Assembly (NCBI RefSeq): GCF_900129195.1
Contig: NZ_FQUY01000014.1
Span: 1-64,000, forward strand
From: Desulforamulus putei DSM 12395
GTDB lineage: Bacteria; Bacillota; Desulfotomaculia; Desulfotomaculales; Desulfotomaculaceae
Direction: 5' to 3'
Length of the DNA stretch: 64,000 nucleotides
Shown here: positions 1-64,000 of the stretch, one piece after another
How positions within the stretch are numbered: position 1 is the first letter of the stretch
Layout: each line of letters opens with the position of its first letter
Made by a program: the position numbers and the translations under genes
The notes under the pieces: model-generated
The model's input: the letters and a program-made list of their open reading frames with translations, nothing else
Told to the model about the DNA's origin: nothing
The model's database searches: none

Positions 1-3
1 TCA

Positions 4-39
4 GACTGTCGACAAAGTAAATGTCGGCAGTCTTTTTTT
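4..39 (+). terminator. Terminator-like hairpin at the left end of the IS
   Basis: Arms 4-14 and 22-32 pair over 11 positions with one mismatch and are followed by seven T. It overlaps the left inverted repeat, so it probably blocks read-through into the transposase gene. Confidence 0.6.
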
Positions 40-109
40 GTGTCAAGACCCAAAGATGGACAATTTTCCAGTAAAATAGAAATAGAAAAAATATTGTGGG
101 GCGATTGAC

Positions 110-1582
110 ATGTTAAAGAAGAAAAATCGGGCAATAACTAACCAGGTGGAATTTGTAAGCATCAGTGATTTAGTACCTAAAGATCATCTTTTAAGGGCTG
201 TAGAAGAAAGCATTGATTTTGATTTTATATATGATGAAGTAAAAGACCTATATAGTGAAAATATCGGAAGACCAAGTATTGACCCAGTGGTACTAATTAA
301 ATTGCTTATGCTCCAAGCCCTCTATGGAATCCGGTCGATGCGGCAAACCATCAAGGAAGTGGAAGTAAACGTAGCATACCGCTGGTTTTTAGGATATGGT
401 TTACAAGAGCAAATACCACACTTTTCAACTTTTGGAAAGAATTACGAAAGGCGGTTTAAAGAAAGCGACCTTTTTGAAAAAATCTTTGTCCATATATTAA
501 TGGAAGCCATAAAGTACGGTTTTATTAAATCAGATGCAGTATTTATCGATGCCACCCATGTAAAAGCCAGTGCTAATAAGAATAAATATGTCAAGAAAAT
601 GGCACAACACCGGGCTCACAAATATAAGCGGGAGCTTTTAATTGAAATAAACGCTGACCGGGAAGCAAACGGAAAAAAGCCCTTTGAAGATAGCAACGAT
701 AACAACAAAGATGGAGATAGTCCCAAGAAAGATAGTGTAAAAGAAATTAAAGAAAGCACCACAGACCCTGAAAGCGGAATGTTCCACAAAGGCGAAAAGG
801 AGCGTTGCTTTGCGTATACAGCTTCTGTAGCCTGTGACCGGAATAATTTTATCCTTGGAGTAAAAGTAGCACCCGGAAATATTCATGACAGCCAGGTATT
901 CTCTGATTTATTTCAAGAAGTCAGCGAGAAATTCCCTGAGATAGAGGCGGTTGTAGTTGACGCAGGCTACAAAACCCCTGGTGTATGTAGAGAAATCATT
1001 GAGGCAGGCAAACTCCCAGTTATGCCCTACAAGAGACCAATGACCAAGGATGGCTACTTTAAAAAACGGGACTATGTTTATGATGAGTACTATGACTGCT
1101 ACCTTTGTCCCAATAACCAAGTGTTAAGATACAGCACTACTAATCGGGCAGGATACCGGGAATATAAGAGTGACCCGAAAATATGCTCTAAATGCCCCAT
1201 GCGGATGCAGTGTACCCTGAGCAAAAGTTGTACAAAAGTTGTAACCCGTCATGTCTGGGAACATTACATGGAAATAGCAGAAGATATCAGACACACCCCA
1301 TGGGGCAAAGAACTATACAAAATGCGTGGTGAGACCATTGAAAGGGTCTTTGCAGACGCTAAAGAAAAGCATGGGATGCGTTATACTAATTTGCGAGGCT
1401 TGAGGAAAGTCGGGCATTACCTCACGCTTCTTTTCGCATGCATAAATTTAAAAAAGCTGGCCCTGTGGAAGAAAAAACAAGGGATGCTTCCACCGGCAGT
1501 GCCTGTTTTTTCTTTGGTTTTATCTAAAATTCGTAAAATCTTCACTTTCAACCAAACACCGCTTCTAAGCCTTTCGGCCTAA
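110..1582 (+). CDS. IS1182-family DDE transposase
   Basis: 490 residues, the usual length for IS1182 transposases. The N-terminal part has the DUF772-like helical region (GRPSIDPVVLIKLLMLQ) and the C-terminal part the DDE domain with a CxxC-x-CxxxxxC zinc-like cluster (YLCPNNQ, CSKCPMRMQC). Likely catalytic residues are D147 (FIDATHVKAS), D284 (VVDAGYKTPG) and E411 (ETIERVFADAKEKHGMRYT). The gene is uninterrupted and could be active. It catalyses cut-and-paste movement of its own element. The stop codon lies inside the hairpin at 1553-1594. Confidence 0.93.
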   Translation: MLKKKNRAITNQVEFVSISDLVPKDHLLRAVEESIDFDFIYDEVKDLYSENIGRPSIDPVVLIKLLMLQALYGIRSMRQTIKEVEVNVAYRWFLGYGLQEQIPHFSTFGKNYERRFKESDLFEKIFVHILMEAIKYGFIKSDAVFIDATHVKASANKNKYVKKMAQHRAHKYKRELLIEINADREANGKKPFEDSNDNNKDGDSPKKDSVKEIKESTTDPESGMFHKGEKERCFAYTASVACDRNNFILGVKVAPGNIHDSQVFSDLFQEVSEKFPEIEAVVVDAGYKTPGVCREIIEAGKLPVMPYKRPMTKDGYFKKRDYVYDEYYDCYLCPNNQVLRYSTTNRAGYREYKSDPKICSKCPMRMQCTLSKSCTKVVTRHVWEHYMEIAEDIRHTPWGKELYKMRGETIERVFADAKEKHGMRYTNLRGLRKVGHYLTLLFACINLKKLALWKKKQGMLPPAVPVFSLVLSKIRKIFTFNQTPLLSLSA

Positions 1583-1594
1583 AAGCGGTGTTTG
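1553..1594 (+). terminator. Hairpin at the transposase 3' end
   Basis: Arms CAAACACCGCTT (1553-1564) and AAGCGGTGTTTG (1583-1594) are perfect 12-bp complements and enclose the transposase stop codon. There is only a short T-run, so termination is likely but not certain. Confidence 0.55.
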
Positions 1595-1606
1595 TCTACA
1601 GTCTGA

Positions 1607-1631
1607 CAGGGCCAATGAAACATTGGCCCTG
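1607..1631 (-). terminator. tRNA operon terminator stem, cut by the IS
   Basis: CAGGGCCAATG (1607-1617), AAA loop, CATTGGCCCTG (1621-1631): a perfect 11-bp stem just downstream of the minus-strand tRNA-Asp. The expected U-tract is absent because the IS begins at the next base. Confidence 0.7.
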
Positions 1632-1636
1632 TAAAA

Positions 1637-1713
1637 TGGCGGAGCTGACGGGAGTCGAACCCGCGATCTCCTGCGTGACAGGCAGGCATGTTAGGCCTCT
1701 ACACCACAGCTCC
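1637..1713 (-). tRNA. tRNA-Asp(GTC)
   Basis: Read on the minus strand it folds as a canonical cloverleaf: acceptor GGAGCTG/CAGCTCC, G73 and encoded CCA, anticodon arm CCTGC-CTGTCAC-GCAGG with anticodon GTC, and T-loop TTCGACT. It is the second gene of a two-tRNA transcript with the upstream tRNA-Val. Confidence 0.96.
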
Positions 1714-1720
1714 CGGTATA

Positions 1721-1796
<76 letters not shown>

Positions 1797-1816
1797 GAAC
1801 GTGACTGACAAGTGTT

Positions 1817-1845
1817 ATGATAACAAAATAATAACCTTAAGTCAA
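1817..1845 (-). promoter_or_regulatory. Sigma-A promoter of the Val-Asp tRNA operon
   Basis: On the minus strand: -35 TTGACT (1840-1845), 17-bp spacer, -10 TATCAT (1817-1822), about 15 nt before the expected start of the tRNA-Val precursor. Confidence 0.7.
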
Positions 1846-1863
1846 CAATCTTCTCAGGATTTA

Positions 1864-2196
1864 TTATTTTTCTTCAAATTGAAAGAAGATTTCGCCACAA
1901 GCACAGCCATAGATGACCTTGTCATGAATACCTTCCAGAATACTCAGGATCCTTACCGGGCTGTCAACCATATAAAGATCAGAGCCGCACCCCGGGCAAA
2001 ACCGATCTGTTATCTCATGTCTGCCTTGAATAAAGGACAACCCCGGTCCCACTGACCTGTGTACGGAAAAAGCAGCAAAATTATATTTGGAGATGCCGTA
2101 TTTATCAAGGACCCTGCGGATGTTAAACAGCATCTTATCTCTGTATATGCCCTTTTGATTTTTGAGGAAACATCTTATCGAATGTTTGATGATCAT
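1864..2196 (-). CDS. Hypothetical protein with C-terminal cysteine cluster
   Basis: About 110 residues if started at the ATG at 2196, which has AGAGGA four bases upstream. The frame stays open to a GTG at 2334, but that longer start has no ribosome site and runs into the tRNA promoter. The C-terminal half carries FCPGCGSDLY and GCACGEIFF, i.e. two CxxC/CxC pairs that could bind zinc. I do not recognise the family. It lies between the two divergent tRNA clusters and has no obvious partner. Confidence 0.5.
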   Translation of the reverse strand: MIIKHSIRCFLKNQKGIYRDKMLFNIRRVLDKYGISKYNFAAFSVHRSVGPGLSFIQGRHEITDRFCPGCGSDLYMVDSPVRILSILEGIHDKVIYGCACGEIFFQFEEK

Positions 2197-2327
2197 TAAA
2201 TCCTCTTGGGAGGGAAAGTACCTGACTTGTGCCGGCAATTGATTTCTTCCTGAACCACTTTGTCCGCCTACCGGAAAGTATGAACCGAAAACGAAACTAA
2301 ATAAACAAACAAGACTAATTTTTTCAA

Positions 2328-2356
2328 TTGACACGTATTTTGATTTCTGTTAAGAT
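2328..2356 (+). promoter_or_regulatory. Sigma-A promoter of the Val-Thr tRNA pair
   Basis: -35 TTGACA (2328-2333), 17-bp spacer, -10 TAAGAT (2351-2356), 15 nt before tRNA-Val. Confidence 0.75.
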
Positions 2357-2370
2357 ATTTTTTGTCAACG

Positions 2371-2446
<76 letters not shown>

Positions 2447-2452
2447 TACCAT

Positions 2453-2528
2453 GCTGCTATAGCTCAGTAGGTAGAGCGTATCCTTGGTAAGGATAAGGTC
2501 ACCGGTTCAATCCCGGTTAGCAGCTCCA
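2453..2528 (+). tRNA. tRNA-Thr(GGT)
   Basis: Acceptor GCTGCTA/TAGCAGC, U73, CCA encoded; anticodon arm TATCC-TTGGTAA-GGATA with anticodon GGT. Six bases after tRNA-Val. Confidence 0.95.
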
Positions 2529-2532
2529 CAGC

Positions 2533-2570
2533 AAAGGGGTTTTGCCTTAATGGTAAAGCCCCTTTGTATT
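2533..2570 (+). terminator. Terminator after tRNA-Thr(GGT)
   Basis: A 14-bp stem (2533-2546 with 2552-2565, with GU wobbles) followed by TGTATTTCT. Confidence 0.75.
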
Positions 2571-2670
2571 TCTGCCTCCGGCGGATGGCCTCATTGGCTT
2601 AATGAAGGTTTAACGAATTAAATTGGCATTTGTTGTCACACAAAGCATATAATTAAAGCATCCTAAAGAC

Positions 2671-2699
2671 TTGCATTTTCGAAAGGCTTTTGATACTAT
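2671..2699 (+). promoter_or_regulatory. Sigma-A promoter of tRNA-Thr(CGT)
   Basis: -35 TTGCAT (2671-2676), 17-bp spacer, -10 TACTAT (2694-2699), 35 nt before the mature tRNA. Confidence 0.65.
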
Positions 2700-2733
2700 A
2701 GCAATTGACAATTTAACCTGTGAGTTTGGCAAT

Positions 2734-2809
2734 GCCGACGTAGCTCAGCCGGTAGAGCAGCTGATTCGTAATCAGCAGGTCGTGGGTTCGAGTCCCATCG
2801 TCGGCTCCA
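2734..2809 (+). tRNA. tRNA-Thr(CGT)
   Basis: Acceptor GCCGACG/CGTCGGC, U73, CCA encoded; anticodon arm GCTGA-TTCGTAA-TCAGC with anticodon CGT. A second threonine isoacceptor, transcribed alone. Confidence 0.96.
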
Positions 2810-2814
2810 ATGAA

Positions 2815-2852
2815 AAAAGGAACTGCAAGGGTTTGCGGTTCCTTTTCTTTTT
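2815..2852 (+). terminator. Terminator after tRNA-Thr(CGT)
   Basis: 14-bp stem (2815-2828 with 2833-2846) ending in a T-rich tract CTTTTTGG. Confidence 0.78.
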
Positions 2853-3023
2853 GGCGAAAACAGCGAAAATGGCGTGTTGATTGTCAATAGAATTGACCCA
2901 CCCTGTGCAAATAAATTTGACCCACCTGAGAGCAAAAATAATAAACAATATCTTGATAAGGCGCTCAGCGCAAAAAGAGCATGAAGTTATTCCAAGCCCT
3001 TGACGAATAATTTATTCCTTAAC

Positions 3024-3264
3024 TTGCTTCTAAAAAAGCTCTACGATAAAATCAAAAATAACCCAAGAGCAGTTAGGTTTAGTGAACTTGACAAGATACT
3101 AAGGTCGGTGGATTTACTAAAAGGCAGCCCAGTGGCGGCTCCAGTCATTTTATCTACATAAAAGATGATAAGTCTCTGTCCGTTCCATTCGACCAGCCAC
3201 ACATAAAGCGAATCTACGTTGAAAGGGCTATTGAATTAATTGGGGATTGCTTCGATGAGGAGTA
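3024..3264 (+). pseudogene. hicA: hicA-type toxin, frameshifted
   Basis: Conceptual translation gives LYDKIKNNPRAVRFSELD then KILRSV in one frame, and from about 3112 GFTKRQPSGGSSHFIYIKDD followed by SVPFDQPHIKRIYVERAIEL in the next frame. This is the HicA mRNA-interferase fold with the conserved G-GSSH catalytic histidine region. One base appears to be missing in TCGGTGGATTT near 3110, breaking the reading frame. The intact antitoxin gene follows 36 bp after its stop. The toxin start codon is not clear. HicA toxins cleave mRNA; this copy should be inactive. Confidence 0.78.
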
Positions 3265-3299
3265 ACCCCACCCGTTACCAAAAGTGGGAATTATCTTTG

Positions 3300-3680
3300 A
3301 TGAATGATACTAAAAATCTTGAATACTATCTTTCCCTGCCTTACAAAATCATGCTTTACCCAGCGGAAGAAGGAGGCTTTGTGGGAGAGGTCCCGGAGCT
3401 GCCCGGGTGCCTTTCTCAGGGAGAAATCAGAGAAGAAGCCCTGGTAATGATTGAGGATGCCAAGATTGCCTGGTTGCAGGTGGCCTTAGAGACCGGCCGG
3501 GAGATACCGGGGCCTGCTAAAGAAGAAGAGACATACAGCGGAAAATTTGTTTTAAGGATCCCTAAGTCTCTACACAAAGACTTAGCTAAGCGGGCAAAAG
3601 ATGAAAATGTTAGCTTAAATCAGCTGGCCACATACCTTTTATCTTCGGCCATGGGTAAGTCACCATCAATAAAAAAATAA
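3300..3680 (+). CDS. hicB: HicB-family antitoxin
   Basis: 126 residues from the ATG at 3300. The N-terminal HicB fold is clear (EYYLSLPYKIMLYP, GGFVGEVPELPGCLSQGE, EEALVMIEDAKIAWLQ) and the C-terminal part (FVLRIPKSLHKDLAKRAKDE then SLNQLATYLLSSAMG) is a ribbon-helix-helix DNA-binding domain. HicB neutralises HicA and represses its own promoter. Here the adjacent toxin is frameshifted, so this is an orphaned antitoxin that may persist as a plain regulator. The ribosome site is weak; an upstream in-frame GTG is possible but overlaps hicA. Confidence 0.88.
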   Translation: MNDTKNLEYYLSLPYKIMLYPAEEGGFVGEVPELPGCLSQGEIREEALVMIEDAKIAWLQVALETGREIPGPAKEEETYSGKFVLRIPKSLHKDLAKRAKDENVSLNQLATYLLSSAMGKSPSIKK

Positions 3681-3682
3681 AT

Positions 3683-3720
3683 ATAGCCAGGTGGTGATTA
3701 AACACCCCTGGCTATTTCTT
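3683..3720 (+). terminator. Terminator of the hicAB locus
   Basis: ATAGCCAGG (3683-3691) pairs with CCTGGCTAT (3707-3715), followed by TTCTTTTC. Confidence 0.75.
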
Positions 3721-4000
3721 TTCGCTGTCCTTCTCGGCTGTCTTTTTACCAATGTGCTCGACAGCTTTATTAATGTCATATCTACCAGGCCGGGGCGGGA
3801 ATTGGAATCGGAAATTGAAAACATTATGTTTGAACTCAGGTTATATAAAGGTTCTGGGGAGTACGCCATGCACCTGAACACCCCGATATGATTCTTCCCT
3901 AGAATTCCTTACAATACCCTTAAATCGCATGGCAATAAATTGCCAACCTTGCCCGGGCTCCCTATAATAAAGCCAAACAAGAATAAGGAGGCTGGCGGCA

Positions 4001-4261
4001 ATGAGAGTAAGCGTTAAAGGAAACATCAGTCAAATTGAAGTGGATGACATTATCCGGGAAGAGGAACTGCGCTATGCGGCCAGGGGTAAAGAGCTGGGGG
4101 AGATTGAAATTGTTGAAATCAGCCCCGAGGAGTTGGAGGTAAGATCCAGGGCCAAAACAACCATCAAAAGGGTTCGTCGTATAACTGGCTATTTAAGTAC
4201 CGTTGACCGTTTTAACGATGCCAAGCAGGCAGAATTGGTGGATCGAGTTGTACATAACTAA
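4001..4261 (+). CDS. Small protein resembling the C-terminus of anaerobic NrdD
   Basis: 86 residues with a good AAGGAGG site. The last 35 residues (KRVRRITGYLSTVDRFNDAK and the following AELVDRVVHN) resemble the C-terminal segment of class III anaerobic ribonucleotide reductase, but there is no reductase core, no glycyl-radical loop and no zinc cysteines. It is therefore not an enzyme on its own. It could be a regulatory or assembly subunit that mimics the reductase tail, or a relic. No nrdG or nrdD lies nearby. The NrdD resemblance is from memory of the family motif and is the main uncertainty. Confidence 0.55.
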   Translation: MRVSVKGNISQIEVDDIIREEELRYAARGKELGEIEIVEISPEELEVRSRAKTTIKRVRRITGYLSTVDRFNDAKQAELVDRVVHN

Positions 4262-4267
4262 TCAAAC

Positions 4268-4292
4268 AACCCGGCATGTCCGGGTTATTTCC
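4268..4292 (+). terminator. Terminator
   Basis: AACCCGG (4268-4274) pairs with CCGGGTT (4280-4286), followed by ATTTCC. Confidence 0.6.
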
Positions 4293-4457
4293 TTTGAGCC
4301 TTGTGAGCCTTTGCAAAAAAAGATAACAGAAGATTCTTTTTATTTTCAGCTATTGGTATTACAATGGGTTTGGATAGTATGAAGGGATCGATTTACGCAT
4401 AGGCTTCATAAATGGCACTATGAAAGGATAGCCGGGAGCGAGAGGAGGGTACAGGCA

Positions 4458-5369
4458 ATGAATGTTTTAATAACCGGGGGAACGGGGTTTGTGGGGACCA
4501 CCCTGGTAAAGCAACTAATGCAGCAAAACCACCGGGTCATCATTGGCTTACGCCGGGATAAGCAAATCCGGGGTAATATCAGCTACACCAAAATTCCCGC
4601 TGCAGGAGAATTGTTTTCAGAGGAGATCATCGGCCGGGCCGATGCCGTCATTAACCTGGCCGGGCATAATATTGCCGCCGGCCGTTGGACCGCCGAGGTA
4701 AAGAATCTTATTTTAAACAGCAGGGTGCAGCTCACACGCCAGTTGGTGAAAAGTATTGAAAGGAATCGTGCAGCCAATCAACCCTACCCCAAGGTGCTGC
4801 TGAATGCCTCTGCAGTGGGTTACTACGGCCAGCATCCCAGTGCTACCTTCGATGAAGAAAGCCCCAACGGTGAAGGTTTTCTGGCCGGAGTCTGCCGGGC
4901 ATGGGAGCAGGAAGCCCGGCAAGCCGAGGATTTGGGGGTGCGGGTGGCGCGTTTTCGTTTTGGCATTGTGCTGGGACCTGGCGGGGGTGTTTTGGAAAGA
5001 ATCAAGATGCCCTACCGATTTGGCATGGGCGGCTATATTGGGGATGGCAAACAGTGGGTTTCCTGGATACACATTGAGGATCTGGTGCATGTTTTAATCC
5101 TGGCCCTGACGGATGAGCGCTTCCGGGGCGCCTTTAATCTTTGCAGCCCCCGGCCTGTGACCATGGCGGAGTTAGATCGTCATTTGGCCCGGGCCCTAGG
5201 CAAGACCTCCTGGACCCGGCTGCCCGGTTTCGTAGCCAGAACCCTTTTGGGAGAAATGGCCGATGAACTGCTACTGAACGGCCAGCGGGTGGTCCCGAAA
5301 AGGCTTATAGAAATGCAAGTTCCCTTTAAATACCCCGATATCGCTTCGGCCCTGGCTGCGTCTGTTTAA
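4458..5369 (+). CDS. TIGR01777-family NAD(P)-dependent epimerase
   Basis: 303 residues. The N-terminus MNVLITGGTGFVGTTLVKQL is a Rossmann GGxGFxG nucleotide site. The SDR-like stretch ASAVGYYG and the downstream WVSWIHIEDLV are typical of TIGR01777 proteins (YfcH/SulA-like), and the end carries the DUF1731-type tail (MADELLLNGQRVVPKRL). A nucleotide-sugar or sugar substrate is likely, but none is established for the family. Strong ribosome site GAGAGGAGGG. Transcribed alone and closed by the terminator at 5451. Confidence 0.9.
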   Translation: MNVLITGGTGFVGTTLVKQLMQQNHRVIIGLRRDKQIRGNISYTKIPAAGELFSEEIIGRADAVINLAGHNIAAGRWTAEVKNLILNSRVQLTRQLVKSIERNRAANQPYPKVLLNASAVGYYGQHPSATFDEESPNGEGFLAGVCRAWEQEARQAEDLGVRVARFRFGIVLGPGGGVLERIKMPYRFGMGGYIGDGKQWVSWIHIEDLVHVLILALTDERFRGAFNLCSPRPVTMAELDRHLARALGKTSWTRLPGFVARTLLGEMADELLLNGQRVVPKRLIEMQVPFKYPDIASALAASV

Positions 5370-5450
5370 AGTGTTAATAGAAACTTCCTGAGTAAAGGAT
5401 TTATGAGGTGCCATAGACAGGCATGTCTATACACAGCAACAAGCATTAAA

Positions 5451-5474
5451 AAACCCGGGTGGCCGGGTTTTTGT
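5451..5474 (+). terminator. Terminator
   Basis: AAACCCGG (5451-5458), GTGG loop, CCGGGTTTTT (5463-5472). Confidence 0.8.
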
Positions 5475-5485
5475 CGCTGTTTAGG

Positions 5486-5518
5486 AATTCAAGTCGGGGA
5501 CGGTTCTTGACTTGAATT
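5486..5518. repeat. REP-like palindromic element, copy 1
   Basis: Perfect 10-bp arms AATTCAAGTC (5486-5495) and GACTTGAATT (5509-5518) around the 13-nt core GGGGACGGTTCTT. The same unit recurs twice at 29890-29952. It resembles REP elements mobilised by IS200-like RAYT transposases, though no such transposase is in the window. Confidence 0.75.
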
Positions 5519-5577
5519 GCCTGGCCATAGGTAGGAGGCCGCGCCTTATTAATTCTGGCATGTTTTGATATAGCTTT

Positions 5578-5811
5578 TTAGATACCTTTTTCTGAGAGAT
5601 ATTGCATTAATTTCTCGTGATATTCCTCAAGAACCTTTGCGGTGACACGTATATTGCTGTTAATCATTTCATTTAGTGTTTCGTTGGCCAGTTGAGCGAA
5701 ATCAATTTTGCCTTCGTCGCTTAACCGCCGCAACTCCTCAATCCTTTTATTGGTTATTTCATCCAGCTGCTGACCGATGCGGTTGAATGCCTCTTTAAAA
5801 TCATACTGCAT
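5578..5811 (-). CDS. Conserved-looking small helical protein
   Basis: 77 residues, entirely helical and charged (FNRIGQQLDEITNKRIEEL, VLEEYHEKLMQYLSEKGI), with a good AAGGGGG site seven bases before ATG. No family recognised. It stands alone, opposite in direction to its neighbours. A structural or adaptor role is possible, but nothing in the sequence shows it. Confidence 0.65.
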   Translation of the reverse strand: MQYDFKEAFNRIGQQLDEITNKRIEELRRLSDEGKIDFAQLANETLNEMINSNIRVTAKVLEEYHEKLMQYLSEKGI

Positions 5812-6040
5812 GACGTATCCCCCTTGTATGATATAACCAGCAGAATAATTTCCAGTTGGTCATTTATAACCTAATTCGACGCCGCAGGGTTAATTCCTAC
5901 CAGGTCTGCGGTATTCTGTTTTTATTATAACCCCGGGTGAAATGTTATATTGACCCGTAGTTTAATATTATTGACCGCCCGCTGCCATCAAAGCTATACT
6001 CATAAACATGAGGTTTATTTCCGAACGCGGGGGGGATGGC

Positions 6041-6601
6041 ATGAAGATTGGCATCGATTTGGACGGTACCATTGCGGATAACCTGGAGCTTCTGGTGGAA
6101 ACCCTGAACTGTCACTGTGGCAAAACCTTAAAGGGGGACGAAATTTATCAGTACAACCTTTGTAAGGTTTACGATATCAGTGAGGATGAATTCATTGCTC
6201 TCATGGATAAAAAGGAAGAAGAAATTATCCAAAAAAGCCCCGTGATCCCCTTTGCCAGGGAGAACATTCACCGGTTGGTGAAGGACGGCTGGCAGGTGCA
6301 CATCATTACAGCCCGCAATCCCAGGTACAGTGCTGTAACAGAAAAATGGCTGCGGGAGCACGACATTCCTTACAGCGGCCTACACCTGCTGAACTCCCAT
6401 CACAAGGTAGACATCTGCCGGGAACTGCAAGTGGAGTTTATGATTGAAGATAACGTGCACAATGCCTACTGGTTGGCTGACGGGGGAATCCGGGTGATCC
6501 TCTATGAGGCTCCCCATAACCGCCTGTGGCCCTGGCAAGGAGTCCGGTGTAATTCCTGGAACGATATTTATTCCTCCATTCAAAAAACCTTTAACAGATA
6601 A
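6041..6601 (+). CDS. HAD-superfamily 5' nucleotidase, NT5C type
   Basis: 186 residues from the ATG at 6041, preceded by a GGGGGG ribosome site; an upstream in-frame ATG at 6008 is less likely. Motif I is IDLDGTIAD (nucleophile and acid Asp), motif II VHIITARNPRY, motif III near HHKVDIC and motif IV FMIEDNVHNAY. This matches the NT5C/YqfW-like 5'(3')-deoxyribonucleotidase group, which dephosphorylates nucleoside monophosphates with Mg2+. The substrate is inferred from the family only. Confidence 0.85.
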   Translation: MKIGIDLDGTIADNLELLVETLNCHCGKTLKGDEIYQYNLCKVYDISEDEFIALMDKKEEEIIQKSPVIPFARENIHRLVKDGWQVHIITARNPRYSAVTEKWLREHDIPYSGLHLLNSHHKVDICRELQVEFMIEDNVHNAYWLADGGIRVILYEAPHNRLWPWQGVRCNSWNDIYSSIQKTFNR

Positions 6602-6614
6602 TGTTGATAAATGA

Positions 6615-6645
6615 TGGCATTCTCCGGTCAGAATGCCATTTATTT
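6615..6645 (+). terminator. Terminator after the HAD gene
   Basis: TGGCATTCT (6615-6623) pairs with AGAATGCCA (6630-6638), then TTTATTTTCC. Confidence 0.8.
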
Positions 6646-6720
6646 TCCAATTATGGACAGGAATTATGATTTTTGTAACGAAATAAGCATAAAAGAAATC
6701 TTACTTACAGAATAGTTGGC

Positions 6721-6778
6721 CCAGTCGAATACCTGTGATGCCCCCAAGCAGGCATCCGACTGGTTCAACAAAAGGGGG
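6721..6778 (+). promoter_or_regulatory. Leader stem-loop that may mask the SLH gene ribosome site
   Basis: CCAGTCG-AT-CCTG (6721-6735) pairs imperfectly with 6749-6763, placing CCCCC (6741-6745) in the loop. The ribosome site of the next gene is GGGGG (6774-6778), the exact complement, so loop-SD pairing is possible. Regulation is inferred. Confidence 0.4.
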
Positions 6779-6783
6779 ATATT

Positions 6784-9228
6784 ATGTTGAGAATAAAATT
6801 ATGTTTGTTAGTAACGCTGGTTCTTTCCCTGGCCACCTTTACGTCCGCTTGGGCGGCATCCCCTTACCTGTTCAGAGATACTTCAGGGAAGTGGTGGGAA
6901 CAATCGGTGGCTGAATGCAGCGCCGCAGAACTTGTGGGGGGGAGGGGCAATGGTATATTTGCTCCTAAGGATTCGGTAACCCAGGTAGAGGCAATTATCT
7001 TTCTCAACCGTGCATTAGGCCATAGAACGGAAGCAGACAATTACAGCATGTCTCAGGGCGGTTATAATTTCCCGGCTACTTTTCCTGCCTGGGCCCAGAG
7101 GAATGTCGCCTTTGCTGCGGATAAAGGATACATATCTAAGGCCGGCATTCCCAGCATACAACCCAAGAAGGCAGCAACCAGGGCTGAAATTGCTGTGCTT
7201 TTTGCCAATGCCTTGAAACTGTCTGCAGACGGCTACCAGCTGAATTTTAAGGATAATGCAGCTATTCCAGCTAACCTTCAGACATATATAGCTGCTGCTG
7301 TTAAGCATGGTATTATGGCAGGCAGAACCGACAACACCTTTGACCCCAACGCCAATGTAACCCGGGCAGAAATGGCGGCTATTATTGCCCGTCTGGTTGA
7401 GAACGGGAAAATAAATCCCAATCCCAACAAATATTTTATCGCCAGGCTCAGTGCAGTGGATGTTGCCGGTAAAAAAATTACCGTGGCAAGAGGCGGACAA
7501 ACCTTAACACTGAGCCTGCAAAACGAGGCCCTTCTTTACCGGGCGGGCAAAAGTAGTTTGCTCAATGCCTTTAAGGCCAGTGAAAATGTTAAAGTAATCC
7601 TGGATTCAACCGGTAAGGTCGCTTACATGGCCTATACCGCAGCAAGCACGCCAAGCGGCAGCGTGTCCGTCACCACCGGTTATACAGGTACCATTCGCGG
7701 CTTGCTGTCGGGCAGCCAGTGGATGCTTTCCTTCCAGCCGGACGCAGGGAGCCTCACTTCCTTTCCCCTGTCCGGCACCGTAAAAATTACGCAAAACGGG
7801 CTGACCAGGGATTTAACGGCTCTCACCAGCGGCGCCCGGGCAGAAATCAAGGTCACCGGCGGCAGCGTATCGGAAATCAACTTGCTGAGCAATGTACCCA
7901 CCGGCAATGAGCGCCGGGGTTATGTTGTCAACATGTATCTGGATTACTTTACGGTTCGTTATGATGACGGTACCAGTGAGGAAATTAATAAATCCAATGT
8001 CAGTGGCACCTTCTACCAGCTCTCTAGGGGGCAAAGGATATCCCTGACCAAGGTAGGAAATATTGTAACCGGTATTGTGCCGTTAAATGAACCAAAGAAA
8101 CTTTTCGGCGAAGTGGTAAGCGTTGGCTCTTCCAGTATCACCATTGAAGATGGTGACGGCTACGAACGTATCGTTGATTTGGCCAGCGGCTACAGGGTAA
8201 AGGACAAGGACGGCGACTCCATTAACCTGGATGACATCGATAAAGAGGATTCCGTTGCCATTGAATTAAATACCCAGGACAAAGCTATTACTATACAGCT
8301 AACAGATGGTTCATCATCTTCTTCCGTCCTGGAAGGGGAGGTGCTTGAGGTGGATGCTTCCGGTTCCTGGAGTATCAAGATTGAGAAAATAGACGGCACA
8401 GAAAAGACCTATGATGTTGAAGATGATGTTGACGTCTATGAGGACGGCGACAGCATCGATTTTGACGATATCAGGAAAGGGGATTATGTAAAGCTAAAAC
8501 TGAATAGCAGCAATGATGTAACCAGAATCGACGTCATGGATTATGAAATCGTTGAGGGCGAAGTAACCGACGTGGATACGTCCGGAGATTGGAGCATTAC
8601 TATTGAAGATGATGGCCGCGAAAAGACTTATGATGTTTCAGACGATGTATATGTTTATGAGGGCAGCAGGAGCCGGGATTTTGACGATATTGAAGAAGAC
8701 AAAGACTATGTTAAATTAATTATTAACGACAATGATGAGGTCATTAAAATAAGCATTTTGGATGGTTCCAGTTCTGACGATACTTATGACGGAATCATAA
8801 CGGGTCTGGATTTAGACGATGATGAAGTCACCATTAAGGTAGACGGCAGAACAAAAACCTATGATTTGGCCAATAATGTGAAAGTTATAAAGGACGACGA
8901 AGATCTGGATCTTGATGAAATTTTAATTGGCTCAGAGGTAGAGTTTGAGGTGGATGACGGGGAAGTAGTGGAAATCGAAATTACCGACGACGAGGATGTT
9001 ACGGTTGAGGGAGAACTGTACGATGTAAAATCCGGTTACATCTACCTTGAACAGGACAATGGCACAAGTTCCGGGGTAAGACACAAGTTATATTTTGCCT
9101 CAAGTGTATCTCTTAAGGACAAAAATAACCGTACTATTGATGAAGATGATTTAGACGACTACGAAGGAAAAGAGGTAACGATTCAACTTGATAACGGGAA
9201 AATTAAGTCCTTAAAGGTAACTGAATAA
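6784..9228 (+). CDS. Secreted S-layer homology (SLH) protein with acidic tandem repeats
   Basis: 814 residues. A signal peptide (KLCLLVTLVLSLATFTSAWA, cleavage near residue 25) is followed by three SLH domains to about residue 210 (FRDTSGKWWEQ, AATRAEIAVLF, FDPNANVTRAEMAAIIARLV), which anchor proteins to the wall polymer. The rest is beta-rich, and from about 515 it holds tandem units with the recurring pattern EGEV-x-VD-SG-WSI-IE then KTYDV-DDV, very rich in Asp and Glu. Such acidic repeats could bind Ca2+. Role inferred: surface layer or sheath component. AAGGGGG ribosome site. Confidence 0.88.
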   Translation: MLRIKLCLLVTLVLSLATFTSAWAASPYLFRDTSGKWWEQSVAECSAAELVGGRGNGIFAPKDSVTQVEAIIFLNRALGHRTEADNYSMSQGGYNFPATFPAWAQRNVAFAADKGYISKAGIPSIQPKKAATRAEIAVLFANALKLSADGYQLNFKDNAAIPANLQTYIAAAVKHGIMAGRTDNTFDPNANVTRAEMAAIIARLVENGKINPNPNKYFIARLSAVDVAGKKITVARGGQTLTLSLQNEALLYRAGKSSLLNAFKASENVKVILDSTGKVAYMAYTAASTPSGSVSVTTGYTGTIRGLLSGSQWMLSFQPDAGSLTSFPLSGTVKITQNGLTRDLTALTSGARAEIKVTGGSVSEINLLSNVPTGNERRGYVVNMYLDYFTVRYDDGTSEEINKSNVSGTFYQLSRGQRISLTKVGNIVTGIVPLNEPKKLFGEVVSVGSSSITIEDGDGYERIVDLASGYRVKDKDGDSINLDDIDKEDSVAIELNTQDKAITIQLTDGSSSSSVLEGEVLEVDASGSWSIKIEKIDGTEKTYDVEDDVDVYEDGDSIDFDDIRKGDYVKLKLNSSNDVTRIDVMDYEIVEGEVTDVDTSGDWSITIEDDGREKTYDVSDDVYVYEGSRSRDFDDIEEDKDYVKLIINDNDEVIKISILDGSSSDDTYDGIITGLDLDDDEVTIKVDGRTKTYDLANNVKVIKDDEDLDLDEILIGSEVEFEVDDGEVVEIEITDDEDVTVEGELYDVKSGYIYLEQDNGTSSGVRHKLYFASSVSLKDKNNRTIDEDDLDDYEGKEVTIQLDNGKIKSLKVTE

Positions 9229-9239
9229 TTACTAAACAG

Positions 9240-9272
9240 AAATCAGGCGGCTTGTTGCTCGCCTGATTTCTG
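9240..9272. terminator. Bidirectional terminator
   Basis: AAATCAGGCG (9240-9249) and CGCCTGATTT (9260-9269) are perfect complements between the convergent SLH and RHH genes. Confidence 0.75.
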
Positions 9273-9274
9273 TA

Positions 9275-9529
9275 TTACCTCTTATACCCACCCAAATCCA
9301 GTAAAGAATTGTAATAATCCAAATCCGACAGCGCCAAATCCTCTGTCCCTTCGGGGGGTGAGGTTTTGCCGGCGGTAATGGCGGCCATGTCTTTTTTAAT
9401 CAGCAAGCGGATGTACTGGCTGCGGTTTGTTTCTTCATAGGAACTGCGGTTGATCTGGGAAATTTTTTTATCCAAGTATTCAATTAAATCTTCGGGGATG
9501 CTGATGGTAATGGTCTTATGTCTGCGCAT
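9275..9529 (-). CDS. Ribbon-helix-helix (CopG/MetJ type) regulator
   Basis: 84 residues. The N-terminal strand KTITISIPEDLIEYLDKKI and the second helix NRSQYIRLLIKKDM form a ribbon-helix-helix DNA-binding fold; the tail is short and disordered. Strong AAAGGAGG site ten bases before ATG. No toxin gene lies next to it, so it is probably a stand-alone repressor whose target is not evident. Confidence 0.8.
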   Translation of the reverse strand: MRRHKTITISIPEDLIEYLDKKISQINRSSYEETNRSQYIRLLIKKDMAAITAGKTSPPEGTEDLALSDLDYYNSLLDLGGYKR

Positions 9530-9738
9530 AAAAAATTGCCTCCTTTACCAGTTTGCTATGGTATATCATATGTGATGTTAACAGGGTTCAATAACCTGCG
9601 CTGGTAAATTTCTTATAAAGACCCAAAAAATTGCGACAACCGCCAGACTCACAAAATCTTTTCGGAAAAATTACCACTCATACCAATAGAACTTAAACAA
9701 ATAATAAAGATAAGGATTTTATAAAGGAGGCATCAGCA

Positions 9739-10047
9739 GTGTATAGCCCAAAAGAATTAGGCCTCAAAGTAAAAAGGGCCCGTGAGCACAGGGCCAAGAG
9801 GAGTGGACAAAACTTTACCCAGAAAATGCTGGCTTTTAAAATAGGGGAAACATCAAAGTGGGTGGAAAAACTGGAAAAGGGGCTGTTTTACCCCGATTGG
9901 GATGCTCTTAACTTAATTGCCGACACCTGCGGGGTGTCCATTGAATTTCTCACGGGGGAAAATTTCGAGGACGAAATGGATTATGAAGAGGCCGTTAGAG
10001 GTGGCCGGGTTGCCAGAAGGATCAATCAGCAGGAACTCCGTTCATAG
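9739..10047 (+). CDS. XRE-family helix-turn-helix regulator
   Basis: 102 residues from a GTG with a GGAGG site. Residues 5-72 make a Cro/CI-type HTH (ELGLKVKRAREHRAKRSG, TQKMLAFKIGETSKWVEKLE, LNLIADTCGVSIEFLTG). The arginine-rich insert after helix 1 is a little unusual. The C-terminal 25 residues are acidic then basic. It is divergent from the RHH gene, and the 200 bp between them may hold operators for either; no clear palindrome was seen. Confidence 0.82.
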   Translation: MYSPKELGLKVKRAREHRAKRSGQNFTQKMLAFKIGETSKWVEKLEKGLFYPDWDALNLIADTCGVSIEFLTGENFEDEMDYEEAVRGGRVARRINQQELRS

Positions 10048-10099
10048 TTTATATTTTATAACGTCTGAACAGGCGTTCATTTTTGTTTAATAAAAGGCA

Positions 10100-10130
10100 A
10101 AAACCGAATGCCTTAAGGCATTCGGTTTTA
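10100..10130. terminator. Bidirectional terminator
   Basis: AAAACCGAATGCC (10100-10112) and GGCATTCGGTTTT (10117-10129), perfect 13-bp stem between convergent genes. Confidence 0.85.
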
Positions 10131-10134
10131 TTTA

Positions 10135-10431
10135 CTAGCGATATTGTTTCACACGAGTGAAGCAGTCGCGGCAGTATACGGGTTTTGTTCCGCTGGGCTG
10201 GAAAGGAACTTGAGTTGTACAGCCACACTCGTCACATACTGTTTCGTACATTTGCCGCTGGGCGTACCCATTATTGCCTTGCATCCGCTGCTTACGGGCA
10301 GCGCGGCAAGCAGGGCAGCGAGAAGGATCGTTCTGAAAGCCCTTTTCGGCAAAGAATTCCTGCTCACGTGTGGTAAATACAAATTCTGCGCCACAATCTC
10401 GGCATGTCAAAGTTCTGTCGGAAAATACCAA
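10135..10431 (-). CDS. Zinc-ribbon protein (zf-trcl / CxxC_CxxC type)
   Basis: 98 residues from a TTG at 10431 with GGGGGAG six bases upstream; the reading frame continues further upstream, but homologous proteins begin at this point (VFSDRTLTCRDCGAEFVFT). There are three CxxC knuckles: CRDCGAEF, CPACRAAR and CDECGC, with a final CRDC, so two zinc ribbons. These proteins are widespread in Clostridia and proteobacteria and have no settled function; nucleic-acid or protein binding is likely. Confidence 0.78.
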   Translation of the reverse strand: MVFSDRTLTCRDCGAEFVFTTREQEFFAEKGFQNDPSRCPACRAARKQRMQGNNGYAQRQMYETVCDECGCTTQVPFQPSGTKPVYCRDCFTRVKQYR

Positions 10432-10607
10432 ACCTATCTCCCCCGAATAATTAAACTCCCTAAATTTCCGGTGCCAACAAACTGAACTACCAATACCCTG
10501 ACACCGATAAAATTTTCGGGAGGAGATAGCCACAGTTAGCATTGTGAAACTTAGAGGTAATTTAAGTATAACACTTAAATTAGGAAAAAATCAATCCATT
10601 CTTTCAC

Positions 10608-11555
10608 CTAGGCGTTGCTAAACTCGGCAATAAGCCTGTCAAAGATGGCCCTTACCGGTAAGATATCTTTAATACGGTGCACATTCTGGCCGCAGAAAAC
10701 CAGACCGTCTTTGATGTTGCCGTTACGGCTGTTCATCAGAGCGTCCATAATGCAAAAGGACTGGGAGCAATGCTTAAGGCAGCCCACACAATTTTCCGGT
10801 TCCGGGGCGTTGCCGCTGAAAATACGGGAAACCAGGCTGTTTTTCAGAGCCCTGCCGGGTAAGCCCACCGGACTTTGAATTTTCACCACATCTTCCGCGG
10901 TAGAGTTGAGGTAAAGTTTTTTGAAGGCATCGGAAACTGCACATTCCACGCTCATCACAAAACGGGTTGCCATTTGCACGCCATCGGCACCCAAACGAAT
11001 CATTTCCGCAATTCCCTTACCATCTACGATACCACCGGCGGCAATTACCGGGATTTTAACTGCTTCTTTAATTTCAGGGAAAATTTCCTTTATCGACCGG
11101 TCAGTGCCCAGGTGGCCGCCGGCCTCGGTTCCCTCGGCCACTACAGCGGCAGCTCCCAACTTTTCTGCCATTTTAGCCACTTTTGCCGAAGAGACAATGG
11201 ACACAATGGGAGTGTCAGACTCTTTGCCCCAGGCAAATATATCCCTGGAAAAACCGGCTCCGGTGAAAATGATATCAATCTTTTCTTCAATGGCGGTACG
11301 CACAATTTTGGCAAATTCCCTGGCTGCGTACATGATATTGATACCAATGATACCCTTGGGTGCAATTTTGCGGGCCTCGCGAATCTCATTGCGCAGTTCA
11401 TCTTCTTCCATTCCTGTGGCGCCGATTACACCGATTCCTCCGGCTTCAGCCACGGCGCCGGCCAGGGGGGCAGTGGAAACCCTTACGGCCATGCCGCCTT
11501 GAATAATCGGATACTTGGGGGTAAAACGTCCAATGGTTAGGGTGGGAAATTTCAC
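10608..11555 (-). CDS. Nitronate monooxygenase / FabK-like FMN protein
   Basis: 315 residues from a GTG at 11555 with GGAAGGAG eight bases before it; an ATG at 11573 is in frame but would put the ribosome site inside the gene. TIM-barrel features: KYPIIQGGMAVRVS at the start, AGGIGVIGATG, VVAEGTEAGGHLGTDRS and IPVIAAGGIVDGKG for FMN phosphate, then LGADGVQMATRFVMSVEC. The C-terminal FSGNAPEPENCVGCLKHCSQ adds a cysteine-rich tail found in clostridial members. It either oxidises nitronates or acts as an enoyl-ACP reductase (FabK); with no fatty-acid genes nearby, nitronate monooxygenase is the safer name. Confidence 0.85.
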   Translation of the reverse strand: MKFPTLTIGRFTPKYPIIQGGMAVRVSTAPLAGAVAEAGGIGVIGATGMEEDELRNEIREARKIAPKGIIGINIMYAAREFAKIVRTAIEEKIDIIFTGAGFSRDIFAWGKESDTPIVSIVSSAKVAKMAEKLGAAAVVAEGTEAGGHLGTDRSIKEIFPEIKEAVKIPVIAAGGIVDGKGIAEMIRLGADGVQMATRFVMSVECAVSDAFKKLYLNSTAEDVVKIQSPVGLPGRALKNSLVSRIFSGNAPEPENCVGCLKHCSQSFCIMDALMNSRNGNIKDGLVFCGQNVHRIKDILPVRAIFDRLIAEFSNA

Positions 11556-11718
11556 TTTACTTACTCCTTCCATAAAACCTGTTACAATAACATCTATTCT
11601 ATTAAAGCAAAAAATATATTAATTTGCAAATGAAGTTTTTTATTTGTTGTTATCCGTTAATAATTGACAATTCACGATAACTTTACGGGGTGCTCACGTA
11701 TACCTATAGTTTTCCCGG

Positions 11719-13158
11719 TTAACGCCAAAACTTTACACTGAAGACCAGTAAAACTGTATAGATCTCCAGTCGACCCACCAGCATGAGGAAGGTCAGTACC
11801 ACTTTACCCAGGTCCGGCAGGGATGAATAATTGGACATGGGGCCAACCAGGCCAAGACCCGGGCCCACATTGCCCAGGTTTGCCGCCGTGGCGGAGGCTG
11901 CGGAAATCAGATCAAGACCCAGCCCGGTCAGGATGGCGGTGCCCAGGGCAAACAACAGCATATAAAGGGTAAAAAAGGTGTGAGCAGACTCAACAACCTC
12001 CTGGGTCACCACGTCCCGCCCTACACGTACCGGGATCACTGCCTTGGGATGGATTAAACGCATCAACTGGCGGGAGAAGGTTTTCATCAGGATGAATAGT
12101 CGTCCCACCTTGAGTCCCCCGCCGGTGGACCCGGCACAACCCCCGACAAACATTAAAAGCAGCAGGACAAATTTACTGAAAGAAGGCCACTGCTCAAAAT
12201 CCACCGTAGCAAAGCCGGTGGTGGTAATGATCGATGAAACCGTAAAGGCGGCATCCCGGATGGCTTTCCCCGGGCTACTGTCCGCAGTAAGAAATAAATT
12301 GAGAGAAATTACCGCTGTACTTAATGCAATAATAATCAGGAAGAGCCTTGTCTCGTAGTCCTGCCAAAGGGGTTTGCAGTCCCCGCGCATCCAATTGTAA
12401 TGAAGAGCAAAGTTCATACCGGAGAGAATCATAAAAAAGATAATAATAGCTTCTACGGTAATGCTTTGAAAATGTCCCACGCTGGCATTGTAGTTGGAAA
12501 ATCCCCCGGTGGCCACCGAACCAAAGGTGTGGATGAGGGAATCAAACCATGACAGGCCTGCCAGTTTGAGGGCCAGAATCTGCGCCAGAGTAATGATAAC
12601 GTACACTTTGTAAAGCTGCCGGGAGGTTTGGGCAATCCTGGGCAGCACCTTGTTTTTGGTGGGCCCGGGTACTTCTGCCTTAAACAACTGCATGCCGGCA
12701 ATGTTTAAGGACGGGATTAAGGCCAGCGTTAATACAATAATTCCCATACCGCCCAGCCAGTGAGTCAGGCTGCGCCAAAACAAAATACTTTTGGGGAGAA
12801 TTTCCACGTTGGGGATTACCGAGGCCCCGGTGGTGGTAAAACCCGACATGGTTTCAAAAACCGCGTCAATGTAACTGGGAACAGCCCCGGCCACGGTAAA
12901 AGGGATGGCGCCGAAAAGGGCCAGCAGCAGCCAGCTGAAGGTAGCTATGGCGAACCCCTCACGATAACCGACATTTTTATTTTTGATAGGTACCAGATAC
13001 AACCCGAAACCAACCGCCCCGGCAGCTGCCATACCTGTAATAAAAGGTGTTGCATCGGATTCCTGACAAAAAAGGCTTATAAAAAGACTTGGGACCATGG
13101 CTGCTGCTTCAAACAGCAAAACCAGTCCCAGTGTCTTTAATACCAGTTGAATGTGCAA
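11719..13158 (-). CDS. trkH: Potassium uptake membrane subunit TrkH/KtrB
   Basis: 479 residues, ten or more membrane segments, with the four pore repeats of the TrkH family (SGFTTTGASV, GSVATGGFSNYNA, ITTTGFATVDFEQW, AATAANLGNVGPG), each carrying the selectivity glycine. It forms the K+ channel-like translocon driven by the TrkA subunit encoded immediately upstream. It starts at a TTG; the GGAGG lies in the last codons of trkA, so translation is probably coupled. Confidence 0.95.
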   Translation of the reverse strand: MHIQLVLKTLGLVLLFEAAAMVPSLFISLFCQESDATPFITGMAAAGAVGFGLYLVPIKNKNVGYREGFAIATFSWLLLALFGAIPFTVAGAVPSYIDAVFETMSGFTTTGASVIPNVEILPKSILFWRSLTHWLGGMGIIVLTLALIPSLNIAGMQLFKAEVPGPTKNKVLPRIAQTSRQLYKVYVIITLAQILALKLAGLSWFDSLIHTFGSVATGGFSNYNASVGHFQSITVEAIIIFFMILSGMNFALHYNWMRGDCKPLWQDYETRLFLIIIALSTAVISLNLFLTADSSPGKAIRDAAFTVSSIITTTGFATVDFEQWPSFSKFVLLLLMFVGGCAGSTGGGLKVGRLFILMKTFSRQLMRLIHPKAVIPVRVGRDVVTQEVVESAHTFFTLYMLLFALGTAILTGLGLDLISAASATAANLGNVGPGLGLVGPMSNYSSLPDLGKVVLTFLMLVGRLEIYTVLLVFSVKFWR

Positions 13159-13161
13159 AAC

Positions 13162-14511
13162 CTATTTTCCTCCTGCATCAAACAGCTTTTCAATGGTACT
13201 CAATGTATGCCCCATGGCAAAAACAACAATACGGTCTTCCGCCAGTATTTTTTCCGTCCCCTCGGGAATAATGGCCTTGTCCTCCCGCAAGATGGCTCCC
13301 ACGATGACATTTCTGGGCAGACCGCATTTCGCCAGAGGTTTTCCGACGATACGGCTGGTGGAAGGTACAATCAGTTCAGCCACCTCGGCCTTCCCGTTTA
13401 GGAGCATAAACAGGGATAACAACCGACCCCCCTGGATAAAACGAACAATTTCGCTGGCCGTAATCAAGCGGGGGCTGACAGCGGCATCCACCCCCAGACT
13501 TTCCACAATGGGCGCGTAGCTGGCCCGACTGACCTTGGCCACCACCATCTTGGCCCCCATTTGCTTGGCCAGCAGGGAAATCAACAGGTTTTCCTCATCC
13601 AGGCCGGTTACCGCCACAAAGCCGTCGGTTTCCTGAATACCCTCCCGTTTGAGAAGGTCCACATCGGTGCCATCCCCGTTTAATACCAGGGCATCGGGTA
13701 GACGTTCCGCCAGTTCCTGACAGCGGGCATAATTTTGCTCAATAATTTTTACAGACATACCCAAGGAGCAAAGTTTGTCTGCCAGGTAATAAGCCAGGCG
13801 ACCGCCCCCCAGGATCATCACCGTGTGCATCTTCTTCTGACGGCGTTTTTTAACCTTTGATACCAGGTTGTCAATACTGCTGGGCAGTCCTAAAATGTAC
13901 AGGGTATCCCCGGGTAAGACGGTGTCCATGCCGCCGGGGACAATCATATCACCGCGGCGGGAAATGGCAACAATCAAGCAGGAAGGCGGCATGTCTAAAT
14001 CCTTAATTCTTTTATTGGCAAAGTGAACCATGCCTTCATCCACCGTAATGTCGGCCATTTGCACTTTGCCCTGGCCAAAGGGTTCGGTGTGAACGGGCAG
14101 GGCCATGGTTAGCATGCGGACGATTTCCCTGGCAGCTGCCAGTTCCGGATTAACAATCAAATCCAAACCCAGGTCCTCCCGGGAAAAAGACGAGTCCCTG
14201 GCATAGTGAGGATCTCTGACCCGGACAATGGATTTTTTAATGCCCAATTTTTTGCCTGTCATGCCGGCGATAATATTTACTTCATCACTGTCTGTTACAG
14301 CCAGCAGCAGGTCGCTGTCAACCACATGGGGATCCCGCAGCACCTGGGCTGTGGCGCCGTTCCCCCGTAATGTCATAACGTCAAGCTGCTCCTCAACCCT
14401 GGCCAGCTTGGACTCATCTTTATCTACCACCAGAATATCGTGGCCTTCCTCGCAAAGACGCCGGGCTGTCTCAAATCCCACTTTGCCCGCACCAATTATT
14501 GTTATTTTCAT
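13162..14511 (-). CDS. trkA: TrkA, NAD-binding regulatory subunit of K+ uptake
   Basis: 449 residues with two RCK units: each has a Rossmann domain (MKITIIGAGKVGFETARRL at the start, MILGGGRLAYYLADKL near 225) followed by a TrkA_C domain. Binding of NAD+/NADH or nucleotides on the cytosolic ring gates TrkH. Good GGAGGG site before ATG 14511. It leads the trkA-trkH operon. Confidence 0.95.
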   Translation of the reverse strand: MKITIIGAGKVGFETARRLCEEGHDILVVDKDESKLARVEEQLDVMTLRGNGATAQVLRDPHVVDSDLLLAVTDSDEVNIIAGMTGKKLGIKKSIVRVRDPHYARDSSFSREDLGLDLIVNPELAAAREIVRMLTMALPVHTEPFGQGKVQMADITVDEGMVHFANKRIKDLDMPPSCLIVAISRRGDMIVPGGMDTVLPGDTLYILGLPSSIDNLVSKVKKRRQKKMHTVMILGGGRLAYYLADKLCSLGMSVKIIEQNYARCQELAERLPDALVLNGDGTDVDLLKREGIQETDGFVAVTGLDEENLLISLLAKQMGAKMVVAKVSRASYAPIVESLGVDAAVSPRLITASEIVRFIQGGRLLSLFMLLNGKAEVAELIVPSTSRIVGKPLAKCGLPRNVIVGAILREDKAIIPEGTEKILAEDRIVVFAMGHTLSTIEKLFDAGGK

Positions 14512-14633
14512 CAACGGCCACCCTCCGGCAGCAAAAAATGAAATGTCTAATACTGTAATACTGTATTAAATGATAAAAATCAAGGATTATTTTTGGTTTC
14601 TCTTAAAATGTTATACCAAAGAACAAATGAGAA

Positions 14634-14656
14634 ATCCCTTGATGAAATCAAGGGAT
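14634..14656 (-). terminator. Terminator after the YhcN-type gene
   Basis: ATCCCTTGAT and ATCAAGGGAT, perfect 10-bp stem, followed on the minus strand by TTCTCATTTG; a weak U-tract. Confidence 0.6.
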
Positions 14657-14668
14657 GCAAAAAAGAAA

Positions 14669-15124
14669 TTATTCTTTGGTGGGTGCAATACGCCGCACAA
14701 TTTCGTTGAGTTGTTTGGTGAAATCAGTCAGGGGCCTGCCCTGGCTGATACCTTCGGAAATTTTCCTGATGCGGGTTACGGTATCGGCATCGGTGGAAAC
14801 CCTTACATCGTTAATTTGCCGGTCGGCATTTTTCAGTCGCCGGCCCACCTCGGACTTGATTCGGTTGGTCTCTGTGCTCTCAATACCCTTGTTGATGTCA
14901 AGACCCACCACAGCCATGTTGCCGGAAACAACGACATAGGCGCTTTTTACGCCTTCAACCCTGGTTGCTTCTCGGGCCAGCTTTTGGGCCTGTTTATTTT
15001 CCTGGGCCACAGGGTTACGATTAGTATTTGTTTCCGGTTTGCGGGCGGCGGCAGTACAGCCGGCGGCTAAAATAGCAGCTATAAGAAGGCAAACTAAGAG
15101 AACCAACTTCCTGCTTCCAGTCAA
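14669..15124 (-). CDS. YhcN/YlaJ-family sporulation lipoprotein
   Basis: 151 residues from a TTG at 15124 with GGAAGGGGG upstream. The N-terminus RKLVLLVCLLIAAILAAGC is a lipoprotein signal with lipobox LAAGC. The mature part has the YhcN/YlaJ pattern (VEGVKSAYVVVSGNMAVVGL, IKSEVGRRLKNADRQINDVR, TDADTVTRIRKISEGI). In Bacillus such proteins sit on the forespore membrane or in germination complexes. Here it lies between trkA and cotJ, on its own transcript. Confidence 0.88.
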   Translation of the reverse strand: MTGSRKLVLLVCLLIAAILAAGCTAAARKPETNTNRNPVAQENKQAQKLAREATRVEGVKSAYVVVSGNMAVVGLDINKGIESTETNRIKSEVGRRLKNADRQINDVRVSTDADTVTRIRKISEGISQGRPLTDFTKQLNEIVRRIAPTKE

Positions 15125-15196
15125 ATCGATCACCCCCTTCCTGAGGAGTATTATTCCAAAGTGCGCGGCGCTTATGTACACAAATTTCGGATTAAA

Positions 15197-15231
15197 AAGA
15201 AACCATTGCCCCATTGAGGGAATGGTTTCTT
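15197..15231 (-). terminator. cotJABC terminator
   Basis: AAGAAACCATT (15197-15207) and AATGGTTTCTT (15221-15231), perfect 11-bp stem, with TTTAAT on the minus-strand 3' side. Confidence 0.75.
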
Positions 15232-15239
15232 CATAAAAT

Positions 15240-15812
15240 TTAATAATATTTTTTTTGTTTCGTATACTCTTGTATATCCATCAGGGTTTCGCCGAAACGC
15301 TGGAAGTGCACCACTTCTCTTTCCCGGAGCCAGCGTAAAACATTGGTTGCTTCCGGGTCATCAGACAGGCGAATCAGGTTTTCATAGACTGCCCGGGCTT
15401 TTGCTTCTGCCGCTAAGTTTTCTTGCAGGTCTGCCACCGGGTCACCGGTAGCGGAGACATAAGCGGCAACCCAGGGCACGCCGGCGGCATTTTCCCACCA
15501 TAATGCCTTATCATGGTCTGCATAATGAGAACCCCACCCGGCCGCCTTGATCTGTTCAACAGAGGCGCCTTCCAAAAGCTTGTGGACAAGAGTAGCCACA
15601 ATTTCCATATGGGCCAGTTCTTCGGTTCCAATATCTGTTAATATCCCTTTAGCCTTATTTGTCGGCATGCTGTAACGCATATTTAAATATCTCAGAGAGG
15701 CGCCAAGTTCTCCCTCGGGACCGCCGTACTGAGTAATGATGTATGATGCTAAACGGGGATTGGGGCCGCAAACCCGTACAGGTATTTGTAACTTCTTTTC
15801 ATATACCCACAT
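15240..15812 (-). CDS. cotJC: CotJC, spore-coat manganese catalase-like protein
   Basis: 190 residues from ATG 15812 (AAAGGA nine bases upstream). It is a ferritin-like four-helix protein of the Mn-catalase family: GELGASLRYLNMRYSMP, IGTEELAHMEIVATLVH and EAKARAVYENLIR, then REREVVHFQRFGE supply the Glu/His di-metal ligands. It belongs to the spore coat under mother-cell control and probably removes H2O2. Last gene of cotJABC. Confidence 0.94.
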   Translation of the reverse strand: MWVYEKKLQIPVRVCGPNPRLASYIITQYGGPEGELGASLRYLNMRYSMPTNKAKGILTDIGTEELAHMEIVATLVHKLLEGASVEQIKAAGWGSHYADHDKALWWENAAGVPWVAAYVSATGDPVADLQENLAAEAKARAVYENLIRLSDDPEATNVLRWLREREVVHFQRFGETLMDIQEYTKQKKYY

Positions 15813-15830
15813 ACTTACAAATCCTTTCAT

Positions 15831-16085
15831 TTAGTATTTAATTTCCCAGGGCCAGGGGGTTTCTACCCACTTCCAATAGTTGCCTGTATTGGGTGAAAAA
15901 CCGAAATTGCAAAGAGGGCCATAGGTTTGTTCGTAGGCGTGCTTGCATTGCATTAATTCCTGGTGAATTTTGTTGTATTGGGCCAGAGCTTCCTGGCAGT
16001 CTGGGTGGGTATCTAAGAAAAGGTTTAGTTCCAGAGCGGCAAACTCTAACTGCATAATTTGCATTAGCAGTTGATATTGAGCCAT
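15831..16085 (-). CDS. cotJB: CotJB, spore coat protein
   Basis: 84 residues from ATG 16085, with GGAGG eight bases upstream; a GTG at 16109 is an alternative start. Contains the CotJB pattern LQFxALELNLFLDTHPDCQEAL and the C-terminal FGFSPNTG-YWKWVETPWPWE. It assembles with CotJA and CotJC in the coat. The spacing to cotJC (18 bp) indicates one operon. Confidence 0.9.
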   Translation of the reverse strand: MAQYQLLMQIMQLEFAALELNLFLDTHPDCQEALAQYNKIHQELMQCKHAYEQTYGPLCNFGFSPNTGNYWKWVETPWPWEIKY

Positions 16086-16119
16086 TGCTTGAACCTCCAC
16101 AGTATTCACCTCCGTCTAT

Positions 16120-16413
16120 TTAACGAGGATATGGTCTGTATAATGAGGGGTACAGGGTGCCGACTTCCAATGCTTTTCTGAGATCAAATTGAGGATCTCC
16201 ACATGGTTGAATGGGAATATAAACCTGTGCTAATTCCAAACCCGGATAGGGCATGCCCTGGTAATAACCGGGTTGGGTTCCCGGCATCGTCGGGTAGGGG
16301 GGCATTATCATGCCCGGTTGCCCGGGATAAGGCATGCCAGTATGGCCGGCTATGGGGCCCATGGGTGCAGCCTGAGCTTTTGCCTGCTCGGCATTTTTTT
16401 CATCTCTAAACAA
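16120..16413 (-). CDS. cotJA: CotJA-like spore coat protein
   Basis: About 97 residues if started at the TTG at 16413 (GGAGG eight bases upstream); ATG 16428 lacks a ribosome site. The N-terminal half is a Gly/Pro/Met-rich segment (GMPYPGQPGMIMPPYPTMPG), and the C-terminal 40 residues are the CotJA domain (LAQVYIPIQPCGDPQFDL then ALEVGTLYPSLYRPY). Promoter elements are expected between 16430 and 16500 for sigma-E, but no convincing match was found. Confidence 0.82.
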   Translation of the reverse strand: MFRDEKNAEQAKAQAAPMGPIAGHTGMPYPGQPGMIMPPYPTMPGTQPGYYQGMPYPGLELAQVYIPIQPCGDPQFDLRKALEVGTLYPSLYRPYPR

Positions 16414-16502
16414 GTCGCATACCTCCATTCCATAGTTTACATAGGGTTCCTTTTGCTACCACTTTATGTTTAGAGCGCTGATTGTGTTACACAAGGGCAA
16501 TA

Positions 16503-16536
16503 CAAAAAAATCCCCACGGATTACCCGTGCGGATTG
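16503..16536 (-). terminator. Terminator after the chemoreceptor gene
   Basis: Imperfect 10-bp stem (16509-16519 with 16525-16535); on the minus strand it is followed by TTTTTTTGTA. Confidence 0.75.
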
Positions 16537-16570
16537 AGAAGGGTTCTATAAATTTATGCGACAATTGGTT

Positions 16571-17536
16571 CTAAGTAAAGCTTTTAGCTAGTTGATCCAT
16601 TTGCAAAGAGATATCTGTCAGCTGGGCGGAAAGTTCTTCCAGGGAGGCCGTTTGGGTTTCGGTCAAAGAGGCGTTTTGCAGCACTGCACTGGCAATTTGT
16701 TGGAAAATGGTCCTGATTTCCGAAATGATTTGAGCAGTGTCGCCTACCGATTTGGCGCTGGAGTTGGCCAGTTTGCGGATTTCCGTTGCCACCACTCCGA
16801 ACCCCCGGCCCTGTTCGCCGGCCCGGGCTGCTTCTATGGCTGCATTTAAACCCAGCAGGTTGCTGCGAGTAGAAATTTCTTCAATGGCCTCCAGAATACG
16901 ATTTACTTGTTCTACTTTTAAGTTAGCCTGTTCCGCGATATTCGCCATATCTTGGCTGCCTTTCACTAGGTGCTGGGCGGAGGCGGATACTTCTTCAATG
17001 GCTGCGGTGGCCTCTTCAAGCCGGGCATGGACTTCATGAACGGTTTGTCGCACGGCCTGGTTAGCCAACTCCCGGGTGATCCAGGCCTCCACCACCCGAA
17101 TCCCGATGCGGGCCATGGGTTTGGTCCGGTGGGGGTCGCCGGAGATCCCCAGGCCGGCAATCCTGTTTCCGTTAAACACAATGGGCGCCGTATAACCGGG
17201 ACGCACCCCGCTGAGACGCTGGCAGTCTTCCTCGGTGATAAAGGCCTCATCGATTTCGCCGGCCAAGAGCTTCCTGGCCCCTTCGTGAACGGTTCCCAGC
17301 CTTTCCGGCTGGGTGGTGGCGATGATCACACCGCCCCTGCCCATAATATGTACATTTTCTCCGGTTTCCGCAGCCACCATTTCCACCACCTGGGGACCGA
17401 CAGTTTCCAGGATGGCGTATATTTTCTCGCTGCTGTTTTCTGAATTGTCAGTATTGTAAGACAAAGTAAACTCACCCACTTTCTGGTTGTTATCATTTTT
17501 TAACATTTTAACACAAATTTCATCATATTTGGACAT
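16571..17536 (-). CDS. Soluble methyl-accepting chemotaxis protein with sugar-diacid-type sensor
   Basis: 321 residues without membrane segments. Residues about 38-150 resemble the diacid-recognition domain of CdaR-type sensors ([38 protein letters not shown]-like). The rest is a short MCP signalling module ending in the hairpin tip [21 protein letters not shown], with [17 protein letters not shown]. It should report a cytoplasmic ligand to CheA/CheW. No chemotaxis genes are nearby. No good ribosome site precedes the ATG, so the true start may be later. Confidence 0.85.
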
Positions 17537-17657
17537 TGAATTTAAAATTGTACAGTTGCCTGTCAGGAAAATGGGTAAACTAACTTAGCATGAAGCAGGG
17601 AATAAAAGGAACAATATGGTAATATAATTAGGAAGTATTTTGCTAAGGAGGATTGTT

Positions 17658-19091
17658 ATGACCCGCTACCGGCACCCCCAATGGCAGGAACAAATGAAAA
17701 TACAGGTGGATTATAATAACATGATGGCCGATTATGTTGGTAAAGAGGAGGGCTTTACCCGGCAGCACATAGAGGCCCTGGCGGATCAAATTCAAGGGGC
17801 CCATAAAAATATGGTGGAGAAAAGGGCCGCCGGGGGCATGGATTGGAGGAATTTACCCTTTCATCAGGAAGAAGTTGTTCAGCAAATATTAAAAACTGCC
17901 GAAGAACTGCGGAACCGCTGCGACGCCTTTGTTGTTCTGGGGATCGGTGGCTCCGCCCTGGGGCCCCTGGCTGTGCAGACAGCCCTCAATCACCTGCATT
18001 ATAACGAACTGCCCGCAGACAAGCGGGGGGGGCCCAGGTTTTATGTCCTGGACAATGTGGATCCGGAGCGGGTGGCCGCCCTGTTTGATGTGATCGACCC
18101 GGCCCAAACTGTGTTTAATGTCATCAGTAAATCCGGCAGCACCGCCGAGACCATGGCGCAATTTATGATTGTTTATCAAATGCTGCGGGAAAAGATAGGC
18201 AGCGGGTATGTGGCACAAATCATTGCCACCACCGACGCCGAGAAGGGAAACTTAATTAATATCGCCAGGGATGAGGGTTACACCACCTTTATCATTCCCG
18301 CCGGTGTCGGCGGCCGCTACTCCGAGCTGTCACCGGTGGGTCTTTTGCCCGCCGCCGTCTGCGGCATTGATATCAGGGAACTGCTGGCAGGGGCCGCCTA
18401 TATGGATCGACTGTGCGAGCAGGCGGACGTGTTTGCCAATCCCGCTTATATGCTGGCTGTGTTGCAGTATTTAGCCATGGGGCGGGGTAAAAATATTTCC
18501 GTCATGATGCCTTACGCCGATTCTTTGAAGTATTTTGCCGACTGGTATGCCCAGTTATGGGCGGAAAGCCTGGGCAAGCGCTTAAGCCTCAGCGGGGAGG
18601 AAGTATTCGCGGGTCAAACCCCGGTGAAGGCCCTAGGCACCACCGACCAGCATTCCCAGGTCCAATTGTATACCGAGGGGCCCTTTGACAAAGTAGTCAC
18701 CTTCCTGGGTGTGGGCCGTTACCGTACCGAGGTGAACATTCCCAGGGTCTTTGAAAATGTACCCGGCATTGCTTTTTTGGGCGGGCACACCCTGGGAGAA
18801 CTGATTACAGCGGAGCAGCTGGCTACCGAGTATGCACTGATGAAGGCCCGCCGCTTAAGCTTTACCATCACCCTGCCGGAGATTAACGCCTTTACGGTGG
18901 GGCAGTTGATTCAGCTACTGGAAATACAGACCGCCTTTGCGGGTGAGCTCCTCAACATTAACGCCTTTGACCAGCCCGGCGTTGAAGAGGGTAAGAATGC
19001 CACCTACGCCCTGCTGGGCCGACCGGGCTACGAAGCAAAAAAACAAGAACTGGCATCCCGCCCACCCAAAAACCCGGCGTATATCATTTAG
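17658..19091 (+). CDS. pgi: Glucose-6-phosphate isomerase
   Basis: 477 residues from ATG 17658 (AAGGAGG). It interconverts glucose-6-P and fructose-6-P in glycolysis and gluconeogenesis. Signatures: VVLGIGGSALGPLAVQTAL, VISKSGSTAETMAQFMI, GGRYSELSPVGLLPAA, the active-site Glu in QLWAESLGKRLS, and GTTDQHSQVQLYTEGP with the catalytic His; the Lys is near EEGKNATYALLG. Length is as expected for the archaeal/clostridial-like short form. Monocistronic. Confidence 0.95.
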   Translation: MTRYRHPQWQEQMKIQVDYNNMMADYVGKEEGFTRQHIEALADQIQGAHKNMVEKRAAGGMDWRNLPFHQEEVVQQILKTAEELRNRCDAFVVLGIGGSALGPLAVQTALNHLHYNELPADKRGGPRFYVLDNVDPERVAALFDVIDPAQTVFNVISKSGSTAETMAQFMIVYQMLREKIGSGYVAQIIATTDAEKGNLINIARDEGYTTFIIPAGVGGRYSELSPVGLLPAAVCGIDIRELLAGAAYMDRLCEQADVFANPAYMLAVLQYLAMGRGKNISVMMPYADSLKYFADWYAQLWAESLGKRLSLSGEEVFAGQTPVKALGTTDQHSQVQLYTEGPFDKVVTFLGVGRYRTEVNIPRVFENVPGIAFLGGHTLGELITAEQLATEYALMKARRLSFTITLPEINAFTVGQLIQLLEIQTAFAGELLNINAFDQPGVEEGKNATYALLGRPGYEAKKQELASRPPKNPAYII

Positions 19092-19140
19092 TTCAAAGAT
19101 AAAAACTGTAATATAAGAATTTTCCCTATCACAAATAATA

Positions 19141-19221
19141 ACCAAAAACCAAAAGCCAACAGCCAAAGGCCAAAAGCCGGCCGATGGCCGAAGGCTGACA
19201 GCTTGACCCCAAAGCATTACC
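19141..19221 (+). repeat. GCCAAAAGCC-type repeat with GACCCCAAAG end (half element)
   Basis: Iterated GCCAA-A/CA-GCC units (CCAAAAGCCAACAGCCAAAG and onwards) end in GACCCCAAAGCATTACC (19205-19221). This matches the right end of the longer element at 40035-40329, so it looks like one end of the same family. Confidence 0.65.
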
Positions 19222-19243
19222 CAAAAGACTGGAGGAGAAAGAA

Positions 19244-19576
19244 ATGCAGCGTCTACCGGAGCAGGATATTTACGTTTATAAAACCCCGGGTGAAGAAGTG
19301 CATAAGATCCTGGTGGGAGATCTGGACGGCAAACGTCTCAAGGCCTTCTCAAAGGTGGCAACCGCCAGCGGGGAAATCATTTATAAAATCTTTTCCGAAG
19401 ATGCCCATAAAAACATCGAGACGCTGGCAGAAGGAAAAGGGACCGCAGAAGATTTTATGCGGGAGGTAAACCGGTTGGGACGGCAGTATTTAGAACCCTT
19501 GGGCGAGTCCTGGCGTGAAGTACAACCTAAAGTATTGGCGAACTTTGATCCCCGCAACCCCTGTCCAAAGCATTAA
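19244..19576 (+). CDS. Hypothetical protein
   Basis: 110 residues, ATG with GGAGGAG upstream. Soluble, mixed alpha/beta (YVYKTPGEEVHKILVGDLDG, EDFMREVNRLGRQYLEPLGE). No family recognised; no cysteine motif, signal or membrane segment. It sits just after the GCC-repeat and is closed by its own terminator. Confidence 0.65.
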   Translation: MQRLPEQDIYVYKTPGEEVHKILVGDLDGKRLKAFSKVATASGEIIYKIFSEDAHKNIETLAEGKGTAEDFMREVNRLGRQYLEPLGESWREVQPKVLANFDPRNPCPKH

Positions 19577-19585
19577 AACATAAGG

Positions 19586-19615
19586 CCCGCAGTTCACTGC
19601 TGCGGGTTATTTGTT
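19586..19615 (+). terminator. Terminator
   Basis: CCCGCAG (19586-19592) and CTGCGGG (19600-19606), then TTATTTGTTT. Confidence 0.75.
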
Positions 19616-19711
19616 TATATAATCATACAGGTGTAATCAAATGTTAATAGCGCTGTAACATCTTTAGCGATAAAATATTATATAATATTTAAAAGCAGCG
19701 GAGGTACAACT

Positions 19712-20359
19712 GTGATACCATTAAAGGACAACATCCCCTCAAGAAGTTTTCCCTTTGTAACGGTGCTGATCATTTTCGTAAATGCCCTGGCCTGGTTTTA
19801 TGAAGTGTCTCTGGGGCCTTACATGGACGATTTGATCTTCGTACTTGGGGTGACACCGGCACAACTGTTTCATTTGGGGTTGGGAAGCCAACTCTTTGTT
19901 ATGACAACTGCCATGTTTTTGCATGGCAGTTGGACGCACTTTCTGGGGAACATGCTTTATTTGTGGATTTTCGGGGACAACGTTGAGGACCGCATGGGAA
20001 AATTACGGTTTTTACTGTTTTACCTGGTTACCGGGTATATTGCTACGCTGGCCCATGTCTTTTCCGACCCCGCCTCCACGTCCCCGTTAATTGGCGCCAG
20101 CGGGGCCATCGCCGGTGTGCTGGGAGGATATTTTATCCTTTATCCCTACGCCAGGGTACTCACCTTAATCCCCATTTTTATCTTTATCCAGATCATCCAT
20201 ATTCCTGCCTTTTATTTCCTGGGCTTTTGGTTCCTACTGCAAATCCTTAACCAGACCTTTAGCATTCAGGGAGCGCAATCGGTGGCCTTTTTAGCCCACA
20301 TTGGCGGTTTTGCAGCGGGGGCGCTGTTGGTAAAAATGTTCCAAAAGAACCGTTACTAA
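19712..20359 (+). CDS. Rhomboid-family intramembrane serine protease
   Basis: 215 residues from a GTG with GGAGG upstream; six membrane segments. Catalytic Ser lies in PLIGASGAIAGVLGGYF (about residue 130) and the His partner in FLAHIGGFAAGALL (about residue 195). HGSWTHFLGNMLYLWIFG is the conserved HxxxHxxxN region. It cleaves membrane proteins within the bilayer; its substrate is not apparent from context. Confidence 0.93.
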   Translation: MIPLKDNIPSRSFPFVTVLIIFVNALAWFYEVSLGPYMDDLIFVLGVTPAQLFHLGLGSQLFVMTTAMFLHGSWTHFLGNMLYLWIFGDNVEDRMGKLRFLLFYLVTGYIATLAHVFSDPASTSPLIGASGAIAGVLGGYFILYPYARVLTLIPIFIFIQIIHIPAFYFLGFWFLLQILNQTFSIQGAQSVAFLAHIGGFAAGALLVKMFQKNRY

Positions 20360-20529
20360 AAGGGCCGTTAAACCCTGCCCATTCATTTCGCATTCTTCTA
20401 AAAAGTACCATGAACTCCGTTATCAAATAAAGGGGAATTTTGTTGATTACAGCAGGTTATCGGGTGGAAGGCGGCGAATATATCAATCTATATTTGCATA
20501 TATAATGTTTTCATTAAGGAGATGTAACA

Positions 20530-20985
20530 GTGCTGATAAGAAAGGCAAAAATCTCAGACGTTGAAGAAATACACAAGCTAATCAGTCATTATGCTGCCGA
20601 GGGCCAAATGCTGGCCCGGGCCCGGACAACCCTCTATGAAGGGATTCGCGAATTTTCCGTGGTGGAAATAGAGGGTAAGGTGGTGGCCGCCGGTTCCCTG
20701 CACGTGCTGTGGAGTGATTTGGCGGAAATCCGGGCGCTGGCGGTTGCCCCTGAATATATAAGAAGAGGTCTGGGCAAGGCCCTGGTAGAAACCTTTCTCC
20801 GGGAGGCGAGGGAATTGGAACTACCCCGGGTGTTTGCCCTGACCTACAAACCGGAGTTTTTTGCCAGGTGCGGTTTCCGGTTAATTAATAAAGAAGACCT
20901 GCCTCAGAAGGTTTGGAAGGAATGCGTCAACTGCCCACAGTTCCCCAACTGTGAGGAAAGTGCGGTGATCATAGAACTAAAATAA
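20530..20985 (+). CDS. GNAT acetyltransferase, ArgA-like
   Basis: 151 residues, GTG start with AAGGAG. Acetyl-CoA motif A is IRALAVAPEYIRRGLGKALVE. The end has a distinctive C-x2-C-x5-C cluster (KECVNCPQFPNCEES) seen in short clostridial N-acetylglutamate synthase-like proteins. It may acetylate glutamate for arginine synthesis, but no arg gene is close, so the substrate is an inference. Confidence 0.82.
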   Translation: MLIRKAKISDVEEIHKLISHYAAEGQMLARARTTLYEGIREFSVVEIEGKVVAAGSLHVLWSDLAEIRALAVAPEYIRRGLGKALVETFLREARELELPRVFALTYKPEFFARCGFRLINKEDLPQKVWKECVNCPQFPNCEESAVIIELK

Positions 20986-21001
20986 AAGGGAGGCAGCGAG
21001 A

Positions 21002-21376
21002 ATGGAATTTATTAAAAACATCAGTGAGAAGGCCAGGGATATCGGAGAAAAGGCCAAAGAAATTACCAAACGTTCCGGAGAATTGCTGGAAGTCACCAAG
21101 ATGCGTTACGAAATCAGCAAGCTGGAAAAAATCATGGTGAATAACATTGAAGCCATTGGCGAGCTTTACTACCGCAAGTTTAAGGGCGAAGAAGAACTGT
21201 CGGCTGAAATTGAGCGTTTGTGCCAAGCTACCCGGGGGGTCGAGCAGGATATTCAAAAACTGCGGGAACAAATTGAAAAATTAATGCCCAAACCTGCTGT
21301 GTGCTCCCAGTGCGGTACCGAGCTGCCCGAGGGCGCCAATTACTGCCCCAACTGTGGAACCAGGGTTGTAGAATAG
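21002..21376 (+). CDS. Coiled-coil protein with C-terminal zinc ribbon
   Basis: 124 residues. Residues 1-95 are amphipathic helix (ISEKARDIGEKAKEITKRSG, GVEQDIQKLREQIEKLM); residues about 100-122 form a double CxxC zinc ribbon (CSQCGTELPEGANYCPNCG). Adaptor or scaffold proteins of this design are common in Firmicutes and not characterised. It starts 17 bases after the GNAT gene, probably one transcript. Confidence 0.75.
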   Translation: MEFIKNISEKARDIGEKAKEITKRSGELLEVTKMRYEISKLEKIMVNNIEAIGELYYRKFKGEEELSAEIERLCQATRGVEQDIQKLREQIEKLMPKPAVCSQCGTELPEGANYCPNCGTRVVE

Positions 21377-21499
21377 GTTCTACCATTTTTTTGCATGCCG
21401 TGATATGCAGGAATGTAGACGAAAATGCAGAAAAACATACCTTTATGTAAGTATAACCGCTTCTGATGATGAAGCTTTGTGGTTAAGGGGAGTTTGTGA

Positions 21500-22015
21500 A
21501 TGAGACATAGTTTAGCCGTACTGGTGTTAAACAAGCCCGGGGTCCTGGCCAGAATTTCCGGGTTGCTCAGCCGCCGCATGTTTAATATTGAAAGCATTGC
21601 AGCGGGTTATACCGAAGATCCCAACATTACACGCATTACCCTGGTGGTGCAGGGAGATGAAAACATTCTCTACCAGGTGGTTAAACAACTGAGCAAGCTG
21701 GTGGATGTTATTAAAATCCACGAACTGGCTGCTTCGGATTCCATTAGCCGGGAACTGGCCTTAATCAAGGTAAGGGCCAATGACCCCGGCCGGCGGGCAG
21801 ATATTGTCAATATCGTTGATATTTTCCGTGCCAATGTGGTAGACGTAAACAGTGAAACCATGGTCATTGAACTCACCGGGACCGAAGAGAAAATTGATGC
21901 TCTTTGCAGTATGCTGCGGGAGCACGGTATTGTAGAAATGGTCCGGACCGGTAAGATTTGTCTGGACCGGGGACCGGGAGCGGCCAAAGATGCACCGGAC
22001 AACCACCTGACATAA
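21500..22015 (+). CDS. ilvH: Acetolactate synthase small (regulatory) subunit
   Basis: 171 residues. N-terminal ACT domain (SLAVLVLNKPGVLARISGLL, RRMFNIESIAAGYTEDP) binds valine for feedback inhibition; the C-terminal ALS_ss_C domain (RELALIKVRANDPGRRADIV, SETMVIELTGTEEKIDAL) activates the catalytic subunit. ilvB is not adjacent, which is unusual, since ilvBH are normally coupled. Good GGGGAG site. Confidence 0.93.
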   Translation: MRHSLAVLVLNKPGVLARISGLLSRRMFNIESIAAGYTEDPNITRITLVVQGDENILYQVVKQLSKLVDVIKIHELAASDSISRELALIKVRANDPGRRADIVNIVDIFRANVVDVNSETMVIELTGTEEKIDALCSMLREHGIVEMVRTGKICLDRGPGAAKDAPDNHLT

Positions 22016-22079
22016 TTTTCCCCTTTTTGGGTATATATTTATCATATATAAATAAGTATTGAACAAGGAGGTCCGGTAG

Positions 22080-22355
22080 GTGTCTCAGGCTCAGATCAAA
22101 CGAATCATGATTAGCCTACCCGACAGTCTGCTGGCGGAAGTAGACAACATCGTCGAGGAAGAAAGGGTCAATCGCAGCGAATTCATCAGGGAAGCAATGA
22201 AACTTTATATTGCTGAGCGTAAGCGTCGCATACTGAGGGAACAAATGAAAAAAGGTTATTTAGAAATGGCGAAATTAAATCTGGCTCTGGCCATTGAGTA
22301 CCAGCGTATAGAGAATGTTTCCCTTGGTTATGAGCTGGCCAAAGCGGAGGGATAA
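22080..22355 (+). CDS. MazE/NdoAI-type ribbon-helix-helix antitoxin
   Basis: 91 residues from GTG with GGAGG eight bases upstream. RHH fold: KRIMISLPDSLLAEVDNIV and NRSEFIREAMKLYI. Its C-terminal helical tail should wrap the toxin encoded six bases downstream. In Bacillus and Clostridia this pair (EndoAI-EndoA) usually follows alr; here alr is 40 kb away. Confidence 0.9.
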   Translation: MSQAQIKRIMISLPDSLLAEVDNIVEEERVNRSEFIREAMKLYIAERKRRILREQMKKGYLEMAKLNLALAIEYQRIENVSLGYELAKAEG

Positions 22356-22361
22356 GGCTTC

Positions 22362-22712
22362 ATGCAAGTCCGGCGTGGAGATGTATTTTATGCCGACCTC
22401 AGTCCGGTGGTCGGCTCAGAACAGGGAGGCATCAGGCCGGTATTAATTCTCCAGAACGATATTGGCAACCAGTACAGCCCCACCACCATCATTGCAGCCA
22501 TAACCTCCCAAATTGCCAAAGCAAAACTTCCTACACATGTTGAAATTCAGGCCAAGGCTACCGGGTTGGAAAAGGATTCGGTTATCCTTTTGGAACAGCT
22601 GAGAACCATTGATAAAAGCAGGTTATTTGAAAAGGTTTCGTCTTTAAACGAAGAATTAATGAACAAAGTCAACCGGGCGGTAGAAATAAGCCTGGGATTG
22701 GTGGAAATCTAG
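22362..22712 (+). CDS. ndoA: MazF/NdoA endoribonuclease toxin
   Basis: 116 residues, the standard length. Signatures: [20 protein letters not shown] then [30 protein letters not shown] with the catalytic Arg/Thr region, and [13 protein letters not shown]. It cuts single-stranded mRNA at a short site (UACAU for Bacillus EndoA; unknown here). Both genes of the pair are intact. Confidence 0.95.
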
Positions 22713-22722
22713 CATTTTTATG

Positions 22723-22752
22723 AATACACTCCAAAGAGGGGTGTATTTTTCT
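22723..22752 (+). terminator. Terminator of the MazEF-type operon
   Basis: AATACACTCC (22723-22732) pairs with GGGGTGTATT (22738-22747), followed by TTTC. Confidence 0.8.
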
Positions 22753-22766
22753 TAGGGAGTGATAGA

Positions 22767-23465
22767 ATGATGCCGGTGATAGGTATTACCAGTTCCTACG
22801 ATCGGGAATCAGGTCGAACATTTTTAAGCAGGTATTATGTCCAGGCGGTGGAAGCTGCCGGGGGACTGCCGCTGGTGCTGCCCTGCATCCTTTCGGAGGG
22901 CATGGTGGATAAAATCCTGGGTGCTATTGACGGTTTGCTTCTCTCCGGGGGTGTGGATGTGGATCCCCTGTTGTTCGGGGAAGAGCCCCATCCTGCCATG
23001 GGAGACATCTGCCCGCAAAGGGATCGATTTGAACTGGCTCTCACCAAGCGGGCCCTGGCCATGGATATGCCCATTTTGGCAATCTGTCGCGGCATTCAGG
23101 TACTAAACGTGGCGGCCGGAGGAACCCTTTGCCAAGATATCGGGTCAGCGATCCGGAACCCCCTTAAACATGACCAACTGGCCCCCCGGTGGTACGGCAC
23201 CCACACCATTCATATATTGGCGGACAGCAAACTGGCTGCCGTCTGGGGAGACACGCTGGTGGTCAATTCCTTTCACCATCAGGCGGTGGACAGAGTGGCG
23301 GAAGGCTTCCGGGCCACAGCCTGGTCCGCCGACGGTGTGGTGGAAGGGATGGAAAGTACAGTCCACTCCTTTGTGGTGGGGGTACAGTGCCATCCCGAGT
23401 GTATGTACCAGGACCCCCGTATCTTGGCGTTGTTTAAGAGTTTTGTAGAGGCTGCCGGGAAATAA
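22767..23465 (+). CDS. Peptidase C26 / gamma-glutamyl-GABA hydrolase family
   Basis: 232 residues. Class-I glutamine-amidotransferase fold with the nucleophile Cys in PILAICRGIQVLNVAAGG, a His-Glu pair in GVQCHPECM, and LLLSGGVDVDPLLFGEEPHP typical of PuuD. It hydrolyses gamma-glutamyl amides. The next gene, an amidohydrolase, begins 33 bp later, so the two may share a catabolic pathway. Confidence 0.88.
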   Translation: MMPVIGITSSYDRESGRTFLSRYYVQAVEAAGGLPLVLPCILSEGMVDKILGAIDGLLLSGGVDVDPLLFGEEPHPAMGDICPQRDRFELALTKRALAMDMPILAICRGIQVLNVAAGGTLCQDIGSAIRNPLKHDQLAPRWYGTHTIHILADSKLAAVWGDTLVVNSFHHQAVDRVAEGFRATAWSADGVVEGMESTVHSFVVGVQCHPECMYQDPRILALFKSFVEAAGK

Positions 23466-23498
23466 TTTAACCAATTGACTGATCAGGAGGTAGGCATC

Positions 23499-24656
23499 AT
23501 GTTTGCCATTATCAACGGAACGGTGCTCACCATGGCCGGTCCGCCCATCAGCCGTGGGACTGTTTTGGTGGAGGGCGGTAAGATTGTGCAGGTGGGTCAG
23601 AACATTCCTATACCCAGGCATATTGAAGTGATTGACGCGGCAGGTAAAACCGTCATGCCCGGGCTGATTGACGCCCATACCCATGTGGGCATTATGGAAG
23701 AAATCTACCGCATTGAAGGAGACGACACCAATGAAACCAGCGATCCGGTAACGCCCCACCTGCGGGCCATTGATGCGGTAAACCCGTCAGATTTAGGTTT
23801 TCAGGATGCCTTGGCCGGAGGGGTTACCACCGTAGTCACCGGTCCCGGCAGCGCCAACATTGTGGGTGGCGAAATGGTAGCTATGAAAACTCACGGCATC
23901 GTGGTGGATGACATGATCGTCCGCTTTCCGGCCGGGCTTAAGTGCGCCTTGGGGGAAAACCCCAAGCGGGTTTATGGCAGCGGCAATAAAATGCCGGCCA
24001 CCCGTATGGCGTCGGCGGCCCTGCTCAGGGAAACCCTGGTGGCGGCCCAAAATTACCTGGCCAAACAGGAACAGGCAACGGCTGATAACACCGTCTTGCC
24101 GGAACGCAACCTGAAAATGGAAGCCGTCGTCAGGGTCCTTAAGAAAGAGGTTCCCCTGCGGGTTCATGCTCACCGGGCAGATGATATTATGACGGCTGTC
24201 CGCATTGCTCGGGAATTTGATCTGGAACTGGTGGTGGAACACTGCACCGAGGGACACCTGATCGCCCCCTGGCTGGCCGCTGCCGGGGCAAAGGCTGTGG
24301 TGGGTCCTATCATCAGCAACCGGGCCAAAGTGGAATTAATGAACCGGAGTCTGGAGACCGCAATGGCCTTAAGTCGAGCCGGAGTTCCCTTTGCCATCAT
24401 GACCGACCACCCGGTGGTACCCATTCATTACCTCAGCCTTTCCGCCGGCCTGGCGGTGAAAGGGGGCCTGCCGGAGGAAGAAGCATTGAAGGCCATCACA
24501 ATTTACGCAGCCAGACTGGTGGGCATCGACCACCGCGTGGGTTCTCTGGAACCGGGCAAGGATGCCGATATGATTGTCATTGACCGTCCTTTATTCGACC
24601 CAAACCACCAGGTTGAGCAAGTATATGTAAACGGTCGGCAGGTTATTGGAAAATAG
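23499..24656 (+). CDS. Metal-dependent amidohydrolase (imidazolonepropionase-like)
   Basis: 385 residues from ATG 23499 (AGGAGG). Metal motif GLIDAHTHVG near residue 60, the His pair near LRVHAHRADDI and VEHCTEGH, and the final Asp in FAIMTDHPVVP. C-terminal beta sandwich GSLEPGKDADMIVIDRP. Substrate unknown; adjacency to a gamma-glutamyl amidase suggests cyclic amide or dipeptide breakdown, but that is inference. Confidence 0.9.
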   Translation: MFAIINGTVLTMAGPPISRGTVLVEGGKIVQVGQNIPIPRHIEVIDAAGKTVMPGLIDAHTHVGIMEEIYRIEGDDTNETSDPVTPHLRAIDAVNPSDLGFQDALAGGVTTVVTGPGSANIVGGEMVAMKTHGIVVDDMIVRFPAGLKCALGENPKRVYGSGNKMPATRMASAALLRETLVAAQNYLAKQEQATADNTVLPERNLKMEAVVRVLKKEVPLRVHAHRADDIMTAVRIAREFDLELVVEHCTEGHLIAPWLAAAGAKAVVGPIISNRAKVELMNRSLETAMALSRAGVPFAIMTDHPVVPIHYLSLSAGLAVKGGLPEEEALKAITIYAARLVGIDHRVGSLEPGKDADMIVIDRPLFDPNHQVEQVYVNGRQVIGK

Positions 24657-24782
24657 TAAAAATTTCCTAAAAAAATTCATTACTAAGAAGGATTTAGCAA
24701 ACTTCCGTCGAACACAATAGTTAAATTGGCAACAAGTTACTTTTATGGGACTTTGTCACAATTTGTCGGGAGGAGTAGAAAA

Positions 24783-25190
24783 GTGAAAAAAGCGCTCGAT
24801 GTATTAATTGTGGATGATCAGGCGGGAGTGCGCTATCTTCTGGAAATCCTAGTAAAGGAAGCAGGCCATCGGGTCCATACCGCTCAAAATGGCGTTGAAG
24901 CAGTGGATAAAGTGCGCATCATAAAACCGGATTTGGTTTTTATGGATGTGCGCATGCCCATTATGGGGGGGCTGGAAGCCCTGGGAAAAATCAAAAAAAT
25001 TGCTCCCGAAACAGAGGTGGTTATGATGACTGCCTACAGTGCGGAAGACACTGCCGCCATTGCCATGCAAAAAGGCGCTTTATTGTGTATGAGCAAGCCC
25101 TTTGATGTGGATGAGGTCAAAAACCTGCTGGACAATTTTGTCAACAACTTAAACTCCTATGAGCAGGCTTGTATCGAAAACTATGCCTAA
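24783..25190 (+). CDS. Single-domain response regulator, Spo0F-like
   Basis: 135 residues from a GTG with GGGAGGAG. Receiver motifs: LIVDDQAGVRYLLEIL (acidic pair), phospho-Asp in LVFMDVRMPIMGG, Thr in VMMTAYSAED and Lys in LCMSKPFDVDE. No output domain. The Spo0F-type sequence suggests a phosphorelay intermediate for sporulation, but the partner kinases are not here and it could serve another pathway. Confidence 0.88.
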   Translation: MKKALDVLIVDDQAGVRYLLEILVKEAGHRVHTAQNGVEAVDKVRIIKPDLVFMDVRMPIMGGLEALGKIKKIAPETEVVMMTAYSAEDTAAIAMQKGALLCMSKPFDVDEVKNLLDNFVNNLNSYEQACIENYA

Positions 25191-25194
25191 TGAC

Positions 25195-25235
25195 CGGTTC
25201 TCATCATCGGAAGGTGATGGAACTTTTCTTTTGTG
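25195..25235 (+). terminator. Terminator after the Spo0F-like gene
   Basis: GTTCTCATCA and TGATGGAAC arms around TCGGAAGG, then TTTTCTTTTG. Confidence 0.65.
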
Positions 25236-25295
25236 CAGGATTTTTTTAATGATTGTGGAATAGTAATATAAACAAATCAATACAGGATGTAACCA

Positions 25296-25397
25296 ATGGG
25301 GGGGCCCGGAGAGGCGGGCTGAGATAAGCGCCCGGTGATGTGCTTGACCCTTTGAACCTGATCTGGTTAGTACCAGCGAAGGGAATGTGGGGAAACA
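25296..25397 (+). promoter_or_regulatory. TPP riboswitch (THI-box)
   Basis: Contains the hallmark elements in order: GGGCTGAGAT (helix P2/P3 junction), ACCCTTTGAACCTGATCTGG and TACCAGCGAAGGGAA. It precedes thiC by about 65 nt and is followed by a terminator, so thiamine pyrophosphate binding should stop transcription. Confidence 0.96.
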
Positions 25398-25408
25398 ATT
25401 ATTTAAGC

Positions 25409-25440
25409 AAAGCCCATAATTCCTATGGGCTTTTTATTTT
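25409..25440 (+). terminator. Riboswitch expression-platform terminator
   Basis: AAAGCCCAT (25409-25417) and ATGGGCTTT (25425-25433), then TTATTTTT, between the aptamer and thiC. Confidence 0.85.
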
Positions 25441-25462
25441 TCCAACAAGGAGGAGTGAAACT

Positions 25463-26761
25463 ATGACTCAGATGTTAGCGGCCAGAGCAGGGGACATTAC
25501 ACCGGCCATGCGCCGGGTGGCTGAAAAGGAAAATGTGACGCCTGAGTTTGTTCGACAGGGGGTGGCAGAAGGAACCATTGTCATTCCTGCCAATGTCAAT
25601 CACAAAAACCTGGACCCCACGGGTTTCGGCAAGGGTCTGAGAACAAAGGTGAACGCCAATATCGGTACCTCCACCAGTTTTCCGGATATTGCAAAGGAAC
25701 TGGAAAAGCTGCAGGTTGTCCTGGAGTCCGGAGCGGATGCTGTCATGGACCTGAGCACCGGCGGGGAAATTGACCGGGGACGCCGTCGCATTATTGAGGA
25801 AAGCGCCCTCCCGGTGGGGACGGTGCCCATTTACCAGGCTTTTTTGGAAAACCGGGAAAAGCGGGGAAGCATGATAGCCATGTCCGCCGAGGACCTTTTT
25901 GAAGTGATTGAGAGACATTGCGCCGACGGGGTGGACTTTATTACCGTTCACTGCGGCATCACCCTAGAGGTTCTAAAGCGCATCAAAAACCAGTCCCGCA
26001 TTACGGATATTGTCAGCCGGGGTGGTTCTTTCCTCACCGGCTGGATGCTGCACCACGGCAAAGAAAACCCTCTGTATGAGCAGTACGACCGGCTGCTGGA
26101 AATTTGCCTCAAGTATGACGTAACCCTGAGCCTGGGGGACGGCCTGCGTCCTGGCTGCCTGGCCGATGCAACGGACAGGGCACAAATTCAAGAACTCATC
26201 ATCTTGGGCGAACTGGTAGACAGGGCTAGGGCCAGAGGGGTCCAGGCCATGGTTGAGGGGCCGGGACATGTTCCCCTGGACCAGATTGCCGCCAATATTC
26301 AAGTACAAAAGACCCTCTGCAAGGGAGCGCCCTTTTATGTGCTGGGCCCCTTGGTAACTGACATCGCCCCCGGATACGACCATATTACCGCTGCCATCGG
26401 CGGTGCCGTAGCGGCTGCTGCCGGCGCCGATTTCCTTTGTTATGTGACGCCGGCGGAACACCTGGGTTTACCTACCCTGGAGGATGTCCGGGAAGGTATT
26501 ATGGCTTCCCGGATTGCCGCCCATGCGGCAGATATCGTGAAGGGTGTTCCCGGCGCCCTGGAGTGGGATAAACAAATGTCTACAGCTCGCAAGGCACTGG
26601 ACTGGGACAAACAAATTGCCTTGGCCATAGACCCCCGAAAGGCGGCCAAATTCCGGCAGGAGCGAAACCCGGAAGGCCATGAAGCCTGCACCATGTGCGG
26701 CGACTTTTGCGCCATGAAAATTGTAGGGCAGTATTTGGGAAAAGAACCGGAGACCTGTTAA
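25463..26761 (+). CDS. thiC: Phosphomethylpyrimidine synthase
   Basis: 432 residues from ATG 25463 (AAGGAGGAG). A radical SAM enzyme that rearranges aminoimidazole ribotide to HMP phosphate for thiamine. Motifs: [53 protein letters not shown] and the C-terminal iron-sulfur cluster [12 protein letters not shown]. Controlled by the upstream TPP riboswitch. Confidence 0.97.
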
Positions 26762-26767
26762 ATAAAG

Positions 26768-27049
26768 ATGTTTTTGACCCTGCGATATTGGCAATACTAC
26801 CCGGTAGTAACTGCCGGGGTGATGCTCTTGACTTTACAACTGGTATTACAACAAATAACAACCATTGCTGTGGCGGCGGTAGCCTTTGTCTGTTGGATTT
26901 GGTTGGCCTGTACGGCCATGAAAGTCATACCGGCCATCACCGGCAAATTAGGTCTGGGTGAAACGCCGGGACTTATTGTAGCAGTCATTGCCCTGTGGCC
27001 GCTGTTTGCTCTAACCTATCAACTGTTTCGTTTCTTTCTTCCCTTCTGA
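26768..27049 (+). CDS. Small membrane protein after thiC
   Basis: 93 residues with two or three predicted membrane helices (PVVTAGVMLLTLQLVLQQIT, IAVAAVAFVCWIWLACTAM, PGLIVAVIALWPLFALTYQL). It starts six bases after thiC, so it shares the riboswitch-controlled transcript, but the ribosome site is poor. A thiamine- or precursor-related role is only suggested by position. No family recognised. Confidence 0.5.
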   Translation: MFLTLRYWQYYPVVTAGVMLLTLQLVLQQITTIAVAAVAFVCWIWLACTAMKVIPAITGKLGLGETPGLIVAVIALWPLFALTYQLFRFFLPF

Positions 27050-27052
27050 TGC

Positions 27053-27083
27053 AAGACCCCTATCTTTAAAAGATAGGGGTCTT
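27053..27083 (+). terminator. thiC operon terminator
   Basis: AAGACCCCTATCTTT and AAAGATAGGGGTCTT, perfect 15-bp stem. Confidence 0.85.
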
Positions 27084-27127
27084 TGCTATATAATAACCAT
27101 AGTTTGGCAGGAGAGGAGCTATCCACG

Positions 27128-28135
27128 TTGAATCTTTCACAGGTTGGCGAATTTGGCTTGATAAGCCTGTTAAATAAAGATCTGATTCATTCTCCCGCCG
27201 GGGTGATTGCCGGCATCGGAGACGATGCGGCAGTTTTACAGTCCTCCGGGGACTGCTGGCAGTTGTTTACCACCGATATGATGGTGGAAGGAATCCATTT
27301 CAGGTTGGACTGGTCCGGTTATTCCGATGTGGGTTACAAAGCCCTGGCCGTTAATATCAGCGACATTGCGGCCATGGGAGGCAGGCCCACCCACGGGGTG
27401 GTGTCCATTGCCGTTTCTGAGCATACCCGGGTGGAGGATGTGGTTGAACTTTACCGGGGACTTAGGGAAATAGCCCGCAATTATAAAGTAAACCTGGTGG
27501 GGGGAGATACGGTAAAATCCCCCGGCCCGCTGGTCATCAATGTTGCCCTGCTGGGGGAAGTGGCGGCGGGCAAAGCGGTGTACCGCTCCGGCGCCACACC
27601 GGGAGATGTTATTTATACCACCGGAAACTTAGGCACGTCCGCAGCGGGGCTCTATTTACTTGCCCATCAGGTGAGCTGCTCGCCGCAATTGAAGGACCGG
27701 GTCATCCGGGCCCACCTGCGGCCGGAACCCCGGGTGGCGGCGGGTATCCTCCTGGCGAGCCTGGAGGGGGTTTCCGCCCTGGATGATAACAGCGACGGGC
27801 TGGCAGCAGAGTTGAGGGAAATCTGCCGGGCCGGTTCGGTAGGCTGCCTGGTTTGGGAAAAAGCTTTCCCTGTCCTGCCGGAGGTAAGGCAGTTGGCCGC
27901 ACAGGTGGGCGCCAGCACCCTGGACTGGGTGATGAACGGCGGCGAAGACTATGAACTGCTGTTTACCCTGCGGCCTGACCGGAGGAAGGCTGTGGAGGAA
28001 GCATTGCACAGGGCGGGCATTCCCTTTACCGCCATCGGTGTCATTGTGCCCGAGCAGGAGGGACTATTGATAGAAAGACGTAACGGAACCAGGGAAGTCA
28101 TTACAATGAAGGGTTATAATCATTTTACCGAATAA
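27128..28135 (+). CDS. thiL: Thiamine-monophosphate kinase
   Basis: 335 residues from a TTG at 27128, nine bases after GGAG. It phosphorylates TMP to TPP. AIR-synthase-like fold: VGEFGLISLLNKDLI, IAGIGDDAAVL, TTDMMVEGIHF, KALAVNISDIAAMGG, VNLVGGDTVKSPG and DNSDGLAAELREIC. It heads the thiL-tsaE-tsaB-rimI-tsaD order common in Clostridia, though a 125-bp gap separates it from tsaE. Confidence 0.95.
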   Translation: MNLSQVGEFGLISLLNKDLIHSPAGVIAGIGDDAAVLQSSGDCWQLFTTDMMVEGIHFRLDWSGYSDVGYKALAVNISDIAAMGGRPTHGVVSIAVSEHTRVEDVVELYRGLREIARNYKVNLVGGDTVKSPGPLVINVALLGEVAAGKAVYRSGATPGDVIYTTGNLGTSAAGLYLLAHQVSCSPQLKDRVIRAHLRPEPRVAAGILLASLEGVSALDDNSDGLAAELREICRAGSVGCLVWEKAFPVLPEVRQLAAQVGASTLDWVMNGGEDYELLFTLRPDRRKAVEEALHRAGIPFTAIGVIVPEQEGLLIERRNGTREVITMKGYNHFTE

Positions 28136-28260
28136 AAGGTTCAATAATGCAATGATACATGCCACCTAATTTTGTTAATTGCACCCGTTGCATTGAAAAA
28201 ACGGACCCGGTGGCAATACTATAGTTTAGGTTCGGACTTCGAACTTGGAAAGGTGATTCG

Positions 28261-28746
28261 ATGAGTGCAGCGATGTTAAAAAGCCATTCCCCGGAAGAGA
28301 CCAAGCAGCTGGGTGAAAAAATGGCTGTGTTGTTGCAAGCAGGGGATATCATATGCCTGAACGGTGACCTGGGTGCGGGAAAAACCGCCTTTTCCCAGGG
28401 AGTTGCCAAGGGATTGGGGATTGACGCACCTGTCACCAGCCCCACCTTTACCTTAATTAACGAATATGAAGGTAGGCTGCCCCTTTACCATTTTGATGTT
28501 TACCGCCTGGAAGGGCCGGCAGAGATGGAGGATTTGGGCTATGAGGAGTATTTTTACGGACAGGGCGTGTGCCTGATTGAATGGGCCCAACGGGTGGCGG
28601 AAGTTTTACCCCGGGAGCGTTTGGATATCCACCTGACCAGAGAGGAAGGTTCAGAGGGAGTGCGACGGATCCACTTCAGGGCAAAAGGTGATCGCTATCA
28701 GCAGTTGGTGGAGGAGTTGATGAAGCTTGTACGTTCTGGGCATTGA
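28261..28746 (+). CDS. tsaE: TsaE, ATPase of the t6A machinery
   Basis: 161 residues. Walker A GDLGAGKTAFSQG, switch region SPTFTLINEY, and YHFDVYRLEG then GVCLIEWAQRV of Walker B type. It binds the TsaB-TsaD dimer and hydrolyses ATP during synthesis of N6-threonylcarbamoyl adenosine at A37 of tRNAs reading ANN codons. Its stop overlaps the tsaB start. Confidence 0.95.
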   Translation: MSAAMLKSHSPEETKQLGEKMAVLLQAGDIICLNGDLGAGKTAFSQGVAKGLGIDAPVTSPTFTLINEYEGRLPLYHFDVYRLEGPAEMEDLGYEEYFYGQGVCLIEWAQRVAEVLPRERLDIHLTREEGSEGVRRIHFRAKGDRYQQLVEELMKLVRSGH

Positions 28747-29431
28747 AGCAGCAACACCGGTGGCAGGGGTGGCGGTGGTGGAGGACGGCCGTATTTTGGC
28801 TGAGCGCCTGGTCAATAACCGCCGCACCCACTCCGTTAACCTGCTTCCCATGATAAAAGCAGTCATTGAAGAGGCCGGCATCACCGCCAGGCAAATCGGG
28901 GCGGTGGCAGTATCTTCCGGTCCCGGGTCCTTTACCGGGTTGAGAATCGGTCTGACCACCGCCAAGACCCTGGCCTGGATCTGGCAGGTGCCGGTGGTGG
29001 GTGTATCCACCCTGGAGGCGCTGGCTTTGCCGCTGGCTCCCCAGGGCCAGATTATCTGCCCCATTCTGAATGCACGTAAAAACGAAGTTTATGCCAGTGT
29101 GTTTAGAGGGAGTTCCGGCCAAGCGGAGCTTCTGGAAGGTCCTCTGGCCCTTGGCATTCAAGAACTGGTACAGATTCTGCAACAGTGGGAGGGGCAGGTT
29201 ACCTTTTTGGGGGATGCTGTTCCGGAATATAAACAGCAAATTACGGATTTAATGGGAGACCGTGCTGTCTTTGCGCCCCAGTCCGCCCTGCTGCCCAGAG
29301 GAGCAGCGGTGGCGGAGCTGGGCTACCGGAAAATGGCCGGCGGAGGAGGCGTGCCGCCCCTGGAACTGGCAGCGGAGTATATCCGGCTGTCCGAGGCGGA
29401 GGTTAAGCTGGCAGCTAGGTGCGGGAAGTAG
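28727..29431 (+). CDS. tsaB: TsaB, t6A complex scaffold
   Basis: 234 residues from a TTG overlapping the end of tsaE by 20 nt. ASKHA fold: YVLGIEAATPVAGVAVVEDG, VSSGPGSFTGLRIGLTTAKT, ILNARKNEVYASVF. It dimerises with TsaD. Coupled translation with tsaE is likely, since the GGAGG lies 12 bases upstream inside that gene. Confidence 0.94.
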   Translation: MYVLGIEAATPVAGVAVVEDGRILAERLVNNRRTHSVNLLPMIKAVIEEAGITARQIGAVAVSSGPGSFTGLRIGLTTAKTLAWIWQVPVVGVSTLEALALPLAPQGQIICPILNARKNEVYASVFRGSSGQAELLEGPLALGIQELVQILQQWEGQVTFLGDAVPEYKQQITDLMGDRAVFAPQSALLPRGAAVAELGYRKMAGGGGVPPLELAAEYIRLSEAEVKLAARCGK

Positions 29432-29439
29432 GTGAGGCA

Positions 29440-29913
29440 GTGGATTACCAACTGGTTGAAATGAAGGTTGAGCATTTGCCGGGGGTGCTGGAAATCGAAA
29501 GGGTCTCCTTTCCCACTCCCTGGTCCCGGCAGGCCTTTACCTACGAATTAACGCAAAACAATTTTGCTTATTACATTGTGACCCTGCATCAGAGCCAGGT
29601 GGTGGGTTATGCCGGCATGTGGCTGGTGCTGGATGAGGCCCACATTACCAACATTGCGGTGCACCCCGGGTACAGGGGCCGCAAGTTGGGGGAAGCGCTG
29701 ATGCTTGAGATGATGCGCCAGGCGGTGTTGCGGGGGGCTGTGCGGATGACCCTGGAGGTCCGGCCTTCCAACCACGCCGCCCGGCAGTTGTATAAAAGGC
29801 TGGGTTTTCAGGAAAAAGGGCTGCGCAAGAAGTATTACACCGATACCAATGAGGACGCTATTATCATGTGGCTGGATTTGGTGCCGGAGAATTCAAGTGG
29901 GGACGGTTCTTGA
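29440..29913 (+). CDS. rimI: RimI-type protein N-acetyltransferase
   Basis: 157 residues from a GTG at 29440. GNAT motif A: ITNIAVHPGYRGRKLGEALM; motif B LEVRPSNHAARQLYKRLGF with KKYYTDTNEDAIIMWLDL. It acetylates the N-terminal Ala of ribosomal protein S18 and possibly other proteins. The last residues (NSSGDGS) and the stop codon come from a REP-like repeat inserted at the 3' end, replacing the native tail. Confidence 0.92.
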   Translation: MDYQLVEMKVEHLPGVLEIERVSFPTPWSRQAFTYELTQNNFAYYIVTLHQSQVVGYAGMWLVLDEAHITNIAVHPGYRGRKLGEALMLEMMRQAVLRGAVRMTLEVRPSNHAARQLYKRLGFQEKGLRKKYYTDTNEDAIIMWLDLVPENSSGDGS

Positions 29914-29952
29914 CTTGAATTGGAGAATTCAAGTGGGGACGGTTCTTGAATT
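29890..29952. repeat. REP-like element, two tandem copies
   Basis: Copy 2 of the family at 29890-29921: AATTCAAGT, core GGGGACGGTTCTTG, ACTTGAATT. Four bases later a third copy (29926-29952) has a truncated right arm. The element overlaps the rimI stop and lies 18 bp before tsaD. Confidence 0.8.
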
Positions 29953-29969
29953 GGAAAATGGAGGTTACC

Positions 29970-30992
29970 ATGAGTATAACAATCCTGGGCATAGAGACTT
30001 CCTGTGACGAGACATCGGCGGCGGTGCTGGTGGACGGGGTGGACCTGCGGTCCAACATCATTTCTTCTCAAATTGAAATTCACAAAAAATTCGGCGGTGT
30101 GGTACCGGAGGTTGCTTCCCGGAAGCACCTGGAAAATGTTCACCCGGTGATTATAGAAGCGCTGGAAAAGGCAGACGTCACCCCGGGAGACCTCAGCGCG
30201 GTGGCGGTTACCTATGGGCCCGGTTTGGTGGGGGCGCTGCTGGTGGGAGTGGCGGCCGCCAAAGCCATGGCCTATGCGCTGGACATTCCTTTAATCGGGG
30301 TGAACCACCTGGAAGGGCATATCGCCGCCAATTTTTTAGCCCAACCGGACCTGGAGTTTCCTTTGCTCTGCCTGGTGGTCTCCGGAGGTCATTCGGATTT
30401 GGTCTACCTGCCCAGCCGGGGTGAATACCGGCTTTTGGGCCGTACCCGGGATGACGCCGCCGGCGAGGCCTTTGACAAGGTGGCCCGGGCCATGGGGCTG
30501 GGTTATCCCGGGGGGCCGCTCATTGATAAACTGGCCCGGGAGGGAAACCCCGAGGCTGTGCAATTTCCCAGGGCCTTCCTGGAGGAGGGCAGCCTGGACT
30601 TCAGCTTCAGCGGATTAAAGTCTGCTGTGCTGAACTACCTCAACCGGGCCGCTATGCTGAAGGAAGACATCAACAAGGCGGATTTGGCCGCCAGCTTCCA
30701 GCGGGCAGTGGTGGAAGTGCTGGTGGAAAAAACCATGATGGCGGTGCAAAGGACCGGTGTTAAGACCATTATGATGGCCGGCGGTGTGGCAGCCAACGGC
30801 GGGCTCCGGGCTCTGCTCCAGGAAAGGGCCTCTGCGGCAGGATGCAGGGTGGTCTTGCCGCCCCTCCACTTGTGTACCGACAATGCCGCCATGATCGCCT
30901 GCGCCGGGTATTACAAATATCTCAGGGGGGACTTTGCCCCGCTGACATTAAATGCCGTCCCGGCACTGGCTTTGGGACACGACAAATATTAA
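29970..30992 (+). CDS. tsaD: TsaD, threonylcarbamoyl transferase
   Basis: 340 residues from ATG 29970 (GGAGG). It transfers threonylcarbamoyl from the adenylate to tRNA A37. Metal site HLEGH (about residues 109-113), nucleotide loops [28 protein letters not shown] and [16 protein letters not shown], with [13 protein letters not shown] near the end. Completes the t6A block. Confidence 0.97.
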
Positions 30993-31025
30993 GAAATATT
31001 AACATAAACACTTAACATTTTAGAT

Positions 31026-31143
31026 TTATCCACTGTTCTGTGGAAGAAGTCCTGTGGACAATGTGGATAAGTCTGTTAATAACTTATACAATAAGGGTTT
31101 TCGTTGTGAATAGTAAATAGGCCAACCGAACAGGTTATCCCCA
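31026..31143. promoter_or_regulatory. DnaA-box cluster
   Basis: Four 9-mers match TTATCCACA with at most one mismatch: TTATCCACT (31026-31034, +), TGTGGACAA (31053-31061, complement TTGTCCACA), TGTGGATAA (31062-31070, complement TTATCCACA, perfect, directly abutting the previous box) and TTATCCCCA (31135-31143, +). They lie in an untranslated stretch upstream of the T-box promoter. Confidence 0.55.
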
Positions 31144-31214
31144 TGCTGTTTTTACGGGTGTTTAAATATTAAGCACCTTTCATGAAGGGTTTCATCTCTA
31201 ATTGTAAAAAAATA

Positions 31215-31243
31215 TTGACTGGGGTTGGGAACTGTGGTAACTT
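31215..31243 (+). promoter_or_regulatory. Sigma-A promoter of the T-box transcript
   Basis: -35 TTGACT (31215-31220), 17-bp spacer, -10 TAACTT (31238-31243). Confidence 0.6.
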
Positions 31244-31254
31244 ATTTTTAAGTT

Positions 31255-31525
31255 GATACAGAAAGTCGATAAGCGATGATGGAGAAAAGTAGGTCAAACC
31301 CAGCCTTCCCAGGGAGAAGAAGTCGAGACTGGAAGCTTCTTTAAGGATGGTTGACTGAAGTTCCCTCCGGAGTTGCTGTGCTGAAAGATCCAGTAGGTGC
31401 AGCCGGAGTTCCCGCCGTTAAAAGGGAAAGGTATCGGAAAATATCCTGTACCGGCAGAGTGGCTTTAAGCAATTAGGGTGGTACCACGGAAATACCTCCG
31501 TCCCTTGGTGGATGGAGTTTTTTTA
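31255..31525 (+). promoter_or_regulatory. T-box riboregulator (complete)
   Basis: Stem I has GATGATGGAGAAAAGTAGG on the 5' side, and GGTCAA pairs with TTGACT on the 3' side, leaving GAAGTTCC as the specifier-loop strand (31357-31364). The T-box core AGGGTGGTACCACGG is at 31475-31489, and the terminator CTCCGTCC/GGATGGAG at 31496-31517 ends in seven or eight T. The specifier codon reads GTT (Val) by strict spacing or TTC (Phe) if the loop has one extra base. Confidence 0.92.
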
Positions 31526-31559
31526 TTCTGCCGCCGGTGATTTTTTCCGTACCTGCGAG

Positions 31560-31635
31560 GTGGGCCCGTTTGGCCAATAAGGGTGGTACCGCGGAGCAAT
31601 TCTCCGTCCCTGCAGGGGATGGGGTTTTTTTATTT
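31560..31635 (+). promoter_or_regulatory. Second T-box antiterminator/terminator without Stem I
   Basis: AGGGTGGTACCGCGG (31580-31594) and a second terminator (CCGTCCC/GGGGATGG, T7) follow the first by only about 60 nt, too short for another Stem I. It is either a relic or a tandem switch sharing one Stem I. Confidence 0.75.
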
Positions 31636-31746
31636 GTTCGAGAAAGGAGGTAAACAAAAATCCTTGGGCGGGAATATAAGATTTTTGTAAATACATTTAA
31701 ATTATTAATCTAAGTAACTATAATAAATAAAATGGAGGTGGACACT

Positions 31747-33051
31747 TTGTCTGCTTACTGGGACGCTTACCATGAAACAATGTCTCGTGATCAACTGGCC
31801 GAGATTCAGATAAAAAGATTAAAGGCCCTGGTGGAAAGGGTTTATACCTCGGTCCCCTTTTACCGGCAGGCTTTTCAGGAAAAAGGGCTGACGCCCGGGG
31901 ATATTAAAACCCTGGATGATTTAAAGCATTTACCCTTTACCACCAAAAAGGACCTGCGGGATACCTATCCCTTTGGCTTATTTGCCGTTCCCCGCAGCGA
32001 GATTGTGCGGATGCACGCTTCTTCCGGCACCACCGGCAAACCCATTGTAGTGGGTTACACCAAAAAAGATCTGGATAACTGGGCCGATCTGGTGGCCCGT
32101 TGTCTCACCATGGCCGGCGGCACCAGGGATGATGTGGTACAAAATGCTTACGGCTATGGTCTTTTCACCGGTGGCCTGGGAATTCATTACGGGGCCGAAC
32201 GACTGGGCGCCACCATTGTGCCCATTTCCGGCGGCAACACCGCCCGCCAGATCATGCTGATGCAGGATTTTGGCACTACCATTTTGGCCTGCACCCCGTC
32301 CTATGCCATGTACCTGGCGGACGAGATTCATGCGGCGGGTATTGACCTCAGCAACCTGCGCCTGAAGGCCGGGGTCTTTGGCGCGGAGCCCTGGTCCAAC
32401 AACATGAGGGCCCAACTGGAAGAAAAACTGGGCATTACCGCCCATGACATATACGGTTTGAGTGAAGTCCTGGGTCCCGGTGTAGCCATGGAGTGTCCTT
32501 ACAAGAACGGTCTGCATATCTTTGAGGACCACTTCATTCCTGAAATAATTGACCCCGAAACCGAACAACCCCTGCCTTATGGCCAGAAGGGTGAGCTGGT
32601 GTTCACAACCTTGACCAAAGAAGGGTTCCCGGTCATCCGCTACCGGACAAGGGATATTTCAGCCCTCTATCCTGAAAAATGCGCCTGCGGCCGGACTCAC
32701 CTGCGGATGGAACGGATTACCGGGCGCACGGACGACATGTTAATTATCCGGGGTGTCAACGTATTCCCGTCCCAGATCGAAAGTGTGCTGTTGGAGTTCG
32801 GTGAAACGGAGCCCCACTACCTGCTGGTGGTTGACCGTAAGGCAGCCATGGACGATCTGGAAATTCAGGTGGAACTGTCCGCCAGGATGTTCTCGGATAA
32901 GATTGCCGGGCTGGAGGTTCTGGAAAGAAGATTGCGGGAGCGCATCTTAAGTGTACTGGGGATTTCTGCTAAAATTAAACTGGTAGAGCCTAAATCTTTA
33001 CCCAGAAGTGAAGGTAAAGCGAAAAGGGTTATCGATAAAAGGGAATTATAA
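31747..33051 (+). CDS. paaK: Phenylacetate-CoA ligase
   Basis: 434 residues from a TTG at 31747 with GGAGG eight bases upstream. AMP-forming ligase: [29 protein letters not shown] (P-loop), [14 protein letters not shown] and [14 protein letters not shown], then [12 protein letters not shown] and [20 protein letters not shown] with the C-terminal PaaK domain ending in [15 protein letters not shown]. It activates arylacetates made from aromatic amino acids (Phe, Tyr, Trp via 2-oxoacid oxidoreductases) to CoA thioesters. The next gene encodes an ACT protein, an association common in Peptococcaceae. Governed by the T-box leader. Confidence 0.93.
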
Positions 33052-33075
33052 ATTGAAATAAGGGAGGTTGTGCAC

Positions 33076-33507
33076 GTGCGCGTTCAGCAGATTTCCATCT
33101 TTCTGGAGAACAAAAAGGGCCGGCTGGCCAAAGTAACCGAGGTGCTGGGGGAAAACGACATTAATATTCGCGCCCTGTCCATTGCGGACACCACAGATTT
33201 CGGCATTCTCCGTTTGATTGTCAACAAACCCCAGCTGGCCTACCAGGTCTTAAAGGAAGCCGGTTTCACCGTAAGCACCACCGATGTGATTGCCGTGGAA
33301 GTAACCGACCAGCCCGGCGGCTTAAGCAGTATCCTGCGTCATTTGGATAAAGTGGGCATCAATATTGAATACCTCTATGCCTTTGTGACCCAAACCACCA
33401 CCGCCGCTTTGATTGTCTTCCGGGTGGAACAGGTTGATGAGGCCATCAAGGTCCTGCAGGAAAATGGGGTTCGCATTGTGCCGGGGGACGAAGTTTACCA
33501 AATATGA
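33076..33507 (+). CDS. Tandem ACT-domain protein
   Basis: 143 residues from GTG 33076 (GGGAGG eight bases upstream). Two ACT domains: residues about 3-68 (QISIFLENKKGRLAKVTEVL, NIRALSIADTTDFGILRLIV) and 72-140 (VIAVEVTDQPGGLSSILRHL, YLYAFVTQTTTAALIVFRVE). ACT folds bind amino acids; pairing with PaaK suggests an amino-acid sensor for aryl-acid metabolism. Same operon as paaK. Confidence 0.9.
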   Translation: MRVQQISIFLENKKGRLAKVTEVLGENDINIRALSIADTTDFGILRLIVNKPQLAYQVLKEAGFTVSTTDVIAVEVTDQPGGLSSILRHLDKVGINIEYLYAFVTQTTTAALIVFRVEQVDEAIKVLQENGVRIVPGDEVYQI

Positions 33508-33517
33508 TGAAAACCTG

Positions 33518-33551
33518 AAAAAATCCTCCCCGTTAGGGGAGGATTTTTTCT
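33518..33551 (+). terminator. paaK-ACT operon terminator
   Basis: AAAAAATCCTCCCC and GGGGAGGATTTTTT, perfect 14-bp stem. Confidence 0.88.
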
Positions 33552-33566
33552 AAAAGGGGAAGGCTT

Positions 33567-34169
33567 GTGGATAAGAAGACGATCAGAAAACAGGTTTTAG
33601 CTGCCCGCGGCTGCCTGGGGGAACAGGAAGTTCAAGTTAACAGCAACCGCATTGTAGAACAATTACTGGATCTGGAATGTTATAAAAAGGCAAAAACAGT
33701 CATGACCTATTTAGACTTCCGAAATGAAGTTGCCACAGACCTGCTAATAAGACATGCCCTCCAATCCGGCAAGCGGCTCACCGTACCGGTGGTGAACCAG
33801 GGAGATAAGTCCATGCTGCCCTCGCTGCTGGAAAACTTCCCGGATGATCTCTCTGCCGGTTCCTACGGTATACGGGAACCCGGCCCCGGCAAAATCAGGC
33901 CGGTGCCGGTGCAGGAATTGGACCTGGTGGTTGTGCCCGGAGTAGCCTTTGATTCCCGGGGCAACCGTTTGGGTTACGGCGGTGGCTATTATGACAGGTT
34001 TTTACCCCGGCTCAGGCCGGATGCGGTAACGGTGGCGCTGGCCTACCAGTTTCAGCTGGTGGCTGATTTATCCCCTTACTTGGGCCCCCACGACCAACCG
34101 GTTCACATCATCATTACGGAAAAGGGATTGCTTAATTGCCGTGGGGCCAGGCCTATAATATCTTGTTAA
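33567..34169 (+). CDS. 5-formyltetrahydrofolate cyclo-ligase
   Basis: 200 residues, GTG start with GGGGAAGG. It converts 5-formyl-THF to 5,10-methenyl-THF with ATP. N-terminal KKTIRKQVLAARGCL, and the signature DSRGNRLGYGGGYYDRFLPR. The final residues overlap by 17 bp the 3' end of the convergent small gene at 34153. Confidence 0.93.
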   Translation: MDKKTIRKQVLAARGCLGEQEVQVNSNRIVEQLLDLECYKKAKTVMTYLDFRNEVATDLLIRHALQSGKRLTVPVVNQGDKSMLPSLLENFPDDLSAGSYGIREPGPGKIRPVPVQELDLVVVPGVAFDSRGNRLGYGGGYYDRFLPRLRPDAVTVALAYQFQLVADLSPYLGPHDQPVHIIITEKGLLNCRGARPIISC

Positions 34170-34350
34170 GTGTAGTCCTGAGATGGTTGGGATTGTCTTT
34201 TGAGGATGCCACCAGTTGCAGCATCGTTTTTTCTTTGAGCCAGGAAATTTTACCTTCCGGGGTTTCGATCATGTAACTACTTGTACCGGGTACCGGACGG
34301 GCGCTAAAGCCAATTTGTTTGATGAACTGAATGGCTTCATAGATGGTCAT
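34153..34350 (-). CDS. Small hypothetical protein
   Basis: 65 residues with GAGGG and AAAGGA upstream of ATG 34350. The sequence (TIYEAIQFIKQIGFSARPVP, SYMIETPEGKISWLKEKTML) is alpha/beta and soluble. Convergent with the cyclo-ligase, whose 3' end it overlaps. No family recognised. Confidence 0.6.
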   Translation of the reverse strand: MTIYEAIQFIKQIGFSARPVPGTSSYMIETPEGKISWLKEKTMLQLVASSKDNPNHLRTTLNKIL

Positions 34351-34544
34351 GAATCCCTCACATCCTTTCTGTTGTATACCCTATCATATGGGTGGAATGT
34401 TAAGCAGGTAAGTGTTTTTCTGTAAAAAGTTATTTATTCTACTCGAACAGTCCGAGGCAGGGGTTAATGAACATCAGAGGGATGCGGGTTTTGCTGTTCC
34501 GGGGGCCTGACAATATGTGTTTGTGGATGAAGGGTCGCAATAAG

Positions 34545-34571
34545 AAGGGCCTCCTCTTCAGGGAGGCCTTT
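34545..34571 (-). terminator. hemZ terminator
   Basis: AAGG-GCCTCC and GGGAGGC-CTT arms around TCTTCA; the minus-strand 3' side reads CTTCTTATT. Confidence 0.65.
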
Positions 34572-34596
34572 TGGTTGATCTGACATTTGTAAAATA

Positions 34597-36078
34597 TCAT
34601 GGAAAGGTTGATAAATGGTTAATATGACTGACTTTTCGCCTCAAGTACTCGTCCAACCGCTCCACATACTGCCGGGGTTCTTTGGCATTGTATTCATTAA
34701 CCAGGTTCCGGGTGCGAGGATCCACCCACTTGGAACCGGCACCCACACCAAGTCCGATGATGGTTTGCCGCTCTTCAATCATCTGGATGTTATAAATGCA
34801 TGCATGTCCCGGCAATGCGTAGCCGATATTTTCTAAATTCCCCACCATTTGTTTCTGGCGATACATGTAGTAGGGCTCCAACCCCAAACGACTGGCTCCT
34901 CGGGCCGTTTCCTCCCACATGGCAGCCGCTTGTCCGGCTTCCGACAGAGGAAATTCGGCCAGCCGCTGTTTCAGGTGGGAGGCCCTTTTCAGGGCCAGGG
35001 CATGGACTGTTACATTCTCCGGTTTTAGCTGCAGCAGGCTGTTCACCGTGCGGGTCACATCCTGCACTGTTTCCCCCGGCAGGCCGATAATGACATCCAT
35101 ATTGATGGTGGCAAATTTATATTTGCGGGCCTCTTCCACCGCCCGGTAGACGTCTTCTACCGTATGGGACCGGCCAATGACGTCCAGGGTTTTCTGGTTC
35201 ATACTCTGGGGATTAATACTGAGCCTGGTAACACCCTGCTGGGCCAGCAATGCCAGGATCTCTTCCTTTAAAGTGTCCGGCCGGCCCCCTTCCACAGTGA
35301 CTTCAACCGTACCTTCCGTTCTTAAATGACCATTGACGGCCTCCAACAGGGTTTGCAATTGTTCCACCGAAAGACTGGTGGGGGTTCCGCCGCCTAGGTA
35401 GATGGTTTGTACGGTAAGCCCCCTGGACTGCAGGGTTTGCCCCACCACCCGGATTTCTTCCAGCAAGACATTGAGAAAGGGTTCCACCACGGTGCGGTGA
35501 TGTTTAATGGGATAAGAAGGAAAAGAGCAGTAAAGGCAGCGGGTGGGACAAAAGGGGATGCCGATATATATGCTTACCAGCCGTCCGGCCTGTTCCCTGG
35601 AAAGCAGAAAGGGGCGTTGTGTTTCAGCGATGGCGGTAATCAAAGCCGCTTTATCCTGCCGCAGGGCATACTTCTCCACCAGGTATAACCGGATGTCTTT
35701 TGCGGCCCAGCCGAGGTCCAACAGCCGGTGCACCACTTTGGTGGGCCGGACGCCGGTCATGATTCCCCAGGGGGTGGGGCGCCGGCCGCTAAAGGACTCC
35801 AGGATTCGATAAACGGCCATGCGGGCCAATCTTTTCAGTTCATTGGGAGTTTCCTCGGTCAGGAGCGGCAGGCCCTCTTCCCGGTGGGCCATGGAGGTTC
35901 CGTTGCTGAAAAGCTGCGCCTCTGCCCAAAGGACCTGTTCTTCCTGCCTTAACGTAAGATGAAGAAAGAATTCCCCTTTATGTTCAGGCATCAGTTCGGC
36001 GCCGGGGTAAAACAGCCAGATAATGTCCTGAATGGTTCCCCTGTATGCAAAAGCTGTGTCGGACAGACCAATGATCAA
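34597..36078 (-). CDS. hemZ: HemZ-type coproporphyrinogen dehydrogenase (radical SAM)
   Basis: 493 residues from a TTG at 36078 with AAAGGGGAG upstream; the frame continues further up but without a ribosome site. Residues 1-150 are the HemZ-specific N-terminal part; then the radical SAM cluster PFCPTRCLYCSFPS (C-x3-C-x2-C), YLGGGTPTSLSVEQL, RLSINPQSMNQKTLDVIGRS and DVIIGLPGET. HemZ is reported to act like HemN in oxygen-independent haem synthesis, but some members are of unclear function. No other haem gene is nearby. Confidence 0.9.
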   Translation of the reverse strand: MIIGLSDTAFAYRGTIQDIIWLFYPGAELMPEHKGEFFLHLTLRQEEQVLWAEAQLFSNGTSMAHREEGLPLLTEETPNELKRLARMAVYRILESFSGRRPTPWGIMTGVRPTKVVHRLLDLGWAAKDIRLYLVEKYALRQDKAALITAIAETQRPFLLSREQAGRLVSIYIGIPFCPTRCLYCSFPSYPIKHHRTVVEPFLNVLLEEIRVVGQTLQSRGLTVQTIYLGGGTPTSLSVEQLQTLLEAVNGHLRTEGTVEVTVEGGRPDTLKEEILALLAQQGVTRLSINPQSMNQKTLDVIGRSHTVEDVYRAVEEARKYKFATINMDVIIGLPGETVQDVTRTVNSLLQLKPENVTVHALALKRASHLKQRLAEFPLSEAGQAAAMWEETARGASRLGLEPYYMYRQKQMVGNLENIGYALPGHACIYNIQMIEERQTIIGLGVGAGSKWVDPRTRNLVNEYNAKEPRQYVERLDEYLRRKVSHINHLSTFP

Positions 36079-36235
36079 TGCTTTTCTCCCCTTTATTACC
36101 TGGATTATAACCAAATCGTCAAACAACCGTTATGCAAAAAAAGACATAACACCAGATGGAACAGGCAGGATATTTTGACATTGTAATGTAATAATAACAC
36201 AAATAAAGCTTATTTATAGAAGGGGAGAGATCACC

Positions 36236-36415
36236 ATGAGCGAGCATAGGGAAAAAATTATCGAGGCTCTGAAAGAAGCAGCCAAAGAAGGTAGACTTTC
36301 CTGTACCGCTGCCCGTAAAATCGCCAGTGAATTTAATGTTCCCCCCAAGGTTGTGGGAGATCTTTGCAATGAGTTAAAGATTAAAATTAAGGCCTGTGAA
36401 CTAGGCTGTTTCTAA
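36236..36415 (+). CDS. 59-residue HTH-like protein upstream of moeA
   Basis: Reads MSEHREKIIEALKEAAKEGR, then LSCTAARKIASEFNVPPKVV, then GDLCNELKIKIKACELGCF. ATG preceded by AAGGGGAG. The second part (CTAARKIASEFNVPPKVVGD) is helix-turn-helix like, and the C-terminal CELGCF is a conspicuous cysteine pair. It starts 15 bases before the moeA start region and must be co-transcribed with it. Similar small proteins sit beside Mo-cofactor genes in related clostridia, from memory. A DNA-binding or metal-responsive role is inferred. Confidence 0.75.
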   Translation: MSEHREKIIEALKEAAKEGRLSCTAARKIASEFNVPPKVVGDLCNELKIKIKACELGCF

Positions 36416-36429
36416 GCGGAGGGGTTGTT

Positions 36430-37659
36430 TTGGAATTATTTAATGTACTGACGGTACAGCAAGCCCGCGAGACCTTAAAAGCCCATTTGCCCGCCAGGAC
36501 AAAGGAAGAAATTGTACCGCTGCTTTACGGGTTAAACCGCATCTTGTCCCGGGATATTACTGCCCGGGATGATGTGCCGGGTTTTGACCGCTCCACCATG
36601 GACGGCTATGCCGTAAGAGCCCGGGATACCTTTGGGGCCACCGAATCCCTGCCGGCCTACCTGGATGTCACCGGAGAAGTGATGATGGGCCAGGAAGCTG
36701 CCGGGCCGCTGGGGGCGGGACAAGCCTGGGTCATCCCCACCGGAGGCATGCTGCCCCCGGGGGCGGATGCGGTGGTAATGGTGGAATACACCGAAGAACT
36801 GGACCAGCACACCATTGGCGTAACCAAGCCGGTGGCGCCGGGGGATCATTTGGTCCGGCGGGGTGAAGACGTGGCCGCAGGGTCCGTTGTACTGCAGGCA
36901 GGACACCGTTTGCGGCCTCAGGACCTAGGGCTGCTGGCAGCCGTGGGCGTTACGCAGGTGCCGGTGCTGGAGCCACTCAGGGTAGGAATCTTGTCCACCG
37001 GCAATGAATTGATTGAACCGGAACAGCCCACCACTCCCGGCAAGGTGCGGGACATTAATTCTTACACCCTGTACGGACAGGTTGTGGAGGCCGGGGGCAT
37101 ACCCACCCTGTACGGCATTATTGAGGATCATTTCGACTCCCTGCGCAATGCTGTGGTGAAGGCTCTGGCCGAAAATGACATGGTGCTGATTTCCGGCGGC
37201 AGTTCGGTGGGGGCCCGGGATGCTACGGCCAAAGTCATAGAAACCCTGGGCAGCCCGGGGGTGTTATTCCATGGCATGGCCATTAAACCGGGTAAGCCCA
37301 CCATCGGAGCGGTGGTGGAAGGGAAACCCCTTTTCGGCCTGCCGGGCCACCCTGTTTCCGCCATGGTGGTGTTTGACTTGCTGGCCCGGCCCATCGTTGA
37401 GTCCGCAGGCCTGCATCGCCCCCGCAGGATCTTCCCCCTGAGGGCGGCCATTACGCGCAACATTCACTCCGCCACCGGGCGGGACGACTTTTTGCGGGTG
37501 ACCCTGCGCCGCCGGGAAGACGGCGCCCTTGTGGCAGATCCGGTTTTGGGCAAATCAGGGCTGATCAGCACCATGGTCAAGGCGGACGGCGTGGCACACA
37601 TTCCCCTGACGAAGGAAGGGGTAGAGGCCGGGGAACTGGTGGATGTGTGGCTGTTTTAG
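36430..37659 (+). CDS. moeA: Molybdopterin molybdenumtransferase MoeA
   Basis: 409 residues from a TTG with GGAGG. Inserts molybdate into adenylylated molybdopterin. Motifs: FDRSTMDGYAVRARDT, VIPTGGMLPPGADAVVMVEY, RRGEDV, VGILSTGNELIEP, DMVLISGGSSVGARD and FGLPGHPVSAMVVFD. First of two moeA paralogues in tandem. Confidence 0.95.
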   Translation: MELFNVLTVQQARETLKAHLPARTKEEIVPLLYGLNRILSRDITARDDVPGFDRSTMDGYAVRARDTFGATESLPAYLDVTGEVMMGQEAAGPLGAGQAWVIPTGGMLPPGADAVVMVEYTEELDQHTIGVTKPVAPGDHLVRRGEDVAAGSVVLQAGHRLRPQDLGLLAAVGVTQVPVLEPLRVGILSTGNELIEPEQPTTPGKVRDINSYTLYGQVVEAGGIPTLYGIIEDHFDSLRNAVVKALAENDMVLISGGSSVGARDATAKVIETLGSPGVLFHGMAIKPGKPTIGAVVEGKPLFGLPGHPVSAMVVFDLLARPIVESAGLHRPRRIFPLRAAITRNIHSATGRDDFLRVTLRRREDGALVADPVLGKSGLISTMVKADGVAHIPLTKEGVEAGELVDVWLF

Positions 37660-37709
37660 AACAGGCTGTTCTTAAGAATAGATTATCAATGTGAACAGGA
37701 GAAATGCTC

Positions 37710-39644
37710 ATGCGAAATAAACGAGACGTTTACCTGGACGACCGTCCCTGGGAGGAGGCGCTGGAAGGGCTGCTGAAGCACCTGGAGGCCAAAGGTTCCC
37801 TGGTCCCCGGGGCGCCGGAAGAGATTGCGGCGGAGGAGGCCCTGGGAAGGGTTACGGCTGAACCTGTCTTCGCCCGGAATTCCTCCCCCCATTACAATGC
37901 TTCCGCCATGGACGGCATTGCGGTGGACTCCTCCATTACCTTTGGCGCTTCGGACACTGCGCCCAGGCGGATCCGGCTGGGCGACAAAGCCCAGGTGGTA
38001 GATACCGGGGACCCCATTCCGCCGGGTTGTGATGCGGTCATCATGATTGAGGATGTTCACTTTGTGGAGGACGAGGTTTTTGAAATCACCTCGGCAGCGG
38101 CGCCCTGGCAGCATGTGCGGGCCATCGGGGAAGACGTGGTGGCCACTGAAATGATCCTGCCCGCCAATCACCAAATCCGCCCCATGGATATCGGCGGCAT
38201 ACTGGCAGGCGGGGTCGCTAAAATCAAAGTTCATCCCCGGCCCAAGGTAGCGCTGCTGCCCACCGGCACCGAATTGGTACAGCCCGGTGCAGAACTGAAA
38301 CCGGGGGATATCGTGGAGTACAACACCCGGGTATTCGGGGCCATGGTCCGGACCTGGGGGGGTGAGCCCCTGCGCTGGCCCATCACTGAGGATGACTGGG
38401 ACCGGTTAAAGGCTTCCCTATTAAGTGCCGTTGAACAAGCAGATATTGTTGTCATAAATGCCGGTTCTTCCGCCGGACGGGAGGATTTTACCGCCCAGTT
38501 GATCCGGGAGTTGGGTACCGTCTTAACCCATGGCGCGGCCATCAAACCCGGCAAGCCGGTGATTTTAGGGGAAGTGAAGGGTAAACCGGTAATCGGTGTG
38601 CCGGGTTACCCGGTCTCCGCCTACCTGACCATGGAATTGTTTGTGCGGCCTATTGTGTATAAAAAACTGGGGTTGGTTCCGCCTGCTCCCAAGACCGCCG
38701 AAGCCATTATCTCACGGAAAATGCCGTCCCCCATGGGTGTGGAAGAGTTTATCCGGGTTAAATTGGGCCAGGTGGGCGAAAAAATTATCGCCACTCCCAT
38801 CTCCCGGGGCGCCGGGGTGATCATGTCTCTGGTCAGGGCGGACGGGATGCTGCGGGTACCCCGTCTGTCCGAAGGATTCCGGGCCGGGGAAACTGTAAAG
38901 GTCGAGTTGATGCGCCCTCTGGAAGAAGTCCGTCAAACCACCGTGGTTATCGGCAGCCACGATATGGCCCTGGATGTTTTGGCCAACCACCTGCGCAGGA
39001 GATTCCCTGAAGCCAGTCTTTCCAGCGCCAATGTGGGGAGCCTGGGGGGCCTTTCCGCCATAAAACGGGGCGAGTGCCACTGTGCCGGTACCCACCTGCT
39101 GGATGAGGAAACCGGTGATTATAACGTCAGCTATATTCAAAGATTATTAGGAGATCGCCCGGTCGTTTTGCTTAACCTGGTGTACCGGCAGCAGGGATTA
39201 ATGGTGGCCAAGGGCAATCCCTTGAAAATTAAGGGACTGGAAGACTTGGCCCGGGAAGGAATCCGCTTCATTAACCGCCAGCGGGGAGCGGGAACCCGCA
39301 TTTTACTGGATTACCGCCTGAAACAACTGGGCATTGATCCGGACAGCATTTACGGATACAACCGGGAGGAATACACTCATATGGCGGTGGCTGCAGCGGT
39401 GGCCAGCGGCGCAGCCGATGCCGGTCTCGGTATCCTGGCGGCGGCCAATGCCCTGGACTTGGATTTCGTTCCGGTGGTGGAAGAACGTTATGACCTCTGC
39501 ATTCCTGGCGAGTACTGGGACACCCCTTATATCACCCGATTACTGGAAGTGATCGCCACACCGGAGTTCAGGCAGCAGGTGGAAGCGCTGGGGGGTTATG
39601 ATTTGCGTGACTGTGGCGGCATCATGTACCGGCAGGGCATTTAG
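37710..39644 (+). CDS. MoeA fused to a periplasmic-binding-like domain
   Basis: 644 residues. Residues 1-405 form a second MoeA (SSPHYNASAMDGIAVDSS, DPIPPGCDAVIMIEDV, VALLPTGTELVQPG, VVINAGSSAGREDF, GVPGYPVSAYLTMELF). Residues about 410-640 form a PBP/LysR-substrate-like domain (IGSHDMALDVLANHLRRRFP, RGECHCAGTHLLDEETG, INRQRGAGTRILLDYRL). This fusion is known in Mo/W-using clostridia and archaea; the extra domain may bind molybdate, tungstate or a cofactor intermediate. Two MoeA types may separate Mo from W cofactors (inference). Confidence 0.92.
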   Translation: MRNKRDVYLDDRPWEEALEGLLKHLEAKGSLVPGAPEEIAAEEALGRVTAEPVFARNSSPHYNASAMDGIAVDSSITFGASDTAPRRIRLGDKAQVVDTGDPIPPGCDAVIMIEDVHFVEDEVFEITSAAAPWQHVRAIGEDVVATEMILPANHQIRPMDIGGILAGGVAKIKVHPRPKVALLPTGTELVQPGAELKPGDIVEYNTRVFGAMVRTWGGEPLRWPITEDDWDRLKASLLSAVEQADIVVINAGSSAGREDFTAQLIRELGTVLTHGAAIKPGKPVILGEVKGKPVIGVPGYPVSAYLTMELFVRPIVYKKLGLVPPAPKTAEAIISRKMPSPMGVEEFIRVKLGQVGEKIIATPISRGAGVIMSLVRADGMLRVPRLSEGFRAGETVKVELMRPLEEVRQTTVVIGSHDMALDVLANHLRRRFPEASLSSANVGSLGGLSAIKRGECHCAGTHLLDEETGDYNVSYIQRLLGDRPVVLLNLVYRQQGLMVAKGNPLKIKGLEDLAREGIRFINRQRGAGTRILLDYRLKQLGIDPDSIYGYNREEYTHMAVAAAVASGAADAGLGILAAANALDLDFVPVVEERYDLCIPGEYWDTPYITRLLEVIATPEFRQQVEALGGYDLRDCGGIMYRQGI

Positions 39645-39652
39645 GTGGACAC

Positions 39653-40027
39653 ATGAAACGGGATCACACCGAAAATGGGAGCCGCCCCCTGGCAGAGCTT
39701 TTCCAGCCGGGGTGCAAAGTCTGGTTGGAGAGCGGTGGGACCAATTTTGGAGATGGGCTGTATTACCTGTTGCTGAATGTAAAAGAATATGGTTCCATCT
39801 CCCAGGCGGCCCGGATCATGGGAATGTCCTACCGTGCTGCCTGGGGCAAGATTAAAAGCGCTGAAAAAAACTGGGGATTTAAGCTGGTAGAAACCCAGGT
39901 GGGGGGAGATGCCGGCGGCGGCGCCATCCTGACCCGGGAAGGAAGCAGGCTGCTGGAGTGTTTTGGAGTCTTTCGGAGCAGGTTGGAGAAGGCGATGGTT
40001 GAGATTTTTAAAGAGAGCTTCGAGTAG
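39653..40027 (+). CDS. ModE-like LysR-type winged-helix regulator (N-terminal domain only)
   Basis: 124 residues. The HTH region YGSISQAARIMGMSYRAAWG then KIKSAEKNWGFKLVETQVGG matches the ModE DNA-binding domain. The TOBE molybdate-binding domains of full ModE are absent, so it cannot sense molybdate by that route. It follows the MoeA-PBP gene by 8 bp. It may act on Mo-enzyme or transport genes. Confidence 0.88.
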   Translation: MKRDHTENGSRPLAELFQPGCKVWLESGGTNFGDGLYYLLLNVKEYGSISQAARIMGMSYRAAWGKIKSAEKNWGFKLVETQVGGDAGGGAILTREGSRLLECFGVFRSRLEKAMVEIFKESFE

Positions 40028-40034
40028 GCTCCGA

Positions 40035-40329
40035 GGTATTCCTTTGGGGTCAAGCTATTAGCCGTCAGCTTTTTGCTGGTCCTTTGAGCCGGGCCATTAG
40101 CCATTAGCTATCGGCTATTAGCTATTAGCCATTGGCCTTTTGACTTGCAGGGTATTTCGGGAGTGTGTTGATCATCAATGTGAGAGATAGTAACCAGTCC
40201 AATAGATGAATGAAAAAATGGGGTAGGTTTTAAAACCCTACCCCATCATAATATCATCTTTATATCATCTTTTATAAAAAGCCAAAGGCCAACAGCCAAA
40301 AGCCAATGGCCAGACCCCAAAGAAATACC
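40035..40329. repeat. MITE-like element with GCC/GGC iterations
   Basis: Ends are 17-bp inverted repeats with one mismatch: GGTATTCCTTTGGGGTC (40035-40051) and GACCCCAAAGAAATACC (40313-40329). Between them are iterated ATTAGC / GCTATTAGCC blocks on the left and GCCAAAGGCCAACAGCC on the right, plus a central terminator. No ORF. A half copy is at 19141-19221. Confidence 0.7.
40218..40246. terminator. Bidirectional terminator inside the MITE-like element
   Basis: ATGGGGTAGGTTTT and AAAACCCTACCCCAT, 14 bp with one bulged C, between convergent genes. Confidence 0.75.
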
Positions 40330-40345
40330 AGCAAGCTACAAAAGC

Positions 40346-41134
40346 CTAGCCTAAAATTCTCTCCGGGTACGTATACACATTCATCCGCTCGCCCTTAGCG
40401 AAGCCAACTACCGTGATGCCCAGCTTTTGTGCCATTTCCAGGCCTAGATCGGTGGGAGCGGAGCGGGAAACGATGACCGGCAGGCCCATTTTGCCCACTT
40501 TAATAACAATTTCAGAAGAGACCCGACCGCTGAAGACAAGGATTTTGTCGTTCAGAGGGATACGGTTTAAAAAAGCGCGGCCAAAGATTTTATCCACCGC
40601 GTTGTGTCGCCCCACGTCTTCGTAAAACAGTATCACTTCGGTGGGGGCGCACAGGGCAGCGTTATGGACGCCGCCGGTTTCTTTAAATAAAACCGACATT
40701 TGTTCCAAACGGTCGGATAAATCCCATACCTGCCCCGGGGTTACCAGCAGGCTGGCAGAAACTTTGTTCATGCTTTTGGCATCATTGACGAAATAAAAGA
40801 CCGGCCGGCCCCGGCCACAGCAGGAAGTGATGTTTCTTTTGAGAAACTTGGACTCGGCTTCACAGTCAGGAGCATCAATAGAAACAATGCCGTTTTCCTG
40901 ATCGATCTTTATGTTTTTAATATCCTCGGGGGATTGCAGCAGACCCTCTGAACACAGAAAACCAACGGTTAATTCCTCAAGGGCCTGGGGAGAGCATACC
41001 ATCGTTACAAATTCCTTGCCGTTCAGGAATAGGGTTATGGGTACCTCACGTACAATGACATCCTTTGTAGAAAGCGCTTTATCACCCTTAATCCGAACGA
41101 TTTTATGTGTTGTTTTATTAACTTGCCAAACCAT
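40346..41134 (-). CDS. fdhD: FdhD, formate dehydrogenase accessory sulfurtransferase
   Basis: 262 residues, ATG with GGGGGG. FdhD passes sulfur from a desulfurase to the bis-MGD cofactor of formate dehydrogenase. Landmarks: VPITLFLNGKEFVTMVCSPQ, LTVGFLCSEGLLQ, and the active loop ITSCCGRGRPVFYF, then FYEDVGRHNAVDKIFGRA and VFSGRVSSEIVIKVGKMGLP. The loop has one of the usual CxxC cysteines replaced by Gly, with an extra Cys just before. No formate dehydrogenase gene lies in the window. Confidence 0.95.
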   Translation of the reverse strand: MVWQVNKTTHKIVRIKGDKALSTKDVIVREVPITLFLNGKEFVTMVCSPQALEELTVGFLCSEGLLQSPEDIKNIKIDQENGIVSIDAPDCEAESKFLKRNITSCCGRGRPVFYFVNDAKSMNKVSASLLVTPGQVWDLSDRLEQMSVLFKETGGVHNAALCAPTEVILFYEDVGRHNAVDKIFGRAFLNRIPLNDKILVFSGRVSSEIVIKVGKMGLPVIVSRSAPTDLGLEMAQKLGITVVGFAKGERMNVYTYPERILG

Positions 41135-41232
41135 GTCTCAACCCCCCTGAAAGGTGCCGTAAACTTTACTTTATTTTAACCCAACCTATCAGTTATGTGA
41201 AGATTAGATCAATCCATGAGGTGAAAAACATT

Positions 41233-41721
41233 ATGTACAAAATAGGTATCATAACCATGAGTGACAAAGGTTCCCAGGGCCTGCGGGAAGACACCAGCGG
41301 GGCCACCATCCGGGAAATGGTGGCAAATCTCGGGACGGTGGAGCAATACCGTCTTGTTCCGGACGACCCGGAAATCATCAAGGCCACTTTAATTGAATTT
41401 GCCGATGTACACCGACTGGACCTTATTCTGACCACCGGCGGGACCGGGTTGGGGCCAAGGGATCATACGCCCGAAGCCACCCTGGCTGTTATTGACCGCC
41501 AGGTACCAGGCATTGCCGAAGCAATTCGGGCGGCGAGTATGGAAAAGACTCCCAAGGCCATGTTATCCCGGGCAGTTAGCGGGACTAGGGGGAGGACTCT
41601 TATTATCAATTTGCCTGGGAGCGTCAAAGGCGTCAGGGAGTGTTTGGAGGTTGTTTTACCGGTGCTGCCCCATGGACTGGAAATTCTTAGCGGCAAAGGT
41701 GGAGAGTGCGGACAGCCATGA
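41233..41721 (+). CDS. mog: Molybdopterin adenylyltransferase MogA/MoaB
   Basis: 162 residues from ATG 41233 with GAGGTG upstream. YKIGIITMSDKGSQGLREDT and LILTTGGTGLGPRDHTPEA are the MPT-binding motifs, with INLPGSVKGVRECLEVVLPV at the end. It adenylylates molybdopterin before MoeA acts. Divergent from fdhD with a 98-bp shared promoter region. Confidence 0.94.
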   Translation: MYKIGIITMSDKGSQGLREDTSGATIREMVANLGTVEQYRLVPDDPEIIKATLIEFADVHRLDLILTTGGTGLGPRDHTPEATLAVIDRQVPGIAEAIRAASMEKTPKAMLSRAVSGTRGRTLIINLPGSVKGVRECLEVVLPVLPHGLEILSGKGGECGQP

Positions 41722-41971
41722 TTAAGAAGTGGGATGTGAGAGGTTGGAAGTGAGAAACTGCTCATTGGAGTTTACCGAGTATTATGAGAAAAATGGAAAA
41801 AATTTAAAATACAATTGCATAAAAAAACCAGGTATATGGTAAAAATATTTTCTGGGTGATGGATGAATTAACAAACCCAGTAAATGTAATGTAGAAGGAG
41901 AAATTAAAAGATAAATACCCGTAATTTGGTTTTTGGCACAGCTAAATCGGATTATTTTGTTGTCCGGGTGT

Positions 41972-42000
41972 TTGCTTTTAATTTTTTTGTTCTGTATTAT
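41972..42000 (+). promoter_or_regulatory. groESL sigma-A promoter
   Basis: -35 TTGCTT (41972-41977), 17-bp spacer, -10 TATTAT (41995-42000), 12 bp upstream of CIRCE. The 250 bp before it (from 41722) hold no gene or other signal that I can support. Confidence 0.7.
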
Positions 42001-42012
42001 ATTTACTGGATG

Positions 42013-42039
42013 TTAGCACTCAACGTTAATGAGTGCTAA
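42013..42039 (+). promoter_or_regulatory. CIRCE operator (HrcA site)
   Basis: TTAGCACTC, nine-base spacer, GAGTGCTAA: a perfect CIRCE element at the start of the groESL leader, so HrcA represses the operon. Confidence 0.97.
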
Positions 42040-42095
42040 CAAATCCAGACCCGTAAATTAAAAAACCTTAATATAATTTAAAAGGAGGGTTTTTT

Positions 42096-42380
42096 GTGAT
42101 TAAACCATTAGGTGACAGGGTAGTTGTGAAGGCGCTGCCCCAGGAAGAAAAGACCAAGAGCGGCATTGTTCTGCCGGACACTGCGAAGGAGAAACCCCAG
42201 CAGGGAGAGGTTATTGCCGTGGGACCCGGCCGTCTGCTGGAAAACGGACAGCGTGCCACCATCGACCTGAAAGTTGGCGACAAAGTCTTTTTCTCCAAGT
42301 ATGCAGGCAATGAAGTAAAAATTGATGAAGAAGAATATTTAATTCTGCGTGAAATGGATATTCTTGCTGTCATTGAATAA
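42096..42380 (+). CDS. groES: Co-chaperonin GroES
   Basis: 94 residues, GTG start with [47 protein letters not shown] with the mobile loop, [20 protein letters not shown]. Forms the heptameric lid of GroEL. Confidence 0.97.
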
Positions 42381-42443
42381 ATACCCGTTGGTACTTACCT
42401 AAATTTAGTACATCTCATGTTTTGATATCGAAGGAGGTCATGA

Positions 42444-44063
<1,620 letters not shown>

Positions 44064-44090
44064 GGCAACGTCCAACAGCCTGATAGATAA

Positions 44091-44125
44091 AAAAAGAGGC
44101 CTCGCATAAGGAGGCCTCTTTTTTT
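44091..44125 (+). terminator. groESL terminator
   Basis: AAAAAGAGGCCTC and GAGGCCTCTTTTTTT, strong 13-bp stem. The group II intron remnant begins three bases after the U-tract. Confidence 0.92.
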
Positions 44126-44127
44126 AT

Positions 44128-44336
44128 GTGCGCCCGGCATGGGCGTTATCTATAGGGTGAAAGTCCCGAACGGTGAAGGTAGCAGTAACCGTAGCTCAAG
44201 ACAAGGGTGTTCATCGCGAGGTGGAATCTGAAGGAAGTCGGCGGCAAACCTCCGGCCGAGGACCACGAACCCCAGGTGAGGCTAACAGCAGCTGGATGAG
44301 CTTGCATAACAAAGCAAAGTCCTTGCATCCCTTCGT
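44128..44336 (+). mobile_element. Group II intron, 5' ribozyme fragment
   Basis: Begins GTGCGCCCGGCATGGGCG with the standard GUGCG intron start, continues CTATAGGGTGAAAGTCCCGA and GGAATCTGAAGGAAGTCGGC, then CGGCAAACCTCCGG and GAGGACCACGAACCCCAGG: the domain I landmarks of bacterial group II introns. Domains IV-VI and the 3' splice site are missing, so it cannot splice. Its position immediately after a transcription terminator fits the insertion habit of class C introns. Confidence 0.85.
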
Positions 44337-44446
44337 CCATTCCTCAAAGCCCACTGGCCTGAAATTAGAGAACAGCTCCTAAACGGAACCTACCAGCCTA
44401 AACCAATAAGGAAATTAACACCTAATGGAATGCCCAAAAAATTCCA
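44337..44446 (+). pseudogene. Group II intron reverse transcriptase fragment (LtrA-like)
   Basis: Reads PFLKAHWPEIREQLLNGTYQ then PKPIRKLTPNGMPKKF, matching the N-terminal region of intron-encoded reverse transcriptases. The start of the gene and everything after about 35 residues are lost. Confidence 0.8.
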
Positions 44447-44566
44447 CAGGATGGAGTCAATCCAGTTTTTATCCAGCAAATGCTGGGTCATAAGAATCTT
44501 CAAACCACGTTGACATATCTTCACATGACATCAAAGAGCCTTATGGGTATCAAGAGTCCTCCTTGA
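44447..44566 (+). pseudogene. Tyrosine recombinase C-terminal fragment
   Basis: In a different frame: QDGVNPVFIQQMLGHKNLQT then TLTYLHMTSKSLMGIKSPP and stop. This is the end of an IS91-associated phage-type integrase, including LGHK and the catalytic Tyr region (TYLHMT). The N-terminus is missing; the junction with the reverse transcriptase fragment falls near 44440-44450. Confidence 0.75.
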
Positions 44567-44589
44567 CACCTGTTATGGTGACACACAAA

Positions 44590-44711
44590 ATGATTCCCAT
44601 ACAGGATGTTTTTATTAATTTTTACCCCTCGTATGAACAAACCTATACTCTATCCCCACAGCAAGCCAAGGCCTGTAATGACATCATGTGCTGGCGTCAC
44701 TTTAAACAAAG
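44590..44711 (+). pseudogene. IS91-family transposase N-terminal fragment
   Basis: ATG at 44590 opens MIPIQDVFINFYPSYEQTYT then LSPQQAKACNDIMCWRH, the typical N-terminus of IS91-type transposases, 23 bp after the integrase stop as in intact elements. The frame ends at 44739 without the zinc or HUH domains. It overlaps the 3' end of the hydrolase gene on the other strand. Confidence 0.65.
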
Positions 44712-45641
44712 GGAAGTAATATATCTCAGCACAGCTTGATGTTCCAATATTCCCATATGGCCAAAGATTTCTCTTAGAGAAATTTTCTTCACCTTAACAT
44801 TAACGATGAATCCATGAGTAACAGGCTTGCCCCTCTCATCCATAAGGCAACCGGTAAAGGGTTTAACAACCAGGTCCTGTTGGGTGGCAAAGGTAGCCAC
44901 TTGTAAACCCTGATCCTGGAGTTCCCTAATGGTTTCCCGGCGCATGCGAACCATTTCCTGCCGATAATTAAATTCCCGGAGCAATTGCTTTACCGCCGGG
45001 CTGGCTAAGAGACTGTTGCTATATCCCAAAAGATGAGTTATTACATCCGGAACTTTGGTTTCAACGCCCAGTAAGGGTGAATTTAGAGTAATCACCCCCT
45101 TAATTTTTTGTCTGTTTTCAAGGCTGGTTGTACAAACATAATCCAGGGCAATTCTTCCTCCCAAACTGTGACCCACTAAAATAAATTTAGCTTCCGGGTG
45201 AGCCAGGGAAAAGTTATCAATTAGATGTGCTAATCGGCTGACACTTAAAGAAATTGGTTGGCCGGTATCTTTAGCTGAATATTTTTGGGGCCGCCAAATT
45301 CCTTCAATGACTTGCCCGCCCCTATAACTGAAAAGTAAAAAACGATCGTCAAAGAAGGAATAACCTGCCCTAGCCAAAGACCTTCTAATACTGGGAAAAC
45401 CCAGAGCCTCTGATAAATTGCCGTTATAATGGCATCCCAACCCGTTTAAAAAGATAATATAAACATTTTGATTATGGCTGATATTTTTGTTTAATGATGG
45501 AGAGGGAGGCGGTTCATGGGAAATTTGATTAACTATCAAGAAGAAAACCGTCAGAGCCATTACAGTTATTAACCCGGTTATCAGATACCATTTAAGGCCT
45601 GTGCTTTTAAAAAAGGAATATTTTCTGTTTATCCGTCGCAA
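44697..45641 (-). CDS. Membrane-anchored alpha/beta hydrolase (lipase-like)
   Basis: 314 residues, probably from a TTG at 45641. One N-terminal membrane helix (WYLITGLITVMALTVFFLIV) anchors it; the rest is outside. Nucleophile elbow FILVGHSLGGRIALDYV (Ser near 168), possible Asp in ATQQDLVVKPFTG and His in FGHMGILEHQAV. The Ser-Asp-His set suggests an esterase or lipase. The 3' end borders the mobile-element debris, so the last residues may differ from relatives. Confidence 0.8.
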   Translation of the reverse strand: MRRINRKYSFFKSTGLKWYLITGLITVMALTVFFLIVNQISHEPPPSPSLNKNISHNQNVYIIFLNGLGCHYNGNLSEALGFPSIRRSLARAGYSFFDDRFLLFSYRGGQVIEGIWRPQKYSAKDTGQPISLSVSRLAHLIDNFSLAHPEAKFILVGHSLGGRIALDYVCTTSLENRQKIKGVITLNSPLLGVETKVPDVITHLLGYSNSLLASPAVKQLLREFNYRQEMVRMRRETIRELQDQGLQVATFATQQDLVVKPFTGCLMDERGKPVTHGFIVNVKVKKISLREIFGHMGILEHQAVLRYITSLCLK

Positions 45642-45856
45642 GGCAAATCCACCACCATTGTTGTTTTAAATGCTGCATTAATGGCAAAGGCTTTGGTAAG
45701 TCGGCAGCGGTATTTACGCCAAAGGACAAGGCTAATGATCAATAGAATATTACCAATGGTAAACCATTCTGTTCGATAGTATATTTTAACAATTTATAAC
45801 ACATATATACATTTACTGAAGTAGTCTTATTGCGGGCACATCCTACTGCCACAATA

Positions 45857-45893
45857 AAAAACCCCGGGTTATGGCTAAATATACCCGGGTTTT
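45857..45893 (-). terminator. Terminator of the Sec-like tRNA transcript
   Basis: AAAACCCGGGT/ACCCGGGGTTTT-type stem with one bulge; on the minus strand it ends in GGGGTTTTTTATTG. Confidence 0.75.
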
Positions 45894-45936
45894 GTTGACT
45901 GTTATTGCAGTTGTTACTGTTGGGGCTGCTATGTTT

Positions 45937-45974
45937 TAAGAGTCGCCTGCTCTACCAAGTGTGCTAATGAACCA
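45937..45974 (-). pseudogene. tRNA-Lys(CTT)-like 5' half
   Basis: On the minus strand TTAGCACACTTGGTAGAGCA is a near-standard D-arm, followed by GGCGACTCTTAA, the 5' anticodon arm of a tRNA-Lys(CTT). The 3' half (anticodon 3' stem, T-arm, acceptor) is absent. It lies 11 nt downstream of the Sec-like tRNA and before the shared terminator. Confidence 0.45.
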
Positions 45975-45985
45975 TGATTTGTGTT

Positions 45986-46081
45986 TGGAGGGGAGAAGTC
46001 GGAATCGAACCGGACTCCCACCTGAGCTACAGGCGGGCCAGCGGGTTTGCAGCCCGTGGGGGGACCTTCCCCATTCTCCCC
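45986..46081 (-). tRNA. Selenocysteine-tRNA-like tRNA with cysteine anticodon GCA
   Basis: 96 nt with encoded CCA. The 8-bp acceptor is GGGGAGAA/TTCTCCCC, followed by discriminator U73. D-arm GGGG-AAGGT-CCCC. Anticodon arm CGGG-CTGCAAA-CCCG gives anticodon GCA. A very long variable arm CCCGCCTG-TAGCT-CAGGTGGG (8 bp, one GU). The T-arm is GTC-C-CGG/TTCGATT/CCGAC with one bulged C, so acceptor plus T-stem is 13 bp as in bacterial tRNA-Sec. tRNA-Sec would have anticodon TCA and usually G73; GCA and U73 are cysteine identity features. Probably charged by CysRS, though the long arm could also attract SerRS. Confidence 0.85.
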
Positions 46082-46177
46082 AGGTTATTTTATCATAATG
46101 ATTTGTCATATCACAAATAACTTTTATTTATAAATCTTAAGCAGACTATAACATCTTGTTGTGCCTGGCAAAAATTT

Positions 46178-46200
46178 TAAGGCCCCCAAGGGGCCTTACC
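46178..46200 (-). terminator. Hairpin of unclear assignment
   Basis: TAAGGCCCC and GGGGCCTTA, 9-bp stem; the minus-strand 3' side reads AAAATTTTT. No upstream minus-strand gene ends here. Confidence 0.4.
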
Positions 46201-46226
46201 AACAAGCACCCTATTAAGTTCAGACT

Positions 46227-46295
46227 GTGACAATGTTACCATCACCTTTTTCATGGTGACATTTTCACAGATTAATTTTAAGGTGACAATATCAC
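46227..46295. promoter_or_regulatory. Three-site operator-like array, GTGA-N5-TCAC
   Basis: GTGACAATGTTAC (46227-46239), GTGACATTTTCAC (46256-46268) and GTGACAATATCAC (46283-46295), repeated every 27-29 bp. The second and third are GTGA-N5-TCAC palindromes and the first has one mismatch. The spacing differs from CRP (N6). The stretch 46082-46477 has no gene. Confidence 0.55.
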
Positions 46296-46477
46296 AGAAC
46301 GATCACATTCATACATATATATTCTTGCAAAAACAAATTAGTTCTGCTAGTCTGAAAATTTTACCAGAAAATATTTGACAATTGCAGCACCTTCAAGATA
46401 TATTCGGAATTTTGCTTCAAAGGTAAAACCTCCTTTCGTGACGAAATTTGTTGTAACACAAAAGGGGGTAAACAGCC

Positions 46478-46702
46478 TTGAAGTTCTGCTCAACTTACTT
46501 GCATTCATTTGAAAATGCCTCTGGCGAGACAGAATATTGGCGAATAAGCCTGGTTAGGATAGGTAACGGGTTTACCTTAGGCACGGCCCATGGTCCGGCG
46601 CGCAATATCACCATACCTTGTTATATAGCAAATCAAAACGAAAAGGAAGCATTAAAAACTATGCTGCTTGCTATTAAACAAAGGCTTATCTCAGAACACT
46701 AG
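46478..46702 (+). CDS. Small hypothetical protein
   Basis: 74 residues from a TTG with AAGGGGG nine bases upstream. Sequence such as YWRISLVRIGNGFTLGTAHG and ARNITIPCYIANQNEKEALK is beta-strand rich then helical. No family recognised. The operator-like array lies 180 bp upstream and may control it. Confidence 0.6.
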   Translation: MKFCSTYLHSFENASGETEYWRISLVRIGNGFTLGTAHGPARNITIPCYIANQNEKEALKTMLLAIKQRLISEH

Positions 46703-46746
46703 GAGTTTGGAACGGGGCCGCTGGCTATGATACTCAAAGAAGTTAT

Positions 46747-46777
46747 ACCTCCGTCTTTGGATGGAGGTTTTTTGTTT
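46747..46777 (+). terminator. Terminator, T-box-like in sequence
   Basis: ACCTCC-GTC and GGATGGAGGT then TTTTTTG. It looks like the terminator half of a T-box, but no T-box core or Stem I is present upstream. Confidence 0.7.
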
Positions 46778-46903
46778 GTTTAAGAAATAACTGAATCATG
46801 AAGGTGAATTAAGGGCGACCGGATATGATTTTAATGCATACTCTGTATAATTCTGTTTGTTTGTTCTATTATATAAAGAAAATAATATAGCGGAGGATCG
46901 CTC

Positions 46904-47860
46904 ATGCCTGTTTATAACAGTATCTTGGAAACCATCGGCCGCACGCCTCTGGTGCGTTTAAATCACCTGACCAGGGGGTTGGCTGCAGAGGTGCTGGCCA
47001 AGGTGGAATTTTTCAATCCCGGCGGCAGTGTCAAGGACAGGATCGCATATGCCATGGTCACCGATGCCCTGCAGCGGGGCGTCATTAGTAAAGACAGTGT
47101 GTTGATTGAACCCACCAGCGGCAACACCGGAGTGGGCCTGGCCATGATTTGCGCCGCCATGGGTATACGGCTTATTTTAACCATGCCGGAAACCATGAGT
47201 CAGGAACGGCGCAGCCTTTTAAAGGCCTACGGGGCGGAGCTGGTTTTAACACCCGGCGAACAGGGAATGAGGGGGGCCATTGCCAGGGCGGAAGAACTGG
47301 CAGCCGGCCTGGGGAATGCCATGATGCTGCAGCAGTTTGCCAATCCGGCCAATCCGCGGGCCCATTTGGAAAATACCGCAGTGGAAATCTGGGAAGATAC
47401 CGGGGGGAAGGTGGATATCTTTGTGGCCGGCGTGGGCACAGGGGGCACCATTACCGGCGTTGCCAAATATATTAAAGAAAGAAAGCCTGATTTTCAAGCG
47501 GTGGCAGTGGAACCGGCCCAATCTCCGGTCCTTTCCGGCGGCTCTCCCGGACCTCACCCCATCCAGGGCATCGGGGCGGGATTTATCCCGCAGGTTTTAA
47601 ATCTTAAATTGGTGGATGAAGTTTTTCAGGTAACCGGAGATCAGGCCATGGAGACCGCCAGGCGGTTAGCCCGGCAGGAGGGGATCCTAGCGGGCATATC
47701 TGCCGGGGCGGCCCTCTACGCGGCCCTGGAGGTGGCGCGGCGGCCGGAAAATGCAGGAAAACTGATCGTGGTCTTACTGCCGGATACCGGAGAGCGTTAT
47801 TTATCCACCGCCCTGTTTAAAGAAGAAGGGCCGAAGGAAAGTTTTCAAGCCAACCAGTAA
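46904..47860 (+). CDS. cysK: Cysteine synthase A (O-acetylserine sulfhydrylase)
   Basis: 318 residues, ATG with CGGAGG. PLP lysine in [17 protein letters not shown], substrate loop [14 protein letters not shown], phosphate cup [15 protein letters not shown], and [20 protein letters not shown] near the end. Makes cysteine from O-acetylserine and sulfide. Transcribed alone in this window; cysE is not adjacent. It lies 0.8 kb from the cysteine-anticodon tRNA. Confidence 0.95.
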
Positions 47861-47890
47861 GGTGTGTATTGTATTCATACTGAAAACCTG

Positions 47891-47919
47891 TTGAACTTTG
47901 TTGTTCTATCTGCTATACT
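47891..47919 (+). promoter_or_regulatory. Sigma-A promoter for the tiny gene at 48027
   Basis: -35 TTGAAC (47891-47896), 17-bp spacer, -10 TATACT (47914-47919). Confidence 0.65.
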
Positions 47920-47967
47920 TTCAAAAAAATAAATAGGTGCAACGTTGCATCAGTTCATGAAAACGGC

Positions 47968-48002
47968 AAGGGCGCGTTTAATCGTTGCCCTTTTGTTTTT
48001 AT
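47968..48002 (+). terminator. Terminator or attenuator in the leader of the tiny gene
   Basis: AAGGGC and GCCCTT arms with GCG/GTT flanking TTTAATC, then TTTGTTTTTATTTG. It lies between the 47891 promoter and the 48027 start, so it must be read through for expression, or it ends cysK transcripts. Confidence 0.6.
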
Positions 48003-48026
48003 TTGTAAGGAAAGGGAAGTGATAAA

Positions 48027-48116
48027 ATGTCGAAGGATCTCATCAACAAAATCCTGGAGGATATCGGTCTGGAAAAAATCGACTACAGCGAAGAAAAAAC
48101 TCCCCGGGTTCAATAG
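48027..48116 (+). CDS. 29-residue protein, paralogue of the 48170-48253 gene
   Basis: Reads MSKDLINKILEDIGLEKIDY then SEEKTPRVQ. ATG preceded by AAAGGGAAGTG. Compared with its convergent neighbour it keeps M-(S/T)-K-(D/E)-L-I-(N/D)-(K/Q)-IL-E-(D/E)-IGLEK-(I/V)-D, an amphipathic helix followed by an acidic tail. The conservation at the protein level with different codons argues that both are translated. Function unknown. Confidence 0.65.
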   Translation: MSKDLINKILEDIGLEKIDYSEEKTPRVQ

Positions 48117-48130
48117 TAAGCAAAATAAAT

Positions 48131-48172
48131 AAAAAACCGAAGGCGACAGCGTTATTTGCCTTCGGTTTTTTA
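48131..48172. terminator. Shared bidirectional terminator
   Basis: AAAAACCGAAGGC and GCCTTCGGTTTTT, 13-bp stem with A and T runs on either side, exactly between the two convergent tiny genes. Confidence 0.85.
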
Positions 48173-48253
48173 CTGGGACGGTTCTTCTTCAGTATTGTCG
48201 ACTTTTTCCAGACCAATTTCTTCAAGGATTTGATCAATTAATTCCTTCGTCAT
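48170..48253 (-). CDS. 27-residue protein, paralogue of the 48027-48116 gene
   Basis: Reads MTKELIDQILEEIGLEKVDN then TEEEPSQ. ATG preceded by AAGGGGGG seven bases away, an excellent ribosome site. Divergent from DUF169 is not the case; both face the same way but DUF169 lies upstream with its own terminator at 48313. Homologous to the 29-residue protein on the other strand. Function unknown. Confidence 0.68.
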   Translation of the reverse strand: MTKELIDQILEEIGLEKVDNTEEEPSQ

Positions 48254-48312
48254 GGAGTCACCCCCCTTCAGATTATTTAATAATTTTATCACTGATTATT
48301 CCTTGTGTCAAT

Positions 48313-48346
48313 AAAAAGGGGCACTTTCCGGGAAAGAGCCCCTTGT
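48313..48346 (-). terminator. Terminator of the DUF169 gene
   Basis: AAGGGGC-A-CTTTCC and GGAAAG-A-GCCCCTT; the minus-strand 3' side ends CCCCTTTTTATT. Confidence 0.8.
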
Positions 48347-48358
48347 ATGAATAGTCTC

Positions 48359-49174
48359 TTACCTTTCTTCATCCTTAAATCGAATCATCGGGCATTTTTT
48401 GCATACATCCATACCGGGGTATTCCTGCCCGCCGGCGCCGATAAAGGATGCGCCGCCGCCGTAATGACGACTTCTCTTTAATAACTGTTTGGCCACGGCT
48501 TCAATTTGGTCTCCGGGGATGAAAACATTGACTTCACCCTTTTCGGTCTTGCCGGAAGTAAAGCTGCCGGCGCACATGGTTTTCATGCCGGCGTTGTGGT
48601 TCAGGTAACAGTCCACGGTACCGCCGCAGACCGCCGAGTTGACAGTATGGGTGGAAGCGACGGTGGGAACTTTGGTCCCTCCGATGTAATCATTCAGGAT
48701 GTGGTAGGCTTGAAAGGGGTTGACGATGAAGAAAACCACATCGGGTTCCACCGGTGTTTTATACAGGGGAGCGGTCATAATGCCCTTCAATTCCCCCAGG
48801 GGTAATTTGGGTTTGGCTTCCAGACATTTTTGGGCCAAATCCCAATCAGTGGTATATTTCAAATGATCCTTAACCTCTTCCTCGGTGGCGGCACGGAAAC
48901 CAAAAACTGTCCGGGCATTATCACAAAGAAGTTTGTCGTCGGTGATTTTTACAATGTAGTTATCCATGCGAGAGGCTAAAACCGCCTGGCAGAAAGTCAT
49001 CTTCGGGCCGGGGATTTTTTCTGCCGCAAGTTTATCAAATTCTTCCTGATCAAAATAAAATTTAACCGCAACCGGGTTGTATTCAAGCTTATAAAGGGCT
49101 GCAAAGGCCCGGTGCATTTCTTCGCAGGTCAGAGATTCTTTATTGGCCAGTTCCGCGACATTAATCAGCAGCAT
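48359..49174 (-). CDS. DUF169-family protein
   Basis: 271 residues from ATG 49174 (GGAGGAG). DUF169 landmarks: NPVAVKFYFDQEEFDKL, KMTFCQAVLASRMDNYIVKI, CDNARTVFGFR, and VFFIVNPFQAYHILNDYIGG, then GGTVDCYLNHNAGMKTMCAG and the C-terminal CKKCPMI. The five to six conserved cysteines suggest a metal or cluster site. Function is not established; the family is frequent in anaerobes with C1 or aromatic metabolism. Confidence 0.9.
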   Translation of the reverse strand: MLLINVAELANKESLTCEEMHRAFAALYKLEYNPVAVKFYFDQEEFDKLAAEKIPGPKMTFCQAVLASRMDNYIVKITDDKLLCDNARTVFGFRAATEEEVKDHLKYTTDWDLAQKCLEAKPKLPLGELKGIMTAPLYKTPVEPDVVFFIVNPFQAYHILNDYIGGTKVPTVASTHTVNSAVCGGTVDCYLNHNAGMKTMCAGSFTSGKTEKGEVNVFIPGDQIEAVAKQLLKRSRHYGGGASFIGAGGQEYPGMDVCKKCPMIRFKDEER

Positions 49175-49321
49175 GATGGCTCCTCCTTGCAATTGATTGT
49201 AAATTACTTATTGATATGTTATCAGATAATAGACAAATGAAATGTGTTCCAGCACACAATTTATTTGTCGGCTTGCTAACGATTATAAGGAGGCCCTTGT
49301 GGTTTCTTGACTTGGACCGGT

Positions 49322-51652
49322 CTATGCATGTGTTCTTGAAGGTTGCCGCCGGTCCCGGACATAAATACTGCCAGATTTGGATTTGGCATAATGTTTTAAT
49401 TGAGCGGTTGTTTCTGCCAACTGTTCCGGCGAGCAGTGGCCGGCGCAATCAACAATGGCCATGGAAACCGACACCAGCGGGAACCAGATTTCCTGTCCTT
49501 GCCTGTTGATGCCATAGAAGCCACCCAGGTTTTTGTCCTCGGTGGAATACAAGTTTTTCACCAAACGATCAAAATACCGAATGTAACGCCGGCATATCTC
49601 TTCCGCTTTCTCCTTGTGGGTAAGAACAATAAAATCATCTCCGCCGATGTGCCCGACAAAATCCAGGGAACCTCCATATTTGCGAACCACGCCGGTCAAC
49701 AGTCTGGCGGCCAGCAGGATTAAGCGGTCGCCGTTTTCAAAACCATAACGGTCATTGTAGGACTTAAAGTTATCTAGGTCAACGTAGATACAGGCAAAGG
49801 GGGATTTTTCCGTCAGGCGGTTGTTGATCTCCCTTTCAATGGTTAAGTTGCCGGGCAAACCGGTCAAGGGGTTGGCCCCCTTGGCCACCTCCATGCGAAT
49901 TTTGGTCATGGTGTCCAGCAGGGTTTGCACCGACACCACCCCGTGCAGTTGGTTGTCCCTGGTGACAACGATGTAATCGTAGAGTTTTAATTTGTCCCTG
50001 TTCATGGAAAGTTGGGACACCTGTTCAATGGGCAAAGATGTATCCACAATAAGGGGGTCAGCATCCATAATCATAGACACCGGTCGCTCGAAATAAAGGG
50101 CCACCCCGTATTGGGTTCCCAGGTAACGGTCCAGGTGATGACGCATCAACAGACCCACAGGTCGATTGCCCTCCAGCACCACGACCCCGTTAACCATATC
50201 GTTGCTGTCCATCATCTCTTTCAGTCTGCGAACGGGTGTGTCTGTTGTGACTTGCACCGCCGGTTCAGTGATTTCTCCGATGGGGAAGGCCTTTTGCCAG
50301 ACATCGGTGGGGTTGCGGGAGGCCAGGGAAAGAATTTTATTGAGCGCCTCGGTCCGTACCGAAGGCATGGGGGAGGCGGGGCGAGCCAAAAAATACCCCT
50401 GGCCGTAATGCACCCCGATGGAACGAAGGGTTGTCAACTCTGCCTCGGTTTCAATCCCTTCAGCGATGATGGAGCAGCCGATTTTCTGGGCGAAGGTAAC
50501 AAAGGTTTCTAACAGAGCCTGCTTAACCCGGTTGGAGTTGATGTCCTTCACCAGTGAGTGGTCAATTTTTATGTATTCCGGCCTTACTTCGGCAATGGCC
50601 TGCAGGCTGGAAAAACCTGCCCCTGCATCGTCCACCGCCACCCGGTATCCCTGATTTCGATAGTGGGCCAGTGTCTTATTAAATTGATGAAAGTCATGGA
50701 TGCCCTGCCGTTCGGTAATCTCAAATACGAGATTATGGGGACTCAAATGACTGTCCTTTAGCATTTTAATGGTCTCGCCTTTAACAAACTGGGGGTCGTT
50801 AATGGTTTGGGGGTGGATGTTGAGGAAAAGTTTTTTACTGCTATCCACAAGATCAAAGTTTTTGATGGCTAATTCCCGGCAAACCTTTTCCAGGGGAAAA
50901 AGCAGACCCGCTTCCTCGGCATAGTTAAAGATGACGGCCGGGGATAAAAAGTAGCTGTTTTCCGGTCCCCGGGTTAAGGCTTCCCAACCCAGGATTTCAC
51001 CGGTCTGTAAAGAAACGATGGGCTGGTAAATAATGCGGAATTTTTTATTCTCCAATAAATCATTAAACTCTCCCAGCAGGTGCACCATCTGCTGGTCCCA
51101 GGCGCCTTTGGCCACCTTTTGGGCCTCTTTCAGTGCGGTATACAGCGCTTGTTCAGGGTTTTTCAGCCCCCTGGTGATGGTGGAATAACCAACGTGAAGT
51201 TTAACGGTGTTGCCGGTGATCTTGATCAATTCTGTTTTCAATGCTTCTTCCAGGGCGATGCGCATGGCAGTGGCCATTTTGTTCAGTTGTTCCGGAGGAA
51301 GCGTTTTTTCCTGACGACAAAGGACTAAAAAGTCGTCCCCCCATAAATTTTCCACGATGATTTCCCCGGAGCAGTTGATAAATTCTCCCGCCCTTTCCCC
51401 CAGGGCTGAAAGAAGTATGTTAAGAACCCTTTTAGCAGCGGTTTCGCCATGGAGCTGCATCACCTGGTGAAAGTCCGCGATGTCCACATAGAGGAGCAGG
51501 ACAGAAGACCCCCGGGTCATCATTTCAACAAGTTTTTCCAGGAAGGAGCTACCCTCCAGTAGATAAAGGAAAAGGCTTTTGCGTTTTATAAACCTGCGCA
51601 TTGAGGATTTAAACTGGCCGGTTAACTTGTTAAGAAACAATTGCCATTCCAC
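49322..51652 (-). CDS. Cyclic-di-GMP protein: degenerate GGDEF - EAL - CBS pair - GGDEF
   Basis: 776 residues, no membrane segment. Residues about 50-190 are a decayed GGDEF (NLWGDDFLVLCR). Residues 205-440 are an EAL phosphodiesterase with its key residues (GWEALTRGPE, FLNIHPQ, VFEITERQG, VAVDDAGAGFSSL, EYIKIDHSLV, IIAEGIETEAE). Residues 460-590 hold a CBS pair, a likely nucleotide sensor. Residues 600-765 are a GGDEF cyclase with GGDDF in place of GGDEF and the usual LTGLPGN start. It could make or break c-di-GMP under CBS control. Start is a GTG at 51652 or, with better spacing, the TTG at 51640. Confidence 0.93.
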   Translation of the reverse strand: MEWQLFLNKLTGQFKSSMRRFIKRKSLFLYLLEGSSFLEKLVEMMTRGSSVLLLYVDIADFHQVMQLHGETAAKRVLNILLSALGERAGEFINCSGEIIVENLWGDDFLVLCRQEKTLPPEQLNKMATAMRIALEEALKTELIKITGNTVKLHVGYSTITRGLKNPEQALYTALKEAQKVAKGAWDQQMVHLLGEFNDLLENKKFRIIYQPIVSLQTGEILGWEALTRGPENSYFLSPAVIFNYAEEAGLLFPLEKVCRELAIKNFDLVDSSKKLFLNIHPQTINDPQFVKGETIKMLKDSHLSPHNLVFEITERQGIHDFHQFNKTLAHYRNQGYRVAVDDAGAGFSSLQAIAEVRPEYIKIDHSLVKDINSNRVKQALLETFVTFAQKIGCSIIAEGIETEAELTTLRSIGVHYGQGYFLARPASPMPSVRTEALNKILSLASRNPTDVWQKAFPIGEITEPAVQVTTDTPVRRLKEMMDSNDMVNGVVVLEGNRPVGLLMRHHLDRYLGTQYGVALYFERPVSMIMDADPLIVDTSLPIEQVSQLSMNRDKLKLYDYIVVTRDNQLHGVVSVQTLLDTMTKIRMEVAKGANPLTGLPGNLTIEREINNRLTEKSPFACIYVDLDNFKSYNDRYGFENGDRLILLAARLLTGVVRKYGGSLDFVGHIGGDDFIVLTHKEKAEEICRRYIRYFDRLVKNLYSTEDKNLGGFYGINRQGQEIWFPLVSVSMAIVDCAGHCSPEQLAETTAQLKHYAKSKSGSIYVRDRRQPSRTHA

Positions 51653-51666
51653 CCCTGGTAGTTCTT

Positions 51667-51830
51667 GGTTAATTCAATGTACCACAGGCTGGTTAGAATT
51701 CGGTTAATAAAGGGTTAAAGGCCGGTTAACACACTTTAAAGGTTCCTGCTTTTTCGCGCCAAAGGTTGAAAACCCAACTTTAACGGTTTATTTAACGTTT
51801 TAACGGTCAACCGACGGGTGTTAACCCTTT
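51667..51830. promoter_or_regulatory. Cluster of GTTAA/TTAAC motifs between divergent genes
   Basis: GGTTAA occurs at 51667, 51702, 51713 and 51724, and TTAAC on the same strand several times between 51780 and 51826 (CTTTAACGG, TTTAACG, TTTTAACGG, TGTTAACCC). It sits in the 300-bp gap between the c-di-GMP gene and acs. Confidence 0.35.
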
Positions 51831-51966
51831 AAACCATGAGATGGCGCCGTTCGGGGAGAGAATGATCAGAAAAGGGGTGCTTTCTTCCCTTTAACGGGAA
51901 AATCATATACCCCGAGTCCCCTATTCAGTAAGATAAAAATATAATAATGGCTTGGGAGGTAGGGTT

Positions 51967-53913
51967 ATGTTTAACCAAAAAAATGTCGCGTTTGCTTCGG
52001 AGGAGCAGGTTTATTATCCCGATATCTCTTTTTCCGCCCGGGCCAATGTCCGGGATGCTCGCATCTACGACTGGGCAGGCATGGACTATGAAGGTTTTTG
52101 GGCCGAAGAGGCCAAGAAGCTTCACTGGTACAAGACCTGGGATAAGGTGCTGGAGTGGCAGAGCCCATTTGCCCAGTGGTTTGTGGGGGGCAAGTTAAAC
52201 GCCTGTGTCAATTGTGTTGACCGGCATTTGGACGGTTGGCGTAGAAATAAAGCGGCGATTATTTTTGAAGGGGAACCGGGTGACCAGGTGGTCTTAACCT
52301 ATCAGGACCTGCACCGGGAAGTCAGCAAATTTGCCAATGTGCTGAAAAGTTTAGGAGTGGTCAAGGGTGACGTTGTCACCATCTATATGCCGATGATTCC
52401 GGAGGCTGTTATTGCCATGCTGGCCTGTGCCCGCATCGGGGCGCCCCACAGCCTGGTCTTCGGAGGGTTTTCTGCCGAAGCGCTGCGGGATCGCATCAAG
52501 GATGCCGAAGCCAGGGTGGTTATTACGTCGGATGCTTGCTGGCGGCGGGGCAAGGCCATCCCCCTCAAGCAAAATGTGGATGCGGCTTTAGCCCAGTGTT
52601 CCAGTGTAGAAAAGGTTGTGGTGGTGCAAAGGACTGGCAGTGAAGTTTATATGGAACCGGGTCGGGATCTCTGGTACCACGAGCTGATGAAAAATGCGCC
52701 TATTGTTTGCGAACCGGAAATCATGGATGCCGAAGATATTCTGTTTGTTTTGTATACCAGCGGCACCACCGGCAAGCCCAAGGGCATTGTTCATACCACA
52801 GGAGGGTATTTGACCAGCGTCACTTCTACCCACCGCAATATCTTTGATCTTAAAGAAGATGACGTGTACTGGTGTACGGCTGATATCGGTTGGATTACCG
52901 GCCACAGTTATCTGGTTTACGGTCCTCTGGCCAACGGGGCAACGGTTTTTATTTATGAAGGGGCGCCGGATTACCCCGAGCGGGACCGTTTTTGGGAACT
53001 CATTGAGAAATACCGGGTTACCCTTTTCTATACAGCCCCTACTGCCATCCGGTTGTTTATGAAGTGGGGAGAAAGTTACCCTGCCGGCAGGGATTTATCT
53101 TCCCTCAGGCTGCTGGGTTCGGTGGGTGAGCCCATCAATCCGGAAGCTTGGCTGTGGTACCATAAACATATCGGCAGAGAGAGATGCCCCATTGTGGACA
53201 CCTGGTGGCAAACCGAAACCGGCAGTGTCATGATTGCCCCGCTGCCGGGCTTGGTGCCAACCAAGCCGGGCTCCGCCACCATACCTATGCCCGGCGTGTT
53301 TGTGGATGTGGTGGATGAACTGGGCGAACCGGTCAAAGCAGGGGAGAGCGGTTACCTGGTTGTCAAGAAACCTTGGCCCTCCATGCTGCGCACCGTCTAC
53401 AAGGATCCCCAGCGCTATGTGGATACCTACTGGAGCCGGTTTGAAGGCATGTATTTTACCGGTGACGGCGCCCGCCGGGATAAAGACGGCTATATCTGGG
53501 TCCTGGGCCGGGTGGATGATGTCATTAACGTGTCCGGTCACAGGATCGGCACTGCTGAAGTGGAAAGCGCCCTGGTGGAACACCCGGCGGTGGCTGAAGC
53601 AGCTGTTATCGGTCGCTCCCATGAATTAAAAGGGCAAGCGGTATCTGCCTTTATCACCCTGCGGGAAGGCATTGCCTGGTCGCCGGAACTGGAGAAGGAT
53701 TTGAAGAACCATGTGGCCAAGAAAATCGGCGGCCTGGCCCGTCCGGAAGAAATTATTTGCACCTGGGAATTGCCCAAAACCCGCAGCGGCAAGATTATGA
53801 GGCGTTTGTTAAAGGACATCGCCGAAGGCCGGGTGCTGGGCGACACAACCACCCTGGCCGATCCCGCAGTGATCGATCAGTTAATGAAGCAGAGAGTATC
53901 ACTAAAAGAATAG
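51967..53913 (+). CDS. acs: Acetyl-CoA synthetase (AMP-forming)
   Basis: 648 residues from ATG 51967 (GGGAGG). Activates acetate to acetyl-CoA. Motifs: [75 protein letters not shown] and the acetylatable lysine in [19 protein letters not shown]. Followed by a terminator and then a two-component system that may control acetate use. Confidence 0.96.
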
Positions 53914-53956
53914 CAGATGCCCCAACCGTCACAATAGAATCTTCTTACTCCTCCCC

Positions 53957-53990
53957 GGGCAGGTATACATTACCTGCCCCTGTTTTTTTG
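53957..53990 (+). terminator. Terminator between acs and lytS
   Basis: GGGCAGGTA (53957-53965) and TACCTGCCC (53971-53979), then CTGTTTTTTTG. It lies 22 bp before the lytS start, so partial read-through would link the genes. Confidence 0.85.
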
Positions 53991-54011
53991 AATTTTGAAG
54001 GAAGTGATATA

Positions 54012-55376
54012 TTGGATGTAGAAGTAAAACATATGGAAAAATTGCGATTATTAAGTCAATATTTAAATAAAAAATTTGGCTTCCGTACACCGGAAGTCAC
54101 CACCATTCTGCGTTTGGCAGCCATGCAGGCAACGCTGGGTATTCTTTTTGTCCTCTGGCGCCCAGATATGTGGCCGGCCTTTGTGGTTCTGTGCCTGGCG
54201 GGTTTTATAGGGACCTTTATCATACTGGGGTTCCGCCCCTTGAAACGGGTTTTAACCGTAAGGGTGGATGAGAAGTCCTTTGCCCCAACCCTGCAGATTG
54301 CCAATGAGACACTGCCTTTCCTGCGCCGGGGGCTAAACAAGGAAACCGCCCAGAAAACCGCTGAAATTATTCAAAAAATCAGTGATGTGGCGGCGGTGGC
54401 CATTACCGACCGGGAAAAGGTGCTGGCCTTTCTGGGCACCGGCTGTGAAAACCACCCGGTGGGAGGTTCCATTGTCACCCAGGCCACCCGGGAGGTCATT
54501 GCCACAGGGGAATTAAAGGTGGTCCAGCATAAAGGGGAGTTTAATTGTCCTGTTAAAGACTGCGACTGTCCCCTGGAATCCGCCGTCATTGCCCCGCTAA
54601 TTTGCAGGGGAAAAGTGATGGGTACGGTGAAGCTTTACCAGACCCATAAGGGACAAATTCCGGGCAGCGTGGTGAAACTGGCCGTCGGGGTCGCTCAACT
54701 GCTGGGGGTGCAAATGGAACTGGCAGAACTGGACCACCAGGCCCAACTGGCCACCAAAGCCGAACTGGATGCCCTGCAGGCCCAGATCAACCCGCATTTT
54801 CTCTTTAACACCCTCAATACCATCAGTATGTTTACCCGCACCAATCCGGAGACCGCCCGCAGGCTGCTGATCCGGCTGGCTTCTTTTTTCCGTCATTCCC
54901 TGAAACGCCACGGCCGCTTTATCACCCTGCAGGAGGAACTGGAATATATTCATACCTACCTGGTGCTGGAAAAGGCACGCTTCCGGGAAAAATTACGCGT
55001 TCTGAGGAATATAGATAAATCACTCTTGCACTACCGGATTCCGGTGTTAACGGTGCAGCCCCTGGTGGAAAACGCCGTCCGGCACGGTATTACCCCTAAA
55101 GAAGGACCGGGGACGGTTCAGATATCTGCCCAGCTCCGGGGAGATGAGATTGAAATTGCCATCACGGATGACGGGGTCGGCATTCAGCCGGACATCATGC
55201 CCAGAATCTTTGAGCCCGGTTTCGGTTCCGGCAGCGGCGTCGGGCTTTCCAATGTAAATGAACGATTGAAGATGCTGTTTGGGGAAGACCACGGCCTGCA
55301 CATAGAAAGTGAACCTGGTTACGGGACCACCGTTTGGCTGCGGGTGCCCCTGATGCTCCATGACGATGATGATTAA
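54012..55376 (+). CDS. LytS-family sensor histidine kinase
   Basis: 454 residues from a TTG with AGGAAGTG upstream; the frame runs back into acs but without a start signal. Two membrane helices (residues about 28-70: AAMQATLGILFVLWRPDMWP, AFVVLCLAGFIGTFIILGF), a GAF-like domain (AAVAITDREKVLAFLG, CPVKDCDCPLESAVIAPLIC), then the His_kinase domain LQAQINPHFLFNTLNTISMF with phosphohistidine, and an ATPase (QPLVENAVRHGITP, DDGVGIQPDIMPRIFEPGFG). Paired with the LytR regulator 13 bp downstream. Confidence 0.92.
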   Translation: MDVEVKHMEKLRLLSQYLNKKFGFRTPEVTTILRLAAMQATLGILFVLWRPDMWPAFVVLCLAGFIGTFIILGFRPLKRVLTVRVDEKSFAPTLQIANETLPFLRRGLNKETAQKTAEIIQKISDVAAVAITDREKVLAFLGTGCENHPVGGSIVTQATREVIATGELKVVQHKGEFNCPVKDCDCPLESAVIAPLICRGKVMGTVKLYQTHKGQIPGSVVKLAVGVAQLLGVQMELAELDHQAQLATKAELDALQAQINPHFLFNTLNTISMFTRTNPETARRLLIRLASFFRHSLKRHGRFITLQEELEYIHTYLVLEKARFREKLRVLRNIDKSLLHYRIPVLTVQPLVENAVRHGITPKEGPGTVQISAQLRGDEIEIAITDDGVGIQPDIMPRIFEPGFGSGSGVGLSNVNERLKMLFGEDHGLHIESEPGYGTTVWLRVPLMLHDDDD

Positions 55377-55388
55377 GGAGGGATTGGC

Positions 55389-56174
55389 GTGACATTAAAG
55401 GCCCTGATCGTGGATGATGAATACCCGGCCCGGCAGGAATTGCGTTTTATGCTGGGGCGCTTTAACAACATTGAAATTGTCGGGGAAGCCACCAGTGCCA
55501 CAGAGGCTCTGGCGTTGATCAGAGCCTTGGAATATCAGATACTGTTTTTGGATATCAACCTCCCGGGTATGAATGGATTGGAGTTGGGCGCGGTCATTCA
55601 GGAACTGCCCAGGCCACCCTTTGTCATTTTTGTTACCGCCTATGACGAACACGCACTGGAGGCCTTCGATGTCAATGCAGTGGATTACATTCTGAAGCCC
55701 GTTGACGAAAAGCGTTTAAAACGAGCCATTGACCGGGTCATCAAGGCGCAACAGGAAAGGGAAGCCTGTACGCCGGTGCCGGTTCATGCAAACTTAACTG
55801 CGGATACAAACAAAAGCCCTGCCGACACCGGGGAAATAAAAATTAACCGTATCCCCGCCGAGAAACAGGGGAAGACCATTCTGGTGGATATCAGTGATGT
55901 TTTTTATGCCTTTACCGAAAGTGATTATGTCTATATTAAAACCTTTTCCGATAAACTGTTTACCCGTTTTACCCTGAAGGAACTGGAAGCCCGGCTGGGT
56001 GGCGGCATGTTCTTCCGCACCCATCGCTGCTACATTGTGAACCTTCATAAAGTGAAGGAAATTGTGCCCTTCTTTAACGGCACCTATAATTTGGTGCTGG
56101 AAGACAAGGAGCGCAGCGAGGTGCCGGTGAGCCGGGCTCAGGCCAAGAAGCTGCGAAAAATATTAGGGTTTTAA
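55389..56174 (+). CDS. LytTR response regulator
   Basis: 261 residues, GTG with GGAGG. Receiver: ALIVDDEYPARQELRFML, phospho-Asp in ILFLDINLPGMNGLELG, Lys in DYILKPVDEKRL. LytTR DNA-binding domain from about residue 160: VFYAFTESDYVYIKTFSDKL and FFRTHRCYIVNLHKVKEIVP. Together with LytS it may respond to acetate, pyruvate or carbon overflow and act on acs (inference from neighbours). Confidence 0.95.
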   Translation: MTLKALIVDDEYPARQELRFMLGRFNNIEIVGEATSATEALALIRALEYQILFLDINLPGMNGLELGAVIQELPRPPFVIFVTAYDEHALEAFDVNAVDYILKPVDEKRLKRAIDRVIKAQQEREACTPVPVHANLTADTNKSPADTGEIKINRIPAEKQGKTILVDISDVFYAFTESDYVYIKTFSDKLFTRFTLKELEARLGGGMFFRTHRCYIVNLHKVKEIVPFFNGTYNLVLEDKERSEVPVSRAQAKKLRKILGF

Positions 56175-56193
56175 AATCTTTGCCGTTCTCTGG

Positions 56194-56222
56194 AAGTCTG
56201 CCTGCAAAGGGCAGACTTTTCG
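56194..56222 (+). terminator. Terminator of lytSR
   Basis: AAGTCTGCC and GGGCAGACTT arms around TGCAAA, then TTCG. Confidence 0.7.
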
Positions 56223-56261
56223 TGTAAACTTATAGGTAATAGAATTTTCGGAGGTGGCAGG

Positions 56262-56633
56262 ATGAAGGGGATCGGTGCAGATATTATCGAAATAGAAAGA
56301 ATTGAACTGGCCGTCAGCCGTGCCGGCCAGCAGTTTTTGGATCGGGTCTTTACTCCGGCGGAGCAGGAGCACTGCAAGGGCAAGGTACACTGCCTGGCCG
56401 GCCGCTTTGCGGCCAAAGAAGCCATCCTAAAGGCACTGGGCACCGGACTGAGGGAATTAAGATGGACCAACATTGAGATTTTGCCCAATTACCTGGGCAA
56501 GCCCGAAGTGAAACTTGCGGGACCGGCCCTGGAGCTGGCAGAAAAAATGGGCATTGCCAGGGTGCTGGTCAGTATCTCCCATGACCGGGGCAGGGCGGTG
56601 GCCTTTGCGGTGGCTGTAGGGAAGGAAGGGTAG
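56262..56633 (+). CDS. acpS: Holo-[acyl-carrier-protein] synthase
   Basis: 123 residues, ATG with GGAGG. Transfers phosphopantetheine from CoA to apo-ACP. Motifs [18 protein letters not shown] (Mg2+ Asp) and [17 protein letters not shown] (Glu/Lys), then [17 protein letters not shown]. Operon with nnr, a common pairing in Firmicutes. Confidence 0.96.
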
Positions 56634-56639
56634 AGAATA

Positions 56640-58205
56640 GTGCGTATCGCAACAGCAGCCGAAATGAAACAGATCGACCGGCGGGCCATGGAACAGTACG
56701 GCATCCCGGGGGTTGTTCTGATGGAAAATGCCGGTCTGCGAGTGGTGGAGGTCATTCAGGATATTCTTAAAGAAATTAAAGGTAAAGTCTTTACCATCCT
56801 GGTGGGCAAAGGCAACAACGGCGGCGATGGCCTGGTGGTGGCCAGGCACCTCCACAACCGGGGGGGCCAGGTTAAGGTTCTCCTGCTGGCAGACCCGGAG
56901 GAGTTTCAGGGGGATGCCCGGGTCAATCTCAACATCTGGCAGAAGATGGAGCAGCCGGTTTACCAGGTGAACCAGGTCAACGGTATTAATATCGTCAAGG
57001 TGGCCCTGCTCAACACCGACCTTATTGTTGACGCCCTTTACGGCACCGGTTTCCGCGGCAGTGTCAATGAAAAGACGGGGCGGGTCATTGAGTTAATCAA
57101 TGCCAGCCCTTTACCGGTGGTGGCGGTGGATATTCCTTCGGGATTGGAAGCGGATACCGGACGGGCCAACGGCCCCTGTATCCGGGCGGACCACACCGTT
57201 ACCTTCGGCTTACCCAAAATCGGCCTGGTGGTGGAACCCGGGGCCGGTTATGCCGGTAAACTGCACGTGGTGGATATTTCCCTGCCCAGAACCCTGACCG
57301 AAAGCAAGGAGATTCCCAGGCAGCTGCTGACCGGGGAAATGATTGCTTCCTGGTTTAAACCCAGACAATCGGATGCACACAAGGGCAGCTACGGCCGGGT
57401 GCTGGTGCTGGCCGGCTCCCGGGGGATGACCGGGGCAGCTCGTATGGCAGCCAAGGCAGCCCTCAGGGCCGGGGCCGGGTTGGTTACCCTGGCTTTGCCG
57501 GAAAGTTCACAGCCGGAAGCAGCCGCCGCCATTGATGAAGCCATGACCAGGGGGCTGCCGGAGACCACAGAGGGGACCCTGGCGGCTGCCGCCCTGGAAC
57601 CTGTTCTGGCGGCCTGCCGTTCGGCAGATGTCCTGGTCACCGGTCCCGGCATCGGCACCCATCCGGAAACCGTTGAACTCATACGGGCGCTGCTGCCCAG
57701 GTTGACCATCCCGGTTGTCATTGACGCAGACGCCCTCAATGCTCTGGCCGGCGCCACAGACCTTCTGGCGAAGCTGACGGTACCGGCCATCCTCACCCCG
57801 CACCCCGGAGAAATGGGACGCCTGTTGGATCTCACAGTGGCCGAGGTGCAGGAAAACCGGCTTGATCTGGCCAGGGCAGCGGCCCAAAGGTGGAACCTGG
57901 TGACTGTTTTAAAGGGGGCCCGCACGGTCATCGGGACGCCGGACGGCAGTCTCTACATCAATCCCACAGGCAACCCGGGCATGGCCACCGCAGGGAGCGG
58001 CGATGTACTGGCAGGTCTGATCGCCGGTCTGCTGGCCCAGGGATTTTCGCCGGAACGAGCCGCAGCAGCCGGTGTCTATCTGCACGGCGCCGCCGGCGAC
58101 CTGGCCGCCGGCCGTTTGGGTCAACTCAGCACCATGGCGGGAGATATACTGGAGTTTTTGCCGGAAGCCATGCAGTCTGCCTTGAATAAAACCAATTTAC
58201 CATAG
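56640..58205 (+). CDS. nnr: Bifunctional NAD(P)H-hydrate epimerase/dehydratase
   Basis: 521 residues, GTG start with GAAGGG. N-terminal YjeF_N epimerase (MKQIDRRAMEQYGIPGVVLM, VGKGNNGGDGLVVARHL, DALYGTGFRG, VAVDIPSGLEADTG) and C-terminal ADP-dependent dehydratase (KGSYGRVLVLAGSRGMTGAA, DVLVTGPGIGTHPE, ILTPHPGEMGRL, MATAGSGDVLAGLIAGLLA). It repairs hydrated NADH and NADPH. Confidence 0.96.
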   Translation: MRIATAAEMKQIDRRAMEQYGIPGVVLMENAGLRVVEVIQDILKEIKGKVFTILVGKGNNGGDGLVVARHLHNRGGQVKVLLLADPEEFQGDARVNLNIWQKMEQPVYQVNQVNGINIVKVALLNTDLIVDALYGTGFRGSVNEKTGRVIELINASPLPVVAVDIPSGLEADTGRANGPCIRADHTVTFGLPKIGLVVEPGAGYAGKLHVVDISLPRTLTESKEIPRQLLTGEMIASWFKPRQSDAHKGSYGRVLVLAGSRGMTGAARMAAKAALRAGAGLVTLALPESSQPEAAAAIDEAMTRGLPETTEGTLAAAALEPVLAACRSADVLVTGPGIGTHPETVELIRALLPRLTIPVVIDADALNALAGATDLLAKLTVPAILTPHPGEMGRLLDLTVAEVQENRLDLARAAAQRWNLVTVLKGARTVIGTPDGSLYINPTGNPGMATAGSGDVLAGLIAGLLAQGFSPERAAAAGVYLHGAAGDLAAGRLGQLSTMAGDILEFLPEAMQSALNKTNLP

Positions 58206-58248
58206 CAAATTGGATTAATTTAATGATGGAACAGAGAATCCAAAGCAT

Positions 58249-58281
58249 CCACCTCATGCCGGAAGAGGTGGTTATTTTTTT
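58249..58281 (+). terminator. acpS-nnr terminator
   Basis: CCACCTC (58249-58255) and GAGGTGG (58265-58271), then TTATTTTTTTG. Confidence 0.75.
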
Positions 58282-58333
58282 GAAGTCGCCATCTGTGGCT
58301 TTTACCGGGGCATGAAAAGGTAATAGCATCTAT

Positions 58334-58372
58334 TTGACATGTTATTTTTTATCATGTATATTTAAATACATG
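58334..58372 (+). promoter_or_regulatory. marR promoter with overlapping operator
   Basis: -35 TTGACA (58334-58339), 17-bp spacer, -10 TATATT (58357-58362). The inverted repeat CATGTAT-N6-ATACATG (58353-58372) covers the -10, so a bound MarR dimer would block transcription. Confidence 0.75.
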
Positions 58373-58422
58373 AAATATTAAATAGATTAAATAATATCAA
58401 GTTATCAGGGGGATCTCGAACA

Positions 58423-58875
58423 ATGGCTGATAAAGAATATCTGATCGGCTACGTCAAACGATTGGAAGCGGCTTTTACCAAAACCATGAAAAAATTGGGG
58501 CCCAAGTTATCTAGTCTTGAAGAAGGTTTGACGCAACCTCAGTTTTTTGTTTTAGGGCTCCTAAAAAATAACCCGCGCACCGTGACCGAAATAGCAGAAA
58601 TAATGGGGGTACAACCCAGCGCCATAACCGCCATTCTAGATCGAATGTATAAGAGCGGGTTTATTTTGCGGGAAAGAAATGAAGAGGACCGGCGTGTTGT
58701 GGTGGTGTACATTACTGAGAAGGGAAAAGAGGTATTCGCTAAAGCTCAAAAAAAGCGTCTCGATATCATAACCCGTTACCTTGGTTACCTGGAACGTGAG
58801 GAACTGGAACAACTGCTCAATATATACGAAAAACTGGCTAAGATCCTGGAAACTGAAGATGCCAAAAGGAATTAG
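58423..58875 (+). CDS. MarR-family repressor
   Basis: 150 residues, ATG with GGGGGA. Winged HTH: LTQPQFFVLGLLKNNPRTVT, EIAEIMGVQPSAITAILDRM and SGFILRERNEEDRRVVVVYI with the DRR wing. Its likely operator overlaps its own promoter; the exporter gene follows 80 bp later on the same strand, so ligand binding probably induces both. Confidence 0.93.
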   Translation: MADKEYLIGYVKRLEAAFTKTMKKLGPKLSSLEEGLTQPQFFVLGLLKNNPRTVTEIAEIMGVQPSAITAILDRMYKSGFILRERNEEDRRVVVVYITEKGKEVFAKAQKKRLDIITRYLGYLEREELEQLLNIYEKLAKILETEDAKRN

Positions 58876-58966
58876 CTATATATGTGCCCGTGTGTCTTTT
58901 CCTGATCATGGGCATTTTTAATTATTCAAAGTGTCTTGCTGAAACATCTTTAGAAAGGTGATGTTG

Positions 58967-60565
58967 ATGATGAATACAGGTTCCAGACGCAATCTCCTGA
59001 TTGCAGGACTGCTGCTGGGAATGTTTTTTTCCTCCCTGGACCAAACAATTGTTGGTACCGCTATGCCCAGAATCATCGGCGAACTGGGCGGTTTGGATAT
59101 TTTGGCCTGGGTCACAACGGCCTACATGTTGAGTTCAACAACAGTGGTTCCCATCGCCGGCAAACTTGCCGATTTATACGGCCGCCGGATATTGTATGTA
59201 GCGGGGATTTTGGTTTTTATGTCAGGTTCCGCTTTATGCGGCACCAGTCAAAACATGACCGAGTTAATTATTTATCGTGGTTTGCAGGGATTGGGCGGCG
59301 GCATTATGATGCCCATGGCCATGACAATTGTGGGAGATATTTTCCCGCCTGAGAAACGTGGTAAATGGCAGGGAGTTATGGGCGCCGTGTTTGGTTTGTC
59401 TTCTATTATCGGTCCCACCATTGGCGGCTGGTTTGTTGACTATGCCACCTGGCGCTGGGTATTTTACATCAATCTGCCTGTTGGTATGGTTGCTGCAGTA
59501 GCGATTTTCTCAGGTCTGCAGGGTGAAAAACGATTGAAAGACAAGGTGGTTATCGACTATTGGGGCGCTATAACACTTGTGATAGGGGTTGTATCCCTTC
59601 TGCTGGGCCTGAGTTTAGGAGGGAAGGACTACCCCTGGGGCTCCTGGCAGATTCTTGGATTGCTAGGCCTGGCTTTTATCTTTCTGCTGGCCTTTGTGTT
59701 TATCGAAAGAAAGGCAGAAGAACCCATTCTAAGTTTAGACCTGTTCAGGAACAGGGTTTTTGCCATAACGAATATTGTAGGATTTTTATTAGGTTTAGGA
59801 ATGTTCGGCGCCATCATGTTCTTGCCGTTGTTCCTGCAAGGGGTGGTGGGAGTCAGTGCCACGCAATCCGGCAATACTATGATTCCCATGATGTTTGCCA
59901 TGATGATTACCAGTATGCTTGGGGGGCAGTTAATATCTAAAGCCGGTTTTCGCACCTTGTTTGTGGCGGGTACCGGTATCATGACAGTGGGTTTTTACCG
60001 GTTAAGCGCCATGACTGTGCATACCACCCAGCTGGGTGCAATTGCCAATATTGTCGTCCTTGGCATCGGGATGGGTTTTGTCATGCCGACCTTGACCATA
60101 GCGGTACAGCAAGCATTCCCTCCCGAGCAACGAGGGGTGGCCACCTCCGCAACACAGTTTTTCCGCAGCATTGGTGGAACCCTCGGCATGACCGTTCTGG
60201 GAGTGGTCATGAACCACCAGTCAGTAAAAATATTAGAGAGGGATTTCTTCCCTATAGTTCAACAAATTCCGGCAATGCAAGCGGGGCCTTTTGGCAATAT
60301 GCTGGCCAAGGCGCAGTCTGATCCCCAGGGCTTATTTAATGCTCTTTTAAGCCCGGAAACTCTTAATAAAATACCTGTACAATGGCAGCAAATTTTGCTG
60401 CCGCCTCTGAAAGTTGCCCTTTCAGACTCGCTTCATGTGGTTTTCCTGGTGGCTGCGGGCATCATGGTATTGGGAGTTTTCGTAAGTCTGCTCATGGGGA
60501 ATGAAAGAATTGAACCTGTGAAAACAAACCGCACCATCCTCAAGGACGTCAATGAGTCGGCCTAA
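58967..60565 (+). CDS. MFS drug exporter, DHA2 (EmrB/QacA) family, 14 helices
   Basis: 532 residues from the ATG at 58967. Motifs: SSLDQTIVGTAMPRIIGELG, LADLYGRRILYVAGILVFM (motif A) and LQGLGGGIMMPMAMTIVGDI, then GPTIGGWFVDYATWRWVFYI (motif C region). Proton-driven export of hydrophobic drugs or metabolites. Under the adjacent MarR regulator. Confidence 0.94.
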   Translation: MMNTGSRRNLLIAGLLLGMFFSSLDQTIVGTAMPRIIGELGGLDILAWVTTAYMLSSTTVVPIAGKLADLYGRRILYVAGILVFMSGSALCGTSQNMTELIIYRGLQGLGGGIMMPMAMTIVGDIFPPEKRGKWQGVMGAVFGLSSIIGPTIGGWFVDYATWRWVFYINLPVGMVAAVAIFSGLQGEKRLKDKVVIDYWGAITLVIGVVSLLLGLSLGGKDYPWGSWQILGLLGLAFIFLLAFVFIERKAEEPILSLDLFRNRVFAITNIVGFLLGLGMFGAIMFLPLFLQGVVGVSATQSGNTMIPMMFAMMITSMLGGQLISKAGFRTLFVAGTGIMTVGFYRLSAMTVHTTQLGAIANIVVLGIGMGFVMPTLTIAVQQAFPPEQRGVATSATQFFRSIGGTLGMTVLGVVMNHQSVKILERDFFPIVQQIPAMQAGPFGNMLAKAQSDPQGLFNALLSPETLNKIPVQWQQILLPPLKVALSDSLHVVFLVAAGIMVLGVFVSLLMGNERIEPVKTNRTILKDVNESA

Positions 60566-60681
60566 ATAATTGCCACGGTTTTATAGCGGCAATGGCTGTT
60601 TTCTGGCCCCGCTGGTGAGTGTGGAGACAAAAAATATCCTGCCCGGTCGGCGGCAGGAGTTTGAAAAAATATAAGGAGAAT

Positions 60682-60735
60682 ATGAAGTTTTTGTTGGCCG
60701 GAAAAACCATTTTTATATTACTCCTCATGTATTAA
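60682..60735 (+). CDS. Possible 17-residue hydrophobic peptide
   Basis: MKFLLAGKTIFILLLMY with AAGGAGA six bases before ATG. It is short and unconfirmed, but the ribosome site is as good as any in the window. It could be a leader or a small membrane peptide. Confidence 0.25.
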   Translation: MKFLLAGKTIFILLLMY

Positions 60736-60772
60736 TTTTTTATTGAGGCCAGGTAAACTTAAAATTAATTTT

Positions 60773-60816
60773 ATTGGCAAGATATATTTCCGTATATGGA
60801 AATATATCTTGCCAAT
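60773..60816. promoter_or_regulatory. Perfect 19-bp inverted repeat upstream of ald
   Basis: ATTGGCAAGATATATTTCC (60773-60791), six-base loop, GGAAATATATCTTGCCAAT (60798-60816). There is no T-run after it, so a protein-binding site (for example an enhancer) fits better than a terminator. Confidence 0.6.
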
Positions 60817-60834
60817 TTGTCGGTTAAGAAGGGG

Positions 60835-60860
60835 AATCTGGAAATAATAATTTCCAGATT
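60835..60860. promoter_or_regulatory. Perfect 11-bp inverted repeat upstream of ald
   Basis: AATCTGGAAAT (60835-60845), AATA, ATTTCCAGATT (60850-60860). Shares GGAAAT with the larger repeat and lies 57 bp before the -24 element. Confidence 0.55.
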
Positions 60861-60916
60861 GATAAATTTGACAGAAAAGGATCTATTTTTTTGAGTTCCG
60901 GCGCGGAAATATCATT

Positions 60917-60931
60917 TGGCATGAGTTTTGC
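60917..60931 (+). promoter_or_regulatory. Sigma-54 (-24/-12) promoter of ald
   Basis: TGGCAT-N5-TTGC with the GG and GC dinucleotides ten bases apart, as in the TGGCAC-N5-TTGC consensus. It lies 42 bp before the ald GTG. Confidence 0.65.
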
Positions 60932-60972
60932 TTTTTTGTTTTGGTAATTCATCTCCCAAGGAGGCGACTTCT

Positions 60973-62097
60973 GTGTTAATCGGAGTACCAAAGGAAATAA
61001 AAAATAACGAGAATCGTGTTGCCATTACCCCCGCAGGGGTACATGCCATGGTGAACAATGGCCATCAAGTGATTATTGAACACAATGCCGGGCTGGGCAG
61101 CGGCATCACCGATGAAGCTTATTTGGAAGCCGGCGCCCAAATTGTGGATACCGCCAGAGAGGTCTTTGCCAGGGCCGATATGATCATGAAAGTAAAGGAA
61201 CCCCTGCCGCCGGAGTATGATTTATTCAAAGAAGGACAAGTGCTCTTTACTTACCTGCACCTGGCGCCGGAACCGGAATTGACAAGGGCGTTGCTGAAGA
61301 AGAAAGTGGTAGGCATCGCTTATGAGACCATTCAATTGGACAACGGGTCCCTGCCTCTGTTAACACCCATGTCCGAAGTGGCCGGCCGCATGGCTATCCA
61401 AATTGGCGCCCGTTATTTGGAAAAGACCTACGGCGGCGCAGGTGTCCTGCTGGGCGGTGTCCCCGGTGTTCCGGCCGCTGAAGTGGTCATCATAGGCGGC
61501 GGCATTGTCGGTACCAACGCTGCCAAGATGGCCATGGGCCTGGGAGCCAATGTCACCATCCTGGATGTCAATGTTGACCGCTTGCGTTACCTGGATGACC
61601 TGTTCGGCGGACGCATCCATACCGTGATGTCCAACAGTTACAATATTGCCGAAGCTGTTAAAAAAGCCGACTTGCTGGTGGGCGCTGTGCTGATTCCCGG
61701 CGCCAAGGCCCCCCGCCTGGTTACCGAAGCGATGGTAAAAACCATGAAGCCCGGGTCTGTCATTGTAGACGTGGCCATCGACCAGGGCGGTTCCATTGAA
61801 ACCATCGACCGGGTGACCACCCACAGTGAACCAACCTATGAAAAATACGGTGTTATCCACTATTCCGTAGCCAACATGCCCGGCGCAGTGGCCCGCACAT
61901 CCACCTTTGCCCTGACCAACGTAACCCTGCCCTACGCCCTGCAACTGGCCAACAAGGGCTGGTTAAGGGCGGTGCAAGACAATTGTGCCCTGGCCAAAGG
62001 TGTCAATGTGGTGGACGGCAAGTGCACCTTCAAGGCTGTGGCTGAAGCTCTGAACCTGGAGTACACGCCCCTTTCCGAAGTAATCGATTCTTTCTGA
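60973..62097 (+). CDS. ald: Alanine dehydrogenase
   Basis: 374 residues from a GTG at 60973 with AAGGAGG. Converts alanine and NAD+ to pyruvate, ammonia and NADH. Motifs: [56 protein letters not shown] (NAD site), [16 protein letters not shown] and [17 protein letters not shown] sigma-54-type promoter suggests control by an enhancer-binding activator, as for many amino-acid catabolic genes in Clostridia. Precedes alr. Confidence 0.96.
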
Positions 62098-62112
62098 TCA
62101 TAAATAATCCTT

Positions 62113-62142
62113 TGCTTGGCGCAGGCCAAGCATTTTTTTTGC
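62113..62142 (+). terminator. ald terminator
   Basis: TGCTTGGC (62113-62120), GCAG, GCCAAGCA (62125-62132), then eight T. Confidence 0.9.
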
Positions 62143-62193
62143 GTTTATGCTACAATAGAGGCAGATTTATGTTTTACTGGCAGGTGTAGATAC

Positions 62194-63315
62194 ATGACTG
62201 AACCCATTTGGGCAGAGATAAATCTGGGGGCCATCCGTCATAACATTCATGAAGTAAGGAAGCTGGTGGGGCCCCGCAGGGAAATTATGGCTGTGGTGAA
62301 GGCCAACGGTTACGGACACGGCGCTGTGCAGGTGGCTAAGGCCGCCCTGGAAGCGGGGGCTACGCGACTGGCTGTGGCCCGTTTGTCGGAAGCGCTGGAA
62401 CTTCGCAGGGCCGGCATTGAGGCGCCGGTTTTAATTTTTGGCTATGTTTGCCCGGACCAGCTGGCAAGCGCCCTGGAAAACCAAATCATATTAACCGTTT
62501 ACAGGTTTGATATGGCCGAACAAATTGCCAGGGCAGCTGAAAACAAGGGCGTCCGGGCAACGGTCCACCTGAAGGTAGATACCGGCATGGGGAGACTGGG
62601 TTTTCCGGCCGGGGAAGAGGGAGCGGCGGCAATCAAAAGGATCTGCCAACTGCCGGGGCTCAGGGCGGAAGGGATCTACACCCATTTTGCAGCGGCGGAC
62701 GAAAGGGACAAGAGCTATACCCGGTGGCAGTTTGACCGGTTTTTATCCCTTTTGAACAACCTGGAGCACCGGGGGATTTCATTCCCCCTGCGGCATTGTG
62801 CCAACAGCGCCGCCATTATTGATTTTCCGGAATCCTACCTGGACCTGGTTCGGCCCGGCATTATGATGTATGGTTTATATCCCTCGGAGCAAGTAAATAA
62901 ATCCAGGGTTCACTTACAGCCGGCCATGACCTTAAAGGCCAGAATTGCTCATGTAAAAAAGGTGGAGCCCGGAACCAAGATCAGCTACGGCTGTACCTAT
63001 ACGGTACCGGGACCAACGGTGATTGCTTCCCTGCCCCTTGGTTATGCAGACGGTTATCCCCGTCTGCTTTCCTCCCGGGGCCAGGTGCTCGTCCGGGGGC
63101 AGAGGGCGCCGGTGGTGGGCAGGGTTTGCATGGACCAGTGTATGGTGGACGTGGGTCATATTCCAGGGGTTCAGGTGAATGACCCGGTTATAATCTTCGG
63201 ACAGGATAAGAATAATAAATTACCGGTAGAAGAAGTGGCTGCCTGGTTGGGTACCATTAACTATGAAGTTGTCTGCTGGGTGGGAAGCAGGGTCCCACGG
63301 GTTTATACAGGGTAG
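62194..63315 (+). CDS. alr: Alanine racemase
   Basis: 373 residues from ATG 62194 (AGGTG upstream). PLP lysine in IMAVVKANGYGHGAVQVAK and the catalytic Tyr in TKISYGCTYTVPGPTVIASL, with RPGIMMYGLYPSEQ and RVCMDQCMVDVGHIPGV. Supplies D-alanine for peptidoglycan. The MazEF-type pair often found after alr is elsewhere (22.1 kb). Confidence 0.96.
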   Translation: MTEPIWAEINLGAIRHNIHEVRKLVGPRREIMAVVKANGYGHGAVQVAKAALEAGATRLAVARLSEALELRRAGIEAPVLIFGYVCPDQLASALENQIILTVYRFDMAEQIARAAENKGVRATVHLKVDTGMGRLGFPAGEEGAAAIKRICQLPGLRAEGIYTHFAAADERDKSYTRWQFDRFLSLLNNLEHRGISFPLRHCANSAAIIDFPESYLDLVRPGIMMYGLYPSEQVNKSRVHLQPAMTLKARIAHVKKVEPGTKISYGCTYTVPGPTVIASLPLGYADGYPRLLSSRGQVLVRGQRAPVVGRVCMDQCMVDVGHIPGVQVNDPVIIFGQDKNNKLPVEEVAAWLGTINYEVVCWVGSRVPRVYTG

Positions 63316-63329
63316 CCGGGAGAGGGATT

Positions 63330-63905
63330 ATGCAGAGACGGATTGTGATGGCCAGCGGAGACAAAAATGAACTGGAGCAGTTGAGGCAAATGCTGCCGCG
63401 CATTGGCTACCGGGTGGTGGGGGAAGCCGGCAACGGTATGAACGCTCTCAAGGCTGTTCGTACCACCTCGCCGGAAGTGGTGCTGTTGGACGACCGTCTG
63501 CCTGTGTTGGACGGCATGCAGGTGGCCAAAATCTTAACGGAAGAAAACCTCGCCCCGGCGGTGCTGATGGTTTCCCAGGGCAACAAGGCGCTGGTGGAGC
63601 GGGCTAGGGAGGTGACCTCCGCCTTCCTGATGCGCCCCTACCTGGAGGATCAGGTCTATGCGGCAGTGGAGGCGGCCGTCTCCTCCTACAAAAGATATAC
63701 CCAGCTGCAGCAGCAGTTGAATAAACTGCAGGAGACATTGAAAGCCAGAAAGATTGTAGAGCGGGCCAAGGGGATTCTTATGAAGCAAAAGGGTTTTAGC
63801 GAAGAGCAGGCTTTTAAAGCCATCCAGCAAACGGCCATGAAAAAAAGGACCACCATGAAGTCGGTGGCGGAGGCCATTATTACTGCCTACGAAATGGAGG
63901 TCTAA
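63330..63905 (+). CDS. ANTAR-domain antiterminator response regulator
   Basis: 191 residues. The N-terminal receiver is atypical: the acidic pair is replaced (MASGDKNELEQLR), the phospho-Asp site LLDDRLPVLDGM is kept, and the conserved Lys region reads FLMRPYLED. A coiled coil (QLQQQLNKLQETLKARKIVE) leads into the ANTAR RNA-binding domain (ERAKGILMKQKGFSEEQAFK, AMKKRTTMKSVAEAII). It should bind two-hairpin RNA and block termination. Genes of this type usually precede glnA or amtB. Confidence 0.93.
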   Translation: MQRRIVMASGDKNELEQLRQMLPRIGYRVVGEAGNGMNALKAVRTTSPEVVLLDDRLPVLDGMQVAKILTEENLAPAVLMVSQGNKALVERAREVTSAFLMRPYLEDQVYAAVEAAVSSYKRYTQLQQQLNKLQETLKARKIVERAKGILMKQKGFSEEQAFKAIQQTAMKKRTTMKSVAEAIITAYEMEV

Positions 63906-63964
63906 CCAAAGTATACAGAATTCCTTGCCCCGGGGCGTTGTCAAAAGACAGTGAAGGGAATATA

Positions 63965-64000
63965 ATAACAATAGCAGCAGGGGAACAAAGGCGTACCCCA
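63965..64000 (+). promoter_or_regulatory. Possible start of an ANTAR-target leader (cut by the window end)
   Basis: AACAAAGGCGTACCCCA at the very end resembles the opening strand of the paired-hairpin leaders that precede nitrogen genes controlled by ANTAR proteins. The partner strand is outside the window. Confidence 0.3.

Follow-up and report, generated by a model that had tools for sequence, protein, structure and literature searches.

The 64,000-nt stretch of the Desulforamulus putei DSM 12395 genome that was analyzed here (the window) contains a real tRNA gene that combines a Sec-like body with the anticodon and discriminator base of a cysteine tRNA, and that is a member of a known, partly tested, and uncommon class, selC* tRNA-Cys or tRNA-ReC. 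With a probability of roughly 0.8, and by analogy with a relative as far as function is concerned, it would serve as a backup tRNA that is charged by CysRS, delivered by SelB, and used to place cysteine where selenocysteine (Sec) is encoded.

Anatomy and Flanks of the tRNA Gene

The gene is 96 nt long when U73 and CCA are counted (46081..45986, minus strand), and ARAGORN predicted a tRNA-Cys(GCA) at 45990-46081 on the same strand, with the anticodon at tRNA position 32. The 5' part reads 5'-GGGGAGAA U GGGGA AGG UCCCC CC ACGGG CUGCAAA CCCGC UGG and the 3' part CCCGCCUG UAGCU CAGGUGGG A GUC(C)GG UUCGAUU CCGAC UUCUCCCC U CCA. The features of the gene and its flanks are as follows:

45986..46081, minus strand: tRNA-ReC (selC*-type tRNA-Cys) gene, including U73 and the encoded CCA (ARAGORN, sequence, fold, Rfam tRNA-Sec model)
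46074..46081, minus strand: 5' side of the acceptor stem, GGGGAGAA, 8 bp with 45990-45997 (sequence; compensatory changes in relatives)
46060..46072, minus strand: D-arm GGGGA-AGG-UCCCC, with a short loop as in tRNA-Sec (fold, relatives)
46048..46050, minus strand: anticodon GCA in the loop CUGCAAA (ARAGORN)
46017..46037, minus strand: variable arm, 8-bp stem CCCGCCUG/CAGGUGGG and 5-nt loop (fold, relatives)
45998..46015, minus strand: T-arm GUC(C)GG/CCGAC, 5 bp and one bulged C (46012 or 46013, equivalent; fold, relatives)
45990..45997, minus strand: 3' side of the acceptor stem, UUCUCCCC (sequence, relatives)
45986..45989, minus strand: discriminator U73 (45989) and encoded CCA (sequence)
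46087..46116, minus strand: promoter-like TTGTGA-18-TAAAAT with TG ahead of the second hexamer (consensus match only)
45936..45956, minus strand: remnant of a tRNA-Lys(CUU) gene (exact match; the gene is intact in L069)
45855..45892, minus strand: putative terminator, a CCCGGG hairpin followed by a T run (recognized visually; the scanner did not list it)

The preliminary description, which did not state the strand, had listed an 8-bp acceptor, an 8-bp variable arm, a bulged C in the T-stem giving 13 pairs, GCA, U73, and CCA, and all of these were confirmed by the sequence and its fold (-49.1 kcal/mol; z = -2.6 vs. shuffles). The acceptor and T-stem together contain 8+5=13 pairs, and the anticodon stem consists of four Watson-Crick pairs and one A.C mismatch. 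The 8-bp acceptor, the bulged T-stem, the long variable arm, and U73 with GCA are the features of the selC* class. On the other hand, the gene has neither the usual UCA nor the G73 of tRNA-Sec, and an 8/5 branch with a bulge and a long arm replace the 7/5 branch and short variable loop of canonical tRNA-Cys. It scored 46.0 bits against the Rfam tRNA-Sec model (RF01852), whose gathering score is 47, whereas the true selC of the host (C30:58440-58533) scored 70.9 bits. In a scan of the window with the general Rfam tRNA model, it was not listed above the cut-off, indicating that a standard Rfam scan overlooks it.

Relatives (L069 and others), sister genomes among them, have the tRNA-Lys(CUU) gene in intact form shortly downstream of the same tRNA, and in about ten genomes of the host's class a tRNA-Lys gene is found close to the Sec-like tRNA-Cys. 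No selenium genes were found among the neighbors of the window tRNA-ReC. The gene cysK is divergent and about 0.82 kb away, as the preliminary description had noted (0.8 kb); its value as a functional clue was rejected because cysK occurred within 3 kb in only 3 of the 60 class loci, which makes the distance uninformative. Elsewhere in the window, a DUF169 protein is encoded at 48359-49192 (minus), DUF169 being among the selenium-gene associates in PMC5322559; a group II intron D1-D4 match (Rfam RF02001) lies right after groEL at 44210-44383 (plus); and two oppositely oriented tRNA-Val(UAC) genes (1721-1796, minus; 2371-2446, plus) are identical over the printed Rfam matches.

Coexistence with tRNA-Sec and Ordinary tRNA-Cys

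The host genome (3.1 Mb, 100% complete) harbored a single copy of the tRNA-ReC gene. It had been proposed that a normal tRNA-Cys and a true selC be sought elsewhere in the genome, and both were found, the former inside a tRNA cluster and the latter as a UCA tRNA-Sec with G73. SelA and SelB (one gene each) were adjacent at C30:39111-42412, and CysRS was encoded by one gene; tRNA-ReC is thus an additional tRNA. A search of the host genome for a dedicated SelB* or CysRS* detected none, and no PLSDB match that would point to plasmid spread was obtained for the window tRNA-ReC.

The enzymes SerRS and SelA, as well as SelB, use a long variable arm and a 13-pair branch. Both are present in the window tRNA and would also suit a tRNA-Sec with a cysteine anticodon, which would receive Ser from SerRS and Sec from SelA and then place Sec at chosen Cys codons, a type with a precedent in Aeromonas salmonicida. 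This reading is very improbable, since the window tRNA carries U73, whereas the host selC has G73, a complete UCA selC is already present, and the relatives conserve the CysRS identity set. The same conserved U73 and GCA leave the earlier suggestion of Ser charging with misreading of UGC/UGU apparently unsupported at the sequence level.

Family of Relatives

A DNA search identified relatives in 62 of the 113 genomes of the host's class, several of which contained two or three copies, and further families contained more divergent copies. When named genomes were scanned with a pattern, at least about 64 genuine members were obtained from Bacillota, Nitrospirota, Actinomycetota, and Chloroflexota, after about 16 of the 80 matches listed had been dropped as chance matches without an 8-bp acceptor. 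The family set comprised 103 distinct sequences with U73 and either GCA or ACA. Five T-stem pairs could be formed in all 103; this required a bulge of one nucleotide in 63 and no bulge in 40. The acceptor pairs changed on both sides together (GC/AT/CG/TA), as counted on anchored arms; positions 1-7 were paired in 97-100% of sequences and position 8 in 89%, vs. 64-74% when the register was slid by one. The frequency of relatives in the class and this covariation indicate that the window gene is not a chance structure, and the five T-stem pairs combined with the covarying acceptor indicate that the 13-pair branch holds family-wide. Nearly all relatives kept GCA, U73, and CCA, and the long-arm form was also kept. 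Two findings that would have spoken against a Sec-like minor tRNA, namely that this was the only tRNA-Cys and that relatives were short-armed, were therefore not obtained; its identification as a minor tRNA-Cys mimicking tRNA-Sec was right, and the class has been published.

The anticodon ACA, very unusual for bacteria, was observed in three of the distinct relatives; the loci with ACA were L084, L115, and L163, the latter two of which probably represent one gene. Position 33, otherwise nearly always U, differed in six distinct relatives (C33 in L081, L105, L116, L260, and L274; A33 in L111).

Association with Sec Users and Selenium Genes

Carriers were almost all Sec users. In a 398-genome Bacillota sample, SelA was present in 20/20 GCA/U73 carriers vs. 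257/398 genomes overall, the 20 carriers spanning 12 families and the counts ignoring kinship; SelA was likewise found in 46 of the 48 carrier genomes that were reached through named loci, a count that also ignores kinship. These data bear on whether the gene encodes a redundant cysteine isoacceptor that is charged by CysRS, delivered by EF-Tu, and engaged in general UGC/UGU reading, its Sec-like shape being a relic. Such a role would fit GCA, U73, the intact cloverleaf, and the nearby tRNA-Lys gene in about ten class genomes, a setting like that of ordinary tRNA genes. However, it is unlikely given the near-restriction of carriers to SelA genomes, the normal tRNA-Cys already in the host, the compensatory changes that keep the 8-bp acceptor, the retained Sec-like arms, and the absence of EF-Tu use reported for the Desulfotomaculum nigrificans relative.

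YedE was located within 1.5 kb of the tRNA in 13 of the 60 class loci, with only one more YedE within the 9-kb flanks. These 13 loci belonged to families f4, f5, and f15, and yedE started just 3' of the tRNA on the same strand, the tRNA lying about 20-60 nt before it in several families. The neighbor matched TIGR04112 (476 bits), a putative selenium transporter (L083, L084, L086, L088, L089, L092, L098, L100, L103, L111, L114, L115, and L120), and the tRNA and YedE probably share one transcript in these loci. This position would also suit a non-coding regulatory tRNA-like RNA, such as a decoy for SelB or CysRS or a selenium-operon leader element, as would the incompletely constrained anticodon loop (ACA in three and non-U33 in six distinct relatives). 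Such a role is extremely improbable, because nearly all copies keep GCA, U73, and CCA, most copies, including that of the window, have no yedE downstream, and translation activity is reported for a relative.

Other selenium genes recurred beside the relatives. In L116, SelD was located 77 nt upstream of the tRNA. In seven f16 loci (L085, L104, L109, L110, L113, L119, and L127), the tRNA was directly 3' of SaoC in the SAO (Sec-assisted organometallic) operon, and SaoX came next in the six whose contig continued. Six of the seven had UCA with A73, and L085 had GCA with U73; the f16 copies presumably correspond to the tRNA-ReU described for Pelotomaculum. SaoC at these loci ended in Cys-Cys, not Cys-Sec. 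In other phyla, YedF, a selenium LysR regulator, SelD, YedE, and SelB recurred. The SelB gene directly followed the tRNA in Nitrospirota L131, L135, L139, and L159, and three Nitrospirota genomes with this arrangement carried two or three SelB genes. YedE, YedF, and the LysR subfamily have been put forward as selenium-metabolism candidates in a published study, which counts subunits of 2-hydroxyglutaryl-CoA dehydratase, DUF169, and a transglutaminase among their associates (PMC5322559). Relatives of these associates recurred near Sec-like tRNA-Cys genes, the transglutaminase label (cluster d24) being assigned by eye with no NCBIfam match. In L123 and L124, the tRNA was just downstream of HdrA-like and MvhD/VhuD-like genes, families with selenoprotein members. 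The repeated selenium-gene neighborhoods and the extra SelB in Nitrospirota may be new.

Proposed Role

The preferred reading joins the anatomy, the coexistence with tRNA-Sec, SelA, SelB, and CysRS, the near-restriction to Sec users, and the selenium neighbors of relatives, which were observed directly here, with the reported behavior of the D. nigrificans tRNA. tRNA-ReC would be an extra cysteine tRNA built on a tRNA-Sec body, with U73 and GCA allowing CysRS to charge it with Cys. The 8-bp acceptor and 13-pair acceptor-T branch would direct it to SelB, not EF-Tu, for transport to SECIS-bearing mRNAs, where Cys would be inserted at the Sec UGA codon with the G34-A wobble mismatch tolerated. 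The outcome would be Cys forms of selenoproteins, probably useful under selenium shortage. By homology, Cys insertion at UGA and delivery by SelB are predicted in the host as in D. nigrificans, and the earlier proposal of Cys at special sites or a Sec/Cys switch agrees with the SelB-dependent insertion published for that relative.

Tentatively, and at less than even odds, tRNA-ReC in several phyla might belong to operons of the selenium regulon, being transcribed together with yedE/yedF, lying close to SelD or the LysR-type selenium regulator, and having its own SelB* in Nitrospirota, with Cys-for-Sec replacement as a regulated response to selenium supply; the ACA and altered-U33 copies may mark specialized readers. 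Such tRNAs represent a natural case in which a single cell reads one codon as either of two amino acids, and the genes for selenium uptake and regulation to which they are linked hint at the conditions under which the switch operates. The linkage also offers a direct test of the role of tRNA-ReC, namely in carriers grown with and without selenium. The gene is ordinary in kind, and the selenium-operon linkage is the point of interest.

Comparison with Known Systems

Bacterial tRNA-Sec (selC, RF01852) shares with the window copy the 8-bp acceptor, the short-loop D-arm, and the long variable arm, but has UCA and G73 instead of GCA and U73, and the window copy scores below the gathering score. The name tRNA-ReC was reportedly coined in a 2018 paper (Vargas-Rodriguez), the UCA form of Pelotomaculum being tRNA-ReU. 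The body of tRNA-ReU is the same as that of the window copy, whereas UCA is combined with A73/G73 in the former and GCA with U73 in the latter. The tRNA-Sec(GCA) of A. salmonicida is also Sec-like with a Cys anticodon; it carries Sec, whereas the window copy has the Cys discriminator U73.

The class was described as selC* tRNA-Cys (Mukai, 2017). A review places it in Firmicutes, Thermodesulfobacteria, Nitrospirae, and Proteobacteria; two orders of delta-proteobacteria are described as having selB*, and one of these also cysS*. Unlike some of these systems, the host lacks selB* and cysS*. The same review gives a T-stem of 4 bp in which A51a is bulged, whereas the window copy has five pairs and a bulged C. 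Another review states that the D. nigrificans selC* tRNA-Cys is carried by SelB, not EF-Tu, and reads the Sec UGA as Cys. This tRNA shares with the window copy the Sec-like body, 8-bp acceptor, bulged T-stem, long variable arm, GCA, and U73, and in anaerobic Firmicutes members of the class likewise coexist with a genuine selC.
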